Shown: positions 1-52,121 of the stretch, piece after piece | How positions within the stretch are numbered: the first letter of the stretch is position 1 | Layout: the number at the start of each line of letters is the position of its first letter | Origin: a virus | DNA: 52,121 bases | Virus record (IMG/VR): IMGVR_UViG_3300005618_000022 | Span: 1-52,121 of that record | Strand: one strand, 5' to 3' | Translations under genes and position numbers: made by a program | The notes under the pieces: generated by a model | The model's input: the letters and a program-made list of their open reading frames with translations, nothing else | Database searches by the model: none | Told to the model about the DNA's origin: nothing

Positions 1-1
1 T

Positions 2-529
2 ATGCCCGAGATCGCGTGCGGTCTCCTCGGTTGGAAAGTGACCGACGAGAACAAAAAACTCGCTACGGAGAAGTTCGCTAAAATGAGCTTCACCGAGCAG
101 ATGATGTACGTAGTGAAGTATTTCAAGCAAAAGGGCAAAAAACTCGACACGCTGGAAGCTCTCTATTGCGCCGTGTTCTGGCCTGCAGCGATCGACAAGG
201 ACAACGACTATGTCATTGCTGATAAGAACAGCAAGCCGATCACGTATCGACAGAACGCTGGTTTCGACACGATGGGAAACAAAGATGGTAAGATAACTCG
301 AGGAGAGATCTGCCAGGCTGTGAGGAACGTTCTTATTGCTGCTGAAGCCAAGCCACGCATCCAAATCGAGGCGACGCCTCGACCTGTGGGGCCAGCAGAG
401 CCGACAGTTGCGCCCGTGCCCGAGTACGAAGTCTACTTGCCGACCATCCCCGAGATTCCAGCTCCTGTCAAGCCCGCGTCTTGGATCTCCGTCTTGTGGT
501 CCTTCATTGTCAAGCTGTTCGCCAGATAA
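2..529 (+). CDS. C-terminal part of lytic transglycosylase-like endolysin (5' truncated)
   Basis: The first ~115 residues match the end of the lysozyme-like transglycosylase domain seen in phage cell-wall enzymes: a FTEQMMYVVKYF helix, the LEALYCAVFWPAAI segment, then YRQNAGFDTMGNKDGKIT, the usual NxGxDxNxDGxIT ending. The catalytic Glu part would lie upstream of base 1, so the gene is probably cut by the window edge although an ATG exists at position 2. A Pro/Val-rich linker (about residues 120-158) leads to a C-terminal hydrophobic, Trp-rich segment (SWISVLWSFIVKLFAR) that could tether the protein to membrane. The likely role is peptidoglycan cleavage at lysis or at injection. The C-terminal membrane segment is unusual for a soluble endolysin. 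Confidence 0.7.
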   Translation: MPEIACGLLGWKVTDENKKLATEKFAKMSFTEQMMYVVKYFKQKGKKLDTLEALYCAVFWPAAIDKDNDYVIADKNSKPITYRQNAGFDTMGNKDGKITRGEICQAVRNVLIAAEAKPRIQIEATPRPVGPAEPTVAPVPEYEVYLPTIPEIPAPVKPASWISVLWSFIVKLFAR

Positions 530-530
530 C

Positions 531-649
531 CCACCACCTACTATTTTATCTGGAAAATATTGAGATTGGATTAAGAAAGAAATGAGAGAGAAGAAATAAA
601 GAAAAAAAAAGAGATAGGGAAAAGTTGGAGAACAAATAATAGGTGGTGG
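531..649. repeat. 120-bp element with inverted ends, copy 1
   Basis: The left arm CCACCACCTACTATTTTATC (531-550) faces the right arm AAATAATAGGTGGTGG (634-649), so the ends form an imperfect inverted repeat of about 16 bp. The interior is almost pure purine on the plus strand, with runs of A and GA. A second element with the same ends and nearly the same length lies at 22966-23086, although its interior differs. The whole gap 530-701 between the endolysin and the protease lipoprotein is otherwise non-coding and probably also holds the promoter of the downstream genes. Confidence 0.8.
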
Positions 650-701
650 TCAGTGCTAGACACACGCTCGTCAGATGGTTAACCTCAAAATGGAGGCGTT
701 C

Positions 702-1391
702 ATGCGAAAGATCTGGGCTCTTTTTTTGGTGGCGATTTTTGTACTCGCTACGACAGCTTGCACGCGTTGTGGAGCAGGCGGCCAGCAGCCGACGGTTTCT
801 GATCTACAGAACGAGACGGTTGCGCTAGTCAAACAGAACGACGACGGCCAATGGTTCCCCTACTGCGGCGGAGTCTGGGTCGGTCGATCGCGCGTGTTGA
901 CGGCCAAGCATTGTACGGACGGCGAGGACAAGATTTACGTTCTGACGGCGGGTGAGGTCTCTGGCATCGTGTCTGACCCGAAAGCCACGCATGAGGCTAC
1001 AGTGGTAGCGCTGGCCCCCAAATACGACTTGTCGCTTATTGATGTGGCGTTGCCACCGCTGCATCCCGTAGCGAAGCTCGCCGAGCAGGGGCCTCCTGTT
1101 GGGAGCTCGCTCCTCATGATGGCGCATCCAACTCTCAACTACTGGACGTTCTGCACGGGCCTCGTCACTAACTACTACAGCGAGATTGGTGTGGGGCCTG
1201 CACACGATCTAACTGGTCCGTTCATGGGCGTTGCCTCTCTCGTCATGAACAACGGCGGTAGTGGGTCTGGGGTGTTCGATCGATCTGGGAATCTCGTGGG
1301 CATTGTTAGCATGAAGAGTGGTACGCCTGGTTTGGGCTATGCTATCCCTCTGCCTGCTCTGCGAGGATTTCTTACCCGTGCGCCGCGGTAA
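702..1391 (+). CDS. Secreted trypsin-like (S1 family) serine protease lipoprotein
   Basis: An N-terminal hydrophobic segment ends in LATTAC, a lipobox with Cys20 as the lipidation site, so the protein is predicted to be exported and membrane-anchored. The rest is a chymotrypsin-fold protease. CGGVWVGRSRVLTAKHC gives catalytic His70, YDLSLID gives Asp109, and NNGGSGSG gives Ser187 in the GxSG position. The start at 702 was chosen over 675 because TGGAGG sits 6 bases before it and the signal peptide begins there. The next gene overlaps its 3' end. Exported trypsin-like proteases are not standard phage equipment, so it may act on host surface proteins after infection, for example in superinfection exclusion or shielding. 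That role is inference. Confidence 0.85.
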   Translation: MRKIWALFLVAIFVLATTACTRCGAGGQQPTVSDLQNETVALVKQNDDGQWFPYCGGVWVGRSRVLTAKHCTDGEDKIYVLTAGEVSGIVSDPKATHEATVVALAPKYDLSLIDVALPPLHPVAKLAEQGPPVGSSLLMMAHPTLNYWTFCTGLVTNYYSEIGVGPAHDLTGPFMGVASLVMNNGGSGSGVFDRSGNLVGIVSMKSGTPGLGYAIPLPALRGFLTRAPR

Positions 1392-1707
1392 GCCAGAGTT
1401 AAAGACGCAGTTCACAGGCGTGGACGGGCAGGAGTGGCGAATCTTTCACGCTCCTGCACGTAAATTTCCTGGTATCTTCAAAGATGGCAAGCGCTGGGTC
1501 GTTGGTAAGGTCTACTTTGGTGGTAAGCGCAAAGGTAAGATCTACATCGACAGCGAACAGCCAGAGCACGACAAGCTGGATACCACGATTCACGAGCTGG
1601 TGCACGTGGCCATGCGCGATCTCGGCCTCGATCAGATGATCGAAGAAGAGTTTGTAGAAAAGCTTTCCAGCCGGCTCGCCTTCTATTTGGATCAGATATC
1701 TCGATAG
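1378..1707 (+). CDS. Small HExxH putative metallopeptidase
   Basis: This 109-residue protein starts at GTG 1378, inside the end of the protease gene, with AGGA 12 bases upstream. It holds HELVH at residues 72-76 followed by an acidic helix (IEEEFVE, about 87-93) that could give the third zinc ligand, the arrangement of small phage and SprT-like zincins. It has no signal peptide, so it is probably cytoplasmic, unlike the adjacent exported protease. An upstream ATG at 1318 lies deep inside the protease gene and is unlikely. Substrate unknown. Confidence 0.7.
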   Translation: MRRGKPELKTQFTGVDGQEWRIFHAPARKFPGIFKDGKRWVVGKVYFGGKRKGKIYIDSEQPEHDKLDTTIHELVHVAMRDLGLDQMIEEEFVEKLSSRLAFYLDQISR

Positions 1708-1895
1708 TGAGTAGAAGTAGAAGACCCAACAAAAAAGGATATAGGCGTGCCAAGTCGGGAGAGCGTTATCGCCCATTCGAGCCTGAATGCCCAGTGTGTG
1801 ATCCTGAGCATTTCAACCGGATTTACAAAAACAAAAAGAACGCTCTCTCGCCAGCCGATAAGGAAGAACTAGACACTGGCGTTCTCGCTACTTAA
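1707..1895 (+). CDS. Small basic protein, unknown function
   Basis: A 62-residue product from GTG 1707, which overlaps the stop of the HExxH gene. The first 25 residues are rich in Arg and Lys, and one CPVC pair is present, which is not enough for a zinc site on its own. No family recognised. Confidence 0.55.
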   Translation: MSRSRRPNKKGYRRAKSGERYRPFEPECPVCDPEHFNRIYKNKKNALSPADKEELDTGVLAT

Positions 1896-1922
1896 ATTTA
1901 GTAGCTGGAGGATGAACACCAA

Positions 1923-2651
1923 ATGTCAGTTTTTCAACGAGCGACAAAATCACAAGCAAAGCTGCGTCTCGGCATCCAGGGTCCTTCCGGCTCTGGTAAG
2001 ACGTATTCCGCTCTCAAGATCGCTTCTCAGTTTGGCCGTGTTGCTTTCGGCGACACCGAGTACGGCTCCGCTAGCAAGTACGCTAAGGAGTTCGAATTCG
2101 ATGTGTGCCAGCTCACCGAGCCGTACCATCCCGACAAGATCGGCAAGCTCATCAAAGAAGCCGCAAGCGAGTATGATGTGCTCGTCATCGACAGCCTCAC
2201 GCACTTCTGGAACAGCGAAGGAGGCTTTCTCTCGCTAGTCGACCAAGAAGCGAAGAAAGCTGCTGCTCGTGGTGGTAAATACGACAGTTTCGGTGCGTGG
2301 AAGGTCGTTGACCCGATCTATCAGCGGATGGTTCAGCAGATTCTGTCTGCGCCTATCCACCTGATCATGACGGTCCGAGCGAAGACCGAGCACGTGATCG
2401 AGGAAGGCGCCAACGGCAAGAAGCAGGTTAAGAAGCTGGGCCTTGCTGGCGAGATGCGCGACAACTTCGTATACAACCTCGACATCGAGGGTATGATGAC
2501 GATGGAGCACAACTTCGTCATCGGCAAGACACGCTGTCCTGACGTCGACGGTAAGGTCTTCGAGAAACCAGGTGAAAACTTCGCAAATCTTGTGAAGGCT
2601 TGGCTCTCCGACGGCGCACCCAAGACGGAAAATGGAAGCGTCGGCAAGTAG
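1923..2651 (+). CDS. Sak4-like RecA-fold ATPase (AAA_24), phage recombinase
   Basis: A 242-residue P-loop ATPase with Walker A GPSGSGKT near residue 20 and Walker B VLVIDSLTHF near 88. The core resembles the AAA_24/Sak4 group, a short RecA-like family that works with SSB in phage homologous recombination. Position supports this: it is followed directly by a PD-(D/E)XK exonuclease and by ssb, the usual recombination trio. GGAGG lies about 10 bases before the ATG. The role in annealing and strand exchange is family knowledge, not shown here. Confidence 0.85.
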   Translation: MSVFQRATKSQAKLRLGIQGPSGSGKTYSALKIASQFGRVAFGDTEYGSASKYAKEFEFDVCQLTEPYHPDKIGKLIKEAASEYDVLVIDSLTHFWNSEGGFLSLVDQEAKKAAARGGKYDSFGAWKVVDPIYQRMVQQILSAPIHLIMTVRAKTEHVIEEGANGKKQVKKLGLAGEMRDNFVYNLDIEGMMTMEHNFVIGKTRCPDVDGKVFEKPGENFANLVKAWLSDGAPKTENGSVGK

Positions 2652-3606
2652 AACGAATCTGCTGATGAAGTGCGGTTATTGGGCGAGGTCGGACATCCCG
2701 GCTCCGCCCAATGACACAGGCGAAGGAGCGCATTACGGCATCGTAACGCACGCTATCGCTGAGCACCACAGCACAGGCGTTGAACTAGACCTGCAAGCTC
2801 TCGCCAATGAACACGAGCTCACACCAGAAAAGCTCGAGCAAGCGAAAGTCGACGGCTGGGCGTTGTACACGTGGCACCAAGAGCACATCGGTGGCACGAA
2901 GTATCACGAGCAGAAAGTCGCCTATAATGTCAACACTCGCACGGCGCGGGTACTCACCGAGCCAGAGCCGCGAGATTATACAGGCTGTGTTGACGGAGAA
3001 TTCCCCGGTACTGCAGATCTTATTGCAGTTAAGCCCGGCACAGTTTGCGTGGTTGACTACAAAACCGGGCACACCCCGTGGGAAATTTACAAGGATCAGC
3101 TGAACTTCCTGGGCCTAGCAGCCGCAAGGATTTACGATGCCACACGCGTTGTGTGCATCGTGCTGAAGGTTGCGTCTGGTGAGTGCTACCCGCATCACTG
3201 GGTACTGGAGAAGGAGAGGATCGACGAGTTCGAAGGACGCTTTATCACAGCGTTCCTCCACGTGCCAGGCAGCGAACCATCGCCTGGCCCGCACTGCGTG
3301 AATCTGTACTGCCCTATGGCTAGTACCTGCCCAGCTACTTTGAGCAAGCTCGAGCAATACACGGGCGCTGATCTGTTGAGCAACATCGACTCGTCGTGTG
3401 ACATCAAAGACGACGAGCAAGCCAACAAGCTGTACGAGATCAAGGCTCTGTTGACAAAGACAGGCGACGCGGTTAAAAAATCACTGAAGCTGTACGTTGA
3501 CCAATCGGGCGGATTTTTACTTCCCAACGGGAAAATGTACATGAAAGACAAGGGATCCTACAAGGAAACCCGCGTTCGAAATGAAAGAGGAAACGAAAAT
3601 GGCTGA
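2632..3606 (+). CDS. PD-(D/E)XK exonuclease, DUF2800/Cas4-like
   Basis: This protein of 324 residues belongs to the RecB-like nuclease group: an N-terminal NLLMKCGYWARSD segment and GTADLIAV followed by VVDYKTG, which gives the Asp and the D-x-K active site. C-terminal cysteines (CVNLYCPMASTC) are like the iron-sulfur ligands of Cas4 and AddB-type nucleases, though a full four-Cys set is not certain. It starts within the recombinase gene (20-bp overlap) and ends just inside ssb, which points to coupled translation. It probably resects DNA ends for Sak4-type recombination or phage DNA processing. Confidence 0.82.
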   Translation: MEASASRTNLLMKCGYWARSDIPAPPNDTGEGAHYGIVTHAIAEHHSTGVELDLQALANEHELTPEKLEQAKVDGWALYTWHQEHIGGTKYHEQKVAYNVNTRTARVLTEPEPRDYTGCVDGEFPGTADLIAVKPGTVCVVDYKTGHTPWEIYKDQLNFLGLAAARIYDATRVVCIVLKVASGECYPHHWVLEKERIDEFEGRFITAFLHVPGSEPSPGPHCVNLYCPMASTCPATLSKLEQYTGADLLSNIDSSCDIKDDEQANKLYEIKALLTKTGDAVKKSLKLYVDQSGGFLLPNGKMYMKDKGSYKETRVRNERGNENG

Positions 3607-4021
3607 TGGACTGAACAGAGCGACACTCCTTGGAAACCTCGGAGCTGATCCGGAGCTTCGATACACAAACTCGGGCAAAGCCGTCCTCAACATGAGGCTC
3701 GCTACGACCGAGAGCTATCTGGATGCAAACAAGGTCAGGCAGGAAAGCACGCAGTGGCACACGGTCACTCTGTGGGGCAAGCGTGGCGAGGCTCTCGCCA
3801 AGTTCCTCACGAAGGGATCGCGGATTCTCGTCGAGGGAAGCATCCGCAATTCGAGCTACGAGGACAAGGACGGTAACAAGCGTTACAAGTCCGAGGTCGT
3901 CGCGAACAACATCGTACTCTGCGGTGGTGCTCGAGCGGAGGGCAGCAATAGCGAACAGCAGGAGAGCGGTGGTAACTCTGCTGGTGGTGAAGAGGAAGAA
4001 GAGAGCTTCGACCGATTCTAG
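3599..4021 (+). CDS. ssb: Single-stranded DNA-binding protein
   Basis: The 140-residue protein has the bacterial SSB OB-fold: LNRATLLGNLGADPELRYT, the WHTVTLWGKRGE segment and LVEGSIRNSSYEDKDG. It ends in a Gly/Ser/Glu linker and the acidic tip EEEEESFDRF, similar to the DDIPF tail that recruits partner proteins. The start at 3599 is preferred over 3581 because AGAGGAAACG lies just before it and the conserved domain begins there. It closes the recombination trio with the Sak4-like ATPase and the nuclease. Confidence 0.95.
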   Translation: MADGLNRATLLGNLGADPELRYTNSGKAVLNMRLATTESYLDANKVRQESTQWHTVTLWGKRGEALAKFLTKGSRILVEGSIRNSSYEDKDGNKRYKSEVVANNIVLCGGARAEGSNSEQQESGGNSAGGEEEEESFDRF

Positions 4022-4033
4022 TCCAACGTGGGA

Positions 4034-4153
4034 ATGCGTGTAACCACGCATAGTCTAACGACCAGGTGCTGATGGCGCCATCCCACCCATCATCGGCCCA
4101 ATTTCAACGGGCTAGTCGGTTACGCGCCGTCCGACTCTAATAAAAGACGGCGC
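4034..4153 (+). other. Intergenic run of stem-loops after ssb
   Basis: The 154-bp gap between ssb and the next gene holds several inverted repeats: ATGCGTG/CACGCAT with a 4-base loop (4034-4051), the perfect palindrome GATGGCGCCATC (4071-4082), and GCGCCGTC/GACGGCGC with a 14-base loop (4124-4153). None is followed by a T run, so a classical terminator is unlikely. It could be an RNA processing or regulatory site, or a small structured RNA. Confidence 0.5.
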
Positions 4154-4175
4154 AGCTGTTTGTTTGGAGGATAAA

Positions 4176-4364
4176 ATGCACGACAAAAACGGTACGCCGA
4201 TCGCTAAGGGCAGCAGGGTAATCGTAGAGTTCATCGTGGAAGACACATCGGCGACAGAAGAATATTGCAATGTGAGGCTCAAGACCGTCGAGCCTTTCTA
4301 TCCGGACTTCAATCGGTTCGATAGCTTCTGGTTCAACGCCAAGCAGACTATTGCACAGCCATGA
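4176..4364 (+). CDS. Small SH3-like barrel candidate, unknown function
   Basis: This 62-residue protein starts at 4176, six bases after TTTGGAGG. Its beginning, M-H-D-x-x-G-x-x-I-x-x-G-S-x-V, is shared with the proteins at 18704 and 29864, which suggests a small family of beta-barrel proteins. It is followed with a 4-bp overlap by the zinc-ribbon gene at 4361. Confidence 0.7.
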   Translation: MHDKNGTPIAKGSRVIVEFIVEDTSATEEYCNVRLKTVEPFYPDFNRFDSFWFNAKQTIAQP

Positions 4365-4774
4365 ACGAAGCGCACACAGAGCAGCTTTATCGCGAGTGCC
4401 CAATCCTCTTCGGTGATCACACCAAGTCGATGCGAGAGACTTGCATGTGCTGGGGATTCGAGTGCGGTGACGGCTGGTTTGACCTCATTTTCACGCTCTC
4501 GCGCAAGATCGAGGCGATCGTCACTAAGCTACCGACAGAAGAACGTCCCGTAGCGATGCAGGTCAAAGAGAAGTTCGGCGGTCTCCGCTTCTACATGACG
4601 TCGCATCACGACGAGATCGAAAAGCTCATTTCACAAGCGGAGTACGACAGTGAACGCACCTGCGAAACCTGCGGAAAGCCTGGAACGCTGCACACTGATG
4701 GATGGTGGCGCTGTCTTTGTGATATCTGTGAAGACGCCTATCAGACCAAGCGACGTAGTAGAACTAAGACCTGA
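4361..4774 (+). CDS. Conserved phage protein with C-terminal zinc ribbon
   Basis: A protein of 137 residues. The central MQVKEKFGGLRFYM segment followed by a helix and then CETCGKPG ... CLCDIC is a layout I recognise from other phage hypothetical proteins. The four cysteines near the C-terminus probably bind zinc. The function is not known; nucleic-acid binding is a guess from the ribbon. Confidence 0.75.
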   Translation: MNEAHTEQLYRECPILFGDHTKSMRETCMCWGFECGDGWFDLIFTLSRKIEAIVTKLPTEERPVAMQVKEKFGGLRFYMTSHHDEIEKLISQAEYDSERTCETCGKPGTLHTDGWWRCLCDICEDAYQTKRRSRTKT

Positions 4775-4877
4775 CGAAGTCGTCTACGTTCGGTGTCAAC
4801 GGTGGCGTCGCTATGCGGTCGTCGATGGCTTCGGCGTGTTGACAGGACCAGCAGAAATGGCTAATTTGAACGTATGA
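4728..4877 (+). CDS. Possible small overlapping gene
   Basis: A 49-residue reading frame from GTG 4728 that overlaps the end of the zinc-ribbon gene by 47 bases and ends in ATGA overlap with the next gene. The content (DEVVYVRCQRWRRYAVVDGFGVLTGP) could be a short beta structure. Support comes only from filling an otherwise empty gap and from its junction with the next gene; no good ribosome site is visible. Confidence 0.35.
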   Translation: MKTPIRPSDVVELRPDEVVYVRCQRWRRYAVVDGFGVLTGPAEMANLNV

Positions 4878-4987
4878 CTCCGGGTCGCGTGTTTGTTGTG
4901 ATGTGGATGCTCGTGACAGCAGCGGCCATGGCCACCTCGCTACGCGCTGTTTATTTGTTGCACGAGCTTGCAAAAGTGTGCCAGTAA
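4874..4987 (+). CDS. Tiny one-helix membrane protein (37 aa)
   Basis: The ATG at 4874 overlaps the previous stop, and the TAA overlaps the next ATG (TAATG). Residues 5-28 (RVFVVMWMLVTAAAMATSLRAVY part) make one membrane helix. It is one of about ten such peptides in this genome. Holin-like or envelope-modifying roles are possible but not shown. Confidence 0.55.
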   Translation: MTPGRVFVVMWMLVTAAAMATSLRAVYLLHELAKVCQ

Positions 4988-5427
4988 TGCCAACAGGATC
5001 GTGGCCTTACAAATCAGAGTCTGTTGCGCGCAGCTTCGGTTGGTTCAACCCAAACGATGCTGAAGCTATTGACAAATTTCCCTCGCCGCCTGAGGTTCCG
5101 CTTGAAATGAAAAATACTGCAGCTCCTCAAAAAGAAGACAAAATGAAGAAGGCACGCTGGGACCTGGTGAGCTTCCGGGCGATGGAGCTCGAAGCTGACG
5201 TGATGGCTTTTGGTGTGGGCAAGCACGAAGATAACGGCGTGCAGAAGTGGCGGAACGAGAGCGTGGACCAGCATTTCGCCTCGCTCATGCGGCACATCTC
5301 GGCGTACCGACGTGGTGAGTACCTCGACCCTGAGACCGGCAAGCCGCACTTGGCGCATGCGCGGTGTCGGTTGGGTTTTTTGCTCGAAATCGAAGAAGCG
5401 AAGCGTGCTGACCAGACAACAGCTTAA
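4987..5427 (+). CDS. DUF5664 protein, putative dATP/dGTP diphosphohydrolase
   Basis: The 146-residue product has an unconserved N-terminus (about 1-55) and then ARWDLVSFRAMELEADVMAFGVGKHEDNG ... followed by SLMRHISAYRRGEYLDPETGKPHLAHARCRLGFLLE. This is the pattern of the DUF5664 domain, also named dATP/dGTP diphosphohydrolase N-terminal. Such enzymes remove pyrophosphate from purine dNTPs. In an operon with PurZ, MazZ-like and DatZ-like enzymes it would fit adjustment of the dGTP or dATP pool. Function is inferred from family and context. Confidence 0.75.
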   Translation: MPTGSWPYKSESVARSFGWFNPNDAEAIDKFPSPPEVPLEMKNTAAPQKEDKMKKARWDLVSFRAMELEADVMAFGVGKHEDNGVQKWRNESVDQHFASLMRHISAYRRGEYLDPETGKPHLAHARCRLGFLLEIEEAKRADQTTA

Positions 5428-5551
5428 TAAAGCTCGTCCAGAAAACGTGCGTCGTCTTGCGAACTGGCTCCACGTCAATTACGACGGTTGGAGCCATAAG
5501 CATCTGGTGAAGTATCTAGCGTTTCTGTTCAAGAGCGGTCATGGCTTCTGA
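5405..5551 (+). CDS. Small helical protein, unknown function
   Basis: A 48-residue frame from GTG 5405 that overlaps the DUF5664 gene by 23 bases and ends in TGATG with the helicase start. The NVRRLANWLHVNYDGWSHKHLVKYLAFLF pattern is a two-helix motif found in short phage proteins. It fills the gap exactly, which supports it. Confidence 0.55.
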   Translation: MLTRQQLNKARPENVRRLANWLHVNYDGWSHKHLVKYLAFLFKSGHGF

Positions 5552-6921
5552 TGCCGCTGCGCGATTACCAAGAGCGAGCCGTAGAAAACGGCGCTGCTGA
5601 GCTCGAAAAACACCGGTCAGTTTGCCTAGTTGGCCCCACGGGTTGCGGCAAGACTAACACCGGAGTAGCGCTGGCACAAAAGTACGGTAAAGCTCTGTGG
5701 CTGTGCAACAGGCGCGACCTCTGCCGGCAGACGCAGCAACGCGTGTACAGCTACGGCGTTGACTGGCCCGTGCGGACGATACAAGGCTTCAAGACGCGCG
5801 CTAGGTGGCACTGGCCCGAAGCTGACGTGCTTGTTGTGGACGAGTGCCACCACGCGCCATCTGATAGCTGGGAATACGTTCTTCGTCGCTACCCGAACGC
5901 GAAGGTGATTGGGCTTACAGCCTCGCCAGAGCGCTACGACGGCCGTCCTCTCGATCATTTGTTCGAGTCGATGGTGAAGATCGCTGACTATAGCGAGCTC
6001 ATGGCGCAGGGGCATCTCGTGCCTTGCCGCGTGTTTCGGCCGAACAAAGACATCAACCGCGGGCTAGCACAAGACCCGCTGACTGCGTACCAGCGCTACA
6101 CGCCTGGAATGTGTGGCTTCTGCTTCGTGCAGAACAATAAGCACGCGCAGATGGTAAAAGAGAGCTTCGATCAGGCTGGAGTCAAAACAGCCATTGTGCA
6201 CGCCAAGAGCTCGGAGAAAGATCGAGTGCGTGCTATGGCAGAGCTCGAGTCAGGCGATATCCGCTTGATCATAAACTGCGCCACCATGACCGAGGGAGTA
6301 GACGTTCCCTCCGCTCAGGTGTGCATTCTAGCGCGCAAATGCGGGCATGAGGGCATCTACATTCAGACGACAGGACGTGTGCTGCGCCCGTCTCCAGGCA
6401 AGCCCTACGGCGTGCTGCTCGATCTCACGAGCGCAAGCGAGCGCCATGGGATGCCGACCGCAGATAGAGCGTACAGCTTGACCGGCACAGCGATCTCGCA
6501 GAGCAATCCAATACCGGTGAGGCAGTGCTATGAGTGTGGGGCTGTAATGGAGGCGTGGCGCAAGAGCTGCATTACGTGCGATACCGCTTTTATCCCTGGT
6601 GTGTTCAGGCCCCCCAAGATCAAAGACGTAGCTCTGCAAGAGGTCTACAACGGGTCAGAGACGCCAGAAGACGCGAAGCAGACCGAGCTCGCGCGCATGA
6701 CGACGATAGGCTGGCGATGGGCCGCTGCAGCAGAGCAGTTCGAGAAGCTGTTCGGCAGCCGACCGACTCAAGCCCAGTGGCTGCGCCTCGGACCGAAGGC
6801 AATCCGACAAGAGTGGTTCAAACTCGAGAAGAAGTTCGGAGCCAATAAAGCTTCTGTTATCATCAAATCATACACTGGACAATGGCCAGATTATCAGTTA
6901 CGTTTTGAACTGGAGAAATGA
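5551..6921 (+). CDS. SF2 DNA/RNA helicase (DEAD/DEAH type)
   Basis: This 456-residue protein starts with the Q-motif-like LRDYQERAVE. It then shows motif I GPTGCGKT (residues ~29-36), motif II DECHH (~98), motif III LTASPER, and motif VI-like QTTGRVLRPSPGKPYG in the second RecA domain. A zinc-finger-like segment (CYECGAVMEAWRKSCITC) and a short C-terminal region follow. It is of the RecG/UvsW-like group of phage helicases and probably unwinds branched or duplex DNA in replication and recombination. Confidence 0.9.
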   Translation: MPLRDYQERAVENGAAELEKHRSVCLVGPTGCGKTNTGVALAQKYGKALWLCNRRDLCRQTQQRVYSYGVDWPVRTIQGFKTRARWHWPEADVLVVDECHHAPSDSWEYVLRRYPNAKVIGLTASPERYDGRPLDHLFESMVKIADYSELMAQGHLVPCRVFRPNKDINRGLAQDPLTAYQRYTPGMCGFCFVQNNKHAQMVKESFDQAGVKTAIVHAKSSEKDRVRAMAELESGDIRLIINCATMTEGVDVPSAQVCILARKCGHEGIYIQTTGRVLRPSPGKPYGVLLDLTSASERHGMPTADRAYSLTGTAISQSNPIPVRQCYECGAVMEAWRKSCITCDTAFIPGVFRPPKIKDVALQEVYNGSETPEDAKQTELARMTTIGWRWAAAAEQFEKLFGSRPTQAQWLRLGPKAIRQEWFKLEKKFGANKASVIIKSYTGQWPDYQLRFELEK

Positions 6922-7304
6922 AAATGACGATCGAAAAAGGAAAAAAGAACGTTTATCGTATCATCAACCGCGCCATCCGACAGAACAAAGCTGCTGGTGT
7001 GGAGCTCAAAAAAAGCACGTGGGGCCTCGGCGTAAGCGAGCAAATGCGGTATACGTTGCCGCAGAGCTGTGGCTGTCCTCTTGCCCTTGTGATGTGCGGC
7101 AAAAAGGTCGATCTTCGCTGTTCGGATTACGAGTCTGCTGCTGCTCGTATCCTCGGCAAGCCGCGCGCTTGGGTTAGCGCGTTCATCAACGGGTTCGACG
7201 GCGACAAGTTCAGCGAGATGGGCGACAAGTTGAAGGCGCACAAAGACGCGTTCAATTTCGGGCGTCGGCTCGCCAAGAAGCATGTGGAGTCTGCCAATGC
7301 GTAA
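6918..7304 (+). CDS. Conserved-looking protein, unknown function
   Basis: A product of 128 residues. The ATG overlaps the helicase stop (ATGA) with GGAG just upstream; a second ATG two codons on is also possible. It contains CGCPLALVMCG and a helical C-terminal half (DKFSEMGDKLKAHKDAFNFGRRLA). No family recognised. Confidence 0.65.
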   Translation: MKMTIEKGKKNVYRIINRAIRQNKAAGVELKKSTWGLGVSEQMRYTLPQSCGCPLALVMCGKKVDLRCSDYESAAARILGKPRAWVSAFINGFDGDKFSEMGDKLKAHKDAFNFGRRLAKKHVESANA

Positions 7305-7686
7305 AGTACGCAGAGTAAAGATCGGCCCCAACGTCAAAGTCAGCGAGGACGGTGCTGATCTGCAAGTTGGTGAGCAGCCTCTCAGCCAAGCGCTGGTGAT
7401 CGGCTACGTTTGCGATACACACGTTCCGTTCAACAACACGGGTCGTGGTATCAAAACAAGTGCGCGCATTGCAGCCGCGTTCAGGGGCAAAGGACCAGGC
7501 GACATCGTAGAGCTCGACGAGGCCGACTGGACGCTGCTCAGGGATGCGCTCCTCGAGGGACCGTCGGAAGGATTCTTCATGACGTTGGAAGACCCGACCA
7601 CGAAAGAGCCAGTGACACTGCCTGGGCGTCTGTTCTTGCCGTGCATCGAGGCCGTCGAAACAGCGGAGCTAGCAGAAGTACAATGA
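7297..7686 (+). CDS. Unknown protein, possible virion/replication accessory
   Basis: The start at 7297 has GGAG 9 bases upstream and overlaps the previous gene by 8 bases. The 129 residues include SQALVIGYVCDTHVP, a beta-rich N-terminus, and an LDEADWTLLRDALLEGP helix that resembles short phage proteins of unknown role. The start at 7282 is less likely because the SD would then be inside the gene. Confidence 0.65.
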   Translation: MRKVRRVKIGPNVKVSEDGADLQVGEQPLSQALVIGYVCDTHVPFNNTGRGIKTSARIAAAFRGKGPGDIVELDEADWTLLRDALLEGPSEGFFMTLEDPTTKEPVTLPGRLFLPCIEAVETAELAEVQ

Positions 7687-8216
7687 TGCTCGTCGCTCTT
7701 TGGTTGGTAGCGTTTTACGTGGCAACACGTAAGCGCTACACCATTTGGCGTAGCGATGCGAAAAAGTACCTGACTCGCTTGTACATTGTGGGGCAGTGGT
7801 TCAGGGATCTGTTCCACTGCCGCCCGTACATCCACGTGTTTCATTCAAGCGATGACGCCGAGTTTCACAACCACCGTTGGAAGTGGAGCTATGGCCTCAT
7901 CCTGTGGCGCGGATACAGCGAACAGCGAGTAGAAAACAATTGCGGATACGCTGTGCGTACCGGTCTGCCTTGTGAAGATCATCTGTGCAAGGCCAATCGC
8001 AAGATCATCGAACGCCGGTTCCGCATGTTCTCGATCAACAAGCTGGATAGCAATTGCTTCCACCGTGTCGATCTTTATGACGAGAAGCCGTGTGTGACGC
8101 TCTTTCTCGCCGGCCCGTTTGCAAGCGAAGATTGGGGATTTCTCAAAGATGACGGAACAATTGAGTATGCCAGGGATCGCTTTGCCGGAAGACGAGACGA
8201 CCTGTCCGACGACTGA
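7683..8216 (+). CDS. Membrane-anchored cupin-like protein
   Basis: A protein of 177 residues. An N-terminal hydrophobic helix (MMLVALWLVAFYVA) is followed by YLTRLYIVGQWF, then HVFHSSDDAEFHNHRWKWSYGLILWRGYSEQRV and FHRVDL ... VTLFLAGP. The HxHxW cluster plus a distant His is the cupin metal-site pattern, known in phage proteins of unknown activity that read HDHPW. The start overlaps the previous stop (ATGATG). The membrane helix is not usual for these. Activity unknown. Confidence 0.65.
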   Translation: MMLVALWLVAFYVATRKRYTIWRSDAKKYLTRLYIVGQWFRDLFHCRPYIHVFHSSDDAEFHNHRWKWSYGLILWRGYSEQRVENNCGYAVRTGLPCEDHLCKANRKIIERRFRMFSINKLDSNCFHRVDLYDEKPCVTLFLAGPFASEDWGFLKDDGTIEYARDRFAGRRDDLSDD

Positions 8217-8592
8217 GCATTGCTGCCACGCGCGTGGTTGCGAGGTAGCTGTTCCGCCAGAAAAACTGATGTGCTTCAACCATTGGCGCATGGTTCCACG
8301 TCAGATACAGCAAGCTGTCTGGGCCAACTACAGGCTCGGGCAATGCAACGACAAGCGCCCATCTCTAGCCTGGCTACAAGCAGCCGATGCAGCGATCGGT
8401 TATGTGGCCAGGCTCGAGCGTAAGCCAAATACTCGTGTTGAGGTTGCGGCTTTGGAGGCTTATGACAATGGACAGATTAGCAGACCGTCGGCTGTTCGAT
8501 TACCTGATCTCATCTCTCGACGAGTTGAAGTGCGCCGCAGGTACAGCCGCGAAGAAAGCGTGGCTGGAGAGGATGAAGAGGGCTCTGGATGA
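8149..8592 (+). CDS. Phage zinc-finger-like protein of unknown function
   Basis: From ATG 8149 (147 aa). Residues ~20-75 contain CPTTEHCCHARGC ... KLMCFNHWRMVPRQIQQAVWANYRLGQ and a DKRPS segment, a pattern seen in phage proteins where Cys and His probably bind zinc. The last 44 codons overlap a second gene in another frame (8462-8620) that has a stronger ribosome site, so the true C-terminus might be less constrained. ATG 8167 is an alternative start. Confidence 0.6.
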   Translation: MTEQLSMPGIALPEDETTCPTTEHCCHARGCEVAVPPEKLMCFNHWRMVPRQIQQAVWANYRLGQCNDKRPSLAWLQAADAAIGYVARLERKPNTRVEVAALEAYDNGQISRPSAVRLPDLISRRVEVRRRYSREESVAGEDEEGSG

Positions 8593-8620
8593 TTGGTTTC
8601 AACAAACAGGTGGCCAGTGA
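8462..8620 (+). CDS. Small helical protein overlapping the previous gene
   Basis: A 52-residue product with GGAGG 4 to 8 bases before ATG 8462, the best ribosome site in this stretch. It lies mostly inside the upstream gene in another frame. It reads as a helical peptide (RLFDYLISSLDELK ... WLERMKRALDDWFQQ). The stop overlaps the next GTG (GTGA), typical of this operon, which supports it. Confidence 0.6.
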   Translation: MTMDRLADRRLFDYLISSLDELKCAAGTAAKKAWLERMKRALDDWFQQTGGQ

Positions 8621-8784
8621 TTTCTAGGTGCTTGGTCTGCCTGCATGAGCAGAGGTACAATCCCTACGAAGATTACAAATGCTCCGTATGCGGGCAAATG
8701 TACATGTACGATGAGGGCCACCAAATCAGTCTCACGCCAGAGCAGGTAGAGCTGTTGAGGAAGAACTATGAGCTACGACGATGA
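8617..8784 (+). CDS. Small zinc-ribbon protein
   Basis: The 55-residue protein begins at GTG 8617 in a GTGA overlap. Two CxxC pairs (CLVC and CSVC) about 20 residues apart make a zinc ribbon, followed by a C-terminal helix. It overlaps the start of the VRR-NUC gene by 17 bases. Confidence 0.6.
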   Translation: MISRCLVCLHEQRYNPYEDYKCSVCGQMYMYDEGHQISLTPEQVELLRKNYELRR

Positions 8785-9163
8785 TAACGATGAGGGACTT
8801 AACGAATCCGAGTTGGAATTTCAAGCAAGAGCTCGTCTCCACCTTGGAAAAAGAGCTGACTGTGTTTTTTGGAGGAACGCAGTCGGAGTTGCTAAAACGC
8901 ACGGGGGTCATGCAGTTCGTTACGGTTTATGCCGAGGTAGTAGCGATCTGGTTGGATTCGTACGCCCGTCTGGCCGACTCACTGTTATTGAGCTCAAGCT
9001 TCCTGGAGGCAGGCTATCCGACGACCAGCGACGCTTTCTCCAACTTGTTAACATTGGCGGAGGTTACGGACGAGTCTGCACTACTCTCGCAGAATGCGAT
9101 GCTGCTGTTGATGCAGCGATTGCTGGACAGCGTGGGATCAACGATTGGAAAGGAAAACGATGA
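8768..9163 (+). CDS. VRR-NUC domain nuclease
   Basis: The protein has 131 residues. The PD-(D/E)XK core of the VRR-NUC family is visible: GSSDLVGF (Asp of motif II), LTVIELKLPGGRLSDDQRRFLQLV (E-x-K, then the Q helix) and GGYGRVC. Stand-alone VRR-NUC proteins in phages are thought to cut branched or flapped DNA, such as Holliday junctions. It sits beside the replication genes. Confidence 0.85.
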   Translation: MSYDDDNDEGLNESELEFQARARLHLGKRADCVFWRNAVGVAKTHGGHAVRYGLCRGSSDLVGFVRPSGRLTVIELKLPGGRLSDDQRRFLQLVNIGGGYGRVCTTLAECDAAVDAAIAGQRGINDWKGKR

Positions 9164-9393
9164 TGGAAGCTGTTAATCATCCCGCGCACTACGGCGGCGA
9201 AGACAATCCGTACGAAGTAATCAAGGTGCTGGAGGCTTGGGGCCTCGAGAAAGACGCTTACCTTTTTAACGTGGTGAAGTACATCGCTCGTCACGACAAG
9301 AAATGCGCGCCACTCGAAGATCTGGAGAAAGCTGCATGGTACCTGAACCGCAAGATCGTACAAATGAAGAACGGACAGTTACCGTCAATTTGA
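9160..9393 (+). CDS. DUF3310 protein
   Basis: The sequence VNHPAHYGG ... YEVIKVLEAWG ... NVVKYIARHDKK ... LEDLEKAAWYLNRKI is the DUF3310 signature, a short helical phage protein (77 aa here) often near nucleotide genes and sometimes labelled as nucleotide kinase without firm proof. GGAAAGG lies before ATG 9160. Function unknown. Confidence 0.88.
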   Translation: MMEAVNHPAHYGGEDNPYEVIKVLEAWGLEKDAYLFNVVKYIARHDKKCAPLEDLEKAAWYLNRKIVQMKNGQLPSI

Positions 9394-9575
9394 TGGGTTT
9401 CTACTGCGCCGAGTGCGGTAGTCTCGTCGTCAAAGGGCACGTGTCTGGGCCATGCGTGCTAGAATGCGACCGGTGTCACATGCAGTACAGGAGCGAAGGT
9501 GGTGCTGGTACCAAGTCTGTCATGATCGGGCGAGCTCCTCTTTACGCTTGTGAGCAGCTCTACTTCCGCCGATGA
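9393..9575 (+). CDS. Small zinc-ribbon protein
   Basis: A 60-residue protein with CAECG and CDRCH pairs that should bind one zinc. Its ATG overlaps the previous TGA and its stop overlaps the polymerase ATG, so it is tightly coupled to the DNA polymerase gene. Confidence 0.65.
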   Translation: MGFYCAECGSLVVKGHVSGPCVLECDRCHMQYRSEGGAGTKSVMIGRAPLYACEQLYFRR

Positions 9576-11917
9576 TTGTCATCAACGCGCTGTCGCGCGG
9601 AGACAAGATCGAATTCATCCAACCAGGCGGGTCGTCTATCTGGGTGCCTTGCACTTACGACTTCTTCATCCCAGGCAGCGACCCGCATCCGGTAGCCAAC
9701 TGCCGCAAAGAGAACGGCTGGTACCGAGTAAGCTGTGGAAGCTGGACCGAGCGCAGCGATCAAATACGCTACTGGCACAAGCTGGGAGTGCAGACGTTCG
9801 AAGGCGACGTTTCGCCCATCCGTCGTTATTTCGTCGATCACCCAGACACCCAAATCGGCAAGCCTTATGCGTGCTATCTCGACATTGAGGCTGACTCCAG
9901 AGCTAATTTCTTCCATCTCACCGCTGGCCACGCGCGCGTGCTTTGCTGGACCACGCAAGGCAAAGAGACTGGAAAGATCGTCCACCGCTGCCTGCAGTCA
10001 GACAGCGACGCCGACGAGCGTCGACTACTCGCTGCATTTTGGGAAACGTTCGCGCATTATGATCAGGTTCTCGCCTGGAACGGTGGCCAAATAGACAGCG
10101 ATATCCTGAAGACTGAGCACGCGAAGCACGGATTCGATTTCTATGTCATCGTGCGACGTTCGGCCCGTCTAGGCGTGCTACCCAAATGGTGGCGACGCAA
10201 GCTCTACCTCGATCACCTTGCGTGCTTCAAGCGCAACAACATGAACTCGGGCGATGCCTCAGAGAAGGTGTCTTTCTCCCTCGAGAACATCGGTATGGCT
10301 AAGGTCGGGCGAGGCAAGTCGCATTTCGACAGCTCGCGCACGTGGGAAGCCTGGTATGCCGGAGGCAAGAGCAGGCAAGATCTCAGCGATTACAACGTGG
10401 CTGACGTTGTGCTTGAGAGCGACATAGAGAAGGCGACCGACTACCTGTCTGTGTTTCAGTCTCTGTGCGAGGCGACCTGGGTTTTCCCTGATACGCCAGG
10501 GTTGCAGCCAATGCGCCAAGTAGACGGGCTCATGATGAGCTACGGCAACAGGCGAGGCGTTCACTTCAAGACCAAAGATCATGAAGCCGTCAACCCAGAT
10601 CAGTCTTTCGCTGGTGCTTACTGCGAGGGACCGAACCACGTGGACGAGTTGCGCTCTGAAGACGGGCTTGTGCACAACGTGCATGTGGCCGACTTTAAGT
10701 CACTGTATCCGTCGATCATGATCTCGCTGAACATCTCGCCAGAGCTGATTGGTTTGCCTGGCTCCACGTGTCCTGTGGACGAGGCATCGATGCAGAAGTA
10801 CGGCGTAACGAAGCCGATCACTTTCGGCACCGATGACGAAGGCGTGCTGCCCGAATGCGTGAAAGACATGCTCGCGTTGCGCGAAGAGTGGAAACAGCGC
10901 AGCAAAAAATTTCCCAAGGGATCGCCTGAGGAGCAGGAAGCGTCACGCAAATCAATGGCCTACAAGATGGCTGGGAACGCTTTCATGGGTGTTGCGTGTT
11001 CGCCTTACTCGCGTTATTCCAGCGTAGAGATCGGGCTGGCTATCACGCGCACAGGTGTTTCGCTGATCCACGCAGCTCGAGATGCATGCAGAGCTCGAGG
11101 ATGGCGCGTCATTTACATCGACACAGACTCGCTGTTTGTGGTGGGGCCCACAGTCGAGCAGTTCAAGGAGTTCACCTCGTGGTGCAATGCAGAGTTGTTT
11201 CCGAAGCTGGCGAAAGAATGGGGCTGCCGTGACAACATCTTCTATCTCGACTACGAAAAAGCGTTCGAAGGGATCGCGTTCACCTACGACGTCAAAAAGC
11301 GAAAGTACAATAGGAAGAAGTACGCATATCGCCTGGCTCACAAGGGTTTTACGCCGCCTAAGCCAGGAAAAGAGGTTGACGTTGTTGGTATTGAGTCTAA
11401 AAGAGGAGACTCGTGCGGACTTGCTAGAGAGTTACAAAAAGCAGTCATAGACAAGTTGCTTGGCTCAAAGCCTACAACAGCTGACGAGCTTGTTGCGCTG
11501 ATCGAGAAGTTCCGTTTACGCGTGTTCCACGAGGATCATCCCGTCGAAGCTGTCATGATCAGCAAGGCGATCAAAAAAGAGCTGGCCGATTTCGGAGACA
11601 AGAGCCTGCCCCACGTGAAAGCTGCGCGTCTACTGCAAAACAAGGGGCGAGAGGTTCGCGAGGGAACCAAAGTGCAGTTCGTTGTCGTTAACGGCGAGAA
11701 GAGCAAGAAGTACAACAAAGAAGGTGGCCAGCAGGTCATTCTCGCTGAGGACTACAAGGGCGATTTCGATCGTGTCTGGTTTTGGACCGTAGGGGTCTAC
11801 CCGGGAACGTATCGTATTGTCAAAGCAGCGTTCCCTCATGACGTGCGCTTTGACCGGTTCGCCCGTTACACGAAGTACAACCGGCTCGAGACGGCTGGTC
11901 AGTTGACACTATTCTAG
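9572..11917 (+). CDS. Family B DNA polymerase with 3'-5' exonuclease
   Basis: This polymerase is 781 residues long. Exonuclease motifs are intact: ExoI YLDIEAD (Asp104, Glu106), ExoII AWNGGQID (Asn170, Asp175) and ExoIII YNVAD (Tyr274, Asp278). The polymerase motifs follow: A DFKSLYPSI (Asp374), B YKMAGNAFMG, and C YIDTDSL (Asp517, Asp519). It is shorter than cellular PolB and has no obvious TPR1/TPR2 protein-priming insert, so it is more like RB69- or archaeal-type phage enzymes. It is the likely replicase. Z-DNA phages so far studied mainly use PolA-type DpoZ or a Prim-Pol, so a PolB beside PurZ is notable. The start overlaps the previous stop. Confidence 0.95.
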   Translation: MIVINALSRGDKIEFIQPGGSSIWVPCTYDFFIPGSDPHPVANCRKENGWYRVSCGSWTERSDQIRYWHKLGVQTFEGDVSPIRRYFVDHPDTQIGKPYACYLDIEADSRANFFHLTAGHARVLCWTTQGKETGKIVHRCLQSDSDADERRLLAAFWETFAHYDQVLAWNGGQIDSDILKTEHAKHGFDFYVIVRRSARLGVLPKWWRRKLYLDHLACFKRNNMNSGDASEKVSFSLENIGMAKVGRGKSHFDSSRTWEAWYAGGKSRQDLSDYNVADVVLESDIEKATDYLSVFQSLCEATWVFPDTPGLQPMRQVDGLMMSYGNRRGVHFKTKDHEAVNPDQSFAGAYCEGPNHVDELRSEDGLVHNVHVADFKSLYPSIMISLNISPELIGLPGSTCPVDEASMQKYGVTKPITFGTDDEGVLPECVKDMLALREEWKQRSKKFPKGSPEEQEASRKSMAYKMAGNAFMGVACSPYSRYSSVEIGLAITRTGVSLIHAARDACRARGWRVIYIDTDSLFVVGPTVEQFKEFTSWCNAELFPKLAKEWGCRDNIFYLDYEKAFEGIAFTYDVKKRKYNRKKYAYRLAHKGFTPPKPGKEVDVVGIESKRGDSCGLARELQKAVIDKLLGSKPTTADELVALIEKFRLRVFHEDHPVEAVMISKAIKKELADFGDKSLPHVKAARLLQNKGREVREGTKVQFVVVNGEKSKKYNKEGGQQVILAEDYKGDFDRVWFWTVGVYPGTYRIVKAAFPHDVRFDRFARYTKYNRLETAGQLTLF

Positions 11918-11949
11918 CGCGTCCCTAAACTGTTCAACGGAGGCTCGCG

Positions 11950-12438
11950 ATGACCATCAGACAAATGCTCAAGCAATTCTGCGCTGCTTTCGGGATCAAA
12001 AACCCAGAGTTCCCGATGGTTCCCAACGAGGAAGCGGTGCACAAGGCCGTGCGTCTCATCGCGGAGGAGTTCTGCGAGTTTCTCGAGGCCGTGTACGGCA
12101 AGCAACCTTGGATCGATGAGATTAAAGACATTCTGGCCGACTGCATTGGCTACGACCAGCCAGCCGTCGATCTTGTCGAGGCTGCCGATGCGCTGGGCGA
12201 TACAGCGTATGTCGTAGAGTCAGCATTTCAGGCTTTCGGCATCAACTCCGAGCCTGTGCTGGACGAAATTCATCGTACCAACATGAACAAGCGCGGTGGC
12301 GCCAAACGCGAAGACGGCAAGCAGCTCAAGCCCGAAGGCTGGCAACCTCCGCAAATTGCGCAGATTCTGCATGACCAAGTAGCCAGCTGCAGCCAGCCTT
12401 TCGAAGTAACTCACACCTGGGGAGGCTCGGACATCTAA
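11950..12438 (+). CDS. mazZ: MazG-like nucleotide pyrophosphohydrolase, MazZ-type
   Basis: The 162-residue protein has the all-alpha NTP pyrophosphatase signature: EExxE at 39-43 (IAEEFCEF) and ExxD at 77-80 (EAADALGD) for magnesium. The C-terminal VLDEIHRTNMNKRGG with KREDGKQLKPEGWQPP is usual in phage MazG-like enzymes. In Z-DNA phages the relative MazZ turns dGTP into dGMP, the substrate of PurZ. GGAGG lies 8 bases before the ATG. The MazZ assignment rests on the shared operon with purZ and the HD enzyme; MazG motifs alone would not prove it. Confidence 0.82.
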   Translation: MTIRQMLKQFCAAFGIKNPEFPMVPNEEAVHKAVRLIAEEFCEFLEAVYGKQPWIDEIKDILADCIGYDQPAVDLVEAADALGDTAYVVESAFQAFGINSEPVLDEIHRTNMNKRGGAKREDGKQLKPEGWQPPQIAQILHDQVASCSQPFEVTHTWGGSDI

Positions 12439-13061
12439 TGCTAACTGACATCCTCGTGCTCAAGCCTGGACAACAGCCGGCCGCGGTATCGTACGCCTTC
12501 GAGAAGTGCAAGCCGATCTTCAACGAGCTTCCCGGGATCAGCTGCTGCATCGCTGGCGGTGCTATCCGTGATCTCTGCTTGACCGGCGAGTGCCACACCG
12601 ATTGGGACCTCTTCTTCTCCAACGCGGGTCAGTGGCTGGAAGCCAAACCGCTCGTGCTCGGCATCACAAAACCAGGCGTGACGGATGCGGTCAACACAGG
12701 CACGTCGAAGATCGTGCTCGAAAACAATTTCGTCTGCAAAGTCGATACGCATCTCGGGCAGATCGATCTGTGCAAGCGCACCTTCGCAACGGTAGAGGCG
12801 ACGGTCGACAGCTTCGACTTCACCATCGCTGCTGCTGCCTTCAACCGCAAGGGCGATTTTTTCTATCACAAGCGGTTCTTCGAGGACCTGGCCCACCGCA
12901 AGCTCGTCTGCCACACAGTCAGTCATCCCATGTCGACGCTGCGTCGTTTGCAGAAGTACACACAGAAGGGCTTCACCATCTGTGCTGGTGGTCTGCTCAC
13001 GATCGCTCGCGAGATTCAGAAGGCTGACCTGTCCGAGCAACAGGTGTTCTATGTCGACTAA
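12438..13061 (+). CDS. Nucleotidyltransferase, poly(A)/CCA-adding head-like
   Basis: A protein of 207 residues. CCIAGGAIRDLCLTGECHTDWDLFF matches the GG-x(n)-D-x-D nucleotidyltransferase core used by CCA-adding enzymes and poly(A) polymerases. VDTHLGQIDLCKRTF gives the third carboxylate and DFTIAAAAFN follows, as in that family. The tail domains that grip tRNA are missing, so the substrate is uncertain. The window's only tRNA lacks an encoded CCA, which makes a link tempting. The start overlaps the MazZ-like stop (TAATG). Confidence 0.75.
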   Translation: MLTDILVLKPGQQPAAVSYAFEKCKPIFNELPGISCCIAGGAIRDLCLTGECHTDWDLFFSNAGQWLEAKPLVLGITKPGVTDAVNTGTSKIVLENNFVCKVDTHLGQIDLCKRTFATVEATVDSFDFTIAAAAFNRKGDFFYHKRFFEDLAHRKLVCHTVSHPMSTLRRLQKYTQKGFTICAGGLLTIAREIQKADLSEQQVFYVD

Positions 13062-13236
13062 GCCCAAAGCGCTGGTCGACTTTCTCGAGATCGTGCGAGA
13101 AGCAGCCTACGGTGAGACGTGCGCTAGCTGTGCTGGGTGCAAGACACCCGATCTCAACTTCCGCGACGAGCTCTCGCGCAAAGAGTACAGCATCTCGCGT
13201 CTCTGTCAAAAGTGCCAGGACGAGGTCTTCGAGTGA
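13051..13236 (+). CDS. Small phage zinc-finger protein
   Basis: The 61-residue protein has CASCAGCK and, after FRDELSRKEYSIS, RLCQKCQDEVFE. The FRDELSRKEY ... CQKCQD layout is a widespread small phage family of unknown role with zinc-binding cysteines. It overlaps the preceding gene by 11 bases. Confidence 0.7.
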   Translation: MSTKPKALVDFLEIVREAAYGETCASCAGCKTPDLNFRDELSRKEYSISRLCQKCQDEVFE

Positions 13237-13802
13237 CAGAAGATGTCGTGGCTCTCTACGTCGAGCCACGGGGCCCGTACCCTAAGCTGGTGAGAGAGTG
13301 GTACGACGAGAAGCGCGACGCTCGCACGTACCAAGGCGGCAAGCCTGTTGTTGCGCATCCGCCGTGCGGCCCATGGTCGCGACTGAAGCACCTCCACAAG
13401 AAGCCAGAGGAAGCAGAGCTGGGCTTGCTGGCCGTGGAGCAGGTGAGGAAAAACGGTGGCGTGCTCGAGCAGCCGGCTAATTCCAAGCTCTGGGATGCAG
13501 CCGGCTTGCCTCGTCCTGGAGAACACGATGCGTATGGTTTCTCTATCGTCGTCGATCAATGCGCGTGGGGACACGTCGCAAGAAAAACCACGTGGCTCTA
13601 CTTTGTCCGAGTGGATAAAAACCTCGTGGATCGCACGTGCCGTTTTGGCGGAACTCCAACACACTGGTGCTCAGGCTCGCGCACTGCGCCCAGAGGCCCT
13701 GTACCACCTGGCATCAAGGTCTGTAGCAAGGCTCAACGAAACAGAACGCCTCTCGCATTTGCTGAGTGGCTGATTGAAATGGCGAGGGACGCAAAACGAT
13801 GA
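13233..13802 (+). CDS. Putative C5-methyltransferase-like protein (PPC motif)
   Basis: The start is GTG 13233, overlapping the previous stop (GTGA); the product has 189 residues. HPPCGPWSRL looks like the PPC catalytic-loop motif of cytosine C5 methyltransferases, and GGVLEQPANSKLW looks like the ENV-type region, but no clear SAM-binding FxGxG is visible. A related group in phages is annotated only as hypothetical. It may be a reduced or inactive methyltransferase, or another Cys-dependent enzyme. Confidence 0.5.
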   Translation: MTEDVVALYVEPRGPYPKLVREWYDEKRDARTYQGGKPVVAHPPCGPWSRLKHLHKKPEEAELGLLAVEQVRKNGGVLEQPANSKLWDAAGLPRPGEHDAYGFSIVVDQCAWGHVARKTTWLYFVRVDKNLVDRTCRFGGTPTHWCSGSRTAPRGPVPPGIKVCSKAQRNRTPLAFAEWLIEMARDAKR

Positions 13803-14023
13803 ACGACTCCGATTTCCTCATTCATTACTGGGAAGAAGATTGGCGTCATGAGAACGATAATCGCATCCGCACCAAAGAGGTGTGCGTGTGCGGAGCGTGG
13901 CGCTACACGTGCCTTGCCCTAGCCGATGATGGCTACCAGTCTTGGGGATTCCCAGGTGTGTTGTACATCGGCGAGACACACTATCCAGTCGAGAACCTGT
14001 TGGACCTGGCCCGTGAAAACTAA
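13799..14023 (+). CDS. Small protein, unknown function
   Basis: A 74-residue acidic product starting at an ATGA overlap. It includes a VCVCGAW pair and Trp-rich N-terminus (FLIHYWEEDWRHEND). No family recognised. Confidence 0.6.
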   Translation: MNDSDFLIHYWEEDWRHENDNRIRTKEVCVCGAWRYTCLALADDGYQSWGFPGVLYIGETHYPVENLLDLAREN

Positions 14024-14138
14024 GAACGTCGTCCGTCTCTACAAAGTCGCAGCGATGCCCGTACTGTTGCTCGCTGTCGGCCACATGCTCTACATCGAGT
14101 TCTCGTCGTGGTTGAAGGGGCGACCCTACGATCGATGA
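14013..14138 (+). CDS. Tiny one-helix membrane protein (41 aa)
   Basis: GTG 14013 lies inside the end of the previous gene and the TGA overlaps the next ATG. A single membrane helix (AAMPVLLLAVGHMLYIEF) has a basic N-terminal side and a basic C-terminal tail. Confidence 0.55.
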   Translation: MKTKNVVRLYKVAAMPVLLLAVGHMLYIEFSSWLKGRPYDR

Positions 14139-14326
14139 ACTGGCCTGGTCCCCTCCCTCGCGATCGTGCACAAACCATCGTCGAGAACAGCATGATGTAC
14201 AAAGTCACTCCCTACGAGAAGCGGACCGAGGTGCGGGAATTCCTCGTGCAGCGCGTGACGCTCGACCTCGAAGTGCAAGAAGCAGAACGAGCGCTTGGTG
14301 CGCTGCTACAAACGGAGTACCTGTAA
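14135..14326 (+). CDS. Small helical protein, unknown function
   Basis: A 63-residue protein with a charged helix (REFLVQRVTLDLEVQEAERALGALLQ). ATGA overlaps at both ends keep it within the operon that leads into purZ. No family recognised. Confidence 0.6.
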   Translation: MNWPGPLPRDRAQTIVENSMMYKVTPYEKRTEVREFLVQRVTLDLEVQEAERALGALLQTEYL

Positions 14327-14619
14327 TGGCAGAGATCTACGGGCCGGATGGCAAAACGCTCATCGGCTACACAATGGATTTGGAAGAGCCGGCTCAGGTC
14401 AGCCCCAAGAACATGGGCGAGCTCATCCCGATCCGCAAGCCGGTGGACGAGGCGATGGAAGAAGTGCGCCAGGCGCGCGAAGTGTTGACAGAAGTGCAAA
14501 AGCGCTTTAACTGTGACGAAGTGATCTACAACGACTCGAAACGTGAGCTCGCAGAGGCGAAAAACGCCATGCGCGCGGCCGTGTACGAGCTCGAACGATC
14601 GCTCTACGCGGAGGATTGA
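14326..14619 (+). CDS. Small coiled-coil protein before purZ
   Basis: The 97-residue protein has a short beta N-terminus (MAEIYGPDGKTLIGYTMD) and a long charged helix in the second half (VDEAMEEVRQAREVLTE ...). It ends 2 bases before the purZ start, and its 3' end carries the purZ ribosome site. Confidence 0.65.
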   Translation: MAEIYGPDGKTLIGYTMDLEEPAQVSPKNMGELIPIRKPVDEAMEEVRQAREVLTEVQKRFNCDEVIYNDSKRELAEAKNAMRAAVYELERSLYAED

Positions 14620-14621
14620 TC

Positions 14622-15740
14622 ATGCGCGGTCATGTTGACGTTGTTCTCGATGCGGCGTACGGCTCTTCTGGCAAGGGCAAGCTGTCTACCTGGCTCGCCG
14701 ATCATAAGGGCTACGCTGGTGTTTCGTCAGCCAACTTCCCGAACGCCGGCCATACGGCGCTCCGTAACGGTTTCAAGTTCGTAGCCAAGGCCATTCCCAC
14801 GGCGGCGATGCTGTGGCGCGACTGCGAAGCCTGGGATTGCGCGTTCTTCCTCACTCCTGGTTCAGGCTTCACCTGGTCACAGCTCACGAAGGAATGGAAG
14901 GAGTGCGGCAAGCCTCCCATCTACATCCACGAAAGAGCGTGTGTCCTCACCGACGAGCATGCGGCGCGTGAGAGGGAAGGGGCCGAAAGCACAGCGCACA
15001 TCGCCAGCACCATGCAGGGCACGGCTGCAGCGATGACCGACAAGATCCTCCGCAAGCAGAACGCTCCTGTTGCTGCCCAGTACAGCGATGCGTTTCTCGC
15101 TCTGGAGGGCGTTCATATCCTGCAAGCCCAGAAGTTCCGTGACGCCATCCACGACATTCTCAGCTACGACGACATCTTGCACGAGGGATCACAAGGATAT
15201 GCGCTCTCTATCGACCACGGCTCGCACTATCCTCAGTGTACTAGCCGCAATTGCACTACCGCTGCCGCTCTGGATTATCTTGGCGTGGCACCTCAGAGAC
15301 TCGGCGACGTCTGGCTCAATATCAGGAGCTATCCAATCCGTGTCGGAAACATCGCCCAGGGTAGCTCTGGCGACTTCTATCCCGACAGCCAGGAAATCAC
15401 ATGGGCAGAAGTGGCGGCAAGAGCTGGAATGCCCTACGATGAGACCATCAAACTCGCCGAGCGTGAACGAACTACCGTCACCAAGCGGATACGTCGAGTA
15501 GCAACGTTCTCGTGGCAGAACCTCGAGGACGCTGTGCGCACGAACGGCGCGACCAAGCTGTGCCTCAACTTCGCCCAGTACATCGATTGGAGCGACAACG
15601 GTAAGCGAGACTTCGACAAGCTGACGCGCAACACGCGCGAATTCGTAGACGAGATCGAGACGAGGACTGGGCTGCCCGTGGCGCTCATCGGCACAGGCGC
15701 AGATCATGAAGACATGGTCGTCAGAGAGGAGTACGTGTGA
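14622..15740 (+). CDS. purZ: PurZ, N6-succino-2-amino-2'-deoxyadenylate synthase
   Basis: This 372-residue member of the adenylosuccinate synthetase family aligns with PurA along its length: the nucleotide loop YGSSGKGK (13-20), NAGHT with catalytic His44, LHEGSQGYALSIDHG, and a C-terminal GTGADHEDMV. Two changes mark it as PurZ. The catalytic Asp of PurA (WGDEGKGK) is Ser15, the hallmark of PurZ. The guanine-recognising TKLD motif reads NFAQ, so use of GTP is unlikely and ATP or dATP likelier. PurZ joins dGMP to aspartate, and host PurB then releases dZMP. The start at 14622 has GGAGG 7 bases before; a TTG two codons up is not preferred. Confidence 0.93.
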   Translation: MRGHVDVVLDAAYGSSGKGKLSTWLADHKGYAGVSSANFPNAGHTALRNGFKFVAKAIPTAAMLWRDCEAWDCAFFLTPGSGFTWSQLTKEWKECGKPPIYIHERACVLTDEHAAREREGAESTAHIASTMQGTAAAMTDKILRKQNAPVAAQYSDAFLALEGVHILQAQKFRDAIHDILSYDDILHEGSQGYALSIDHGSHYPQCTSRNCTTAAALDYLGVAPQRLGDVWLNIRSYPIRVGNIAQGSSGDFYPDSQEITWAEVAARAGMPYDETIKLAERERTTVTKRIRRVATFSWQNLEDAVRTNGATKLCLNFAQYIDWSDNGKRDFDKLTRNTREFVDEIETRTGLPVALIGTGADHEDMVVREEYV

Positions 15741-15907
15741 TGTGGTTTACGACCGGTACGATGTGCGAAGACTGCGGCGGACCTGGCAAGCAGCGCTACG
15801 TACAAGACCCTGTGTTGTGCGAACGGTGCCACAGGGAGAGACTGTTGGCCAAGCTCGCAGGCAACGAGAAGCGACAGGAGGAAGCCAATGGGCAAGCTAA
15901 TCGGTAA
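15740..15907 (+). CDS. Small zinc-ribbon protein
   Basis: The 55-residue product starts in a TGATG overlap with purZ. Two pairs, CEDCGGPG and CERCH, are spaced for a zinc ribbon, followed by a charged helix (RERLLAKLAGNEKRQEEA). Confidence 0.6.
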   Translation: MWFTTGTMCEDCGGPGKQRYVQDPVLCERCHRERLLAKLAGNEKRQEEANGQANR

Positions 15908-16007
15908 CATAATCACGGGCATCTTTTTGGCGTGGCTGCTCTTCACGGGCGGACTGCTCGGGCTGTGGATCACAAAGACGCTCTTTCAGGCGGTGACAGG
16001 ATGGTAG
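15888..16007 (+). CDS. Tiny one-helix membrane protein (39 aa)
   Basis: AGGAGGAAGCC precedes ATG 15888, a strong ribosome site placed within the end of the zinc-ribbon gene. Residues 7-30 form a membrane helix (NIITGIFLAWLLFTGG then LLGLWI). Confidence 0.65.
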   Translation: MGKLIGNIITGIFLAWLLFTGGLLGLWITKTLFQAVTGW

Positions 16008-16129
16008 CCATGGGACCTGGCGACGGGGATTACGGCGGCGACGGCTTCGACGACGACTTCTACGACGATGACGACACCGACGACTACGATGACGAGTGGG
16101 GCGACGAGCCCGACTACGACGAGGATTAG
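16001..16129 (+). CDS. Extremely acidic Asp/Tyr/Gly peptide
   Basis: A 42-residue product (or 39 from ATG 16010) in which about half the residues are Asp or Glu, with Tyr and Gly between them, for example DDDFYDDDDTDDYDDEW. It carries almost no positive charge. Such composition recalls the acidic DNA-mimic proteins phages use against DNA-binding host proteins, but at this length it could also be a linker-like or metal-binding peptide. The ATG overlaps the previous stop. Confidence 0.5.
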   Translation: MVAMGPGDGDYGGDGFDDDFYDDDDTDDYDDEWGDEPDYDED

Positions 16130-16132
16130 AGT

Positions 16133-16354
16133 ATGTACGCCATCCGATACAAAGACATTGCAGAGCTCGACGGCACCGACGACATGAACTACTGGCTCGG
16201 TGCCAAAGACCTCGAGAGAGCAGAAAAGCTAGAAGACGTGGTGGTTGACTCGCCTCGTTTCGACAGGCTGAGATTCCGCCAGAAGTCGATCGCGCACCAG
16301 TTGCGTAAGATCATCGGTAAGGATTACTGCGTTGTAGTGAGGATCAGCGAATGA
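16133..16354 (+). CDS. Small protein, unknown function
   Basis: A 73-residue protein just before the HD hydrolase, overlapping its ATG. It contains MNYWLGAKDLERAEKLEDVV and a basic helix (RLRFRQKSIAHQLRKIIG). No family recognised. Confidence 0.6.
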   Translation: MYAIRYKDIAELDGTDDMNYWLGAKDLERAEKLEDVVVDSPRFDRLRFRQKSIAHQLRKIIGKDYCVVVRISE

Positions 16355-16938
16355 ACTTCGAAACCGCTGGCACCGTGAAAGGTGTCTCCAAGATTCCGAC
16401 TTTTTCTGGCCGGAACGTCGATCCTCTGAACCTCTGGCCTGAGGACATCGACATCTCCGATATCGCGCATGCGCTCTCTCGCATTGCTCGCTTCACCGGT
16501 CACACGGACGGCGAGTTTGCGTTCTCAGTCGCACAACACAGCTGCATCGTCTCGGATCAGCTTCCCGACGAGCTCAAGCTGTGGGGCCTGCTGCATGATG
16601 CTTCCGAGGCGTACCTAAACGACGTGTCCCGACCGCTCAAGTATTCGCCTGCGTTCAAGGGCTACCACGCGATCGAAAAGCAGGCGATGGCCGCCATCGT
16701 CGCTAAGTTCAAGCTCAGCCCAGACAACGAGCCAGAGGCAGTGAAACAGGCCGACGTGGTGTCGCTGTCCACCGAGTTCCGCGACCTCATGACCAAGTTC
16801 ACGCAAACCGAATACTGGGAACAAGTCAAGCCGCGTATGCCCAAACCGCTGCCTTTTACCATCGTGCCCTGGGCCCCCCAGCAGGCAGAGTTCGAGTTCC
16901 TCTCGCGTTACGCGCGCATTAACAAGGTGTCGCGGTGA
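16351..16938 (+). CDS. datZ: HD-domain dNTP phosphohydrolase, DatZ-like
   Basis: Length is 195 residues. The HD-fold metal site is visible: SVAQHS gives His63, LLHDASEAYLNDV gives His82-Asp83, and QADVV gives Asp135. The N-terminus (FSGRNVDPLNLWPEDIDI) is typical for a phage HD hydrolase group that includes DatZ, a dATP triphosphohydrolase which strips dATP from the pool so that Z is used in DNA. Similar HD proteins occur in phages without purZ, so the DatZ call rests on the shared operon with purZ and the MazZ-like gene. Confidence 0.8.
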   Translation: MNFETAGTVKGVSKIPTFSGRNVDPLNLWPEDIDISDIAHALSRIARFTGHTDGEFAFSVAQHSCIVSDQLPDELKLWGLLHDASEAYLNDVSRPLKYSPAFKGYHAIEKQAMAAIVAKFKLSPDNEPEAVKQADVVSLSTEFRDLMTKFTQTEYWEQVKPRMPKPLPFTIVPWAPQQAEFEFLSRYARINKVSR

Positions 16939-17222
16939 GCAAGCTGTTCGTGGATGACGAGCTGCAGGCTCTAGCTCTCGAGGTTGCAAAGGCAGACCGC
17001 AAGGCAGAGCTTCTCTGCGAGCAACGCAACGCTCTGCTAACGCAAGCCGAGGAGCTAAAGCCCATGCTGCAAGACGCACGCAACGACAGGCAAGAAGCTA
17101 ACAGCAAGCTGTGGAACGCTGTCCACAACAAGATCGATGCGCTGGCTGGTGATCCGTTGGTGGACGCTCTGCTGCGTGCGCGTAAAGACACCAACCGAGT
17201 TTACGACGAGGACGACCTATGA
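16935..17222 (+). CDS. Coiled-coil protein, unknown function
   Basis: A 95-residue protein from GTG 16935 (GTGA overlap). Residues 10-60 are an unbroken charged helix with heptad spacing (LALEVAKADRKAELLCEQRN ...). It precedes a second helical gene. Role unknown. Confidence 0.65.
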   Translation: MSKLFVDDELQALALEVAKADRKAELLCEQRNALLTQAEELKPMLQDARNDRQEANSKLWNAVHNKIDALAGDPLVDALLRARKDTNRVYDEDDL

Positions 17223-17554
17223 GTATACCCACCAATCTTTTCGCCGGCCCGACTGTCGAGGAGCTCACAGCACGAGAGCAAGAGCTACAGCGAGAGCTAT
17301 CGAAAGTGCAGACCCAGCTCGCCATCGCCAAGCAGCACGAAGTAGAGGCTCAGCGCCAAGAAGCAGCGAACGATATGGCCGTGCGGTTCACTGCGGCTGT
17401 GGCTGACGGTCGTATTATGGGCTACAATTCCAACTCGTACGCCGATCGAGGCAGCTACATGAACCGAGTCGAGTATCGCGAGAAGGAATGCCTCGAGGTC
17501 TATGGTAACGACGGGAGCGAGTGGCGTCTCGAGCGACAAAATGAGCACCTCTAA
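17219..17554 (+). CDS. Coiled-coil protein, unknown function
   Basis: This 111-residue protein has a long N-terminal helix (VEELTAREQELQRELSKVQ) then an aromatic C-terminal half (YNSNSYADRGSYMNRVEYREKECLEVYG). The 3' end overlaps the methyltransferase start by 14 bases. Confidence 0.65.
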   Translation: MSIPTNLFAGPTVEELTAREQELQRELSKVQTQLAIAKQHEVEAQRQEAANDMAVRFTAAVADGRIMGYNSNSYADRGSYMNRVEYREKECLEVYGNDGSEWRLERQNEHL

Positions 17555-18089
17555 GCTTCCTCGCGTGCTCGTCGCTGACCCGCCTTGGATGATCGGGCAG
17601 GCGTTCAAAACGACAGCGGCGAAGAAGCATTACGACCTTATGAAAGACGAGGATATCCTCAACTTTCAGTTGCCCATCATGGCAGACGATTCGCTGCTCT
17701 TCCTGTGGCGTCTCGCCTCGCGTCCTCAGATCGCCTTCGACGTCATGAAGAAGTGGGGATACACGTACAAGACGGAGCTCGTGTGGGTCAAGACCACGAA
17801 AGAGTTCGAGCCCGTCGAGCGTGAAGGAGAACTTCCTGAAGCTCTCCTTGCTTTTGGCAACGGTCATTATGTGCGCGCAGCTCACGAGGTCTGCATGATT
17901 GGTCGACGAGGCCGTGGCCATGTCGACTCTCACAGCACGCGTTCTGTCATCATTGCACCACGCGGCCGTCACTCGGCCAAACCCGACGAGTTCTATAACG
18001 CCGTAGAGGCGATGTGCAAAGGCCCCTACGTCGAACTGTTTGCAAGAACCCAGCGCACAGGCTGGCAACAATACGGAGATGAGATATGA
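17541..18089 (+). CDS. MT-A70 family N6-adenine DNA methyltransferase
   Basis: The protein is 182 residues long. It begins with VLVADPPWMIG, the DPPW catalytic motif of MT-A70 methyltransferases, and continues with SLLFLWRLASRPQ, ELVWVKTTK, HEVCMIGRRG and a C-terminal YVELFARTQRTGW that holds the SAM-binding side. The order of motifs fits beta-class single-domain phage enzymes. It would transfer a methyl group to the N6 amine. Because this phage likely carries 2-aminoadenine, the base it methylates is an open question. The start at 17541 begins at the domain edge. Confidence 0.85.
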   Translation: MSTSKLPRVLVADPPWMIGQAFKTTAAKKHYDLMKDEDILNFQLPIMADDSLLFLWRLASRPQIAFDVMKKWGYTYKTELVWVKTTKEFEPVEREGELPEALLAFGNGHYVRAAHEVCMIGRRGRGHVDSHSTRSVIIAPRGRHSAKPDEFYNAVEAMCKGPYVELFARTQRTGWQQYGDEI

Positions 18090-18358
18090 AAATTTTCGCA
18101 ACCGAACAAGAGCAAGCTGCGACCTGGGAGAACAAGGATTCGAGTCACGAGGACATTGCTTTGTGCATGTCCTATTGGCCCGAGGAGCGACTCACCAGCT
18201 ACCTTAGCAGTCTAGGTACAGAAGGCGTTCTGGCTGAGATCATGGGTGCAGGCTCGGTGAACTGGGCTAACGTTGCTCGCGACGTTGTGCTTGCTACGCG
18301 CATCCGAGTCGCGCGCCAGCTTGCGGAAGGACGCTACGAGAACCCCAGTTTCGAGTAA
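18086..18358 (+). CDS. Small helical protein, unknown function
   Basis: A 90-residue product with an ATGA overlap to the methyltransferase. It is acidic in its first half and helical in its second (NWANVARDVVLATRIRVARQL). Right after the stop lies a small GCTGG/CCAGC hairpin (18359-18371). No family recognised. Confidence 0.6.
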   Translation: MKIFATEQEQAATWENKDSSHEDIALCMSYWPEERLTSYLSSLGTEGVLAEIMGAGSVNWANVARDVVLATRIRVARQLAEGRYENPSFE

Positions 18359-18455
18359 GCTGGACACCAGCGCTCCGACTGGTTAAATTTTCTAATCCTT
18401 TGCTGAGAGAGCTCTCTGTGTTTAGATGGGCACTAAGAGGCGACCACGCTCAGCA

Positions 18456-18515
18456 CCACCGAGGGAAAGCGAGTCCAAAGGGCTGTGACACGGCCAGCCA
18501 CGCCTCCCTCGGTGG
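18456..18515 (+). ncRNA. Structured RNA element with 11-bp outer stem
   Basis: CCACCGAGGGA (18456-18466) pairs perfectly with TCCCTCGGTGG (18505-18515). Inside, GGCTG (18481-18485) pairs with CAGCC (18495-18499), giving a nested two-stem fold of 60 nt. It occupies a 178-bp gap in an otherwise gapless operon, 22 bases ahead of the next ATG, with no T run for termination. The same gap holds the palindrome AGAGAGCTCTCT. It could be a leader regulator, an RNase processing site or a small RNA. Confidence 0.6.
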
Positions 18516-18536
18516 CCCACATCCCAAGGAGGCAGG

Positions 18537-18707
18537 ATGACGATCGATGACGTCAAGAAATACCTGCAGATCGAGATCGGCTACCTGAAGGACGCCGAAA
18601 CTCGGATGGCCGGTCTCGGCCAATGGTACGGAGCAGCGCGCGAGAAGCACGAGCGAGAAGCTGTGCAGCGCGTGCTGAATTACGTAGAGAAAGCGAGCGC
18701 CACATGA
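18537..18707 (+). CDS. Small helical protein, unknown function
   Basis: The 56-residue product starts at 18537, a few bases after AAGGAGGCAGG, a near-perfect ribosome site. It is predicted as two charged helices (VKKYLQIEIGYLKDAETRM and EREAVQRVLNYVEKA). It overlaps the next ATG (ATGA). Confidence 0.65.
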   Translation: MTIDDVKKYLQIEIGYLKDAETRMAGLGQWYGAAREKHEREAVQRVLNYVEKASAT

Positions 18708-18949
18708 AGGATGCAATCGGAAACGATATCAAGCTTGGCAGCACGATCGTGCACGCCTGCTCTAGCTACGGCCACAGGGTCAGCATGCAGACAGGTGTCG
18801 TGACCAAACTTCGACACGTCGAGCAACAGAGCCGTCGCCGCGGGAACTTCACGCGTGACACGATTTGGTACGATGGCCCCAGGGGCCTCTGCTTTGCGAG
18901 GGATTCCAAGCGAGTCGTCGTTGTGACTTCTCCTGTCGCCAATGCCTAG
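18704..18949 (+). CDS. Small SH3-like barrel candidate, unknown function
   Basis: An 81-residue protein that shares the beginning M-K-D-x-x-G-x-x-I-x-x-G-S with the proteins at 4176 and 29864. The TGVVTKLRH and RRRGNFTRDTIWYDGPRG segments suggest short beta strands and a basic surface. It lies just before the primase and overlaps its start by 8 bases. Confidence 0.65.
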   Translation: MKDAIGNDIKLGSTIVHACSSYGHRVSMQTGVVTKLRHVEQQSRRRGNFTRDTIWYDGPRGLCFARDSKRVVVVTSPVANA

Positions 18950-21167
18950 CAACGTCGTCGAGTTCCAGCAGCTACCGGAACTCTCACCCATGGGCCAGCG
19001 GGCGCTAGAGTACGCGCAAGCTGGCCTATTCGTGTTTCCGGTGTGGGGCCTGCTCGATGACCTTGGTTGCGCCTGTCCCGAGCATGGGAACTGTGGCTCG
19101 CCAGGCAAGCACCCAATGGTCAAGTCTGGTCTCAACGTAGCGACCACGGCGGACGACCAAATCCGCAAGTGGTGGCGCAAGTGGCCTAAGGCTAACATCG
19201 GCATCAACGCCGACAAGTCTGGTCTCCTGATCTTGGACATCGACCCGCGCAACGGTGGCAACGAGTCGCTCGACAAGCTGGAGAAAGAGTATGGCGATCT
19301 GCCGCCCACGTACGAGGTTCGCACTGGTGGAGATGGACGACACTTCTACTTCAAACACGAGCCAGCCGTCAAAAGCAAGCCTATTGCTGCTGGAATCGAC
19401 ATTAAAAGTAAGGGAGGATATGTTGTCGCTCCTCCTTCTCTCCATCATAGTGGCCGCACTTATGAAGCCACTTTGGCTGGCAATCCTCGAGGCTTCATTC
19501 TTGATGCTCCTGACTGGGTTGTCGATCTGTGTACACGAGAGCCTGAAAAGAAAGCTCACTCGCCAAAGCCTGTTGCAAAAGGTCGAGAACCGAAGCAAAT
19601 ACCTGTCGAGTCCGGACTCTACGGTGCAGCTCTCAAGCATGCTGGCTGGCTCGGTGAGTACGTTGGACAGGGACGCTGTGCTTGTCACTGCCCGTTCATT
19701 TCCCAGCACACTTCAGGCGTTGACCTCGATGGATCCTGCGTCGTCTTCGCACCAGAAAATGGCGGCGTTAATGGATACATTCACTGCTCGCACTCCCATT
19801 GCGCCAACAGAACCCAGCCCGAGTTCTGGGCCGCAATTCCCGCCGTATCGCGTGACGCTGCGAAAAGCCAGCTTCAGGTAAATCCACTCTACGAACCTGC
19901 TGCTACCGCTGACGTCGAGTGGTGCAAATCGTGGCGCTCCTCGCTTCTGTTCGATAACAAGGGCAGATTAAAGCGCGTGCTGGGCAACGCGTCCCTCATC
20001 CTCAAGAACCATCCCGAGTTTGCTGGTTGTCTCGGTTTCGACGAATTCAAAGAGAGCTACGTGTGGCTCAAGAAACCGCCGTCCATCGTCGGGCTTGATG
20101 ACGTGAAGCTCGGCCCAGTGAAGGACGAGCACTTCCTGCAGATCGGCTATTACCTGTCTGCGCGCTACGATATGCAAGAGTTCTCGTCAGACAACATCTT
20201 CCAAATCATGCGTGGCGCTGCGATCCCGTTTCATCCCGTGCGAGATTACCTGAACTCGCTCGTGTGGGACAAAAAGCCTCGTCTCATTAAGTGGTTGTCC
20301 ACGTACCTGGGAACGCCTGACGACAAGTACACGCGTCTCGTTGGGCCCATGTGGTTCGTTTCTGGTGTGGCTCGCATCGCAGAGCCAGGATGCAAGGCTG
20401 ACCATGTCCTCATTCTCGAAGGAAAGCAAGGAACGCAGAAGTCTACAGCTCTCCGTATTGTCTTTCAGCCTTGGTTTGCTGACACCCCTATTAACCTCGA
20501 TAGTAAAGACGCCTACACTGCTCTGCGAGGAATCTGGGGATACGAGCTGCAAGAGCTACAGTCACTTTCTAAAGCCGATACGGATAAGGCGAAAGCATTT
20601 TTTTCCTCTCCTGTTGACATATACCGCAAACCTTACGACAGAACCACCGTCGAGATCAAACGACAGTGCATCTTCTGTGGAACGGTAAATTACGATGTCT
20701 ATCTCAAAGACGGCTCGGGCAATAGGCGTTATCTCCCTGTGGCAACAGGGAAGATTAACATTCCCGCACTCGAACGAGATAGAGACCAGCTTTGGGCTGA
20801 GGCCGTCGAGATGTACAACAAGGGTTTCAAGTGGTACCCTGAAACAGACGAGGAACACGAGCTCTGCCACGACGAGCAAGAGAAGCGACTGCAACTCGAC
20901 GAAGACCCGTGGACCGAGACCGTGCGACAAGCAACGGAGAACCTCACGCATTGCACGGTGGCTCAGCTTCTGGCTGACCCCATCCATTTCCCGCACTGTA
21001 AGCGTGACCTCAAAGACGCCATCCGCGTTGCGCGCATCTTGCGTGAGCTCGGCTGGGAGAAGTACAACACTGCCAATGGTAAAGCCTGGCGCCTGATCAA
21101 CCGCAACGAGAACGAGAGGAAAACGCCAAATGAACTGGACAACAATGCTAGTCTGCTTACTCGGTGA
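18942..21167 (+). CDS. Prim-Pol and VirE-type primase-helicase
   Basis: A 741-residue two-domain protein. The N-terminal primase-polymerase (AEP) domain shows ALEYAQAGLFVFPV, GKHPMVKSGL, the LDIDPRNGG catalytic DxD (Asp99, Asp101), the GGDGRHFYF His motif and GGYVVAPPSLHHSG. The C-terminal VirE-like SF3-type helicase domain holds ILEGKQGTQKST (Walker A) and ELQELQSLSKAD, then GNRRYLPV. It should synthesise primers and unwind DNA. In cyanophage S-2L a Prim-Pol copies Z-DNA, so this enzyme may also act as a polymerase here beside PolB. Confidence 0.9.
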   Translation: MPSNVVEFQQLPELSPMGQRALEYAQAGLFVFPVWGLLDDLGCACPEHGNCGSPGKHPMVKSGLNVATTADDQIRKWWRKWPKANIGINADKSGLLILDIDPRNGGNESLDKLEKEYGDLPPTYEVRTGGDGRHFYFKHEPAVKSKPIAAGIDIKSKGGYVVAPPSLHHSGRTYEATLAGNPRGFILDAPDWVVDLCTREPEKKAHSPKPVAKGREPKQIPVESGLYGAALKHAGWLGEYVGQGRCACHCPFISQHTSGVDLDGSCVVFAPENGGVNGYIHCSHSHCANRTQPEFWAAIPAVSRDAAKSQLQVNPLYEPAATADVEWCKSWRSSLLFDNKGRLKRVLGNASLILKNHPEFAGCLGFDEFKESYVWLKKPPSIVGLDDVKLGPVKDEHFLQIGYYLSARYDMQEFSSDNIFQIMRGAAIPFHPVRDYLNSLVWDKKPRLIKWLSTYLGTPDDKYTRLVGPMWFVSGVARIAEPGCKADHVLILEGKQGTQKSTALRIVFQPWFADTPINLDSKDAYTALRGIWGYELQELQSLSKADTDKAKAFFSSPVDIYRKPYDRTTVEIKRQCIFCGTVNYDVYLKDGSGNRRYLPVATGKINIPALERDRDQLWAEAVEMYNKGFKWYPETDEEHELCHDEQEKRLQLDEDPWTETVRQATENLTHCTVAQLLADPIHFPHCKRDLKDAIRVARILRELGWEKYNTANGKAWRLINRNENERKTPNELDNNASLLTR

Positions 21168-21210
21168 GGTCTGCGCGCTCATCGGCTTTATGGATTGGAA
21201 CAGGAAATGA
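21130..21210 (+). CDS. Tiny membrane peptide (26 aa)
   Basis: ATG 21130 lies inside the primase C-terminus in another frame. The product is one short hydrophobic helix (MLVCLLGEVCALIGFM) flanked by Trp and Arg/Lys. Its stop overlaps the next ATG. It is short, so confidence is modest. Confidence 0.4.
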   Translation: MNWTTMLVCLLGEVCALIGFMDWNRK

Positions 21211-21296
21211 TGGAAGAAATCGTCTACTTCGTACTGGTGTTTTCAACTGGTACGACTTTCGGAGCCCTTCTGGTGCTATTGATGGGGCGCCTATGA
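21207..21296 (+). CDS. Tiny membrane peptide (29 aa)
   Basis: The ATG overlaps the previous TGA, and AGGAA lies close upstream. The product is one hydrophobic helix (IVYFVLVFSTGTTFGALLVL) and ends in an ATGA overlap with the SLOG gene. The coupling on both sides supports translation. Confidence 0.5.
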   Translation: MMEEIVYFVLVFSTGTTFGALLVLLMGRL

Positions 21297-21784
21297 GCCA
21301 GCCTCGCATTTGTGTTTTCGGCGGTCGTCAGTTCGGGTTCGAGCTCATTGAGTACGGACCCTCGCACAAACTTGCTGGCCACAAGATCTGGGTACCCAAG
21401 CCGTACGTGATCGAGTGGTTCAACAAACAGCTCACACAGAATTTCCTCGTCGATGTAATGTCCTATCGGGATCCCATCCTCGTCTCTGGCTCTTGCCCCA
21501 CTGGTGCTGACTTCTTGGCTGAAGCCTGGGCCGCACAGCATGGTGTGTCTATCGAGCGACATCCAGCCGACTGGTCGCAGGGCAAGTCCGCTGGCCCCAA
21601 GCGCAACGAGGAGATGGCGAGCTCTGGGCTTGCGTGCGCGCTTCAGTTCACGGGCCAGAGAGGCACGACCGACATGCACAACCGCTGCATCAAGCACGAG
21701 GTCTGTCTCTTCGACTTCACAGATCTCGAGCCCAAAGAGCCTCGACGTGATAACAGCTACAAGCTAGGGCAGGCAGGCTTTTAA
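21293..21784 (+). CDS. SLOG-fold (YspA/DUF2493-like) protein
   Basis: A 163-residue Rossmann-like protein. MSQPRICVFGGRQF, SGSCPTGADFLAEAWAAQHG and RHPADWSQGKSAGPKRNEEMA are the SLOG nucleotide-binding signature found in YspA and YpsA-related proteins. SLOG domains bind nucleotide ligands and appear in NAD- or nucleotide-signalling defence systems, but many phage copies have no known role. In this operon it could bind or cleave nucleotide derivatives made for Z-DNA; that is inference. Confidence 0.8.
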   Translation: MSQPRICVFGGRQFGFELIEYGPSHKLAGHKIWVPKPYVIEWFNKQLTQNFLVDVMSYRDPILVSGSCPTGADFLAEAWAAQHGVSIERHPADWSQGKSAGPKRNEEMASSGLACALQFTGQRGTTDMHNRCIKHEVCLFDFTDLEPKEPRRDNSYKLGQAGF

Positions 21785-22128
21785 TGCGCCTAGTCCTTCC
21801 GTGCGATGACGACATCGGGTTCGGCCTCTCTTACGCTGAGCGACAGGTCATTATCGAAACACGCGTGACGTTTGCCTACCGATACGCAATGAGAGACAAC
21901 GTACGAGCTGCGTTCCTGCTTCAGTGCAAGTGTCGTCTCGAGCGAGATCACACCAAGAGGCTCAGCCGCATTGACGACTCTATTGATGCTTGGCACGAGG
22001 CTGTGTACGACCCAAAAGACCCAAAGACCAACCTTTCTCTACCTGAATGGCTCGGGATGTCTGAAGATCAGTACGCGCTTTTTGCCACAAACCCTGGGCT
22101 CTACACACGAATCTACGAGGCCCCCTAA
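21784..22128 (+). CDS. Unknown protein with acidic and helical segments
   Basis: A 114-residue product starting in a TAATG overlap. It includes a helix with MRDNVRAAFLLQCKCRLERDHTKR and LSLPEWLGMSEDQYALFATNP; the last part resembles the SxxEWLGMSEDQY pattern of some short phage proteins. Function unknown. Confidence 0.6.
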   Translation: MRLVLPCDDDIGFGLSYAERQVIIETRVTFAYRYAMRDNVRAAFLLQCKCRLERDHTKRLSRIDDSIDAWHEAVYDPKDPKTNLSLPEWLGMSEDQYALFATNPGLYTRIYEAP

Positions 22129-22316
22129 TGATCCAAAAATCGGAGCTAGTGAAACTCATGCTGGACAAGTTACAAAACCAGGTCCGCTACATGGATGGAG
22201 TACCAGGAGGTTGGTGCCGTCCTGTTGGCGAAAGAGGCGACGCAGAGGCTGCTCTTCTAAAGTACGTAGCAGACTTGGAAGAAGTGGCCTGGAAATACGA
22301 CGAGCTTTGCAAATGA
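22128..22316 (+). CDS. Small protein, unknown function
   Basis: A 62-residue product from a TAATG overlap. An N-terminal helix (LVKLMLDKLQNQVRYM) is followed by a Gly-rich turn (DGVPGGWCRPVGERGD) and a C-terminal helix. No family recognised. Confidence 0.6.
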   Translation: MIQKSELVKLMLDKLQNQVRYMDGVPGGWCRPVGERGDAEAALLKYVADLEEVAWKYDELCK

Positions 22317-22585
22317 TCAAAACAACGACGTTCGACGACGGAGCTCGCATGCACGAGATCGACACAACGCAGCTTCCCGGGTCTCGGTTTCGGCCGATCT
22401 CCTACGCTACTCGTACTCGCGCGACGGTGGACGAGCTTTATGAGCAGATGGTTAGGCGCGGGATAGCAGCCTCAGAAATTACCAGAGAGCCTGATTGTCT
22501 AACCAGCACCGAAGAGGCTCGCCGATCTCCTGCCTCGCGCCGTCGCTCGAACAACCGTAGGAAGGGAGCTCGTCGTGTGGGTTGA
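22313..22585 (+). CDS. Small basic protein, unknown function
   Basis: A 90-residue protein from an ATGA overlap. The C-terminal third is rich in Arg and Ser (RRSPASRRRSNNRRKGARR), suggesting nucleic acid or membrane contact. Its last codons overlap the next gene by 11 bases. Confidence 0.55.
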   Translation: MIKTTTFDDGARMHEIDTTQLPGSRFRPISYATRTRATVDELYEQMVRRGIAASEITREPDCLTSTEEARRSPASRRRSNNRRKGARRVG

Positions 22586-22763
22586 CGCTGTTTCCGAGCT
22601 GCTTGCGCGCGTTGACTGGGCTTTGTTCGCTGCCTGTGTCGGCGTCTTTTGCCTCGGTGTCATCTCGTCTGCAGCTCCTGGATTGCTCCTGCTTTGGTCG
22701 ACCAGGCGGATAGCACGCCGTCAGGAGTCTGTCAATAGGGAGAAATACCCCGATGACGCGTAA
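22575..22763 (+). CDS. Small membrane protein, last gene of the left operon
   Basis: From GTG 22575 after AAGGGAG; 62 residues. A hydrophobic stretch of ~30 residues (WALFAACVGVFCLGVISSAAPGLLLL in two halves) could be one long or two short helices, with a basic cytoplasmic tail (RRIARRQE). A holin is possible but there is no lysis context here. Confidence 0.6.
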   Translation: MWVDAVSELLARVDWALFAACVGVFCLGVISSAAPGLLLLWSTRRIARRQESVNREKYPDDA

Positions 22764-22787
22764 TGGTGGCAAGTCCCGTGCCAGATA

Positions 22788-22805
22788 TGTGAACGCCCGT
22801 TCACA
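22788..22805. promoter_or_regulatory. Perfect palindrome, likely operator
   Basis: TGTGAACG and CGTTCACA flank a CC centre, giving a perfect 8-bp inverted repeat 25 bases after the last plus-strand stop. It has no T run, so a DNA-binding dimer site is likelier than a terminator. One of the two regulators in the neighbouring island may bind it. Confidence 0.5.
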
Positions 22806-22965
22806 GTAGGAGATTGTCACACATCTACACACATTGTAGGAGTCGCACCTACACGTGTCGCCAAGCCACCTACTCGCACCTACATCGACAGAATAGTAGG
22901 TATCGGAACCCCACACCGACTTACTCGAGCCTACTCGAGCGTCTCTCGTGGGTATTTCTGGAATA

Positions 22966-23086
22966 CACCACCTACCATTTTATCCCCGAAATATCTAGGG
23001 TAGGTTTTGAAAAGAAAATGTAGGAAAAAAAAAGTAAATGTAAAAAAGTCGGGGGGAAAAATTTTCGGAAAAATAATAGGTGGTGG
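22966..23086. repeat. 120-bp element with inverted ends, copy 2
   Basis: CACCACCTACCATTTTATC (22966-22984) faces AAATAATAGGTGGTGG (23071-23086). The right arm is identical to that of copy 1 at 634-649 and the left arm differs by one base. The length (121 bp) matches copy 1 (119 bp). The interior is again A-rich and purine-rich on the plus strand but not the same sequence. Confidence 0.8.
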
Positions 23087-23092
23087 GTGGTG

Positions 23093-23137
23093 CGGAAATG
23101 TCAGCCGGCGGGCTCGAGTATACGGAAATGTCAGCCG
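23093..23137. repeat. Direct repeat of 15 bp, period 30
   Basis: CGGAAATGTCAGCCG occurs at 23093-23107 and again at 23123-23137, right after element copy 2. The spacing of 30 bp is close to three helical turns, so two protein dimers could sit on the same face. Confidence 0.65.
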
Positions 23138-23289
23138 AGGGCCTTCCGGAACCTACTATTTATGACCATGACAGAGCTGTCATACCTTGCATCGATGCAA
23201 TATACTCGGATACGCATCCGCCCAGAAGGCTCTGGAAGCCCTCCGGACGAGCTCGAGTATCTCTAAGCTATAAGTATAGCTGGTCAATT

Positions 23290-23491
23290 CCGCAAGACAC
23301 AGGACGCCAAAAGCGCGTGTCAGGACGGAGAAAAGAGAACGACCATAGACGACCATACCAGCAGGAGCTCATCCTAACCGGTTCAGAGAACGCAAACCAG
23401 TTAGACGGCCTCAGGCTGTTCGGAATATCTGGATATAGCACCCCCTATCCGCAAGACACAGGACGAGAACACGCCGTGTCAGGACGGAGAA
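23290..23491. repeat. Two copies of a 43-bp unit with conserved ends
   Basis: CCGCAAGACACAGGACG followed by CGTGTCAGGACGGAGAA occurs at 23290-23332 and 23449-23491, 159 bp apart and with the same spacing. Only the ~9 bases between the two blocks differ. Each unit can fold by GACAC/GTGTC pairing. The gap between units has no credible gene. Confidence 0.7.
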
Positions 23492-23553
23492 CGAGGATAA
23501 GCAGATATCACCCCCCGAGAGTAGTGGCTCAGGGGGGAATATCTGGATATAGC
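23422..23553. repeat. Direct repeat of 18 bp
   Basis: GGAATATCTGGATATAGC is present at 23422-23439 and 23536-23553, 114 bp apart. The second copy takes part in the hairpin at 23504-23543. Confidence 0.65.
23504..23543. other. Strong hairpin between convergent genes
   Basis: GATAT-CA-CCCCCC-GAG pairs with CTC-A-GGGGGG-A-ATATC, a stem of 14 bp with small bulges and an 8-base loop. It lies in the convergent gap between the plus-strand operon and the minus-strand island and may stop transcription from either side, but neither side shows a T run. Confidence 0.5.
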
Positions 23554-23608
23554 TGGGCTGACCTGAAAGCGCGAGGACGAGAAGAGAGCGTGGCAGCGCT
23601 GGCCAATC

Positions 23609-23857
23609 TCAGAATAGGTCGAGAGAACGTTCGTCTTTGAACGTCCAGAGCTCCGACCCTCCACAGAAGACGACCAGCCCGATCTCCTGCAGCCGGCACA
23701 GGCACCAACCCACCTCCACCGTGGACATGCCCAGAGACTGGGCCAGGCGTTGGGTACTCGCACCTCCCCTTACAGAGAGCTCTGCGAGAACACGGCGGAT
23801 GGAGAACCGCGGGTGATACTTACTGCTGCGGGGAATGTATGTGTTGTCGGTAATCAT
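23609..23857 (-). CDS. Winged-helix DNA-binding protein
   Basis: A protein of 82 residues. FSIRRVLAELSVRGGASTQRLAQSLGMSTVEVGWCLCRLQEIGLVVFCGG is a helix-turn-helix with recognition helix (STVEVGWCLCRLQ) and a wing, as in MarR/IclR-type and phage wHTH regulators. It is the last gene of the minus-strand island and faces the repeat-rich region, so it is a candidate to bind those repeats. Its ATG overlaps the upstream stop. Confidence 0.75.
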   Translation of the reverse strand: MITDNTYIPRSSKYHPRFSIRRVLAELSVRGGASTQRLAQSLGMSTVEVGWCLCRLQEIGLVVFCGGSELWTFKDERSLDLF

Positions 23858-24183
23858 CGGTACACCATCACGGGTAGGACAGGGATCACTGAGGTACGGT
23901 CGACGCTGACGTTGTAGGCAGACACCCAGATGTCCTTACCTTTGGCGCTGCTGTCCTTGGCGACGAACCCGGGCGAGCACCCGCACCCACAGCCGGCCTT
24001 GCGCGAGAACGACAGCGCACCAGGATTCATGTGTGCAGCATACAGAGCCTCACGCATGCGTTCGATGTACGCACGGTCGGACATGTCGGGAAATCCACCC
24101 ATGTCGACGTACACGCGGGTTTTCTTGTCCCCGTCCTTGGTGTGGATGCCATAGCGACGAACAGTGGTGATGTGGGCTAGCAT
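23854..24183 (-). CDS. Conserved-looking protein with Cys-Gly-Cys motif
   Basis: The 109-residue protein begins at ATG 24183; a GGAGG lies 17 bases upstream, which is far, so a non-standard start cannot be excluded. TRVYVDMGGFPDMSDRAYIER is followed by SRKAGCGCGCSPGFV, a pattern I have seen in short phage proteins, where the cysteines may bind metal. Stop and next ATG overlap (ATGA). Function unknown. Confidence 0.65.
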   Translation of the reverse strand: MLAHITTVRRYGIHTKDGDKKTRVYVDMGGFPDMSDRAYIERMREALYAAHMNPGALSFSRKAGCGCGCSPGFVAKDSSAKGKDIWVSAYNVSVDRTSVIPVLPVMVYR

Positions 24184-24494
24184 GTGTGGTATCGTGTCCT
24201 CCGAAGGTGACCGCACGGCGCCATTGAGCCATTTTGGTCTGTGGGTCGGCTACCTCCCGATCGCACGGTCACCATCGCAAAACGCGATGCAAGAGGATAA
24301 TTCACGAGACGTGCCAGAAGCTCGAGGAGCGTGAACCCCCGAGGTGCGGGCTTGAGAGTATGGTTGCGTAGCCCGTTATACGGTACCGCGGTTCGCATTG
24401 CGTAACCCGCTATACATACTCAAGAAGCGTGCCAGCACGGAGTGCGCACGGACGGGGGCATAGCTGTGGCACGCGAGATGCAATAATCCCGCGT
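24184..24494. promoter_or_regulatory. Divergent control region with repeats
   Basis: This 311-bp gap separates the minus gene at 24183 from the plus gene at 24495 and should hold both promoters. It contains GGTGACCG/CGGTCACC (24206-24213 and 24266-24273), the hairpin CATCGC-AAAAC-GCGATG (24273-24289) and two direct repeats of TTGCGTA(G/A)CCCG(T/C)TATAC at 24364 and 24398, 34 bp apart. The last pair looks like tandem operators; the TATAC parts could also be -10 boxes. No gene is credible here. Confidence 0.55.
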
Positions 24495-24686
24495 ATGGCA
24501 CGAGAATTCGACCCGGCACAGGACACAGCAACCAACCCGCACGAGCTGCTCGAGCAAGTCGTGCAGTGCGTCAACGACATCGTCGACTGTACAGAAGCGG
24601 AGGAGATACTCACCCCTGCACGTGTACGTCAGACGGTTACACTCGCCAACGGCAAACGCTATACCATCACCGTAACCGAGATCTAA
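24495..24686 (+). CDS. Small protein, unknown function
   Basis: A 63-residue product starting at MAREFDPAQD; there is no clear ribosome site, so it may be leaderless or start elsewhere (24429 is in frame but lacks support). It contains NPHELLEQVVQCVNDIVDC and a beta C-terminus (TVTLANGKRYTITVTEI). Confidence 0.5.
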   Translation: MAREFDPAQDTATNPHELLEQVVQCVNDIVDCTEAEEILTPARVRQTVTLANGKRYTITVTEI

Positions 24687-24700
24687 GGAGCATACATCAT

Positions 24701-24931
24701 ATGACCGTGCACGACCTAGTAGCTAAGTTGCTCATGCAAGACCAGAACGCGGAGGTTGTCCTCCTCGTGAGCTGGGCTGACGACAGCGCGATCTCCGACG
24801 ATGGGGAGGAGCTGGATGTAACCCCGGATGCGTGCGCAGCCGAGGGTGTTAACACCGTGGTTATTGGTGGGTGGATGTCCAACACGTCGGGCGATCTCCG
24901 ACATGGTCTCACAGAAGAGGAGGATGTATGA
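24701..24931 (+). CDS. Small acidic phage protein
   Basis: The 76-residue protein begins MTVHDLVAKLLMQDQNAEVVLL, the start common to many short phage proteins of unknown role. AAGGAG lies 10 bases upstream of ATG 24701. It ends in an ATGA overlap with the next gene. Confidence 0.65.
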   Translation: MTVHDLVAKLLMQDQNAEVVLLVSWADDSAISDDGEELDVTPDACAAEGVNTVVIGGWMSNTSGDLRHGLTEEEDV

Positions 24932-25188
24932 AAACATACACGCAAGTAGAGGCACTCACATCGCACGAGGATTGCCGACAGCATTTCATCCGCGGTATCA
25001 CGGAGTGCACATCGCACCTGGATGTAGGTCAGGTACGCCAAGCGCAGTTCGCCCTGCTACAGGCAAACGCCAGTGTAGCGCAGGGTATGATCTGGGCGGA
25101 GATGCTGGGTATCGACCCTGCAGGCTGGTACAGTCGCATGCTCGACATCAGCGCGCTGTGGGAACGGTGCGAGAACGCACGACGCTAG
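24928..25188 (+). CDS. Small helical protein, unknown function
   Basis: An 86-residue product with helices such as SHEDCRQHFIRGITE and VRQAQFALLQANASVAQGM. It starts 4 bases before the previous stop. No family recognised. The following 72 bases to the tRNA hold nothing clear. Confidence 0.6.
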   Translation: MKTYTQVEALTSHEDCRQHFIRGITECTSHLDVGQVRQAQFALLQANASVAQGMIWAEMLGIDPAGWYSRMLDISALWERCENARR

Positions 25189-25260
25189 CGGGCGCAACCC
25201 GCGCGAATCTACTCCCACACAGTCGCACGAGGGAGCATATCATCCTTCCTTTGCATTAGA

Positions 25261-25330
25261 GCCAGCGGTAGGAATCGAACCCACGTCGGAGAGGTACAGG
25301 CTCTCAGCTCTGCCATTGAGCTACGCCGGC
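25261..25330 (-). tRNA. tRNA, probable tRNA-Thr(UGU)
   Basis: On the minus strand the cloverleaf is complete: acceptor GCCGGCG/CGCTGGC with one G-U, D arm GCTC/GAGC, anticodon stem GAGAG/CTCTC, variable loop of 4, and T arm GTGGG-TTCGAAT-CCTAC. The anticodon loop reads CCUGUAC, so the anticodon is UGU (Thr) with an unusual C at position 33 instead of U. CCA is not encoded; the bases after the acceptor read TCTA. It stands alone, without other tRNAs nearby. A one-base shift would give GUA (Tyr) but breaks the stem. Confidence 0.85.
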
Positions 25331-25372
25331 ACTGGAGGTGGGCAGGTTACACTGCCCGCCCTCCTGTGTATT

Positions 25373-25597
25373 TCAATGCAGGATGCTTGCCCGCATCCGC
25401 TCGAGCACCTCGCGCACAGCGAGTTCTGGTGTGCGTCCCAACCCAGTCTCCCACACCTCGTCGTCGAACCGGCGGTCTCGTATGCGGAACGCCCACACAA
25501 AACCGCCGGCTGGGTGACGTGTCATGATGTAGAAGTGAACGTCCTCCGTTGTCGCATGCAGTGCGTCAATCAGGTCCTCTATGAGCTCTTCGAGCAT
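25373..25597 (-). CDS. Small protein, unknown function
   Basis: A 74-residue protein with an N-terminal acidic helix (LEELIEDLIDALHATT), a central strand-rich part (VHFYIMTRHPAGGFVWAFR) and a C-terminal helix (PELAVREVLERM). It is the last gene of this minus-strand run before the tRNA. Confidence 0.6.
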   Translation of the reverse strand: MLEELIEDLIDALHATTEDVHFYIMTRHPAGGFVWAFRIRDRRFDDEVWETGLGRTPELAVREVLERMRASILH

Positions 25598-25600
25598 GGC

Positions 25601-25843
25601 CTAGTTGAGTGGCAGAGCGGCAGCCACCTCCACTTCTGGTAGGGTGTCACGTGTGCGAACCTCGGGATCCGACGCAGCTTGTTCGGCGATGATGTGGCCC
25701 AAACGGAGACCGCACAGCGTGCTGCACGCATACGCGTCTCCATCGAGCACAGGCACCACTACCCAGCCTGGACGTAGGACAGTGTGATCCATCTGCTTCC
25801 CGCAGACGGTGCATGTAATGTCGTGTGTGATGCGGTTAGACAT
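25601..25843 (-). CDS. Small zinc-binding protein
   Basis: The 80-residue protein holds ITCTVCGKQM and ACSTLCGLRLGH, whose two cysteine pairs fit a zinc site of the treble-clef kind. It ends 3 bases before the next gene. Role unknown. Confidence 0.6.
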   Translation of the reverse strand: MSNRITHDITCTVCGKQMDHTVLRPGWVVVPVLDGDAYACSTLCGLRLGHIIAEQAASDPEVRTRDTLPEVEVAAALPLN

Positions 25844-25922
25844 GGGCCAGCCACCATACGAGTGCGAGAATTACGGGCAAGGTCGCGATCTGTGCGACCC
25901 AGAGTTTGTCTGTGCGTTTCAT
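25836..25922 (-). CDS. Tiny one-helix membrane protein (28 aa)
   Basis: A short peptide with basic N-terminus (MKRTDK) and a hydrophobic helix (IATLPVILALVWWLA). Both ends overlap neighbouring genes by a few bases, as in the rest of the operon. Confidence 0.5.
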   Translation of the reverse strand: MKRTDKLWVAQIATLPVILALVWWLAHV

Positions 25923-26281
25923 GACTCGGGACAGAACTCTGCTGCCAGTCGGTGACCGAGGTCCCACCACGCACGGTGTGACTCGTTGAAGTTGTGCCCG
26001 TATGGGCGATCGAACCACATGGGCATCCAGCCTCCTGGCTCGTCGAACCCGGACATGAACGCCCACGCTTGCGCATGCGTCATGCCTAGGTGGGCCACAG
26101 CGAAATCCGTGAGGCCCACATCCTCTGGCACCTCGTACCAGCTACGCGCGTGGAAGAGAGCGCATCCGCCGCACGCACCTCGGCTGACGCGCATATTCAT
26201 GGTGCGAGCGGCTGTGAGGATCACGCGCAGCGTACCCTCTACGGAGCTGATGTCGCCGTTCAGGCGAGGCTGTGCGCCCAT
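25919..26281 (-). CDS. Unknown protein with His/Trp-rich C-terminus
   Basis: A 120-residue product from ATG 26281, in a TAATG overlap with the gene above it. It contains VSRGACGGCALFHARSWYEVPEDVG, a phage-type segment, then FNESHRAWWDLGHRLAAEF. No family recognised. Confidence 0.6.
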   Translation of the reverse strand: MGAQPRLNGDISSVEGTLRVILTAARTMNMRVSRGACGGCALFHARSWYEVPEDVGLTDFAVAHLGMTHAQAWAFMSGFDEPGGWMPMWFDRPYGHNFNESHRAWWDLGHRLAAEFCPES

Positions 26282-26544
26282 TAGCGGCAGATGCCCGGGT
26301 TCAGGGAGTTGGGCCACACCTGCAGGGCGAACGCCGCTTGTGTGTCCTGGAAGCAGACGACCCGTGCACCTCGCTTGGCGAGACAGTGTGCCGCTCGGCT
26401 CCTGTCGGCTCCGGTACGATACCCGCGGTAATGCAGCTCGTTGGGCTCGCCGCCGAAAATGGCGCTCCTGTCGTACCGCAGATCCGTGACGGGGGCGTTG
26501 TAGCTGTCGCGAATGATGCTGTCGTTGTCGGTGTGTTCGAACAT
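26281..26544 (-). CDS. Small protein, unknown function
   Basis: An 87-residue product starting at MFEHTDND, with AGGAG 11 bases upstream. A longer frame reaches 26652 but crosses the terminator hairpin at 26571-26638, so the short form is preferred. Its leader contains that hairpin, so expression may depend on read-through. Confidence 0.6.
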   Translation of the reverse strand: MFEHTDNDSIIRDSYNAPVTDLRYDRSAIFGGEPNELHYRGYRTGADRSRAAHCLAKRGARVVCFQDTQAAFALQVWPNSLNPGICR

Positions 26545-26570
26545 GGCGTGTGATCTCCTGTACAGAAAAA

Positions 26571-26638
26571 GGGGAGACGACGTCAGGAGGTTGCTGTCCC
26601 GCAAGGGAGGTTGCTGTCCTGACGCCGTCTCGTTCCCC
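26571..26638 (-). terminator. Intrinsic terminator or attenuator, minus strand
   Basis: The stem AGACGACGTCAGGA (26575-26588) pairs with TCCTGACGCCGTCT (26617-26630) over 13 of 14 positions, extended by GGGG/CCCC. Read on the minus strand it ends in CCCCTTTTTCTG, a classic rho-independent signal. The 28-base loop contains GGTTGCTGTCC repeated. It lies in the 5' leader of the gene at 26544, so it can act as an attenuator for the genes downstream. Confidence 0.75.
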
Positions 26639-26664
26639 TTCCGCTCCTGCAATCGCTGTGCCAG

Positions 26665-26754
26665 TCAACGATCACGGAAGGTGGCGATTATGGCCAGTAT
26701 GAGAGCAGCCACTACCAACACCGACAGAAGCGCGTGCCATTGGTCGTGTGTCAT
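26665..26754 (-). CDS. Tiny one-helix membrane protein (29 aa)
   Basis: MTHDQWHALLSVLVV then AALILAIIATFRDR: a single hydrophobic helix with a charged tail. It lies between the XRE-type regulator (4-base gap) and the terminator. Confidence 0.55.
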   Translation of the reverse strand: MTHDQWHALLSVLVVAALILAIIATFRDR

Positions 26755-26758
26755 GGCG

Positions 26759-27250
26759 TCACCGAGGGATGTGCAATTGCTCGTACACCCGATCCAGGTC
26801 TGCGCGTTTGTCGGGTTTGGTGACCGCCATGCGGTTTGCCTCGTACATCCGCGCCGTGGGGAGCGTGACCCGCGCCTTGGCGGCGACGTCCTTCAACGTC
26901 AGGCCAGCCGCGCGCCGCAACGCCCGCCGTCCGGCGTACGTCTTCGGGACGCTCGAAGGCGCCGAGCTGGGCCGGAGCTCGCTGGACTCGCTCGTATAGC
27001 CAGGCGCGTTGAAAGGCGGCCGTGCGAAGTCGGAGACGTGTTCGGGGGGCACAGGCGGAAGTGACCCGTGCTCGACGATCCTGGCTTGCGGACGGTCCGT
27101 CGCTGTGTTACGTTCGGGTTCGGAGAGTGCCGACATGAGAGCCCGCACGTGCTCACGCACGGCCTTGGTCTTCGGGTCGTTACCAGGGAGCTGGTCAAGG
27201 GAGCGCAGGATCTGGTCACCAAGGACGGCGAGCTTCGACGTGTCTTTCAT
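26759..27250 (-). CDS. XRE-type helix-turn-helix regulator
   Basis: The 163-residue protein has a disordered, Pro-rich middle and a C-terminal Cro/CI-type domain: AGRRALRRAAGLTLKDVAAKARVTLPTARMYEANRMAV, with the recognition helix LPTARMYE. The DNA-binding domain at the C-terminus rather than the N-terminus is unusual for a repressor. The start is set at MKDTSKL (GAGG 9 bases upstream). It faces the control region 27251-27761 and probably regulates it. It may belong to a lysis/lysogeny or timing switch, although no integrase is seen. Confidence 0.75.
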   Translation of the reverse strand: MKDTSKLAVLGDQILRSLDQLPGNDPKTKAVREHVRALMSALSEPERNTATDRPQARIVEHGSLPPVPPEHVSDFARPPFNAPGYTSESSELRPSSAPSSVPKTYAGRRALRRAAGLTLKDVAAKARVTLPTARMYEANRMAVTKPDKRADLDRVYEQLHIPR

Positions 27251-27761
27251 TTGGGGAGCCTCTTTCGTGGGAGGGCCTGTCTGGCCCGTTGTGCAGAGGG
27301 ATAATGCAGCACTCGTGCCAGGCTCAGGAGTGTGCAGCACCTACACAACCACTGAACGGGCGTCAATGTGAGGTACACGTTGCTGTGTATTACAGTGAAA
27401 TCAAATCAGCACAAAGTCCCACGACGGCCGTTCACCCGACCGGCTGCCCCCATGACAGCGCAACCAGTGGAGCGCGCGTTCAGTATCAGGGTCGGAAGCG
27501 CACAGGGGCGGGCTCCTCGAGCTCAGCGCACAATGTAAGACAACCTTCTTGCATACCGAATTCATCGAAAATCAGGGGTTGCGGTGCGTCTCCTACATGG
27601 CAAGGCGCCCCAGAGCTGGCACGCGGCCGTGACGCGTCACTGGCACGTGACGTGAATTATCTCCTCCCGTGGTTGGGGCGCTTGGCTCAAGGTGCGTGGC
27701 CCGTGATGGTAGCGCCGATACCGCCGCTTGCCCCAACCACACTCACACAAGGAGACAGCAA
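27251..27761. promoter_or_regulatory. Divergent control region with palindrome
   Basis: A 511-bp non-coding gap separates the XRE regulator (minus) from the next plus operon. It contains the perfect 12-bp palindrome GTGACGCGTCAC (27629-27640), followed by the half-repeat CACGTGACGTG (27644-27654), both likely operators. It ends in the stem-loop listed separately. A long frame through it (27289-27933) has no plausible start or composition and was not accepted. Confidence 0.55.
27669..27740 (+). ncRNA. 72-nt stem-loop in leader of plus operon
   Basis: GTGGTTGGGGC (27669-27679) and GCCCCAACCAC (27730-27740) form a perfect 11-bp stem enclosing 50 bases. It lies 21 bases before ATG 27762 and just before its ribosome site. 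With no T run it is not a terminator; it could be a leader regulator or an RNA-stability element. Confidence 0.55.
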
Positions 27762-28091
27762 ATGCCGGTTTCGTGGAAATGTGCGAAGAGCGATAGCGAC
27801 GGTGGCGCCTACAAGCTGGGCAACTGGACCAGCAGCGACGGCGAGTCGGGCGGTCAGTACGCCATCTTCACGCGCGAGCAGGCGTGCAAGATCCTGGGCA
27901 TCGACAGCCTTGCCGATCAGGTCGCTGTTCTGAATGCGATGGTCGATGAGTGCGAGGACGAGGTTGCTCGCGATCTCACCGGCTGGTCGCACTTCTACCG
28001 TGGTGCTGGACGCGCGTTCGGCAACGAGCCCGTGGTACGCGTCTACAAGCACGCCGTGCTCGTTTACCAGCTAACCGGGCTCGACATCTGA
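27762..28091 (+). CDS. Unknown protein, first gene of middle plus operon
   Basis: The 109-residue protein starts after AAGGAGACAGCAA, a strong ribosome site. It includes YAIFTREQACKILGIDSLADQVAVLN and a C-terminal YKHAVLVYQLTGLDI. No family recognised. Confidence 0.65.
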   Translation: MPVSWKCAKSDSDGGAYKLGNWTSSDGESGGQYAIFTREQACKILGIDSLADQVAVLNAMVDECEDEVARDLTGWSHFYRGAGRAFGNEPVVRVYKHAVLVYQLTGLDI

Positions 28092-28261
28092 TGCAACACC
28101 ACGACAGCCGGCCTACGGTTCGTGTTCCTCCCCCTCCCCCCAAGACCTCGGTCCAGATCATGCAAGAGATCGACGAGGCGTACGCTCAGATGCTCTCACT
28201 CGAACGCAGGATGTTCGACCTCCGCATGCAGTACCACACGGCGGTCGTCGAAGGAAGGTAA
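28091..28261 (+). CDS. Small Pro-rich and coiled protein
   Basis: A 56-residue product from a TGATG overlap: a VRVPPPPPKTS linker and then a helix (VQIMQEIDEAYAQMLSLERRMFDLRMQ). Probably an oligomerising peptide. Function unknown. Confidence 0.55.
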   Translation: MQHHDSRPTVRVPPPPPKTSVQIMQEIDEAYAQMLSLERRMFDLRMQYHTAVVEGR

Positions 28262-28265
28262 GGCA

Positions 28266-28481
28266 ATGACACCCGAAGAATATCGCGAGGCCGTGCGCCT
28301 CGGTGAATGCTACGAGGAAGTCTCGGCTCTCGTCTCGCTGATCCTCGAGGGAGGCGACAGCGACTGGGAGGCGATGTGCAAGTGCGATCTCTTTCGCCTC
28401 ATTGTGCGCTACGGTTCGGAGCGCGTGCTGTTCATTTTGCAGGTCGTCGTGGACGATTTCAGGAATGCCGGCCTTGTCTGA
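28266..28481 (+). CDS. Small helical protein, unknown function
   Basis: The 71-residue product begins MTPEEYREAVRLGECYEEV and continues as helices (DLFRLIVRYGSERVLFILQVVVDDF). AAGG lies 8 bases upstream. It overlaps the next start. Confidence 0.6.
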   Translation: MTPEEYREAVRLGECYEEVSALVSLILEGGDSDWEAMCKCDLFRLIVRYGSERVLFILQVVVDDFRNAGLV

Positions 28482-28665
28482 GGAGGAGAAGCGCCTGCAC
28501 GATCTGCAGGTCGAGTACGTGCTCGCGCGCCGCAAGAAAGATCGCGGCGTACCAGGGGACCACAAGCATCGCCCGTTGCACGAGATCGTGCAGCTCGCGT
28601 GCAAGCTCGGAAGACACGACTACTGCCGCAAGAATGCGGCTTGCAAGAGGAGTGAAGCATGCTAG
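28465..28665 (+). CDS. Small basic protein, unknown function
   Basis: A 66-residue product with basic residues (LARRKKDRGVPGDHKHR) and a C-terminal CRKNAACKRSEAC that might bind metal. It overlaps both neighbours. No family recognised. Confidence 0.5.
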   Translation: MPALSEEEKRLHDLQVEYVLARRKKDRGVPGDHKHRPLHEIVQLACKLGRHDYCRKNAACKRSEAC

Positions 28666-28823
28666 GCACAGAAGGACGGGCGGCCATGCAGATCGTCTTG
28701 GCGGTGAGCGAGACGATCCGTGATCTCGGTCGTGTACCGAGCGGCCATTTGTACGCACAGCTCATGGGCCGCATGAGCTTGGAGACCTACAACCTCATCA
28801 TCGACATCGAGGACACACAATGA
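28659..28823 (+). CDS. Small phage protein of a known unknown family
   Basis: The 54-residue product contains IRDLGRVPSGHLYAQLMGRMSLETYNLIIDIE. The pattern VPSGHLYAxLM-x-MSLxTYNxIID recurs in short phage proteins of unknown role, so the gene is likely real despite its size. Confidence 0.65.
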   Translation: MLGTEGRAAMQIVLAVSETIRDLGRVPSGHLYAQLMGRMSLETYNLIIDIEDTQ

Positions 28824-29014
28824 TCGCGCTGAAGCCTGAACAGCAGAAGCTCCTTGATACGCTGAAATACGCGTGGCTGCGCTATCCTGAGCTGCGCCTG
28901 GGCCAGCTACTCGAGAATGTTGTGCCGCACGTCACGGCGGGTGTGGTCGATGTAGATCTTTTCTACGTGACGGACGAGGAGTTGCGACGTCGTTTGGAGA
29001 AGTACAAGCCATGA
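28820..29014 (+). CDS. Small protein, unknown function
   Basis: A 64-residue product from an ATGA overlap. It reads as helices (LLDTLKYAWLRYPELRLGQLLENVVPHV) followed by a short tail. It resembles short phage proteins with LRxGQLL, but the match is weak. Confidence 0.6.
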   Translation: MIALKPEQQKLLDTLKYAWLRYPELRLGQLLENVVPHVTAGVVDVDLFYVTDEELRRRLEKYKP

Positions 29015-29226
29015 CGCGCATCCCTTTTGAGTACAACGACACGCAGTACGAGCTGCGCGTGGACGAGATCGCTGGACGCGTGATCCTCTATCGCGTGGAA
29101 GCAGCCAAGACGTGGCGCGAGGTCTGCCGTATGCTGTGGATCAGCGGCCACGTTTCGCCGACCTACAACCTCTCGCCCGACATGGTGCGTGAGATCAACC
29201 GACTTCTGCAGGAGATCATGCAATGA
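29011..29226 (+). CDS. Small protein, unknown function
   Basis: A 71-residue mixed alpha/beta product (IPFEYNDTQYELRVDEIAGRVILY), coupled by ATGA overlaps at both ends. No family recognised. Confidence 0.6.
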   Translation: MTRIPFEYNDTQYELRVDEIAGRVILYRVEAAKTWREVCRMLWISGHVSPTYNLSPDMVREINRLLQEIMQ

Positions 29227-29429
29227 GCCAGCCTGAATTGAGCACGACGTTCATCAAAGTTTATCCCCATCCGGACATCCCCAAACCGTGCGGCTGCGTG
29301 ATGCTCGCTCCGGACAGCAACAGTTGGATGTACGAAGCGTGGGATGGATCCGAGCGTCGCATCGATCTCTACCAGTCGCCGACGGAGGCGTTGCAGGCGC
29401 TGCTCGATTACTACTGGTCGCCCAAATGA
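29223..29429 (+). CDS. Small protein, unknown function
   Basis: A 68-residue product with KPCGCVMLAPDSNSWMYEAW; coupled to the membrane peptide that follows. No family recognised. Confidence 0.55.
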   Translation: MSQPELSTTFIKVYPHPDIPKPCGCVMLAPDSNSWMYEAWDGSERRIDLYQSPTEALQALLDYYWSPK

Positions 29430-29506
29430 TACACGCGATCATCATGCTGTTTGTTCTCGCCACCGTCGAGATTTTGGTACGGTACGAAAGGAAGAAGAAA
29501 TCGTGA
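29426..29506 (+). CDS. Tiny one-helix membrane protein (26 aa)
   Basis: ATG 29426 overlaps the previous stop and the TGA overlaps the next GTG. It is almost entirely one helix (IIMLFVLATVEILVRY) with a basic end (ERKKKS). Confidence 0.5.
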   Translation: MIHAIIMLFVLATVEILVRYERKKKS

Positions 29507-29670
29507 GCAAGGAAATGGCACAAGCGTGGAGTGAATACTGGGCTTGCTACAAGAGCGGCAAGCCTGAGGACCTGGCGAAGATGGGCACGATCTACGAGCG
29601 GATCGAGCGCATGTCGCGGGTTGCTTCCTCGCGCAAATCCACAATCAAGCTGCTCGCGCAACTGCTATGA
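29503..29670 (+). CDS. Small helical protein, unknown function
   Basis: A 55-residue product from GTG 29503 preceded by GAAAGGAAGAAG. Helical composition (QAWSEYWACYKSGKPEDLAKM). No family recognised. Confidence 0.6.
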   Translation: MSKEMAQAWSEYWACYKSGKPEDLAKMGTIYERIERMSRVASSRKSTIKLLAQLL

Positions 29671-29867
29671 GCTATAGCGCCCGCATAGCAGACGCCATCA
29701 TTGATCGCGCTGTTCGTCGTCTGCGCTCAGGCGAGCCTTACTTGCTCGAGCGCAGTATCAGCGAGAAGTCAAGCAAACTAGGCGAGTCGCGATCACGTCA
29801 CGGCTCGCAGGCACGAATTTCGCAGGGGTGCAAATGCTTCCTCTGCACGCAAGGAGACAAGTCATGA
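29667..29867 (+). CDS. Small basic protein, unknown function
   Basis: A 66-residue product with two CxxC-like cysteines near the end (CKCFLC) and a basic helix (IADAIIDRAVRRLRSG). It overlaps the next start by 4 bases. Confidence 0.55.
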   Translation: MSYSARIADAIIDRAVRRLRSGEPYLLERSISEKSSKLGESRSRHGSQARISQGCKCFLCTQGDKS

Positions 29868-30175
29868 AAGACACGTTCGGGCGAAGAATCAACAAGGGCG
29901 ACATCATCCTCTACTGCACGCGCCGTGGCTCGTCGCAGAGCATGCAGCTTGCGGTCGTCGACGAGGATCTGTTCGACAACCAGATCAAGGCGCACACTGT
30001 CGCCGGCAACACGTGGGAATGGCGCATGGGCGACTGGAATCCGCAGGACGGCCACGTGCTTTACACGGGTCGCTCGGTCACGCTCACGCAGCCGCGCAAC
30101 GTCGTCATCGTCAACGGCATCGACATCGACGACATCAAGGCGCGCGTCGAGAAGGAGCAATTTCGAGCTGCATGA
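29864..30175 (+). CDS. SH3-like barrel candidate, unknown function
   Basis: The 103-residue protein shares the opening M-K-D-x-x-G-x-x-I-x-x-G-D with those at 4176 and 18704. Strand-rich segments (DIILYCTRR, MQLAVVDEDL, TLTQPRNVVIVNG) suggest a small barrel with a C-terminal helix (IDDIKARVEKEQF). It could bind nucleic acid. Confidence 0.65.
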   Translation: MKDTFGRRINKGDIILYCTRRGSSQSMQLAVVDEDLFDNQIKAHTVAGNTWEWRMGDWNPQDGHVLYTGRSVTLTQPRNVVIVNGIDIDDIKARVEKEQFRAA

Positions 30176-30636
30176 GCTCTCTCGATTCAACCCGCGGGTT
30201 TTTCGCGATCGGCATCGAGCACGGCAAGACGCCACAGAACATTGGCACTCTGTGGCGTAGCGCCGATCTCCTCGGTGCTCAGTTCATCTTCACTGTTGGA
30301 GCGCGTTATCACGCGCAGTCGGCCGACACGATGAAAAGCTGGAAGAATATCCCGCTGTTCCACTACCTGACGATCGACGACCTCGTCGATCATCTGCCCA
30401 ACGACTGCCAGCTCGTTGGAGTAGAGCTCGACCCGACTGCGAGACCGCTCGAGACCTTCTGTCATCCGAACCGCTGCTGCTATTTGCTCGGCGCAGAGGA
30501 TCACGGTCTCACGAAAGAGGCACTCAACCGATCGCACCTGCTCGTCCAGCTACCAGGTCGATTCAGCATGAACGTTGCATCCGCTGGAACGGTCGTCATG
30601 TACGACCGCCACCTGAAAGCCGAGGTTTGTCTATGA
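30172..30636 (+). CDS. SPOUT (SpoU/TrmH-type) RNA 2'-O-methyltransferase
   Basis: The 154-residue protein shows the three SpoU motifs: GKTPQNIGTLWRSADLLGAQFIF, CCYLLGAEDHGLTKEAL and VQLPGRFSMNVASAGTVVMYDRH. The trefoil-knot fold binds SAM and dimerises. It lacks the extra N-terminal RNA-binding domain of TrmH, so it is a minimal form. A phage enzyme of this kind would modify tRNA or rRNA ribose and may serve to adjust or protect host translation. Confidence 0.9.
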   Translation: MSSLDSTRGFFAIGIEHGKTPQNIGTLWRSADLLGAQFIFTVGARYHAQSADTMKSWKNIPLFHYLTIDDLVDHLPNDCQLVGVELDPTARPLETFCHPNRCCYLLGAEDHGLTKEALNRSHLLVQLPGRFSMNVASAGTVVMYDRHLKAEVCL

Positions 30637-30845
30637 AAGAGGAAGTCAAGCTCAGCCCCAAGCAAGAAAAGTTCGTGCCGTTTTTCACCGGCAAGAGGGG
30701 CGACACGCAGTGGTACCGAGGTCAGCGTTGGTTCGGACCGACGAACCGCATCGGCCATGCGAACACGGGCGAGCGTTTGGTGCTGATTCAGCTCCCTGGC
30801 TCGGACGACAAACCCACTGGCCCGTTCGGGGTCATGCCGTCATGA
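30633..30845 (+). CDS. Small basic protein, unknown function
   Basis: A 70-residue product with KEEVKLSPKQEKFVPFFTGKRGDTQWYRGQR. It overlaps the methyltransferase stop by 4 bases; TTG 30627 is an alternative start. No family recognised. Confidence 0.6.
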   Translation: MKEEVKLSPKQEKFVPFFTGKRGDTQWYRGQRWFGPTNRIGHANTGERLVLIQLPGSDDKPTGPFGVMPS

Positions 30846-31003
30846 AAGACAACAACACGCGCCGCTACCCGGGCGTCGCCGGCAAGCGGCCAGATCGCAA
30901 GAAGGCAAAGCAAGAAGAAGCAGCTACGAGGCAAGCTGCTTACAACAAGCTGACGCCCGAACAGAAGGCAACCAAGAGCCTCAAGTGGAGCAGGAAGTCA
31001 TGA
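30842..31003 (+). CDS. Small basic protein, unknown function
   Basis: A 53-residue, lysine-rich product (GKRPDRKKAKQEEAATRQAAYNKLT in parts), probably helical. Coupled by ATGA at both ends. Confidence 0.55.
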   Translation: MKDNNTRRYPGVAGKRPDRKKAKQEEAATRQAAYNKLTPEQKATKSLKWSRKS

Positions 31004-31179
31004 AAACACGGAACGAATTCGCTACGGAACTGTCGGAGCTCACGGACATCAGCAAGGATACGAAAGAGTATCCCATGAAGACGGCTGCCGACTGGGATGT
31101 TATGGCCAAGCGGCTGCGCGATTGCCTCTCGTTCGCGACCAAGGCGAAGGCGACGCTGACGCGCGCGGAGTCGCTCTGA
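31000..31179 (+). CDS. Small protein, unknown function
   Basis: A 59-residue product with a helix (AADWDVMAKRLRDCLSFATKAKATL). Coupled by ATGA at its start and TGATG at its end. Confidence 0.55.
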   Translation: MKTRNEFATELSELTDISKDTKEYPMKTAADWDVMAKRLRDCLSFATKAKATLTRAESL

Positions 31180-31445
31180 TGTTCCGTTGCCAAGTCACCG
31201 GCAAGTGCAGCAAACCGGGCGAGAAGCAGTTCCGCATCGTCGTGGCGACTCGCCCCAAAGAGTACGAGTGTTTCAACGCGGAAGGTGCACTGCTCAAGAT
31301 CACGCGCGGTTATGAGATCGCGCGTGAAATCACGTGCAGTCTGGAAGGTCTCGAAGTTTGGGACGGAATGAGCCTGGGAGCGAAAGCAAAGCTACTTGGG
31401 AAGGATTATGGGCCGATACACGTTTCTGTTCGCAGCGCTGCTTAG
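31179..31445 (+). CDS. Conserved-looking phage protein
   Basis: The 88-residue protein begins MFRCQVTGKCSKPGEKQFRIVVATRPKEY, a pattern seen in short phage proteins; the CxxxxxC pair could be zinc-binding. It overlaps the metzincin gene by 38 bases. Confidence 0.65.
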   Translation: MFRCQVTGKCSKPGEKQFRIVVATRPKEYECFNAEGALLKITRGYEIAREITCSLEGLEVWDGMSLGAKAKLLGKDYGPIHVSVRSAA

Positions 31446-31977
31446 CATCGGATGCGGACGTAACAACGTCTTCTATGTGGACGAGACCTTCACGGCGGAT
31501 GAATGGGAGGACATCCGCCGTGCTGGCACCGACTGGCAAATTGCTACCAAAGAGCGGTTCGACTTCGAGCTAGGTCCTGTCTACGGTGACATGGGCTCGT
31601 CGCGCAACGAGATCATCAAGGCGCAGACCAAGAGTTTCATTGTGTGGCGTGAGGGAGCGCACGTCGACGGCGCGCGAGCCTTCTGTGATCATAAAGGGCC
31701 AGCCGATAGCAGGATCGTCCTGATTATGGATGTGATCGCTATCGACGGCGGAGAGGAAGACACCGAACTCTTTCGCAAGATCTTCCGTCGGGTCGTGCGT
31801 CACGAGATGGGGCATCATCTCGGGATCCCAGATCACAGCCCTGTGTCTGGTAGCGTCATGGCTCCTGGCCTCATCGGCGAGGCGCCAGAATGCATCGACT
31901 CAGCTTCCGTAGACATGTACTGTCGAAACAACGATGACTGCGACAGGTCGCAGATGCGAGGCTGTCCAATCCCATAA
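31408..31977 (+). CDS. Metzincin-like metalloprotease lipoprotein
   Basis: A 189-residue product. The N-terminus (YTFLFAALLSIGC) is a lipoprotein signal with Cys16 as lipid site. RHEMGHHLGIPDH at residues 131-143 is the long zinc motif HExxHxxGxx(D/H), and SGSVMAPG follows in the position of the metzincin Met-turn. The third ligand is Asp142 or His143. The start at 31408 follows GGGAAGGATT. It is an exported, membrane-anchored protease, the second in this genome after the S1 lipoprotein at 702. Its target is unknown, and the combination is unusual for a phage. Confidence 0.85.
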   Translation: MGRYTFLFAALLSIGCGRNNVFYVDETFTADEWEDIRRAGTDWQIATKERFDFELGPVYGDMGSSRNEIIKAQTKSFIVWREGAHVDGARAFCDHKGPADSRIVLIMDVIAIDGGEEDTELFRKIFRRVVRHEMGHHLGIPDHSPVSGSVMAPGLIGEAPECIDSASVDMYCRNNDDCDRSQMRGCPIP

Positions 31978-31987
31978 GGAGAGGAAA

Positions 31988-32206
31988 ATGCAGTACGCCG
32001 CACGTTTCAACACAGACGAGACCGCGATTTGCCCGTGGTGTTTGGGTTCGGGTAAACGCAACGTCCCACGCAACGTCAACCTGAAATGCACGATGCGATT
32101 CCAGCCGATCGTCAAGTGCGAGGCTTGCAAGGGAACAGGACAAGTAACCATCGCCGAGTACCGGCGTCTCATGAAGAGTGCCAGTGGCACATTTTCGAAA
32201 GCGTGA
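31988..32206 (+). CDS. DnaJ-like zinc-finger protein
   Basis: The 72-residue protein has CPWCLGSGK and CEACKGTGQ, two CxxCxGxG repeats like those in the DnaJ zinc centre, which together hold a zinc ion. AGGAGAGG lies before ATG 31988. It lacks a J-domain. Possibly a co-chaperone fragment or a nucleic-acid-binding finger. Confidence 0.7.
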   Translation: MQYAARFNTDETAICPWCLGSGKRNVPRNVNLKCTMRFQPIVKCEACKGTGQVTIAEYRRLMKSASGTFSKA

Positions 32207-32523
32207 TCAAGATGTTCATCGATTTACAGCGCGGGATTCTCGAGGAGTTCGAAGAGGCTCAGCACAAGAGCTACCGCAACAAAAAACACGTGCACGCTGA
32301 GCTCTCAGGAGCCAATGGCTTCTGCATCGTCGACTCGGACAAGAAAGCAGAGCAGCTCCTCGCGTGGATAGCGGCCCATCCGCAAAAGTGGCTGCTCAAC
32401 ACGCAGAGCTGGAAAGCCCGCAACCCCGAGAAGGTCAAGGCGCAGAAAGCTCGCTGGTATCAGCGAAGGAAGGCTCGAAAAAATGGCCTGGAAGAAAGGA
32501 GTGCACAAAATGTCAACACGTGA
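32203..32523 (+). CDS. Basic protein, unknown function
   Basis: A 106-residue product from GTG 32203; ATG 32212 is also possible. It has a basic C-terminal helix (KVKAQKARWYQRRKARKNG) that suggests nucleic acid binding. The 3' end overlaps the next gene. Confidence 0.55.
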   Translation: MIKMFIDLQRGILEEFEEAQHKSYRNKKHVHAELSGANGFCIVDSDKKAEQLLAWIAAHPQKWLLNTQSWKARNPEKVKAQKARWYQRRKARKNGLEERSAQNVNT

Positions 32524-32758
32524 ATTGGTTGTCGACGCATTGAGGCTCTACAGGGGACGCGAGCGCACGGCTATCGAGCTGCGCGACGAGCTCAACGACG
32601 AGGGAGCGAACAGCATCAAGCTGTCGTCACTCTCGAGCACGCTGACGAAGATGGTGCATGACGGCACGATCATGCGAGCTGGGCGCCTCGGTTCTCGCGG
32701 TGGTGCGGCCTACAGGCTGCGCAACTACACCGGCCTCTACACGCACGGCTCGAACTGA
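32510..32758 (+). CDS. Winged-helix-like DNA-binding protein
   Basis: The 82-residue protein reads STRELVVDALRLYRGRERTAIELRDELNDEGANSIKLSSLSSTLTKMVHDGTIMRAGR, which has the helix-turn-helix and wing layout of wHTH regulators, with recognition helix KLSSLSSTLTKM. AAAGGAG lies before ATG 32510. It could be a phage transcription regulator of this operon. Confidence 0.7.
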   Translation: MSTRELVVDALRLYRGRERTAIELRDELNDEGANSIKLSSLSSTLTKMVHDGTIMRAGRLGSRGGAAYRLRNYTGLYTHGSN

Positions 32759-32883
32759 TGCACGGCTGGTTGGGGCTTATCGTCATGGCGATCATCGCGA
32801 GGGTTGTATTACCCCTGCTCGATGGTCGCCATATCGACGACGACCCTCCTAAAAAGCGTAAGCCCAGTCGCTATCACAGGTAG
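32758..32883 (+). CDS. Tiny one-helix membrane protein (41 aa)
   Basis: A helix (GLIVMAIIARVVLPLL) is followed by an acidic and then basic tail. It is the last gene of the plus operon and its end overlaps the tail end of the convergent minus operon by 10 bases. Confidence 0.55.
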   Translation: MHGWLGLIVMAIIARVVLPLLDGRHIDDDPPKKRKPSRYHR

Positions 32884-33119
32884 CGAACTGCGACATACGT
32901 ACCGATCCCGTAGCCGGCGATCACACCGATCATATCCAGGTGGCTGCGCAGCGCGTGCTCGATTCCAAAGAGGCTCGCTGCGCCTAGCCACATCGAGACA
33001 AGAGCAGCTTTTAGCGGTTTGCGTTCCGTGGTTGCCTGCACGAACATGCAGCCGGCCATGTCGTACGTGCTGCCGAGGCCGACGGCTGTGATCAGGGAGG
33101 TAAGATCGGAGAGGCACAT
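32874..33119 (-). CDS. Small integral membrane protein
   Basis: An 81-residue product from ATG 33119 with two or three hydrophobic segments (LKAALVSMWLGAASLFGI and MIGVIAGYGIGTYVAV). The longer frame to 33251 lies inside the lipoprotein gene and is not preferred. Holin-like topology is possible. It is the last gene of the minus operon. Confidence 0.6.
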   Translation of the reverse strand: MCLSDLTSLITAVGLGSTYDMAGCMFVQATTERKPLKAALVSMWLGAASLFGIEHALRSHLDMIGVIAGYGIGTYVAVRYL

Positions 33120-33637
33120 TGTGCTAGGTGCTCGTCTGCCCATGGATTGACTGAGCCAGTGACCCAGCGTATCAGGGCATCTTGGTAAAGGTACAGGTTG
33201 GGCGTCGCAACGATAACGTTGGGGCACTGTATGAGCGCTCTCCAACGACAAGGACAGTCGGCTTGAGGCTCTATCCCCTTTGCTGTGCAGCCGTACTCAG
33301 GAGCTTCGGAGTCGAGGAGCTGCTGCTTTCCGCGCACGACGTCGCTATTTTCGCATGCCCAATGCCAGTTATCCGGAATCTTGAGCACGAACGAGGAGCG
33401 ATCGATCGTTTGCGGTAAGCACTGCTCGACGTGATCCGTCAGCAGGTCGATGCTCTCGTCTGGCGTCTGGTTAAGAGCGTCGTCTACGTGCACGCCTCTG
33501 GGAGTGACACGCGTCTCTTGCACGGCGTACTCCTTTGTACCGCCGGCGATCGTGTAACCCCAGTCTCCCCTGCTACAGGGAGCGCACGCTTGCAGACTAA
33601 TCGCGCTGATCAGAGCCAAGCATCGATAGTTGATCAT
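33092..33637 (-). CDS. Cysteine-rich secreted lipoprotein
   Basis: The 181-residue product from ATG 33637 has a signal (LALISAISLQAC) that ends in a lipobox. The mature part is rich in Cys (about ten) and contains CPCRWRALIQCPNVIVATPNLYLYQDALIRWVTG. Disulfide bonds in the periplasm are likely. It is the third lipoprotein of the genome. No enzyme motif was seen. Confidence 0.7.
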   Translation of the reverse strand: MINYRCLALISAISLQACAPCSRGDWGYTIAGGTKEYAVQETRVTPRGVHVDDALNQTPDESIDLLTDHVEQCLPQTIDRSSFVLKIPDNWHWACENSDVVRGKQQLLDSEAPEYGCTAKGIEPQADCPCRWRALIQCPNVIVATPNLYLYQDALIRWVTGSVNPWADEHLAQCASPILPP

Positions 33638-33797
33638 TGAGCAGCTCCAGTGACGAGACGCCAGGAGCAAGCCAGTGCTTCCCTATCGTCCAGCCTTCGG
33701 GTGTCAGGATTGAAATGGTGACGCCGGCTACGCGGTTTAGCTCGAGCTCGGCTGCGACGCGAACGAGGAAATCCTCGATATCAGTTCGGCTCTCCAT
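33597..33797 (-). CDS. Small protein, unknown function
   Basis: A 66-residue product with a helix (DIEDFLVRVAAELELNRVAG) and short strands after it. It ends 41 bases inside the lipoprotein gene. Confidence 0.6.
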   Translation of the reverse strand: MESRTDIEDFLVRVAAELELNRVAGVTISILTPEGWTIGKHWLAPGVSSLELLNDQLSMLGSDQRD

Positions 33798-33966
33798 CGA
33801 GTCGCTCCGGTTCTGCTTTGTAGAGCTCTAGCATCTCTCTGGTGACGTATCGCTCGCGCTCGGTGCAGCGCGCAAGCAGCGCGTCGAGCACCGAGATCAC
33901 GATAGCGAGCTGAAACTCCTCTGGTACCTGCACACGCAGACGCTTGTACTCGGATTTGCTCAGCAC
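33781..33966 (-). CDS. Small helical protein, unknown function
   Basis: A 61-residue product (VPEEFQLAIVISVLDALLARCTERE and YVTREMLELYKAEPERL), overlapping both neighbours. Confidence 0.6.
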   Translation of the reverse strand: MLSKSEYKRLRVQVPEEFQLAIVISVLDALLARCTERERYVTREMLELYKAEPERLDGEPN

Positions 33967-34196
33967 GACAGGAATCCAGGCGTCGGGGGCAGAGGTCCGT
34001 TGAACTTCTCGACGTTTTGCGCGAGACGCACGAAGTCTCGCTTGATCTCGGGCGGCAGCTGCGAATCCCAGAAGAAGTCGCGCGCGCTGGAGAAGGACGG
34101 GATGCGGTTCGTCTCTTGTGCTTCGAGGATCTGCTCGATGAAGATGACCCCGAAGATCATTCGAGCTTCTGTCTCGTAGGGAACGATGATTTTCAT
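33960..34196 (-). CDS. Small protein, unknown function
   Basis: A 78-residue product from ATG 34196, in an ATGA-type overlap with the previous gene. Content: MIFGVIFIEQILEAQ and SARDFFWDSQLPPEIKRDFVRLAQ. No family recognised. Confidence 0.6.
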   Translation of the reverse strand: MKIIVPYETEARMIFGVIFIEQILEAQETNRIPSFSSARDFFWDSQLPPEIKRDFVRLAQNVEKFNGPLPPTPGFLSC

Positions 34197-34462
34197 TTGT
34201 TCGCCACCATGTAAAGGTTGCTCAGCGACTCTCGCTCTGTTGCCTGCTTGCAGCGCGTGTCTACACCTCGCCAATGGTTGACCACTCGCCATTCTCCGCC
34301 AGACATGATGAGTTCGACCATGTCTCCTGGTGCTACGCCCAAACTTGCCTCGTCGAGCGTCAACGTGCGCACAGCATCAAAATCCGCGCGCACCGTGTAT
34401 CCTTCAGGAACGTCTACGTGCACGATCTCGATTGTCTTTCCTACGTCGGGCTCACCATACAT
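34193..34462 (-). CDS. Small beta-rich protein, unknown function
   Basis: An 89-residue product with VGKTIEIVHVDVPEGYTVRADF and VAPGDMVELIMSGGEWRVVNHW, an SH3/KOW-like look. Coupled to both neighbours. Confidence 0.6.
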   Translation of the reverse strand: MYGEPDVGKTIEIVHVDVPEGYTVRADFDAVRTLTLDEASLGVAPGDMVELIMSGGEWRVVNHWRGVDTRCKQATERESLSNLYMVANK

Positions 34463-34793
34463 GGCCGTCCTCCGCTAGCGTGAGCAGATTGCGCATTGGC
34501 TGTGATTGGATGGCGCGCATACAACGCTCGTCGATCCCTGCCTGCATTTGTCGCACTAGCGTACGATACACTTCCCAAATGTACAGCTCGGGATTGGCGC
34601 AGTCCTCGATCATGTTCATATTGAGAGTCATCGTGCACTCGTACGATCCGACCGAGTAAGTCAGCGTTAGCTCTTTCCTGTCGATCGGGTCGTCGATCCA
34701 CACGATAGGCTTGTACTCACGCAGTGGCTTTCCGTCGAACGAGCAGTCGATATCGGCCCACGTGTAGACTTTGCTAGACGGAGAGGCAATCAC
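34452..34793 (-). CDS. Unknown protein
   Basis: A 113-residue product. First part beta-rich with many Asp and Tyr (YTWADIDCSFDGKPLREYKP), second part helical (YIWEVYRTLVRQMQAGIDERCM). No family recognised. Confidence 0.6.
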   Translation of the reverse strand: MIASPSSKVYTWADIDCSFDGKPLREYKPIVWIDDPIDRKELTLTYSVGSYECTMTLNMNMIEDCANPELYIWEVYRTLVRQMQAGIDERCMRAIQSQPMRNLLTLAEDGHVW

Positions 34794-34951
34794 CTGAGCA
34801 CCTCTACGATTGACTTCGTGGTGACGAGAGCCTGCTCGCTCTTGCGCCTGAGCAGCTTTTTGAGATAGAACTCGGTATCGACCCGGTAAATCGACTCGAA
34901 CCGCTTCTTCCCGTTGACGTCTGTGATTCTGTAGAACTTTGTGATCTTCAT
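34790..34951 (-). CDS. Small basic protein, unknown function
   Basis: A 53-residue product from ATG 34951 (KITKFYRITDVNGKKRFE then a helix with KKLLRRKSEQ). Coupled to the nuclease-like gene by a 4-base overlap. Confidence 0.55.
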   Translation of the reverse strand: MKITKFYRITDVNGKKRFESIYRVDTEFYLKKLLRRKSEQALVTTKSIVEVLR

Positions 34952-35394
34952 GTGAGGAACTCCACGAGCGTCTCTATGGGATGAAGCTGCTCTCTCGGGC
35001 AGACGTAGCACTCTGCCATCCCGCCGTTGTTGTTGGGCCTAGACACGACCTTCCACCGTCTCGCGTTGCTTCCCTGCGTCCACACCATGGCCTTGGTGAA
35101 CTGGCTGATGATGACGTAGGCAACGGGTTTCGGCTTCTTCTTATCCCAGCGGCGTTTGGTCTCTATCGCTGGGAGCTTTTCAGCGAAGTCTGCCAGCGAC
35201 TCAAACTTGCGTCGTCTCGACTTCACTTCGACCGTGCGGCCGTCCAGTAGCGTGATATCTGGGTCGCGGTCGTTGACTTTGGGCAGTAGCTTTACACCGT
35301 TCTTCTCGAGAAAAGCCCGAACAATCGTCTCGTGTCGCTCGCCGATCCGCTTCTCGCTGTTGAACGAGCGATTCGGCAGCTTTGTTTGCTTCAT
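34948..35394 (-). CDS. PD-(D/E)XK nuclease-like protein
   Basis: The 148-residue protein has DRDPDITLLDGRTVEVKSRRRKFE, where Asp and the E-V-K make the restriction-endonuclease-like core, then YVIISQFTKAMVWT as the next strand. Basic residues are common (KRRWDKKKPKP). It could be a resolvase-type or homing-type nuclease. The match is by motif only. Confidence 0.6.
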   Translation of the reverse strand: MKQTKLPNRSFNSEKRIGERHETIVRAFLEKNGVKLLPKVNDRDPDITLLDGRTVEVKSRRRKFESLADFAEKLPAIETKRRWDKKKPKPVAYVIISQFTKAMVWTQGSNARRWKVVSRPNNNGGMAECYVCPREQLHPIETLVEFLT

Positions 35395-35396
35395 CG

Positions 35397-35579
35397 TTAG
35401 TTCAGTACAGGACCCTTGAGCCCGCCCGTGTGTGGCGTGCCATCGTCGTCGTCTGGTTTGGTGATCATCGCATGAACGATGTCGTGCACCTGCTCCACAC
35501 AGTCTGCTGCTTCTTCCTCTTGTACTGTGAACTGGATGACCGACTTCCCGTTACCGAGTTTGAATTGCGCTATGACCAT
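35397..35579 (-). CDS. Small protein, unknown function
   Basis: A 60-residue product with MVIAQFKLGNGKSVIQFTVQEEEAADCVEQVHDIVHAM. No family recognised. Confidence 0.55.
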   Translation of the reverse strand: MVIAQFKLGNGKSVIQFTVQEEEAADCVEQVHDIVHAMITKPDDDDGTPHTGGLKGPVLN

Positions 35580-35852
35580 TTACGCCACGTCCTTCTGCAA
35601 ACGATTATGAAGCTTCTGGGCTTGCTCGAATTCGTCGAGCTCCGGTGGTTTTGGCTTCTTGATCTCCTCCCATTTCATTGAGAAGCTGCGCCCCAAGTAG
35701 GGTAGCGAGAACACCACCTGCTCGGCGGACATCTCGCGGATTTTCTTCATGAGCTTGTGGATGGCGTCTTCTTGGTTGTCTCCCGTGCTGGCAACTGCGA
35801 GCTCTACGCAGAACGCCGTATTTTTGTAGATCTCCACCTTGATCGTTTTCAT
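35580..35852 (-). CDS. Small protein, unknown function
   Basis: A 90-residue product from ATG 35852 that overlaps the previous stop; an in-frame ATG at 35867 is an alternative. N-terminal beta part, C-terminal helix with KPPELDEFEQAQKLHNRLQK. Confidence 0.6.
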   Translation of the reverse strand: MKTIKVEIYKNTAFCVELAVASTGDNQEDAIHKLMKKIREMSAEQVVFSLPYLGRSFSMKWEEIKKPKPPELDEFEQAQKLHNRLQKDVA

Positions 35853-36040
35853 GTTGCGTTGTCCCATTCGGTACCAACAGCAGACATCATCGTTTCGTTG
35901 CCCTCATCCCAGAGGCGATCTGTGATGTCTTGCGCCTGCTTTAGAAGAAAGCGATCGTGCAGATCCTTGTCAATGTAGAGCTCCCAAGGCGAGTTCATCC
36001 CGTCTCGCTTGCGATAGCGTATGTGGTATTTCTGGTTCAT
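35849..36040 (-). CDS. Small protein, unknown function
   Basis: A 63-residue product (MNQKYHIRYRKRDGMNSPWELYIDKDLHDRFLLKQAQDI). The start at 36040 is the ATGA overlap with the gene above it. Confidence 0.6.
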   Translation of the reverse strand: MNQKYHIRYRKRDGMNSPWELYIDKDLHDRFLLKQAQDITDRLWDEGNETMMSAVGTEWDNAT

Positions 36041-36603
36041 TGCATGTCCTTCACGATCTTGCAGCGAGAGCAGAGCCAACCGTTGTTGCAGTTGGGCCCG
36101 TTGTCTGCGGGATACGGGTTGGGATAACCGCAGTCAGGATTGCAGCATTTGGACACGTCCAGACAGCCGTTCACACGAGGCATCGGATTCGGATGGGCTG
36201 CTACGGGAGACGCAGGAGCTGGGAGCGTTTTCGTCGCCATCAGCGACCCTACGACCTGCTTGCCGAAAGCTGGCCATTTGGTGAAGTCGGGCTCTACGAG
36301 CTTGAGCCATTCAGTGTCTTTGTAGGCCATGATCGAGCCCGATGCCAGCTTGACTTCAAAGCCGCCTGTCCAAATGCTAAATATCGCTCCCTCCGCGCGT
36401 CGCACGCCCAGTGTGACGATTACAGGCATTCCTACCGTCGGCTTTTGTGGATCAGGCGGGCAGCACGCGCTGCAGACGTCGCCAGGTGGATAGGGCATCG
36501 GATGCCCTGGTGACTTGTCATGGCAGAGCAGCCAATTGGCCGGCACTCCATTATATCCTGCAGGCAAGCTAGCTACCTGCCTTCTTGCTACGCGCGCATT
36601 CAT
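36037..36603 (-). CDS. Unknown protein with C-terminal zinc-binding region
   Basis: A product of 188 residues. The middle has VGMPVIVTLGVRRAEGAIFSIWTGGFEVKL, an SH3-like look, and the end holds many cysteines (CLDVSKCCNPDCGYPNPY ... CNNGWLCSRC) that fit one or two zinc sites. A second cysteine group (CSACCPPD) lies in the N-terminal third. Function unknown. Confidence 0.6.
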   Translation of the reverse strand: MNARVARRQVASLPAGYNGVPANWLLCHDKSPGHPMPYPPGDVCSACCPPDPQKPTVGMPVIVTLGVRRAEGAIFSIWTGGFEVKLASGSIMAYKDTEWLKLVEPDFTKWPAFGKQVVGSLMATKTLPAPASPVAAHPNPMPRVNGCLDVSKCCNPDCGYPNPYPADNGPNCNNGWLCSRCKIVKDMQ

Positions 36604-36836
36604 TTGAAATCCTCGATTGGGTTGTAGTTGTGAGCGATCACACGACAGGCGTTGAAACACGCTCGGTCCCAAAACCGAGATGCTATCTTCTCCTCTCTGC
36701 TACAGTCTTTCCGCGCGGAGGGCTCGCTCAAGGAAGCGCTAAGCACGCCATAGGCGGACATGCGCTCATGCTTGTACTTCTTCTTGGCTTCCCTCTGCAA
36801 CGGCTCGGTATCTTGCGAGCCGTTATTTGCGCCCAT
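36600..36836 (-). CDS. Small basic protein, unknown function
   Basis: A 78-residue product (KKKYKHERMSAYGVLSASLSEPSARKDCSREEK), charged throughout. Coupled to both neighbours by short overlaps. Confidence 0.55.
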   Translation of the reverse strand: MGANNGSQDTEPLQREAKKKYKHERMSAYGVLSASLSEPSARKDCSREEKIASRFWDRACFNACRVIAHNYNPIEDFK

Positions 36837-36933
36837 TGGAAAACAGGTAGCCGATCATCCACCACACCAGCGGCTTTAGCTGTAGGCGGTAGAGCTTGAA
36901 CTCGTACGGCTTATAGGAGTCGACGTCGATCAC
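36823..36933 (-). CDS. Tiny amphipathic or membrane-associated peptide (36 aa)
   Basis: GTG 36933 follows GGAGGAGAC, a strong ribosome site. Residues 18-32 (LQLKPLVWWMIGYLF) form a hydrophobic helix. It overlaps the next gene by 14 bases. Confidence 0.55.
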   Translation of the reverse strand: MIDVDSYKPYEFKLYRLQLKPLVWWMIGYLFSNGRK

Positions 36934-37133
36934 GTCTCCTCCAAGCAGAGCTCGTAGTATACCAGGGTTTCTCCCTCGTAGACACGCACGCTCGGCTGAC
37001 AGTAGCTCACCTTTGTGTGAGGGTATTGCTTCGCTTCCTGCTTGCCGTCACGCACTGCGGCTTTGAGATCCTGGCGTGCGAAGCTCAGGCGCAGTTGAGA
37101 CGTAGCATCGGTCACTTCGACTCGGTAGATCAT
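36930..37133 (-). CDS. Small protein, unknown function
   Basis: A 67-residue product (MIYRVEVTDATSQLRLSFARQDLKAAVRDGKQEAKQYP), a beta-helix-beta layout. The ATG overlaps the previous stop. Confidence 0.6.
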   Translation of the reverse strand: MIYRVEVTDATSQLRLSFARQDLKAAVRDGKQEAKQYPHTKVSYCQPSVRVYEGETLVYYELCLEET

Positions 37134-37306
37134 TTGTCTAGCCCATCCTCTCCGTAGAAGCGCAGATTCATGAAGCGAACCATCTCGAAGGTGTCGGCCA
37201 GAACGCGAAACGCCGCTTCATACGCATAATCTGCGCGATATCCCTGCGGAGAGCGCAGCACCTGCAGATCTTCTTTCTGCTGTTTGGTCAGCTCCCACGT
37301 CTTCAT
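37130..37306 (-). CDS. Small helical protein, unknown function
   Basis: The 58-residue product from ATG 37306 (MKTWELTKQQKEDLQVLRS and YAYEAAFRVLADTFEMVRFM), coupled on both sides. No family recognised. Confidence 0.6.
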   Translation of the reverse strand: MKTWELTKQQKEDLQVLRSPQGYRADYAYEAAFRVLADTFEMVRFMNLRFYGEDGLDK

Positions 37307-37515
37307 CGAACGCTCACCACGATCCCGTCCGCAATGCGGACGATGCATGACCCGCTCTTGGCTGCCTTGCGAGCGGCCGTCAGCGTGTCGTACTCTTTCG
37401 CGTTCTTCAACGCCGAGCCTCGGAGTTGCTGCCCGACTTTGTGTCCCTCGCGCGCCGCTACGACGTGCCGTCCGGGCATGTGCATTCCGCGTTTGCTGGT
37501 TTTTTCCGTGCTCAT
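37303..37515 (-). CDS. Small basic protein, unknown function
   Basis: A 70-residue basic product (GRHVVAAREGHKVGQQLRGSALKNAKEYDTLTAARKA), ends IVVSVR. It may bind nucleic acids by charge alone. Confidence 0.6.
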   Translation of the reverse strand: MSTEKTSKRGMHMPGRHVVAAREGHKVGQQLRGSALKNAKEYDTLTAARKAAKSGSCIVRIADGIVVSVR

Positions 37516-37712
37516 TTGCGGTTGCTCCTCGTGATGGCGCGTGCTTTCTTCGCTGCCTTGCGGGTTCTGCGCTTGAGTTGCAGCGTGCCCTTACCGTACG
37601 GTGCGAGCTTGCCGCGCGCTTTCCAGCGATGACGGGAACCAACCGTAACGACGGGCACGATCTTGTCTGCGCGATTCTTCTTGAGTCTGCGCTTTGTTTT
37701 GACGTTGATCAT
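37512..37712 (-). CDS. Very basic small protein
   Basis: The 66-residue product begins MINVKTKRRLKKNRADKIV and is about one-third Lys/Arg through its length, ending KKARAITRSNRK. Histone- or ribosomal-protein-like composition suggests DNA or RNA binding. The frame is open to 37775 but the start at 37712 is preferred. Confidence 0.6.
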   Translation of the reverse strand: MINVKTKRRLKKNRADKIVPVVTVGSRHRWKARGKLAPYGKGTLQLKRRTRKAAKKARAITRSNRK

Positions 37713-37738
37713 CGAAATCCTCGTAGCTTTCGTCGATG

Positions 37739-37765
37739 CGACCCTCCCAAACATCAGGAGGGTCG
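37739..37765. other. Inverted repeat between minus-strand genes
   Basis: CGACCCTCC and GGAGGGTCG flank a 9-base loop, a perfect 9-bp stem in the gap between the coiled-coil gene and the basic protein. It has no T run on either strand, so processing or protein binding is as likely as termination. Confidence 0.5.
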
Positions 37766-37800
37766 TCACCAACAAACGGGGTTGCGTAGGAGAGCCATGC

Positions 37801-38514
37801 TTAAGGGAGCACGCCCGGAGGAAGATCGATCCCGAGGACCTCGCACATGCGCGCGAGGTCGGCGGGCGTCATTTCGGCAGACGTGGTGATCGTGTTCGTG
37901 TCGTTCGACTCGTCGGCGAAATTGGCGAACGCAGCCATCTGTTTCATGTCCTCGAGGGAGGGCAGAGGAGCATCCGGCAGACGGCGCGGAGGATCGAGCA
38001 CCTTGGAGCGCATGCTGGCGATCTCCTGCTCGGAGACGAGGACAGCATCGCCGCTCAAGTACATCGCCGTATTCAGCGCTTCGAGAGCCGTGATCAAAAG
38101 ATCGCGCGTAGCGATGAGCTCTTGCGTCGCCTCGTAGCCCGCCTGGAAGCAGCCGGCGTAGCACTTGAGGACAGCATCGACGGTTTCGTCGCCGAGCGCG
38201 ACGGTGTTCTCCAACTCCGCGATCACGTCGTCCTGCTTGTCGTTCTCCTCGACGATTCGGCGCACTTGCTCGTCGGCGATTTCCAGCTCGTCGCGCGTCC
38301 TGCTGAGCTCGCCACGTGCAACAGCGAGATCGCCCGTCAACGCTTGCAGGCGACCCTGCAGCGCGTTGTTCTGTGCTTCGAAATCCTCACTATCGAGGCT
38401 AGCAGCGTGACGCTCGATACGGAGGTTCGAGATCTCCCTGTCCTTGACAGAGAGCTCGTTGCGTAGCCGTTGAAGTTCGTCCCATTGTGCCGCATTTCGT
38501 GATTGTTCGCTCAT
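37801..38514 (-). CDS. Long coiled-coil protein, unknown function
   Basis: A 237-residue product. Residues 5-110 are an almost unbroken coiled coil (heptads with LRNELSVKDREISNLRIERH and LSRTRDELEIADEQVRRIVEEN). The C-terminal part (PADLARMCEVLGIDLPPGVLP) is short and Pro-rich. The ATG overlaps the lipoprotein stop. It might be a scaffold or a structural accessory, but no family was recognised. Confidence 0.65.
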   Translation of the reverse strand: MSEQSRNAAQWDELQRLRNELSVKDREISNLRIERHAASLDSEDFEAQNNALQGRLQALTGDLAVARGELSRTRDELEIADEQVRRIVEENDKQDDVIAELENTVALGDETVDAVLKCYAGCFQAGYEATQELIATRDLLITALEALNTAMYLSGDAVLVSEQEIASMRSKVLDPPRRLPDAPLPSLEDMKQMAAFANFADESNDTNTITTSAEMTPADLARMCEVLGIDLPPGVLP

Positions 38515-38786
38515 GATTCGTTCTCCTTGCCTGAGGCACCAAAAGTTTGCTTATTATGCGAGACTGTGTCAACACCTGGTGGCGTTTTTCCTTCACATAT
38601 TAGCCCGCAACGCAGCGAGCAAAACGACGCACTCTCGCGATCTGTCACTTTACCACACGCGTCCCAGCAGAGCGTGCACGGGCTAGCTCCGTCTGTTCCG
38701 GCGTCGCTCGGTGCTGTTGGCGCTGGGAGCTCCGGGTAGTCTGAACAACCAGACGAGAGGAGCACCAGCAACAGCAGGTAACGCAC
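38511..38786 (-). CDS. Cysteine-rich lipoprotein
   Basis: The 91-residue product begins GTG 38786 with MRYLLLLVLLSSGCSDYP, a textbook lipobox (Cys14). The mature part holds CTLCWDACGK and CSLRCGLIC, eight cysteines in all counting the lipid Cys. It is the first gene of the minus operon and the fourth lipoprotein in the window. Superinfection exclusion lipoproteins of this size are known, but no match is claimed. Confidence 0.65.
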   Translation of the reverse strand: MRYLLLLVLLSSGCSDYPELPAPTAPSDAGTDGASPCTLCWDACGKVTDRESASFCSLRCGLICEGKTPPGVDTVSHNKQTFGASGKENES

Positions 38787-38928
38787 GCAAGAAAGCCGAT
38801 CGCAACGCGCGTGCCAAATACTAGAGCCCGTCTCGGACGGCTCGCCTACATGCTCACACTGATTCCCGAGTCATGAGCATTGCAATACGTGCGTGGTCAG
38901 ATGACGCGTCAACCATACATTACCATAC

Positions 38929-38956
38929 TTGACATGTGTGGTCATGTAGGTTAAAT
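38929..38956 (+). promoter_or_regulatory. Putative sigma-70-type promoter before structural operon
   Basis: TTGACA (38929-38934) and TTAAAT (38951-38956) are spaced 16 bases, in the 374-bp divergent gap before the packaging genes. A start near 38963 would fall at a GTG (38964). Nearby are short inverted repeats such as CATGTGTGGTCATG. The rest of 38787-39160 shows nothing clear except the short frame listed next. Promoter for the minus operon was not found. Confidence 0.45.
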
Positions 38957-38963
38957 TTCCCGT

Positions 38964-39149
38964 GTGAGGCACTCCGACCGTCTGTGGACGAACGCGCGCG
39001 ACGAGTTTCCGTCTGAAGCGCGGCAGAGAGTGCGTGCAAAAAAGAGCAGGGAACCGCTGGCCGTGCGACCTGACACCGAGAGTCATCACCTCGGTCTGGA
39101 CGGCAGTGACGCGCGACCTGATGACTCGCGCGAAACTCTTCGCAAGTAA
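38964..39149 (+). CDS. Possible small gene ahead of terminase
   Basis: A 61-residue charged product from GTG 38964 (RHSDRLWTNARDEFPSEARQRVRAKKSREP). It would be nearly leaderless if the promoter above is right. It sits where a small terminase subunit often lies, but shows no helix-turn-helix, so that role is not claimed. Confidence 0.35.
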   Translation: MRHSDRLWTNARDEFPSEARQRVRAKKSREPLAVRPDTESHHLGLDGSDARPDDSRETLRK

Positions 39150-39160
39150 GGCACCTTACT

Positions 39161-40759
39161 TTGTCAACAAAAGAACGCCAGCAGAAACGTAAGCTACGCA
39201 AAGACGCGCTTGCAGATCTGTACGTGTCGATGATTCCCTCCGCTAATCGGAGAGGATTGGCGACAGCGTTTACAGACTTGATGACAAAGACGCTGCAAGA
39301 TGCGAACAAAAATCTCAAGCTAAACGAACGCACACGCGCGCAAGTGCTGCGCGACTGCGCTAGCGCTTATGCCCAACTCGGCGAGGTTATGACTCGCGCG
39401 TTGGCTGCTGAAGAAAAAGCGCGCGAGCTGTTGATCACAGAAGACAACGGGCTGCCTAATCTAGCAGACGTTCCGGCCAGCTTGATGGACTTTATTCCTC
39501 GAGTCAGCCCGAACTACAAAGCTCCCAAGCATCTGCGCAAATACGTGGAAGTGTTGGAGAGCACGCTGCATAAGTCGCGACGTGTTGTTATCAGCTGCCC
39601 TCCCCAGCACGGTAAGTCAGAGACGACGATTCACGCGCTCGTTTGGTACCTGCTCAACAAGCCCCAGTCGCGCAACGCGTACATCAGCTATCAGTCTGAA
39701 CGCGCCGAGACGATGAGCACGCGCACGCAGTGGATCGCTGACGAAGCGAAGCTCATGCATGAGGGCACGCGTCGACAGTGGCGCACGGTTCGCGGAGGCG
39801 ATCTCCTCGCGACCGGCATTGGTGGTGGAATCACCGGCTACGGTTTCGACGGCCTCGTTGTTGTTGACGACCCGTACAAGGGTATGGCCGAGGCGAACAG
39901 CCCGACCGTGCGCGCGCACGTCAAGGAGTGGTTCCAATCGGTTCTCATGACGCGCGTCCACGCTGGCGCAAGCGTCATCGTCATCCAGACTCGTTGGCAT
40001 CCGGACGATCTCGCCGGCACTCTGATCGAAGAGGGCTGGGACAACATCAACCTGGAAGCCATCGACGAGGACAACAAACCGCTCTGGCCCGAGATGTGGC
40101 CGCTCGATCTGTTGACTGAACGCCGCGTGGAAGTTGGTGAATTCGTGTGGAGCGCTCTCTACATGGGCGCTCCCAGGCATCGTGGAGGCCAGGTCTTCAA
40201 AGACGCCACGTATTACGACGTCGTGCCCGACGCACCGTGTCGTTACTGGATCGGCATCGACCTCGCGTACACAAAGAAGAGCTACGCCGACTACAGCGTT
40301 GCGTGTGTCTTGCAGCAAATCGGCAACGACTTCTACGTCGTTGACCTCTTGCGCGAGCAGATGGAACCGCCTCAGTTCCGAGATCGCGTGCACGCTCTCA
40401 AGACGTTGTACCCTAACGCGGTCTTGGCGGTAAGCGTTGCTGCTAGCGAAACTGGCTCCGCTTACTTTATGGAGACGATCGGCCTCGAGCTCAGCATTCA
40501 GAAAGCGACCGTCGATAAGTTCCTCCGAGCTCAACCTGTTGCGGCTGCGTTCAACGCTGGCCGTGTCCTCTTGCCCAAATACGCTGCTTGGCTTGATCCG
40601 CTCAAACACGAGTTGAAAAACTTCACCGGCATCGGCGATAAGCACGATGATCAGGTAGACGCTCTCGGTGCGGCTTTCAACGCTGCGCAGTTCGGCGCCG
40701 TTGATTGGAACAGCATCGAGCAAATGCAGCGCGAGATGCCCAAACCGCTGGACTGGTAA
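39161..40759 (+). CDS. Terminase large subunit
   Basis: This 532-residue product shows Walker A-type CPPQHGKSETT (~residue 150), Walker B LVVVDDP (~230), an RWHPDDLAG segment, and the C-terminal nuclease with GIDLAYTKKSYADYSV and the final DDQVDALGAAF. It cuts and pumps DNA into the prohead. The start is TTG 39161 because no ATG or GTG lies upstream in frame after the stop at 39124. No small subunit was recognised next to it. Confidence 0.93.
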   Translation: MSTKERQQKRKLRKDALADLYVSMIPSANRRGLATAFTDLMTKTLQDANKNLKLNERTRAQVLRDCASAYAQLGEVMTRALAAEEKARELLITEDNGLPNLADVPASLMDFIPRVSPNYKAPKHLRKYVEVLESTLHKSRRVVISCPPQHGKSETTIHALVWYLLNKPQSRNAYISYQSERAETMSTRTQWIADEAKLMHEGTRRQWRTVRGGDLLATGIGGGITGYGFDGLVVVDDPYKGMAEANSPTVRAHVKEWFQSVLMTRVHAGASVIVIQTRWHPDDLAGTLIEEGWDNINLEAIDEDNKPLWPEMWPLDLLTERRVEVGEFVWSALYMGAPRHRGGQVFKDATYYDVVPDAPCRYWIGIDLAYTKKSYADYSVACVLQQIGNDFYVVDLLREQMEPPQFRDRVHALKTLYPNAVLAVSVAASETGSAYFMETIGLELSIQKATVDKFLRAQPVAAAFNAGRVLLPKYAAWLDPLKHELKNFTGIGDKHDDQVDALGAAFNAAQFGAVDWNSIEQMQREMPKPLDW

Positions 40760-40760
40760 A

Positions 40761-42215
40761 ATGGCTCACTTTTGGGAAAAACTCGGACTTAGCCGAGACA
40801 AAAAGAAAGAGGCACAGCTTCACAATGAGCTGGAGCCCATGCCCGTACTGCAGTCTAACCAGTTCTTCGCAGCAGACCCGCAAGCACTCGGAGGCAAGGC
40901 GCCTCCAGCCGGCGAGCTGCGCGACATTCCTGTTGTCGATATCCAGCAGTGGAACGTCAGCACGATCCGCTCTGCGATCTCGGCCCACGTCAATGGACAG
41001 TTCGGAAATGCAGCGCTACTTACTGACGCCATGCTTGCTGATGATCGCATCCAGGGTGCGACAAACGGACGCATCAAAGGGATCACCAAAAGCGAGATCA
41101 TCCTCAACCCTTCTGAAAGATCGAAAAATCCGACGCTGGCTAAGCAGATTGCTCAAGAAATAGAGGACTACTGGACCGAGATGTTTCCAGAGAGCATTAT
41201 CGAAGAGATCATGCGCTGGGCGATCTTCGGCGGTTTCTGTCTACTCGAGCTTGTGTGGGAGTATCGCAATGAGCGTTACATCCCGCGTCTCAAGCCGTGG
41301 CATTTGCTGTACATTTACTACAACGTGGCTACGCGCAAATACGTAGCGTTCACCGTAGAAGGCGTAATCGAGGTCGAACCCAATGATCCCAAATGGGCGC
41401 TCTACACTCCTTACGGCAGCTATCGCGGCTGGATGCGTGGTGCTGTCAGATCGGTCTCTATCCCGTGGCTCGTTCGACAATTCGCTCTAAGGGACTGGGC
41501 CAGGTATAGCGAGGTTCACGGTCTTCCTCAGAAGAAGGCCAAGGTGCCTGCTCAAGCACCAGCCGAGGACAAACGCCGCTTCTTCAACGCGGTAAAGCGA
41601 CTCGGTTCGGAGTCAGCGTTCCTTCTACCTGTGCCCATGGGTGGCGTTGGTGGCGAGTGGGACGTCGATCTTCTCGAGGCGAAAGACGACTCGTGGAAGG
41701 GCTTCGACGGGCTGATCGAGCGATGCGACAAGTCGATCACTCTGACTATCCGCGGTACGAACCTGACGACCGAAGTGCAGACAGGCACGGGCGCAGCGAC
41801 TCAAGCGCACAGAGAGGAAGACTCGGACTATGCTGAAGCAGACGCTCGCAAACTTGCTGAGTTCATCTACAAGCAGATTCTTATGCTGTACTGCCTATAC
41901 AATTACGGAGCCACTGACCTTGCTCCTGTTCCTTGTTTCGAGGCAGCTCCTGTAGAAGACAAAAAGAAGGATGCAGACATCCTCGTGAGCATTGCTGCAG
42001 CTGCGAAGACGTTCGAGAAAGAGCTCGGTTGGGAGCTGGATCAGGATCAGATCAAAGACAAATTTGGCGTGCCGTTGACGGGCAAGCGTCTTGAAGTACA
42101 AGAGCCCGTGGCGCCAGGTGAAGATGGACAAGATCCAGAAGATCCGGAAGAAGAAAAAGATCCCAAGGAAGAGAAACCCGAAAAAGATGATGGTCAGAAT
42201 CCTGAATCGGACTAG
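40761..42215 (+). CDS. Portal protein, Mu gp29-like (DUF935)
   Basis: A 484-residue product. IIEEIMRWAIFGGFCLLELVWEY, KPWHLLYIYYNVATRKYVAF, the LRDWARYSEVHGLP segment and LLEAKDDSWKGFDGLIERCDKSITLTIRG belong to the DUF935/Mu gp29 portal group, which forms the dodecameric DNA gate. The C-terminus (about 455-484) is a Glu/Lys/Asp/Pro-rich tail. It starts 1 base after the terminase stop. Confidence 0.9.
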   Translation: MAHFWEKLGLSRDKKKEAQLHNELEPMPVLQSNQFFAADPQALGGKAPPAGELRDIPVVDIQQWNVSTIRSAISAHVNGQFGNAALLTDAMLADDRIQGATNGRIKGITKSEIILNPSERSKNPTLAKQIAQEIEDYWTEMFPESIIEEIMRWAIFGGFCLLELVWEYRNERYIPRLKPWHLLYIYYNVATRKYVAFTVEGVIEVEPNDPKWALYTPYGSYRGWMRGAVRSVSIPWLVRQFALRDWARYSEVHGLPQKKAKVPAQAPAEDKRRFFNAVKRLGSESAFLLPVPMGGVGGEWDVDLLEAKDDSWKGFDGLIERCDKSITLTIRGTNLTTEVQTGTGAATQAHREEDSDYAEADARKLAEFIYKQILMLYCLYNYGATDLAPVPCFEAAPVEDKKKDADILVSIAAAAKTFEKELGWELDQDQIKDKFGVPLTGKRLEVQEPVAPGEDGQDPEDPEEEKDPKEEKPEKDDGQNPESD

Positions 42216-42423
42216 TCCTGACGAAGAGTTCTCTTGGCTGGACAGCTATCGGGCCCCTTTTGTGGCTCTTGTTGGTTTGAAAGAAGAAGTCATGGTGCGC
42301 AAAATGTCGGATTTCGCAAGCATTGCTACACAAATAAATAGCAAGCAGCGCGAACACGTGCGCGAACTTCTCGAAGATGCGCTTTCTCTTTATCCCTGTG
42401 TGCGGCTTGTGCCGGCGAGGTAG
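42187..42423 (+). CDS. Small protein after portal, unknown function
   Basis: A 78-residue product from ATG 42187, overlapping the portal end by 29 bases in another frame. Helical, with SIATQINSKQREHVRELLEDALSLYPC. Head-assembly role is possible from position only. Confidence 0.55.
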   Translation: MMVRILNRTSPDEEFSWLDSYRAPFVALVGLKEEVMVRKMSDFASIATQINSKQREHVRELLEDALSLYPCVRLVPAR

Positions 42424-42426
42424 CTT

Positions 42427-42834
42427 ATGCACGAAGTAAGATCTGCAGATACGTCTAACGACGCTACATTTTCTCTCCAATGGCTTGGCATCATTGGTGG
42501 TGCTGCGCTGGGTAACGATGCAGCTCCCACCAATTTGGGCTCTGTACCTGCTAACCGCATTTTGCGATGCACCGCGAAACGTAACGGCGTCGTTACAATG
42601 GGCGGTATGACACTGCGCATGGTCATCGCCGACGGCACTTCGCTGGTTGTGCGGCCGTGGTTCTACGACGATACGCAAGCGATTTGGATTCCGCACGGTA
42701 CGGCGCAAACCCTCACTGCGGCGTCTACCAACACAGCAAGCGTTGTTGTTGGTAACATGGGTGGTGCTAAGTTCTTCATGCAAATCACCACAAACACCGG
42801 CAACGTTTCTGCTCTCGGATACGACTTCGTATAA
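42427..42834 (+). CDS. Beta-rich virion protein candidate, paralog A
   Basis: The 135-residue product is rich in Thr, Asn, Val and Gly. It shares with the next gene ANRI(L/F)RC(T/S)AKRN, VIADGTSL, a W(I/L)PHGT segment, GAK and (M/I)QI-x-x-NTG at matching positions, so the two are tandem paralogs. They lie among head genes, so decoration or fibre roles fit. GAGG lies before the ATG. Confidence 0.65.
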   Translation: MHEVRSADTSNDATFSLQWLGIIGGAALGNDAAPTNLGSVPANRILRCTAKRNGVVTMGGMTLRMVIADGTSLVVRPWFYDDTQAIWIPHGTAQTLTAASTNTASVVVGNMGGAKFFMQITTNTGNVSALGYDFV

Positions 42835-43262
42835 TGGAACTCGCTCGCAGCGCTTCAACAGCAAACGATAGCACGTTCTCGATCGCCAATTGGGTCGGGA
42901 CTTTGGGCGGTGCTGCGCTGTCGGTCGACAACGATCCTAATACGACTCCGCCTCCGGCTAACCGCATCTTCAGATGCTCGGCGAAACGCAACGCCACTGC
43001 TCATATGGCGGGGGGTAGCAGCCCGTTCGGGATGTTCTTCAAGGTCGTAATCGCAGACGGTACTAGCTTGCAAGCTCGCGCGTGGCTGTTCGATAGCACG
43101 CAAAACAAATGGCTTCCACATGGCACTACGCTAACCCTTACCTTTGCTACTGGCAACGTAGGGAACGTTGGCGCTCAAATTAACAACGTTAATGGAGCGA
43201 AGGCGTTCATCCAAATTCTGGCCAACACAGGCTGCACCGTTATGGGGTTCGACGTATGCTAA
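42834..43262 (+). CDS. Beta-rich virion protein candidate, paralog B
   Basis: The 142-residue paralog of the protein at 42427, coupled by a TAATG overlap. It has ANRIFRCSAKRN, VVIADGTSLQARAWLFD, WLPHGT and AFIQILANTG. An extra Gly/Ser/Pro insertion (AGGSSPFGMF) separates it from paralog A. Its 3' end overlaps the next gene by 7 bases. Confidence 0.65.
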   Translation: MELARSASTANDSTFSIANWVGTLGGAALSVDNDPNTTPPPANRIFRCSAKRNATAHMAGGSSPFGMFFKVVIADGTSLQARAWLFDSTQNKWLPHGTTLTLTFATGNVGNVGAQINNVNGAKAFIQILANTGCTVMGFDVC

Positions 43263-43549
43263 ATTGTCCTGACTGCGAGAAAGTCAACGAGAAGTTTGCT
43301 GCTTTGCGAGCGTATGTGTTCGGCAAATACCCGAACTCCTGCATCTTCGCCCTAAAGTGCCCGTGCTCGTTATTCGCTACTCGAGCCGTCACAGTAAATC
43401 ATCCTGTAGGCGGTCAGAGTCTCTTTTTTCTTTGCGAGGATTGCCAGCCTCCCCGTCATGCGTTCGATCAGGATAAAGAGCAGATCGAAGTGACGGATCT
43501 TAATGAGCACTCGGCGTGGGCGCGCTGGGTCAACGATCAATTGAAGTAG
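43256..43549 (+). CDS. Zinc-ribbon protein in head operon
   Basis: A 97-residue protein with CPDCEKVN ... CIFALKCPC and CEDCQPP, cysteine pairs that fit zinc binding. Not recognised as a head protein. It may be regulatory or an accessory factor. Confidence 0.6.
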   Translation: MLNCPDCEKVNEKFAALRAYVFGKYPNSCIFALKCPCSLFATRAVTVNHPVGGQSLFFLCEDCQPPRHAFDQDKEQIEVTDLNEHSAWARWVNDQLK

Positions 43550-43551
43550 AA

Positions 43552-43770
43552 ATGGCCGAGTTTCTCAACATCATCAAGAAGCGGAAGGGGAAGTACTACC
43601 TCATTTCGCACAAAGGCAAAACGCTCGGCGTGCATACCACACGAGAAGATGCTGAGAGACAAGAGCGAGCCATTGAGGTCTCCAAGCACAAGCATGGGGC
43701 AGAGATCATCGAGCAAGCGAAAGAGCTCGTAGCGAGGACAGCAAAATGTCTTGGACTTATCAAATCTTAG
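43552..43770 (+). CDS. Small basic protein, unknown function
   Basis: A 72-residue product with KKRKGKYYLISHKGKTLGVHTTREDAERQERAIEV. The segment around LISHKGKxLGxHxTxxxAExQ resembles short phage proteins found before head protease genes. It overlaps the protease start by 25 bases. Confidence 0.65.
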   Translation: MAEFLNIIKKRKGKYYLISHKGKTLGVHTTREDAERQERAIEVSKHKHGAEIIEQAKELVARTAKCLGLIKS

Positions 43771-44957
43771 GCGAAGCCTCTGAACACATGGAGCTGCAGA
43801 TCTGTGACGCTATCGGCGATGCAGCCAATGGCATCACGAGTGCGGCCGTGCGCGACGCCATCAAAGCCAACAAATCGGCGAAAGAGATCACCGTCAACCT
43901 GCATAGCGCAGGTGGCGAGGTGCTCGACGGCCTGGCGATCTACAATCTCCTGGCCTCGCATCCGGCGCGCGTTGTCGTCAAGATCTCAACCCTTGCAGCT
44001 AGTATCGCGAGCGTTATCGCCATGGCCGGCGACGAGATTCAGATCGGCAAAGGCGCCTTTATGATGATTCACAACCCGTACGCTCAAACAAAAGGTGGAT
44101 CGGAAGAGTTGCGCAAACTCGCTGACGTGCTCGACAAGATGCGCGACAGCATGGTTGCAATCTACGCAAAACGAACAGGAAAAGGAAAGTCGGACATCCT
44201 GAAAATGATGGACGAGGAAACCTGGATGATCGGCTCCGAGGCCGTTAAACAGGGATTCGCAGACAGTCTCGTCGATGTCCCGTCTAAAGCGATCGCATCA
44301 GAACAACTAAAAATTTACGCGAAGGTCCCTCAAGAAGTCCTTCAAGTAACGGCTCCTGGCCTTTCCCAGGCACAGAGCCAAGCGGAAACAACAGGAGAAA
44401 ACATGGATAAGGATCTGGAGAAGAAACTCGCTGATCTCTTCAGTGAGTTCGAGAAGAAAATGGACGCCAAGTACGGCAAGTCCAAGGCGGCAGAGAAAGA
44501 GGAAGAGGACGAGGACGAGCTTCCCGAAGGCAAGGGCAAGAAAGCTGAAGCTGAGGTTCCTGCTGCTCAGGCAGAGGCTCAGGCGTCGGTTCTTTCCGCT
44601 CTGGTCGAGGCGAACAAGATGGTGTCTGCTCTCACTGCGAAACTCGAAGCGCAGGAGAAGGTCACTTTCGAAGCGCGTGTTACCAAGGCCGTTGCTGATG
44701 GCAAGCTGCTTCCTACGCAAAAAGCCTGGGCTATGAAGCTTACCGAGAAGGCGTTCGACGAATACCTGACTGCTGTCGGTGACGCAACGTTCCCCGTTGG
44801 CAAAGAACACAAGGCCGATGACAAGGCTGCTGAAGAGCACGCTAAGGCTACTGTTCAGGTGGACACGCTGACTGCTGAAGAGCGGAAGCTTGCTGCTGGT
44901 ATGGGCCTCTCTGAGGCTGAAGTCATCGCTTACAACAAGGCTCATCCCCGAGCTTAA
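43746..44957 (+). CDS. ClpP-like head maturation protease fused to scaffold domain
   Basis: This 403-residue product has an N-terminal S14 protease domain: ITVNLHSAGGEVLDGLAIYNLL, STLAASIASVIAMAGD (Ser86) and GAFMMIHNP (His109). The C-terminal half from about residue 220 is helical and acidic with KLADLFSEFEKKMD and KEEEDEDELPEGKGKK, as in scaffolds. An internal ATG at 44403 with its own ribosome site would make the scaffold alone. The protease cleaves scaffold and capsid during maturation. Confidence 0.88.
   Translation: MSWTYQILGEASEHMELQICDAIGDAANGITSAAVRDAIKANKSAKEITVNLHSAGGEVLDGLAIYNLLASHPARVVVKISTLAASIASVIAMAGDEIQIGKGAFMMIHNPYAQTKGGSEELRKLADVLDKMRDSMVAIYAKRTGKGKSDILKMMDEETWMIGSEAVKQGFADSLVDVPSKAIASEQLKIYAKVPQEVLQVTAPGLSQAQSQAETTGENMDKDLEKKLADLFSEFEKKMDAKYGKSKAAEKEEEDEDELPEGKGKKAEAEVPAAQAEAQASVLSALVEANKMVSALTAKLEAQEKVTFEARVTKAVADGKLLPTQKAWAMKLTEKAFDEYLTAVGDATFPVGKEHKADDKAAEEHAKATVQVDTLTAEERKLAAGMGLSEAEVIAYNKAHPRA
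44403..44957 (+). CDS. Nested in-frame scaffold protein
   Basis: ACAGGAGAAAAC precedes ATG 44403, a strong internal ribosome site in the same frame as the protease. The 184-residue product would be the scaffold domain alone, as in lambda C/Nu3 and Mu I/Z. Being an internal start it cannot be proven by frame alone. Helical, acidic and low in aromatics, it fits a scaffold. Confidence 0.72.
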   Translation: MDKDLEKKLADLFSEFEKKMDAKYGKSKAAEKEEEDEDELPEGKGKKAEAEVPAAQAEAQASVLSALVEANKMVSALTAKLEAQEKVTFEARVTKAVADGKLLPTQKAWAMKLTEKAFDEYLTAVGDATFPVGKEHKADDKAAEEHAKATVQVDTLTAEERKLAAGMGLSEAEVIAYNKAHPRA

Positions 44958-44979
44958 TCCCTAAGGAGAAAAAGAGAAA

Positions 44980-45795
44980 ATGGCTGCTCTTACCAAAGGT
45001 CGCGTCACTTCCCGCCTCGATAACCAGGTCGAGCCGAACGTGATCCCTGTGCCCGTTGCGGCATCGACCAAGATTTTCATTGGCTCGCTGGTGGCTATCA
45101 ACACGTCGGGCTTCGCTGTTCCCGCGTCTGCTGACCCTTCGCTCACCGTCATTGGTGTTGCGGACAAGGCTCAGCCTGACGCTGTGAAAGGTGGCGTTCC
45201 CGGTACTTCGGTCGACAACTCGTCTGGCTCGAACGGTGATCTCACCGTGAACGTCATCCGCGGTTGCTTCAAGTTCGATAACGGTGACACCATCGCTCAG
45301 GCGAACGTTGGCAAGCCGTGCTACGCGTCGGACGATCAGACCGTCAACAAGTCCAGCTCGAGCAACTCGCGCCCGTTCGCGGGTTACGTCGTCGACGTCG
45401 ACGCTGCTACCGATCTCGATAGCAACACCGGCGCTGGCGTGTGGGTCTCGATCGGCCAGCCTGCTCCTGGCTCGAACCAGTTCCTCGACGGCCTCAACGG
45501 CGCGGCTGGAGCGAACCTTACGGACGCTGACGCTACGATCCAGATCACGCAGGGCACGTGGCGAAAGCTTCCTGCTGCTACGCTGTCTGCTGGTCGTAAC
45601 TTGACGCTCGGTAACACTGGCGCTAAGGCGGGCGATCAGATCACGATCACGCGTCTTGACGCTACCGCTCAGACGTACACGATCAAGGACAACGCTGCTG
45701 CGACTTTGTTCGTTATGCCGGCGTCTAAGGTCAACTTCGTTGTTTGCCAGCACGACGGAACCAACTGGTTCTTGAAGACCGGCGGCACGCAGTAA
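44980..45795 (+). CDS. Head decoration-like protein (DUF2190-type N-terminus)
   Basis: The 271-residue product lies between scaffold and capsid, the usual place of the decoration protein. The N-terminal 150 residues (PVPVAASTKIFIGSLVAINTSGFAVPAS ... RPFAGYVVDVDA) match the DUF2190/gpD-like capsid cement pattern. The extra C-terminal beta-rich part ends ITRLDATAQTYTIKDN and CQHDGTNWFLK, which resembles tail-fibre beta domains. AAGGAG lies upstream. Confidence 0.75.
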   Translation: MAALTKGRVTSRLDNQVEPNVIPVPVAASTKIFIGSLVAINTSGFAVPASADPSLTVIGVADKAQPDAVKGGVPGTSVDNSSGSNGDLTVNVIRGCFKFDNGDTIAQANVGKPCYASDDQTVNKSSSSNSRPFAGYVVDVDAATDLDSNTGAGVWVSIGQPAPGSNQFLDGLNGAAGANLTDADATIQITQGTWRKLPAATLSAGRNLTLGNTGAKAGDQITITRLDATAQTYTIKDNAAATLFVMPASKVNFVVCQHDGTNWFLKTGGTQ

Positions 45796-45835
45796 TCGGG
45801 TCCTAACCCCTTCTAACAGAGGAGACAACAGTCAA

Positions 45836-46786
45836 ATGGAAGTCACGCAATCAAACTTGGACCTGATCTTCCGACAAGCCGATCTTCGGTTTGGTCAGGT
45901 TCTTGCTTCTACCAGCACCTGGGCCGACCAGGTTGCTACCACGATCCCTAGCAATACGCGCCAGGTCACGTACGGCTGGATGGCTCGCATTCCGATCATG
46001 CGCAAATGGGTTGGCTCGCGCTCGCTTAACGCGATCGCCACGCACTCGCGCACGGTCACCAACGAGCCGTTCGAGAACACGACCGTTCTCGAGCGAGACG
46101 ATGTGGAGGATGATCAGTTCGGCATCTTCAACATGAACATCTCGTTCCTCGCTGCGCAGGCGAAGAAATGGCCGGATCAGCAGCTCGCTGCGTTCTTGCG
46201 TAGCGCAAGCGCTGTGACCGGCTATGACGGCGTCGCGGTCTTCGCTACGACTCACCCCGTTAGCGGTGGTGACGTCGCCGGTGGCCCTGGCGCTGGCGTT
46301 GCTAACCAGTCGAACCTCTTCCTCAATACGGCGCTCACGTACGATAACTACGTGTCCGTTCGTACGGCGATGATGGCGTACAAGGGTGAGGACAACCAGC
46401 CTCTTACCGTTGTGCCGGATCTTCTGGTGATTCCGCCCCAGCTCGAAGGCGCTGCGAAGCTCATCCTCGAGGCCGACTTCCTTGCCGGCATCGGTGGTCT
46501 GAACAACGCGCCTCAGCAGAACACGTACAAGGGCACGGCCAAGATCCTGATGGTTCCGGAGCTTGCCGACAAGCCGAACAACTACTGGCTGATGGACACG
46601 TCGAAGGTTGTGAAGCCTTTGATGTGGCAGTTGCGCCAGGCGCCTCGATTCACGTACCTCGTCAACCCGAACGACTACAACGTCTTCATGCAGAAGCAGT
46701 TCGTTTACGGTTGCGATGCGCGTGGTGCTGCTGCGGAAACGCTGTGGTTCCTCGTGGCTGCTGGTACTTCGGCGGGCTCGTACTAA
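45836..46786 (+). CDS. Major capsid protein, Mu gpT-like
   Basis: A 316-residue product. SNTRQVTYGWMARIPIMRKWVG, the RSLNAIATHSRTVTNEPFENTTVLERDDVEDDQFG core and the late LRQAPRFTYLVNPNDYNVFMQKQFVYG are the Mu gpT-like capsid pattern. It forms the HK97-fold shell. GAGGAGACAACAG precedes the ATG. Confidence 0.92.
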   Translation: MEVTQSNLDLIFRQADLRFGQVLASTSTWADQVATTIPSNTRQVTYGWMARIPIMRKWVGSRSLNAIATHSRTVTNEPFENTTVLERDDVEDDQFGIFNMNISFLAAQAKKWPDQQLAAFLRSASAVTGYDGVAVFATTHPVSGGDVAGGPGAGVANQSNLFLNTALTYDNYVSVRTAMMAYKGEDNQPLTVVPDLLVIPPQLEGAAKLILEADFLAGIGGLNNAPQQNTYKGTAKILMVPELADKPNNYWLMDTSKVVKPLMWQLRQAPRFTYLVNPNDYNVFMQKQFVYGCDARGAAAETLWFLVAAGTSAGSY

Positions 46787-46799
46787 GCCCAAAGCGGAA

Positions 46800-47231
46800 A
46801 TGGGATACGCTACTTTAGCGGATCTGGCGTCCTGTGGGCTGCCTGCATCAGCGCTCGCTTCTATTAGCGACTCTGATAAGCAGGTGGCCCTGGATGACCA
46901 CAGTGCGGAAGCAGACACGTATATCGGCGATAAATACCAGCTACCTCTCATCGCCCCTTACGACAGAACGCTCGTTCGAATGGTCTGCTTTCGTGCTGCC
47001 TGGGATTTGCTGTGCTTGCGCGGTTTCAATCCGTCTGATCCGACGGACTCCGTTGTTGGCCAGCGAGCCGATCATGCGCTCAAGTGGCTAGAAAGAGTCT
47101 CAAACGGACAGGCTCGTTTGAACGTTACTCAATCTGCGCCTGAGTCTGCACAGCCCGACGTTTACACAAACACCGATCGCGGTTGGAGCACGACTGGCTC
47201 TAACGATCCTGACATTTTCGTAGGTGGCTAA
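46800..47231 (+). CDS. Head-tail connector, Mu gp36-like (DUF1320)
   Basis: A 143-residue product: MGYATLADLASCGLP, ALDDHSAEADTYIGDKYQLPLIAPYDRTLVRMVCFRAAWDLLCLRG and DHALKWLERVSNGQARL are the DUF1320 signature (Mu gp36). It probably joins portal and tail. GCGG lies upstream of the ATG, with a weak ribosome site. Confidence 0.88.
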   Translation: MGYATLADLASCGLPASALASISDSDKQVALDDHSAEADTYIGDKYQLPLIAPYDRTLVRMVCFRAAWDLLCLRGFNPSDPTDSVVGQRADHALKWLERVSNGQARLNVTQSAPESAQPDVYTNTDRGWSTTGSNDPDIFVGG

Positions 47232-47663
47232 ATGCCAATGACCGGAGACTTTAGCGAGCTAGGCAAGTTGATCGACAACTTGGACAAGCTTGCCGAGGTT
47301 CCCAGTCGAGCTAGCGGCGAAGTCGCGCGCGAGCTCACGAAAGAGTTACAGATCGAATTCGCCACAGGCACGGATCCTTACGGAAAACCCTGGGCCCCAC
47401 TTAAGCCCAGCACGCTTGCTCGAGGTCGTCATCCTCCGCCCCTAACGGCGTCAGGTGCACTAGCTCGAGGAACTGAAGTGACGCCAATGCAACACGCAGG
47501 CGTTCAGATTGTTCTCGGGATGCCGTACGGTTTTTTTCATCAGAGAGGCACCGTGAAGATGGAAGCGCGCAAACCGCTACCAGACAAAGCGATGCCGAGA
47601 CAGTGGCAGCAAATCATCAACACAGCAGTAAGCAACGCGTTTCATAAGAGAATGGGCAGATAA
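47232..47663 (+). CDS. Phage virion morphogenesis protein (tail completion)
   Basis: The 143-residue product has FATGTDPYGKPWAPLKPSTLARGRHPPPLTASGALARG and PYGFFHQRGTVKMEARKPLPD, the pattern of the virion morphogenesis/tail completion family (Mu gp37-like, P2 gpS-like). It helps to attach the tail to the head. Confidence 0.85.
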   Translation: MPMTGDFSELGKLIDNLDKLAEVPSRASGEVARELTKELQIEFATGTDPYGKPWAPLKPSTLARGRHPPPLTASGALARGTEVTPMQHAGVQIVLGMPYGFFHQRGTVKMEARKPLPDKAMPRQWQQIINTAVSNAFHKRMGR

Positions 47664-48250
47664 TGGGTCTCCCTCACGTCGTAGATTCGATTATTGCGGA
47701 CTTTGCTGACAGCAACGTGACCTGTCCTATTTACTATGGGCCAGATCATGAGGCTGAACACAACGACGCTCCTCGCATCGTGATCTATCCGACGGACGAC
47801 TCATACGGTCCGCCCAGTTATGTACAGCAGGCAGAGTGGCCTGCAGGCGACATGTCGAACGGGCAGAACCCGCGGCCGATCGCAACGCGCACCGAAGGAG
47901 CCAAGGCCATTTTGTGGGCCGTAGGCACTCCACAGATCAAGCCGGGTACGACCGAGTTTGACTACACGACTCAACAGCGCGCAGACTACGAAGCTTTGCA
48001 TGCGCTGATCAATCAGTTCATTCTCTCGCTGCACAAAGTACAAGCAGGTAATTACCAGCTACTCGGCGGAACGACGACTAAGACAACCCGTGCAGATCGA
48101 AGAGGCTACGTATACACGCTTGACTTTACTGTGCAGGTGCCGATCATTGATACTCCGTGGTTCACCGAGACCACAGTGGCTCAAGGCACTACGGTTCAAA
48201 TGACGAAAACCGACGACTCGGTGATCAACAGCGTCACGATTCCACAATAA
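47663..48250 (+). CDS. Putative tail terminator-like protein
   Basis: A 195-residue product in the gap between tail completion and sheath genes. N-terminal VVDSIIADFADSNVTCPIYYG, then NDAPRIVIYPTDDSYGPP and VYTLDFTVQVPI are like the tail terminator layout. Its position supports it, but the sequence match is weak. The ATG overlaps the previous TAA. Confidence 0.6.
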   Translation: MGLPHVVDSIIADFADSNVTCPIYYGPDHEAEHNDAPRIVIYPTDDSYGPPSYVQQAEWPAGDMSNGQNPRPIATRTEGAKAILWAVGTPQIKPGTTEFDYTTQQRADYEALHALINQFILSLHKVQAGNYQLLGGTTTKTTRADRRGYVYTLDFTVQVPIIDTPWFTETTVAQGTTVQMTKTDDSVINSVTIPQ

Positions 48251-48266
48251 GAAAGGCACTTAAGCA

Positions 48267-49682
48267 ATGGCTTCTCCTGCTGTTAACTTCAAAATCCAGA
48301 ACGGTGGACTGGGCAACGCGCCTGTCTCGCCTGGAGGCACCGTCGCCGTCATTGGCTGCTCGAGTGCTGGCACTGCGAACGCTATCATGGGTCCGTATAG
48401 TGACACGACAAAGGTCACATCGGACAATGGTTACGGTCCTGGCGCCGAGCTCACCGCTGCGTTGACGCTCGCCGGCAAGAATCCGTACTTCATCAAAACA
48501 CCCAACACGACTCCGGGCGCATCCACTGCTGTTACCAAGACTGGTGCAGTTGGTGCTTCGGTTATGACCGTGTCGGTCGGTGTTGCTAACGATCGTTACA
48601 ACGTGATCGTTACGCCCGTGCGCGCGGGAACTGTCGGTACGGATCCCGAGCCTGGGTTCACGATTTCGCTTGACGGTGGCGCTACGGTCTCTGGCGAGAT
48701 TCGTATGCCGGCGACGGGCGACTACGTCATCCCCAACACAGGTCTCACGATTCACTTCACTGTGGCGACGCTCGGCGTTGGCGACGTTTACACGTTTACC
48801 ACCACCGCTCCTGCGTGGGCGACTGGCGACGTCACAACCGCCGTCAACGCGCTGCGCGACAGCACCAAGAGCGTTGGCCTGATCTACCTCGTTGGTTTCG
48901 CCGATGCGACTGCGGCTGGCGTTTTCAACACGGCGCTTTCTGGCTACCTCGCGAAGAAAAAGTTCGTGCGTGGTATCTGCGAAACGGTCGACTTCTCGTC
49001 TACCGAGTCTGCGTGGATGACGACGGTTCAGACCAACTATGCAACGTTCACGTCGAACCTGCTCTCTGTTGCTGCTGCGCCGATTCTCTATCCCTCGGCG
49101 CTTACAGGCGTGCAGCATCGACGCTCTGTCGGCTGGCCCTACGTGCTACGTCTTGCGGACATTTCGATCAGCAAGTCGGCCGGTGAGGTCATTGACGGCG
49201 CTCTCGACAACGTGAAGACCGTCTATCACGACGAGGCCCTGGTGCCTGGTCTCGATAGCGAGCGTTTCGTTACGCTGACCAGCATTCCCGGTTTGATCGG
49301 TTACTACATCACGCGCTGTAACCTCATGTACAGCGTCGGCTCGGACTTCACCGAGATGCAGTACGGTCGAGTGATGGACGAGGCTTGCCGCATCGTCTAT
49401 AACTTCTTCGTTCAGCGTCTCAACAGCCGAGTTCGCCTCGATCCGAAGACCGGTTTCATCCTGGAGAAGGACGCACGATCGCTCGAGAGCGGTTGTAACG
49501 CGAAGCTTAATCAGGGCCTCGTGCAGCCTGGTGACGCCAGCAAGGCTACCGTCACGTTGAGCCGAGTTGACAACATCAGCACGACCAAGACTCTCACGGT
49601 TACCGCGAAGATTCTGCCCGTCGGCTACATTCAGGACGTCGAAGTCACGATGACCTTTCAGAACCCCGCGTTGGGAGGATAA
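48267..49682 (+). CDS. Contractile tail sheath protein
   Basis: The 471-residue product has sheath features: a Gly/Val-rich N-terminus (GGTVAVIGCSSAGTAN), the beta insertion between residues 70-180, the VKTVYHDEALVPGLDSERFVTLTSIPGLIGYYITRCNLM core and the C-terminal DVEVTMTFQNPALGG. The sequence suits DUF2586-type sheaths. With the tube gene next, it defines a contractile tail. Confidence 0.9.
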   Translation: MASPAVNFKIQNGGLGNAPVSPGGTVAVIGCSSAGTANAIMGPYSDTTKVTSDNGYGPGAELTAALTLAGKNPYFIKTPNTTPGASTAVTKTGAVGASVMTVSVGVANDRYNVIVTPVRAGTVGTDPEPGFTISLDGGATVSGEIRMPATGDYVIPNTGLTIHFTVATLGVGDVYTFTTTAPAWATGDVTTAVNALRDSTKSVGLIYLVGFADATAAGVFNTALSGYLAKKKFVRGICETVDFSSTESAWMTTVQTNYATFTSNLLSVAAAPILYPSALTGVQHRRSVGWPYVLRLADISISKSAGEVIDGALDNVKTVYHDEALVPGLDSERFVTLTSIPGLIGYYITRCNLMYSVGSDFTEMQYGRVMDEACRIVYNFFVQRLNSRVRLDPKTGFILEKDARSLESGCNAKLNQGLVQPGDASKATVTLSRVDNISTTKTLTVTAKILPVGYIQDVEVTMTFQNPALGG

Positions 49683-49686
49683 TTAA

Positions 49687-50154
49687 ATGAGCACGCCGTA
49701 TCCGCTTACTAATGGCGTTCGTCATAGCTGGGCCTCCGTTGAGATCAAGCTTGGCGACGACATCATCCTCGGCCTTACCGAGATCAACTACAAAGACAAC
49801 CTCGACCCGGCTATTGTGCGTGGCGCTGGCCCGCGGCCGATCGCTTTCACAACGGGTAACTACGAGGCTGACGGCGACTTTACCATCCTTCTCGAGGAGT
49901 TCAACACTCTAATCCAGAAGCTCGGCGAAGGTTGGAAGACTGTACAGTTCGACATCATCGTCACGTACGATGAGTCGAAGTCTGGCCTTTCGACGATCGT
50001 CGACACGATCAAAGGCGCTCGCATCACAAGCACAGAGGGTAACAACACCTCTGGTAACGCTGATCCTTCCGCTCGCAAGCTTCCCTTCAAATGCTTGGAT
50101 ATCTTGTGGAACGGCGTCAGCTCGCTTCCTCCTCAGGCTCAAGTTAGCGCGTAA
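49687..50154 (+). CDS. Tail tube protein
   Basis: A 155-residue product. VRHSWASVEIKLGDDIILGLTEINYKDNLDPAIVRGAGPRPIAFTTGNYEADGDFTILLEE is the tail tube pattern of contractile phages of this group (DUF2597/6097-like). It lies just after the sheath. The stop overlaps the next ATG (TAATG). Confidence 0.88.
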   Translation: MSTPYPLTNGVRHSWASVEIKLGDDIILGLTEINYKDNLDPAIVRGAGPRPIAFTTGNYEADGDFTILLEEFNTLIQKLGEGWKTVQFDIIVTYDESKSGLSTIVDTIKGARITSTEGNNTSGNADPSARKLPFKCLDILWNGVSSLPPQAQVSA

Positions 50155-50393
50155 TGTCTGACTACGGTCCGGGCAGCTCTCACTTTGCAATGGAAGGCGA
50201 TGACTTCCACTGCTCGACATGTGCATTCCTCGTCGGAAAACAACAGTGCGAGAACGAAGATTTCGCAAAGTTCATGAAAAAGACGAGTACGCCTGTGAGA
50301 CTGCCCGTGATCCCAGAGAAATACTGCTGTAACGCTTATCGTCCCAGAGAAAAGGCAGCCGCTGAGCTGCACTGGGTTACTTCCTTGTCTTAA
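50154..50393 (+). CDS. Small cysteine-rich protein in tail operon
   Basis: The 79-residue product has CSTCAFLVGKQQC and CCNAYRPREKAA, a four- to five-Cys pattern that could bind an iron-sulfur cluster or zinc. It is coupled to the tube gene. Role unknown. Confidence 0.6.
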   Translation: MSDYGPGSSHFAMEGDDFHCSTCAFLVGKQQCENEDFAKFMKKTSTPVRLPVIPEKYCCNAYRPREKAAAELHWVTSLS

Positions 50394-50420
50394 TCCATTT
50401 CCTATAACAGGAGTCCAACA

Positions 50421-50753
50421 ATGGAAAAGATCTCAGAAGAGAAATTCGCAGAGCTCGAGTCCGAGCATGGTGAAATCGCGGTAGTGACGACGAAGCTTGG
50501 TGACGTGGCGTTCCGCCGTCCCAAGCGCGCCGAGTACGATCGATACCTCAGCTTCTTGTTTGACGAGAAGAAGCGCCCCAAGGCGCAAGAGGTGATCGTG
50601 CGATCGTGCCGCATTTACCCGACGGGCGAAGAGTTCGACAAGATGATCCAGGAAGCTCCTGGCATCTGTGTTACGTGTTCGGGCGCTGTGCTCGAACTGG
50701 CTGGTCAAGTCGCTGAACCGGAGGTACGCAAAAGCTCGGGATCAGATTCGTAA
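50421..50753 (+). CDS. Tail assembly chaperone, upstream frame
   Basis: The 110-residue product resembles the DUF6848-type tail chaperone: DVAFRRPKRAEYDRYLSFLF, VRSCRIYPTGEEFDKMIQEAPGICVTCSGAVLELAGQ. It lies between tube and tape measure, the normal place of the chaperone pair. A second frame overlaps its end (50668-50901), see next entry. Confidence 0.8.
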   Translation: MEKISEEKFAELESEHGEIAVVTTKLGDVAFRRPKRAEYDRYLSFLFDEKKRPKAQEVIVRSCRIYPTGEEFDKMIQEAPGICVTCSGAVLELAGQVAEPEVRKSSGSDS

Positions 50754-50901
50754 GGATTTGAACTTCGCAGCTTGTTGCTACCAAGAACTGCTCCATCCCA
50801 CTGGACAGTTTGACGGCGAAACAAGCGATGAGATGGCCAACACCGCTGCTTTTGAGTTAGCAACGGCTGTCAACCTCATCATTCAAGCGCACACGCGATA
50901 A
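50668..50901 (+). CDS. Tail assembly chaperone, downstream frame
   Basis: A frame in +1 (equivalently -2) register to the upstream chaperone, overlapping it by 86 bases. The plausible part is YAKARDQIRKDLNFAACCYQELLHPTGQFDGE ... AFELATAVNLIIQ. It has no good start (GTG 50668 only, without a ribosome site), so it is probably made by frameshift near the CGGAGGTACGCAAAAGC region (~50717-50733). The tape measure gene follows within 12 bases. The frameshift model is inference. Confidence 0.55.
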   Translation: MLRVRALCSNWLVKSLNRRYAKARDQIRKDLNFAACCYQELLHPTGQFDGETSDEMANTAAFELATAVNLIIQAHTR

Positions 50902-50913
50902 GAGCTTCTGCAA

Positions 50914-52121
50914 ATGCCGGACAGTCTGAAATTTCAAATCCAGCTAATCGACAAGCTTACTAAGCCTGGGAAGGAAATGGCTTCCCAGATGCAGAAGCTC
51001 AAGTTGCAACTTAGTGCCGCTGAAAAAGCGGTAAAGCAGACCGAAGCTGCTATGGCTAAGTTGCAAAAGGGGCCGCTGAATCCAACTGCGCTCAGCAAAT
51101 GGATGGAGCTTAACAAGGCTCTTCAGGCAAACAAGTCTGCAGCGGCCGGCTACCAAGAGCAGATCTTGGGCCTCGCCAGCAAAATGAACCAAGCGGAAAA
51201 GCCGACCCTCAATCTGGGCGCGGCTTTTACGTTTCTCGGCGAGTCGGGTATTGGTGCGGCGATAGCCTTCGAGGGAGCTGCAGTTGCAGGCGGTATGGCT
51301 CTCTCGTTGGCTGCGTCTGAAGCGAAGAACGATACGCTCGATGCACTCGAAGCGTTTCTCGACACGGCAGACGATGCAGACAAGGTCTACAATCGCCTGA
51401 CCGACATGACCGATCATATTGCGATCACTCAGAACCGAGGATCGCAGTTGGCGCGCGAGCTCTCAGCAGCCGGCGTTACAAATGCAGACGCTCTTACCGA
51501 TGCGATCGAATCGATCGGGATGGTGGAGTCTGTGCTCGGATCTGGTGCCGGCGAGAAGATCCAGAGCATCATCGAGAAAGCCACGGCCGGTGGCAAGTTC
51601 GATGTTAACGCCAAAGCGCTAAAAGGCACTGGCGTTCAGATGAGCGCGATCGCTCAGGCTCTCGGTATTACGCAGCCTCAGCTCGAAGCTCAGATCAAAG
51701 CTGGCACGATTACCGCAGAGAAGGGAATCGCTGCACTCACCAAAGCTATCAGCAGCAAGTTCGGTGGCGCTGCTTCCAAACAAGTGCTGGACATTGGCTT
51801 TCAGGTCGCGCGTTTGAAAGACGACTTTATGTCTCTGTTCGAGGACGTAAAGGTTGACGGCTTCTTGAGCCAGCTACACGACGTGCTGAACGTGTTCAAC
51901 CAAAGCACGATCTCTGGCAAGGCGCTCAAATTCATCGTTACGGAGACGTTCGATCGGATCTTCAAAGCCGTAGAGGCTGCAGGACCTTACGTAAAGGTCT
52001 TCTTCAAGGGCCTAATTATCATGGCTCTGCAAGCTTATATCGCGCTCAAGCCGCTACTCAAGCAGTTCGATCTGCTTGGCCCAACGGCAGATGGACCGAT
52101 TAAGATGGCTGCAGCTATGAG
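50914..52121 (+). CDS. Tail tape measure protein (3' truncated)
   Basis: The frame is open from ATG 50914 to the window end (about 402 codons). It begins with a helical coiled stretch (SLKFQIQLIDKLTKPGKEMASQ ... LQLSAAEKAVKQTEAAMAKL) and then contains hydrophobic, Ala/Gly-rich helices (AAFTFLGESGIGAAIAFEG) like tape measures of Mu-like phages. It sets tail length and takes part in DNA passage. The rest lies outside the window. Confidence 0.85.
   Translation, partial: MPDSLKFQIQLIDKLTKPGKEMASQMQKLKLQLSAAEKAVKQTEAAMAKLQKGPLNPTALSKWMELNKALQANKSAAAGYQEQILGLASKMNQAEKPTLNLGAAFTFLGESGIGAAIAFEGAAVAGGMALSLAASEAKNDTLDALEAFLDTADDADKVYNRLTDMTDHIAITQNRGSQLARELSAAGVTNADALTDAIESIGMVESVLGSGAGEKIQSIIEKATAGGKFDVNAKALKGTGVQMSAIAQALGITQPQLEAQIKAGTITAEKGIAALTKAISSKFGGAASKQVLDIGFQVARLKDDFMSLFEDVKVDGFLSQLHDVLNVFNQSTISGKALKFIVTETFDRIFKAVEAAGPYVKVFFKGLIIMALQAYIALKPLLKQFDLLGPTADGPIKMAAAM

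Follow-up and report, generated by a model that had tools for sequence, protein, structure and literature searches.

Two distant box-flanked, purine-rich elements in a VapE phage: a probable PriRep-type replication origin and a proposed second site of its initiator

In PICI origins, an AT-rich region lies between two sets of iterons (PMC6092414), and the C-terminal domain of SaPI Rep recognises iterons located just downstream of rep (PMC7581432). The locus described here resembles the PICI/SaPI pri-rep-ori arrangement (PMC6092414, PMC7581432) in its VapE/D5-like initiator candidate with a C-terminal DNA-binding domain, in the downstream placement of the proposed origin, and in the short words that flank an AT-rich tract, however it belongs to a phage of ~62 kb, lies ~1.7 kb past the helicase gene, carries a four-box palindrome, and is accompanied by a second, iteron-free core 22.4 kb away. 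Two origins of similar organisation are known from Bacillus phage SPP1 (PMC6316719), with oriL and oriR resembling our pair in being two distant sites on one phage genome, in an AT-rich unwinding element, and in sites for a single initiator. In contrast to the present phage, the SPP1 origins lie ~13 kb apart, with oriL inside the initiator gene, the unrelated initiator gp38 loads a DnaB helicase, and direct repeats occur at both origins, whereas in the first of our elements (copy 1) the boxes form one inverted pair and ACCTAC words are not repeated. The oriS of herpes simplex virus (PMC12543377) also places inverted initiator boxes around an AT-rich spacer, with a nearby inverted box able to form a hairpin, although the virus and its initiator (UL9, an SF2 helicase) are unrelated and the spacer is much shorter, making this an analogy of layout only. 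Also comparable are the VapE phages Javan589, MissE2, YeP5, PS3, Jess A, and others, in which the strongest word cluster and an AT-rich tract follow VapE and origins are proposed here by layout; unlike the present phage, these keep their iterons essentially at one site, and none has a twin core.

The window, the whole stretch of 52,121 nucleotides analysed here, is overlapped at both ends at 100% by a second contig from this phage (2373 bp at 49749–52121, and 1091 bp at 1–1091), so that the genome closes to 62,215 bp and is circular or circularly permuted. The replication operon occupies 675–22763 on the plus strand, with gene annotation giving a RecA-like AAA_24 protein, exonuclease, SSB, helicase, family B polymerase, PurZ, and primase-helicase. 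Copy 1 (531–649, plus strand), unchanged in the second contig, starts 1 nt past the stop codon of the final late gene, with 25 nt between its end and the opening gene of the replication operon, and copy 2 (22966–23086, plus strand) lies in the large gap behind that operon, the two thus bracketing it as first described from the sequence.

The paired elements of ~120 bp with shared inverted ends described in the earlier note are present. Copy 1 has the left and right arms CCACCACCTACTATTT and AAATAATAGGTGGTGG, and copy 2 the arms CACCACCTACCATTTTAT and AAAATAATAGGTGGTGG, the first base pair of which is unlike that of copy 1. The right arm AAATAATAGGTGGTGG is the same in both copies at 16 of 16 nt; over the 18 nt of the left arm ACCACCTACYATTTTATC the copies differ at one position, each arm retaining its own sequence from copy to copy. 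The earlier note also allowed that the arms might recur at random; a search of the whole record with AATAATAGGTGGTGG at ≤2 mismatches finds the sites of copy 1 and copy 2 only, and the matrix described below finds six sites, all at the two elements. The interiors do differ, as had been proposed, with their alignment scoring only weakly above shuffled sequence (37–62 of 2000 shuffles reach the same score). What had been overlooked is an outer pair of boxes at 22892–22901 and 23151–23160, together with a cluster of ACCTAC words at copy 2.

A position matrix was built from the box common to both copies (an ACCTAYTATT core with its flanks) and the whole 62-kb circle was scanned, revealing exactly six sites at 24.6–31.9 bits, the next best reaching 7.6 bits. 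On leave-one-out, each omitted box still came within the six highest-scoring of 124,430 positions. Copy 1 holds two boxes that face each other, the left, ACCTACTATT (536–545, plus strand), being the top site of the genome at 31.9 bits, and the right, ACCTATTATT (635–644, minus strand), scoring 29.0 bits. Four lie around the centre of copy 2, arranged as a concentric palindrome in which the inner pair faces in and the outer pair faces out. The inner boxes are ACCTACCATT on the left (22970–22979, plus strand, 28.4 bits) and ACCTATTATT on the minus strand on the right (23072–23081, 29.6 bits), and the outer boxes are ACCTACTATT on the minus strand on the left (22892–22901) and ACCTACTATT on the plus strand on the right (23151–23160), both at 24.6 bits. 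The four are spaced by 68, 92, and 69 bp, with the centres of the inner and outer pairs nearly coinciding (23025.5 and 23026), and the outer left box pairs with 23144–23160 as an inverted repeat.

No hexamer in the genome is more tightly clustered than ACCTAC, and no 5-mer more than CCTAC, both at copy 2, where 7 of the 15 copies of ACCTAC, in the window and the circle alike, fall within 400 bp. This clustering exceeds that of the best word in any of 20 block shuffles. Three of the words (at 22847, 22868, and 22878) form an iteron-like group at 22847–22883 on the plus strand, and the word cluster and the concentric palindrome together delimit the proposed origin at 22803–23160 (plus strand), within which words and boxes stand on both sides (22803–22979 and 23072–23160) of an AT tract. 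Copy 1 has a single box per side, with neither repeated ACCTAC words nor outer boxes. The surroundings of copy 2 also contain the word TACTCGAGC in both orientations (22922, 22932, 23111, and 23251) and a direct repeat of CGGAAATGTCAGCCG (23093 and 23123), which may be further binding sites. Past copy 2, at 23263–23596, lie three imperfect repeats of 61 nt with a hairpin-forming GACACAGGACG...CGTGTCAGGACGGAGAA, the first of which folds better than 200 of 200 shuffles and could represent a structured RNA or a protein-binding array.

No stretches of the genome are less stable or more purine-biased than the two tracts that the facing box pairs enclose, with copy 2 tying for second when purine bias is ranked in 100-bp windows. 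That the interiors are purine-rich had been noted before, and the values are 83% purine and ~71% AT in copy 1 (551–634, plus strand), and 73% purine and ~68% AT in copy 2 (22986–23070, plus strand). The copy 1 tract has the lowest stability and the strongest purine bias of all, exceeding copy 2, the second least stable. Both interiors are proposed unwinding elements, and copy 1 in its entirety can be described from its sequence, inverted repeat, box matrix scores, and stability as two inverted boxes around an easily melted, A+G-rich tract. Copy 2, recognised by sequence and inverted repeat, would form the equivalent core inside the larger proposed origin region.

The candidate initiator is a PrimPol-VapE (D5/SF3-like) primase-helicase encoded at 18942–21167 on the plus strand, with Pfam matches to Prim-Pol and VapE-like (the latter with an E value of 3e-72), and a match to PDB entry 7pds both by sequence (E value 1e-40) and by fold (Z 31.3 over residues 329–723, the next entry reaching 14.7). 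Foldseek labels 7pds ‘PriRep1 with dsDNA’, PriRep1 being a satellite initiator. The AlphaFold2 model has pLDDT values mostly of 70–98 in the helicase part and is poor in the N-terminal half, with the C-terminal end showing a helix-helix-helix-wing arrangement at residues 656–720 and a winged helix predicted at 656–724. Pfam, 7pds, and the model together point to a VapE/D5-type helicase with a predicted C-terminal DNA-binding domain, as in PICI and SaPI; the origin-binding domain of SaPI-type initiators occupies this same position (PMC7581432). The first ACCTAC/CCTAC words lie ~1.64 kb past the VapE stop codon (the proposed origin ~1.7 kb past the gene), with several small genes between, compared with typically 0 to 0.6 kb in relatives. 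A small winged-helix-like protein of 82 residues without a Pfam match is encoded beside copy 2 (23609–23857, minus strand), and could be the protein that binds the boxes instead.

To place this layout among other VapE phages, the gap following the VapE-type helicase gene was inspected in eight named phages, including Javan589, MissE2, YeP5, PS3, Jess A, and Aval. In most of these the gap directly after VapE contains clusters of short words, usually together with an AT-rich and sometimes purine-rich tract, the exceptions being Acidovorax phage Aval, where the signal is weak, and PS3, where the gap is mildly AT-rich. Among 80 VapE loci from IMG/VR, the top 7-mer cluster starts ≤1.5 kb downstream of the end of the helicase match in 65, compared with 17% expected by length; as the loci are partly interrelated, these 65 are fewer than 65 independent cases. 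The iterons of many of these loci are GTCCCAC or GTCCTAC, which have a CCYAC core in common with the ACCTAC found here. The survey suggests a simple rule for locating candidate origins in VapE phages, which is to seek the most compact word cluster directly behind the helicase gene. A word cluster alone is not specific without its position and an AT tract, since in Jess A and YeP5 tandem-repeat stretches at other places form stronger clusters. Six complete VapE phage genomes carry their iteron words essentially only in the gap after VapE, apart from isolated copies at other positions, and on this basis the twin arrangement appears to be new, and a second core so far away is unusual among VapE phages.

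Searches of IMG/VR, GTDB genomes, and phage and plasmid records turned up no relative that carries the element, leaving it without an evolutionary test. Nor is such a site recognisable within 5 kb downstream of the closest full-length initiator homologue, and a relative contig at 43% likewise has none. Searches of viral contigs and GTDB for the arm-pair patterns gave, beyond the phage's own contigs, chance matches mostly in AT-rich genomes and without a purine-rich interior. DNA similarity searches of phage and plasmid records with positions 1–1500 and the copy 2 region returned nothing useful, and queries for relatives with the RecA-like protein, primase-helicase, PurZ, terminase, and polymerase returned the same phage or distant ones only.

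Taken with the layout of known VapE loci, the six-box arrangement, the melting tracts, the iteron cluster, and the PriRep1-like initiator make copy 2 very probably a replication origin of PICI/SaPI type. The fuller reading, in which copy 2 and its surroundings (22803–23160) are the main origin, of the type that serves the self-loading PriRep/VapE initiator helicases of phage satellites and VapE phages, and copy 1 is a second site of the same initiator, is probable on the sequence evidence. Copy 1 itself is most likely a second origin or an initiator-bound site, as proposed here. By its resemblance to copy 2, binding of the initiator at copy 1 is rather likely, and the prospect that copy 1 also fires as an active origin falls just short of even. 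Of the protein-bound sites that had been suggested earlier, the origin is thus the one that gains support, from the boxes, unstable tracts, iterons, initiator, and VapE layout, with none emerging for packaging or an ordinary promoter. A packaging site was considered separately and rejected, there being no link with the terminase at 39 kb.

Mechanistically, the winged helix at the C-terminus of PrimPol-VapE may bind the ACCTA-containing boxes and words that flank the purine-rich AT tract. Hexamers would then assemble face to face, the tract would melt, and the helicase would be loaded, with priming carried out by the PrimPol domain or by a partner. Copy 1, as a core only at the boundary of the late and replication operons, would most likely be a second origin or one used late, or else assist copy 2 in cis. 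If this is correct, one VapE/PriRep-type initiator is naturally served by two origins in this phage, a full site with words and four boxes and a bare core with two boxes, which together would show the requirements of such helicases for the start of replication.

It is also possible, although we hold this more tentatively, that copy 2 alone is an origin, the same initiator using copy 1 instead to autorepress the operon, to form a fork barrier leading to concatemers, or as a cis enhancer. Copy 1 has the boxes and the tract without the word cluster and outer boxes and stands immediately upstream of the replication operon, as such a role would have it, and for a barrier there is a precedent in SPP1, where collision of a fork with gp38 at oriR is the proposed trigger of the replication switch (PMC6316719). 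However, a tract even less stable and more purine-biased than that of copy 2 would be needless in a mere operator or barrier. The GC skew also speaks against this possibility and for the main reading, if weakly as a test, with the detrended cumulative skew (elements masked) reaching its minimum at 691, beside copy 1 and 101 bp from its centre, and its maximum at 34,146, and with an amplitude that exceeds 500-bp block shuffles at 0.0005. We place little weight on this minimum, since GC skew finds the proposed origin in one of six control phages and misses the other five, and since the minimum coincides with the boundary of the late and early operons. As a strong proof of an origin the skew was rejected, given the failed controls and the fact that the exact coincidence seen without masking reflects the G excess of the elements themselves.

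Less probable, and in our view unlikely, is that a phage transcription regulator, such as the winged-helix protein encoded at 23609–23857, uses both elements as operators or promoters, marking the ends of the replication operon. Both copies do lie at boundaries of transcription units, the gene of this winged-helix-like protein lies near copy 2, and inverted box pairs are common in operators, however a distance of ~90 bp within a box pair, filled by an A+G tract, would be odd for an operator, no boxes occur at any other operon start, and copy 2 comes after the operon and not ahead of a gene cluster. Nor was a sigma-70-like promoter found at copy 1. A role of the elements as RNA, in which a stem of 16 bp would close off a long loop of unpaired purines (pyrimidines in the antisense) and serve, for instance, as a terminator, Rho-loading, or processing signal, is very improbable. 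For each strand the predicted folds do have greater stability than shuffled sequence (z −2.7 to −5.6), and a minus-strand transcript would be C/U-rich and G-poor, but there is neither a T tract nor a compact hairpin, no minus-strand genes lie close by to the right of copy 1, and the outer boxes and CCTAC cluster of copy 2 would be left unaccounted for. A search of Rfam gave no family matching the elements, a tRNA being the sole match. Despite their terminal inverted repeats and matched lengths, the elements can in practice be dismissed as miniature inverted-repeat transposable elements or recombination sites, and insertion was rejected, with almost unrelated interiors, arms that keep their own sequences, no further copies in the genome or public collections, and flanks (GCCAGATAAC/TCAGTGCTAG and CTGGAATACA/GTGGTGCGGA) that share no target-site duplication, in keeping with the earlier view that this is not a transposon.

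The reading of copy 2 as the main origin meets a complication in the predicted chemistry of the DNA. The PurZ-like protein has the motif GSSGKGK, with a Ser at the Asp13 position, which is a mark of the PurZ group (PMC12884076), and is accompanied by two pyrophosphohydrolase-like genes (dATP/dGTP and NTP) and one gene of the dNMP-phosphatase family. A DpoZ-type polymerase was not found among the genes scanned, which include a family B DNA polymerase instead; together, the 2-aminoadenine (Z-genome) gene set and this polymerase lie at 14616–15740, 4903–5427, 11950–12438, 16351–16938, and 9572–11917. Given PurZ with its Ser, the pyrophosphohydrolases, and the dNMP-phosphatase-family gene, the genome likely contains 2-aminoadenine. 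The predicted base would stabilise AT-rich DNA and make melting harder, which counts against an origin at these tracts, and the 2-aminoadenine literature raises, without settling, the question of how origins open (PMC8342488). Were both the base and the origin confirmed, the phage would be a test case for origin melting under strengthened A:T pairs. A bolder and rather doubtful possibility is that copy 1, as a minimal iteron-free core of one inverted box pair and a strand-asymmetric purine tract between, is a second or even the principal origin of a PriRep-type self-loading helicase in a genome with 2-aminoadenine in place of adenine, where the AT-rich tract would have to open despite three hydrogen bonds per pair.

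Elsewhere in the genome, the neighbouring genes at 42427–42834 and 42834–43262, in the head gene region, share a 40-nt stretch that is 83% identical and are probably a tandem duplication. In the 10,094 bp beyond the window the late gene region continues, with a cluster of TGTTAA/GTTAACA words at circle position ~59.7 kb.

What the first reader, a model, noticed from the sequence alone, without database searches (positions are those of the whole stretch)
11950..16938. 2-aminoadenine (Z) DNA pathway: PurZ with MazZ- and DatZ-like partners
The PurA-family protein at 14622-15740 has Ser15 in the loop YGSSGKGK where PurA has the catalytic Asp. That substitution is the diagnostic change of PurZ. A MazG-type enzyme and an HD phosphohydrolase with full metal motifs sit in the same operon within 5 kb. 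Together they would make dGMP, convert it to dSMP for host PurB, and remove dATP, so the phage DNA should carry Z instead of A.
Basis: partly seen in the sequence, partly recalled or inferred. Interest (0 to 1): 0.9.

Follow-up and report, generated by a model that had tools for sequence, protein, structure and literature searches.

The report
Base-Z phage with a family-B polymerase
A 62-kb contractile-tailed phage carries a genuine PurZ, the enzyme that starts making the unusual DNA letter Z (2-aminoadenine), but copies its DNA with a different polymerase family and different helper enzymes from every other Z-phage checked, so it is a new version of a known trick rather than the textbook gene set.

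Summary
The PurA-family protein at 14622-15740 is a real PurZ. It has Ser at PurA's catalytic Asp, plus the PurZ Thr and Gln substrate contacts. Its best profile is PurZ, and its predicted fold matches dGMP-bound phiVC8 PurZ best. It belongs to a well-supported clade, separate from classical PurZ and PurZ0, with many members on large phage contigs (up to 436 kb).

The two partners are not MazZ and DatZ. The MazG protein is DR2231-like and invisible to a MazZ profile. The HD protein belongs to a widespread phage phosphatase family and lacks DatZ's Ile22, Trp20, Gln29 and Gly74.

A second contig closes the genome to a 62.2-kb circle. It encodes a complete proofreading family-B polymerase and a PrimPol-helicase, but no PolA/DpoZ. 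None of 66 other PurZ-bearing virus records searched has PolB. An MT-A70 adenine methyltransferase, absent from 48 other PurZ records, argues for caution about complete A-to-Z replacement. Z in the DNA is likely but unproven.

The parts
14622..15740 (+). PurZ: dGMP + Asp + ATP/dATP -> dSMP (predicted)
   Evidence: PHROG_1211 E=5.8e-55; 6fm1 E=1.7e-37; S15 plus Thr and Gln at S-2L T273/Q308 positions; AlphaFold pLDDT 94.9, best PDB fold match 6fm1; own clade 100/98
4903..5427 (+). dATP/dGTP diphosphohydrolase domain (DUF5664, PF18909); the true start is probably an internal ATG. Candidate dGMP supplier and dATP remover
   Evidence: PF18909 E=7.9e-23; PHROG_801 dATP/dGTP pyrophosphohydrolase E=4e-26; matches Wayne gp51 E=3.8e-10
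11950..12438 (+). MazG-like NTP pyrophosphohydrolase of the DR2231 type (not MazZ-1)
   Evidence: PF01503; DR2231 E=6.6e-18; no hit with MazZ reference HMM
16351..16938 (+). HD phosphohydrolase of the Atu1052/PHROG_318 type (dNMP phosphatase-like; not DatZ)
   Evidence: PHROG_318 E=5.5e-57; Atu1052 E=3.3e-21; clade 100/100 with generic phage HD proteins; DatZ HMM only 14 bits
9572..11917 (+). Family-B DNA polymerase with complete 3'-5' exo and polymerase motifs
   Evidence: PF00136 E=8.9e-32; PDB family-B pols from E=2.8e-25; motifs DIEA, NGGQID, YNVAD, DFKSLYPS, KMAGNAFMG, YIDTDS (sequence)
18942..21167 (+). PrimPol (AEP) - VapE/VirE-type helicase
   Evidence: PF09250 E=1.6e-40, PF05272 E=3.1e-72; helicase part 32% identical to S-2L PrimPol, AEP part similar to Bm1 and phiVC8 primases
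17502..18089 (+). MT-A70 family N6-adenine methyltransferase (DPPW intact)
   Evidence: PF05063 E=9.6e-25; PDB MT-a70/METTL3; absent from the other 48 PurZ records searched
12438..13061 (+). Nucleotidyltransferase-like ORF overlapping the MazG gene (role in the pathway unknown)
   Evidence: PHROG_1614 nucleotidyltransferase E=6.3e-10

Best explanation
The phage makes base Z through a true PurZ with non-classical helpers. The DUF5664 protein, perhaps with the DR2231-like MazG, cuts dGTP to dGMP and dATP to dAMP. PurZ joins dGMP and Asp to make dSMP. Host PurB and kinases take dSMP to dZTP. The HD phosphatase may drain dAMP or other dNMPs. The family-B polymerase, primed by the PrimPol-helicase, builds dZTP into DNA. 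Shown: the genes, their families, PurZ's diagnostic residues and fold, the absence of PolA and of orthologous DatZ or MazZ in the closed genome, and the absence of PolB from the other PurZ viruses tested. Inferred: all activities, who removes dATP, the polymerase's base preference, and the presence and extent of Z in virion DNA.
For: PurZ. DUF5664; Wayne DUF5664 hydrolyses dATP, dGTP and dUTP to monophosphates (PMC12884076). Closed 62.2-kb genome. PolB present and PolA absent. Other PurZ viruses: PolB in 0 of 12 named phages and 0 of 54 IMG/VR records apart from the twin contig; PolA above cut-off in 10 of 12 named phages and 24 of 50 IMG/VR records. PurZ0 phages show that the helper set can be swapped while Z is still made (PMC12884076).
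Against: No biochemistry was found for this PurZ clade. PF18909, DR2231-like MazG and this HD family are all common in phages not known for PurZ, so their presence is weak evidence for a Z pathway. No DatZ or DpoZ means no recognised barrier against dATP. The MT-A70 methyltransferase suggests adenine may persist in some DNA. The nearest PurZ relatives, on contigs up to 436 kb, do not carry these helpers nearby.
Confidence: 0.7

Rival explanations
1. PurZ is active but Z replaces only part of the adenine. With no DatZ and an unselective family-B polymerase the genome is a mixed A/Z polymer, enough to blunt restriction enzymes, and the MT-A70 enzyme methylates the remaining A.
For: No DatZ orthologue or DpoZ in the closed genome; S-2L PrimPol does not discriminate and S-2L relies on DatZ (PMC8065100); MT-A70 present.
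Against: DUF5664 of Wayne prefers dATP to dGTP about tenfold by kcat (PMC12884076), so dATP could still be removed efficiently.
Confidence: 0.35
2. One reading: a classical purZ-mazZ-datZ Z-cluster with full A-to-Z replacement.
For: PurZ is real; the MazG and HD superfamilies match, and the HD metal ligands and the Arg19, Pro79 and Lys81 positions are kept.
Against: The HD protein sits in a 100/100 clade with generic phage HD proteins and lacks I22, W20, Q29 and G74; the MazG protein matches DR2231 and not the MazZ HMM.
Confidence: 0.12
3. The protein is a divergent phage PurA that makes adenylosuccinate from IMP; no Z is made.
For: PurA and PurZ share a fold; archaeal PurA also scores well.
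Against: Three PurZ-specific substrate contacts are present (S, T, Q against D, G, D in PurA); PHROG PurZ profile; it nests within the PurZ/PurZ0 radiation away from PurA (100/99).
Confidence: 0.06

Closest known systems
phiVC8/SH-Ab 15497-type Z-phages (PurZ-DatZ-MazZ-DpoZ)
   Same: PurZ with the same diagnostic residues and fold (6fm1 best by sequence and structure); AEP primase related
   Different: Family-B polymerase instead of DpoZ (PolA); HD and MazG proteins from other subfamilies; contractile tail (tail sheath); PurZ in a separate sister clade
Cyanophage S-2L
   Same: PurZ; no PolA; PrimPol with VirE-type helicase
   Different: S-2L has real DatZ and MazZ next to purZ, and no family-B polymerase
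PurZ0 phages (Arthrobacter phage Wayne, Gordonia phage Ghobes)
   Same: DUF5664 dATP/dGTP diphosphohydrolase shared with Wayne; a helper set of its own
   Different: No DutZ or DmtZ detected; PurZ rather than PurZ0 by tree, and loop GSS rather than GSE
PurZ of large IMG/VR phage contigs (L003-L009, L035-L080)
   Same: Same PurZ clade, about 40-60% identity
   Different: Many are on contigs of 100-436 kb; PolA-type or no detected polymerase, never PolB; different gene neighbourhoods

Membership tests
PurZ (2-aminoadenylosuccinate synthetase) | Ser in place of PurA catalytic Asp | tested here: met
   S15 in YGSSGKGK; aligned with S-2L S23 and phiVC8
PurZ (2-aminoadenylosuccinate synthetase) | PurZ-type substrate contacts at S-2L T273 and Q308 (G and D in PurA) | tested here: met
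   T and Q in the window; G and D in Salmonella and archaeal PurA (residues from PMC8342488)
PurZ (2-aminoadenylosuccinate synthetase) | Groups with PurZ rather than PurA or PurZ0 | tested here: met
   Apart from PurA (100/99) and PurZ0 (100/100); own clade 100/98, sister to classical PurZ at 92/91
PurZ (2-aminoadenylosuccinate synthetase) | Makes dSMP from dGMP | not testable with these tools
   Needs an enzyme assay
DatZ | Falls in the DatZ clade and matches the DatZ profile | tested here: not met
   14 bits against 38-153 bits for HD proteins of other PurZ viruses; 100/100 clade with generic HD proteins
DatZ | Ile22 (or Leu/Met) and Trp20 specificity residues; strictly conserved Gln29 and Gly74 | tested here: not met
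   Aligned residues are G, F, F and N (features from PMC8065100)
DatZ | HD metal ligands, phosphate-binding Arg19 and Lys81, and Pro79 | tested here: met
   Conserved in the alignment, but shared with the wider superfamily
MazZ-1 | Matches the MazZ profile and lies next to purZ | tested here: not met
   No HMM hit; best PDB match DR2231; 2.2 kb from purZ
DUF5664 / dGTP_diPhyd_N | PF18909 domain above curated cut-off | tested here: met
   80.8 bits against cut-off 27
DpoZ (PolA) | PolA-family polymerase in the genome | tested here: not met
   None in the window or twin contig, which together close the genome
Z-containing genome | dZ in virion DNA by LC-MS | not testable with these tools
   Metagenomic sequence only

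The most novel reading that the evidence does not exclude
A family-B replicative polymerase has independently become the Z-selecting polymerase of a Z-phage, a third origin beside the two PolA-type DpoZ groups, and the phage's MT-A70 enzyme methylates Z to give N6-methyl-2-aminoadenine in DNA.
Probability: 0.15. Interest if true: 0.85.

Novelty: new variant of a known kind. Interest (0 to 1): 0.58.

Why it matters
[quoted passage not shown] A PurZ phage with a proofreading family-B polymerase and no DatZ makes it testable whether the Z-versus-A choice lies in the polymerase, in the nucleotide pool, or nowhere. A family-B enzyme adapted to Z would also be a useful tool for making Z-DNA. The new PurZ clade extends the trait to large-phage contigs.

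Tried and rejected
The idea that the HD protein is DatZ was rejected by tree and residues, and that the MazG protein is MazZ by profile. DmtZ, DutZ, the DMU1 DUF5664-DUF550 fusion and DpoZ homologues were sought in the whole genome; only the Wayne DUF5664 protein gave a hit. A search for PurZ beside other DR2231-like MazG loci found none. Scans for close relatives of the PolB and HD proteins found only the twin contig. The structure match alone does not separate PurZ from archaeal PurA, so it was not used as the deciding evidence.

Full report
What was checked. The window is a 52,121-base IMG/VR virus record. The named ORFs are present at the stated coordinates.

PurZ. The 372-aa protein matches PF00709 (E=3.1e-31), the PHROG PurZ family (E=5.8e-55) and, among solved structures, phiVC8 PurZ best (E=1.7e-37). 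Besides Ser15 it carries Thr and Gln at the positions of S-2L T273 and Q308, the other PurZ-specific residues reported to contact substrates (PMC8342488). The PurA sequences compared have Asp, Gly and Asp at these three positions. An AlphaFold model (pLDDT 94.9) matches dGMP-bound PurZ 6fm1 best, although archaeal PurA is almost as close, so the fold alone does not separate the two. In maximum-likelihood trees it falls in a clade (100/98) distinct from classical PurZ (99/98) and PurZ0 (100/100). The other members of its clade come from IMG/VR contigs, many of 100-436 kb. Mistaking a PurA for a PurZ is therefore unlikely.

The partners. The HD protein groups at 100/100 with generic phage HD proteins and Atu1052, away from DatZ. 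It has Phe, Gly, Phe and Asn where S-2L DatZ has Trp20, Ile22, Gln29 and Gly74, and a DatZ profile gives it only about 14 bits against 38-153 bits for HD proteins of other PurZ viruses. Its best phage relatives are from phages not known for Z. The MazG protein is closest to DR2231, described as a promiscuous MazG-like enzyme able to cleave dUTP (PMC5122711), and is missed by a MazZ profile. Both may still act in the pathway, but neither can be filed as DatZ or MazZ.

A missed enzyme. Searching the genome with helper enzymes of PurZ0 phages found a homologue of Wayne gp51 at 4903-5427, confirmed as PF18909, dATP/dGTP diphosphohydrolase N-terminal domain, E=7.9e-23. The Wayne DUF5664 enzyme converts dATP, dGTP and dUTP to monophosphates (PMC12884076); that gp51 is that enzyme is inferred from its PF18909 domain. 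This one activity could both feed PurZ with dGMP and lower dATP. The domain also occurs in Wayne, DMU1 and two other PurZ viruses, but also in many phages not known for PurZ.

The polymerase. The ORF at 9572-11917, ending 32 nt before the MazG gene, is a family-B polymerase with all exonuclease and polymerase motifs. A second IMG/VR contig overlaps the window by 18,390 nt at one end (one mismatch) and 2,373 nt at the other (identical), adding 10,094 nt and closing a circle of about 62.2 kb. The added part holds baseplate and tail genes. No PolA, DpoZ, DatZ, MazZ, DutZ or DmtZ homologue appears in either piece. Among other PurZ viruses, none of 12 named phages and none of 54 distinct IMG/VR records apart from the twin contig has PolB. 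PolA is above the cut-off in 10 of the 12 named phages and 24 of 50 IMG/VR records. Many of the IMG/VR records are fragments, so absence is not proof for each. [quoted passage not shown] The window also has a PrimPol-helicase whose helicase part resembles S-2L's.

A discordant gene. An MT-A70 adenine methyltransferase lies at 17502-18089. None of the 48 other PurZ records searched has one. If A is wholly replaced, this enzyme must act on Z, on RNA, or on other DNA; otherwise replacement is partial. E. coli methyltransferases can methylate Z-containing sequences, though at least tenfold less efficiently (PMC8342488).

Conclusion. This is a real PurZ in a separate clade, with a swapped helper set and a family-B polymerase: a new variant of the known Z-DNA system. 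That PurZ makes dSMP is very likely, that some Z enters the DNA is likely, and full replacement is about an even bet.

Noticed in passing
L111-L138, e.g. L114:9989-11086 (CANSJQ010000001.1): Uncultured gut Clostridia and Bacilli MAGs carry PurZ-like genes (GSCGKGK; PurZ Thr and Gln contacts). In L114 the neighbours look like housekeeping genes (recA-like, nusA-like, rimP-like by reading), suggesting a chromosomal PurZ-type enzyme. Some of these MAGs also have a canonical Asp PurA; in others none was found, but they may be incomplete.
   Followed up: partly
L003-L009, L035-L080: A large PurZ clade on phage contigs up to 436 kb, nearly all with Ser readable at the catalytic position; some (L008, L055, L080) have DatZ-like and MazZ-like genes within 10 kb.
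   Followed up: partly
window 21164-21784: YspA/cpYpsA-type SLOG protein directly after the PrimPol gene; whether it acts on nucleotides is unknown.
   Followed up: no
window 25259-25330, - strand: Single tRNA-Thr gene (anticodon TGT).
   Followed up: no
L025 (Bacillus phage vB_BpsS-140): PurZ-family phage with an annotated adenylate kinase and no detectable PolA or PolB; its polymerase is unidentified.
   Followed up: no
L111 and L113, ORF from 9551: PurZ-like domain preceded in one 510-aa reading frame by a Nudix-like sequence, in two copies in one MAG; possible fusion.
   Followed up: no

What the first reader, a model, noticed from the sequence alone, without database searches (positions are those of the whole stretch)
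17541..18089. An adenine methyltransferase in a genome that should lack adenine
The MT-A70 protein has an intact DPPW motif and lies 0.6 kb after the DatZ-like gene. If adenine is replaced, its substrate must be Z (giving N6-methyl-2-aminoadenine, a double modification), leftover A, host DNA or RNA. Any of these would be informative.
Basis: inference. Interest (0 to 1): 0.8.

Follow-up and report, generated by a model that had tools for sequence, protein, structure and literature searches.

The report
Phage adenine methyltransferase beside PurZ gene
A bacteriophage carries an intact but ordinary-looking adenine-methylating enzyme next to a gene that makes a replacement for adenine, yet the other genes expected in a fully adenine-free phage are missing, so the apparent contradiction is not established.

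Summary
The MT-A70 gene is real and intact (17541-18089 +, 182 aa; Pfam MT-A70 7.4e-25; predicted fold matches METTL3/MTA1, Z about 16; DPPW and the other catalytic motifs present). It shows no sign of adaptation to 2-aminoadenine (Z). The premise, a genome that should lack adenine, is only partly supported. A PurZ gene with all tested PurZ-diagnostic residues is present. The 'DatZ-like' gene, however, belongs to the generic phage HD/YfbR-type family: grouping it with DatZ is rejected (AU p = 2e-5). No MazZ or DpoZ/PolA orthologue was found. PurZ plus MT-A70 does not recur: 2 of 83 PurZ records scanned, both the same phage; 0 of 24 records of its closest MT-A70 relatives have PurZ. Best reading: a phage early-gene N6-adenine methyltransferase, probably methylating A (perhaps also Z) in DNA that keeps some A. 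The window's PurZ belongs to an environmental clade, mostly on large contigs, outside the isolate clade. Six of those contigs (257-436 kb) carry PurZ, a DatZ-family HD protein, PolA and a Dam-family N6-adenine methyltransferase with intact DPPY. They are a better test case for N6-methyl-Z than the window.

The parts
17541..18089 (+). MT-A70 N6-adenine methyltransferase, 182 aa, single catalytic domain
   Evidence: PF05063 7.4e-25; phrog_359 2.5e-49; best solved-structure sequence match MTA1 7f4r 7.3e-22, METTL3 about 2e-16; predicted model mean pLDDT 81.5, VIA Z 16.6 to METTL3 5il1 and 16.4 to MTA1 7f4l
17219..17554 (+). small ORF (111 aa) whose end overlaps the MT-A70 start; function unknown
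   Evidence: ORF list; no Pfam match above cut-off, no PHROG match
16351..16938 (+).
   Evidence: phrog_318 5.5e-57; 2gz4 3.3e-21; tree and AU test against DatZ
14616..15740 (+). PurZ, 2-amino-adenylosuccinate synthetase homologue (TTG start; in-frame ATG at 14622)
   Evidence: phrog_1211 5.8e-55; phiVC8 PurZ 6fm1 1.7e-37; PurZ-diagnostic residues; NCBIfam PurZ model 201.6 bits, below its cut-off of 300
11950..12438 (+). MazG/PRA-PH-like all-alpha pyrophosphohydrolase, nearest solved relative DR2231, not a MazZ orthologue
   Evidence: PF01503 3.9e-11; phrog_671 6.1e-25; 5i0m DR2231 6.6e-18; no MazZ profile hit in the window
9572..11917 (+). family-B DNA polymerase
   Evidence: PF00136 8.9e-32; phrog_262 1.4e-44
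18942..21167 (+). PrimPol-VapE-type primase/helicase
   Evidence: PF09250 1.6e-40 and PF05272 3.1e-72; its helicase part is similar to S-2L PrimPol at 5e-25
5551..6921 (+). superfamily-2 helicase
   Evidence: PF04851 3.1e-20; phrog_16 9.4e-64
3581..4021 (+). single-strand DNA-binding protein
   Evidence: PF00436 1.3e-32

Best explanation
The gene encodes an ordinary, intact phage methyltransferase of the MT-A70 family, read with the early replication genes. Shown: family, fold, motifs, position. Inferred: it uses S-adenosylmethionine to methylate the N6 amino group of adenine in DNA, most likely the phage's own, as a mark against host restriction. Inferred: the phage makes some 2-aminoadenine nucleotide with PurZ, but since no DatZ, MazZ or Z-selective PolA was found, its DNA probably keeps adenine, wholly or in part. 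Adenine would then be the main substrate and Z at most a slower one. The pairing with PurZ looks like a chance acquisition rather than a joint system.
For: Family and fold. Motif columns conserved among 24 relatives are kept. The one residue that departs from all 24 is Tyr74, where they have Phe; MTA1 shows Tyr at that position in the alignment, so it is no Z adaptation. DatZ absent. MazZ absent. PolA absent. Pairing not recurrent: PF05063 in 2 of 13 (window and near-identical twin), 0 of 50 and 0 of 20 PurZ isolates (positive control hit); PurZ in 0 of 24 records of its nearest MT-A70 relatives. Relatives of this MT-A70 are in 321 of 50,697 phage records, about 0.6%, so one phage in about 82 PurZ records is no enrichment.
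Against: PurZ keeps every PurZ-diagnostic residue tested, and the PurZ phages characterised in the papers read replace A completely. NAR 2026 (PMC12884076, abstract, sections 24 and 25) describes independently acquired enzymes doing the DatZ/MazZ jobs, so the window's HD, MazG-like and PolB proteins could be such replacements. The window may be incomplete, and DatZ could lie outside it. A 182-aa MT-A70 domain without a recognition domain could also act on RNA.
Confidence: 0.5

Rival explanations
1. The phage genome is fully Z-substituted through non-canonical helpers, and the MT-A70 enzyme methylates Z, giving N6-methyl-2-aminoadenine in phage DNA.
For: PurZ active site intact. HD, MazG-like and PolB genes lie in the same gene cluster and could replace DatZ, MazZ and DpoZ. 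The S-2L paper (PMC8342488, passages) cites work in which E. [quoted passage not shown]
Against: No DatZ/MazZ/PolA orthologue; no window-specific change in the aligned motif columns of the MT-A70; no recurrence of the pairing; Z already blocks most restriction enzymes, so methylation would be redundant.
Confidence: 0.18
2. Phage DNA is Z-rich and the enzyme acts on host DNA (normal A) or on RNA, changing host gene expression or marking host DNA.
For: Host DNA and all RNA keep A whatever the phage genome contains; MT-A70 includes the RNA enzyme METTL3; several phage relatives are annotated as IME4-like transcriptional activators.
Against: Those names are annotation transfers. The best sequence match is the DNA enzyme MTA1 and PHROG/PADLOC label the family a DNA/type II methyltransferase.
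Confidence: 0.22
3. The gene is an inactive or decaying passenger.
For: No relative above 48% identity in alignment A2, and the only near-identical copy looks like the same population (1 mismatch in 13,775 bases), so selection cannot be measured.
Against: Uninterrupted frame, all motif residues kept, confident fold for most of the chain.
Confidence: 0.1

Closest known systems
Phage MT-A70 methyltransferases (PHROG 359, Pfam PF05063)
   Same: Single-domain DPPW methyltransferase encoded by tailed phages
   Different: None of its 24 nearest records in IMG/VR carries PurZ
Tetrahymena MTA1 and human METTL3 (solved structures)
   Same: Catalytic domain fold and motifs
   Different: Those work with partner subunits (complexes named); the phage protein is the catalytic domain alone
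S-2L / phiVC8-type Z phages (PurZ, DatZ, MazZ, PrimPol or DpoZ)
   Same: PurZ with the same diagnostic residues; a PrimPol protein as in S-2L
   Different: No DatZ, MazZ or PolA orthologue; a family-B polymerase; an N6-adenine methyltransferase, absent (MT-A70, D12, N6_N4 families) from all 20 PurZ isolates scanned
Large environmental PurZ contigs, six with the set PurZ, DatZ-family HD, PolA and Dam (G003, G039, G042, G044, G052, G061)
   Same: Same PurZ clade as the window and also an N6-adenine methyltransferase
   Different: Their methyltransferase is the different Dam/D12 family; they carry a DatZ-family HD protein and PolA

Membership tests
MT-A70 family methyltransferase | Score above the curated Pfam cut-off over the whole domain | tested here: met
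   88.3 bits against 23.9, profile positions 2-172 of 172
MT-A70 family methyltransferase | Catalytic DPPW motif and conserved C-terminal motif residues | tested here: met
   DPPW at 13-16; W82, K84, E116, RHSAKPDE 143-150, R169, W175, G179 kept. RHSAKPDE was one of the search patterns, so its conservation among relatives is partly by selection
MT-A70 family methyltransferase | N6-adenine methylation activity | not testable with these tools
   needs an enzyme assay
PurZ (2-amino-adenylosuccinate synthetase) | Ser in place of the catalytic Asp13 of PurA, and other PurZ-specific residues | tested here: met
   GSSGKG; S23, V241, T273, V275, N305, F306, Q308 (S-2L numbering) all shared with S-2L PurZ. 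Ser alone is not exclusive: a Rhizobium plasmid homologue has GSEGKG
PurZ (2-amino-adenylosuccinate synthetase) | Score above the curated NCBIfam PurZ cut-off | tested here: not met
   201.6 bits against 300; S-2L and phiVC8 score 349.8 and 397.2. It is still the best-scoring NCBIfam model for the protein; I therefore call it a PurZ homologue by tree and residues, not by this cut-off
DatZ (dATP triphosphohydrolase) | Membership of the DatZ sequence family | tested here: not met
   phrog_7076: no window match, 9 of 9 PurZ-type isolates match; in a tree the protein sits with generic phage HD proteins (100/99) and joining it to DatZ is rejected, AU p = 2e-5
MazZ (dGTP pyrophosphohydrolase) | Similarity to MazZ-1/MazZ-2, gene between datZ and purZ | tested here: not met
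   no window hit at E below 1 to a MazZ profile of four isolate sequences; the window's MazG-like gene is upstream of purZ and resembles DR2231
DpoZ (Z-selective PolA) | Family-A DNA polymerase in the genome | tested here: not met
   PF00476: no match in the window, 4 of 5 isolates match; the window record may be incomplete
Complete Z genome | Z in place of A in virion DNA | not testable with these tools
   needs nucleoside mass spectrometry

The most novel reading that the evidence does not exclude
Some PurZ-bearing phages place an N6-methyl group on 2-aminoadenine in vivo, a doubly modified base: by MT-A70 in the window's phage and, more strongly indicated, by a Dam-family enzyme in large phages that also carry a DatZ-family protein and PolA.
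Probability: 0.15. Interest if true: 0.85.

Novelty: new variant of a known kind. Interest (0 to 1): 0.42.

Why it matters
If PurZ phages also carry active N6-adenine methyltransferases, either the rule 'PurZ means no adenine' fails for a whole PurZ clade, or nature makes N6-methyl-2-aminoadenine. Either answer is obtained with one mass-spectrometry measurement or one methylation assay. The work also shows that calling a neighbouring HD gene 'DatZ' by position alone is unsafe.

Tried and rejected
The HD gene as DatZ: rejected. The idea that phage MT-A70 genes habitually travel with this HD family: no match to phrog_318 in 25 MT-A70 records, so the two are not linked either. The six Gordonia phages with MT-A70 hits as the six Gordonia PurZ phages: the two members looked at differ, Fosterous (Vividuovirus) for MT-A70 and Ghobes (Ghobesvirus) for PurZ; the other members were not compared. 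A Z-specific change in the methyltransferase: none found in the aligned motif columns; base-pocket contacts at atomic level were not tested. Selection on the gene: not measurable, since the only close copy differs by 1 base in 13,775. Large-contig HD proteins as true DatZ: undecided; they match phrog_7076 at 5e-17 to 2e-23 (S-2L DatZ 1e-23), but that model also rings in E. coli and three other control genomes, and grouping them with DatZ is neither supported nor rejected (AU p = 0.226).

Against my reading, told in full: D12-family methyltransferases occur in 7 of 28 and 2 of 34 other environmental PurZ records, N6_N4 in 1 of 28, so N6-adenine-type methyltransferases with PurZ are not unique to the window. 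I did not measure how common D12 is in other large phages, so no enrichment is claimed. One D12 hit (G064) has no DPPY in the frame I read; the motif of the weak G011 hit was not read.

Literature: no paper in the held library was found with N6-methyl-Z in a phage. One search (six spellings) gave two papers, of which one is the S-2L discussion and the other a nucleoside-analogue paper seen only in the listing. One search listed 30 of 108 papers; none of those 30 held both MT-A70 and aminoadenine. One search listed 15 of 114; none of those 15 held PurZ with 'huge phage', and one (PMC12697855) held one mention of PurZ with two of 'jumbo phage', which I did not read.

Full report
What is there. 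The window is a single 52,121-base virus record. An open frame at 17541-18089 on the + strand encodes 182 residues matching Pfam MT-A70 at 7.4e-25, over the whole model and above its cut-off, and phrog_359 'DNA methyltransferase' at 2.5e-49. The nearest solved sequences are Tetrahymena MTA1 (7.3e-22) and METTL3 (about 2e-16). An AlphaFold model built on 17 aligned sequences has mean pLDDT 81.5 and aligns to METTL3 at Z 16.6 (rmsd 3.0, 160 residues) and MTA1 at Z 16.4 (rmsd 2.2, 138 residues). DPPW is intact. Among 24 relatives every column that is at least 75% conserved is kept or replaced by a residue also seen among the relatives (for example L for I, D for N; L33 against a T majority), with one exception: Tyr74, where all 24 have Phe (M119 against an L majority is the other residue not seen among them). 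MTA1 also has Tyr at the Tyr74 position in the alignment. Tail and head genes (terminase, portal, protease, tail sheath and a tail protein) mark it as a contractile-tailed phage.

The premise. A purZ-like gene (14616-15740) is convincing. It matches phrog_1211 at 5.8e-55 and phiVC8 PurZ at 1.7e-37, carries Ser for the catalytic Asp (GSSGKG), and shares with S-2L PurZ positions S23, V241, T273, V275, N305, F306 and Q308. NAR 2026 (PMC12884076, section 24) reports Ser in 100% of 147 phage PurZ sequences. Against this, the NCBIfam PurZ model scores 201.6 bits, below its cut-off of 300. In a tree of 75 rows the window sits in a 35-row clade (SH-aLRT 99) of environmental contigs, mostly large, outside the clade of characterised isolates. 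That clade has no characterised member that I know of.

The other Z-phage genes are not there as orthologues. The 'DatZ-like' gene 16351-16938 is a generic phage HD phosphohydrolase: phrog_318 at 5.5e-57, nearest solved protein Atu1052 at 3.3e-21 with no DatZ entry at E below 1, 44% identical to an HD protein of Tunturiibacter phage Tunturi_4. The DatZ family phrog_7076 matched 17 of 49 records: 9 of 9 PurZ-type isolates, 0 of 2 PurZ0 isolates, 8 of 37 environmental PurZ contigs, and not the window. A tree joins the window protein to four generic HD proteins (100/99) and rejects joining it to DatZ (AU p = 2e-5). The MazG-like gene resembles DR2231, not MazZ, and a MazZ profile finds nothing in the window. 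There is no family-A polymerase; the polymerases are family B and PrimPol-VapE. Complete replacement of A is therefore not shown. It is not excluded either: NAR 2026 (abstract and section 25) describes independent acquisitions of enzymes doing these jobs, and the record may be incomplete.

Does the pairing mean anything? MT-A70 was found in 2 of 13 PurZ records (the window and its near-identical twin), 0 of 50 more and 0 of 20 PurZ isolates (where a positive control hit). That is 2 of 83, one phage; one of the PurZ loci, L091, was not scanned. Conversely PurZ was found in 0 of 24 records of its nearest MT-A70 relatives. Relatives of the window MT-A70 occur in 321 of 50,697 phage records, about 0.6%, so one phage in about 82 is no excess. 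The two scans use different methods, and the one positive is the case that prompted the search, so this is a rough comparison.

Where the question is sharper. Dam-type (D12) methyltransferases turned up in 7 of 28 and 2 of 34 other environmental PurZ records and in none of 20 isolates; N6_N4-type in 1 of 28 environmental records and none of 20 isolates. Six large contigs (G003, G039, G042, G044, G052, G061; 257 to 436 kb) hold PurZ, a phrog_7076-matching HD protein, PolA and a D12 enzyme; DPPY is intact in all six. The two of them scanned against NCBIfam (G052 and G003, as L133 and L134) pass the Dam subfamily cut-off. Their HD proteins may be DatZ or YfbR-like; the data do not decide. These, not the window, best pose the puzzle of an adenine methyltransferase in a Z genome.

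Mechanism. My best reading is post-replicative N6 methylation of adenine in phage DNA as protection from restriction, in DNA that retains A. That it uses S-adenosylmethionine follows from the family; substrate and purpose are inferred. [quoted passage not shown] Because Z alone already blocks almost all adenine-site restriction enzymes (same paper), methylation would then be largely redundant, which fits the absence of these three methyltransferase families from the 20 PurZ isolates, though 0 of 20 is weak evidence for a gene family this uncommon.

Verdict. The enzyme is a new member of a known family; the phage's PurZ module without DatZ, MazZ or PolA, with a family-B polymerase and MT-A70, is a variant not seen among the isolates examined.

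Noticed in passing
L029, L043, L046, L048, L056, L065 (contigs G003, G039, G042, G044, G052, G061): Six large viral contigs (257-436 kb) carry PurZ, a DatZ-family HD protein, PolA and a Dam-family N6-adenine methyltransferase with intact DPPY.
   Followed up: partly
L028-L068: A clade of PurZ homologues on environmental contigs, many over 150 kb, lies outside the PurZ isolates; the window PurZ belongs to it.
   Followed up: partly
L139, Rhizobium leguminosarum plasmid pRLN3: A plasmid 'adenylosuccinate synthetase' has Ser (GSEGKG) in place of the catalytic Asp, like PurZ.
   Followed up: no
window 30172-30636 (+): SpoU-type RNA methylase (PF00588, 2.9e-20) in the small-gene region.
   Followed up: no
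window 13137-13802 (+): Unknown protein (phrog_12600, 1.6e-49) with an HPPCGPW stretch, reminiscent of a methyltransferase motif but without any Pfam match.
   Followed up: no
window 21293-21784 (+): SLOG-family (YspA/cpYpsA-related) protein (PF10686) just after the PrimPol gene; Z phages Bm1 and OH carry a gene annotated phosphofructokinase near purZ, relation untested.
   Followed up: no
L094 (Bacillus phage vB_BpsS-140): A cultured PurZ phage with no phrog_318 (DatZ-like HD) match and an adenylate kinase gene; its PurZ branches near the base of the PurZ part of the tree.
   Followed up: no
L072 (contig G068): PurZ contig with two N6_N4-type methyltransferase matches.
   Followed up: no
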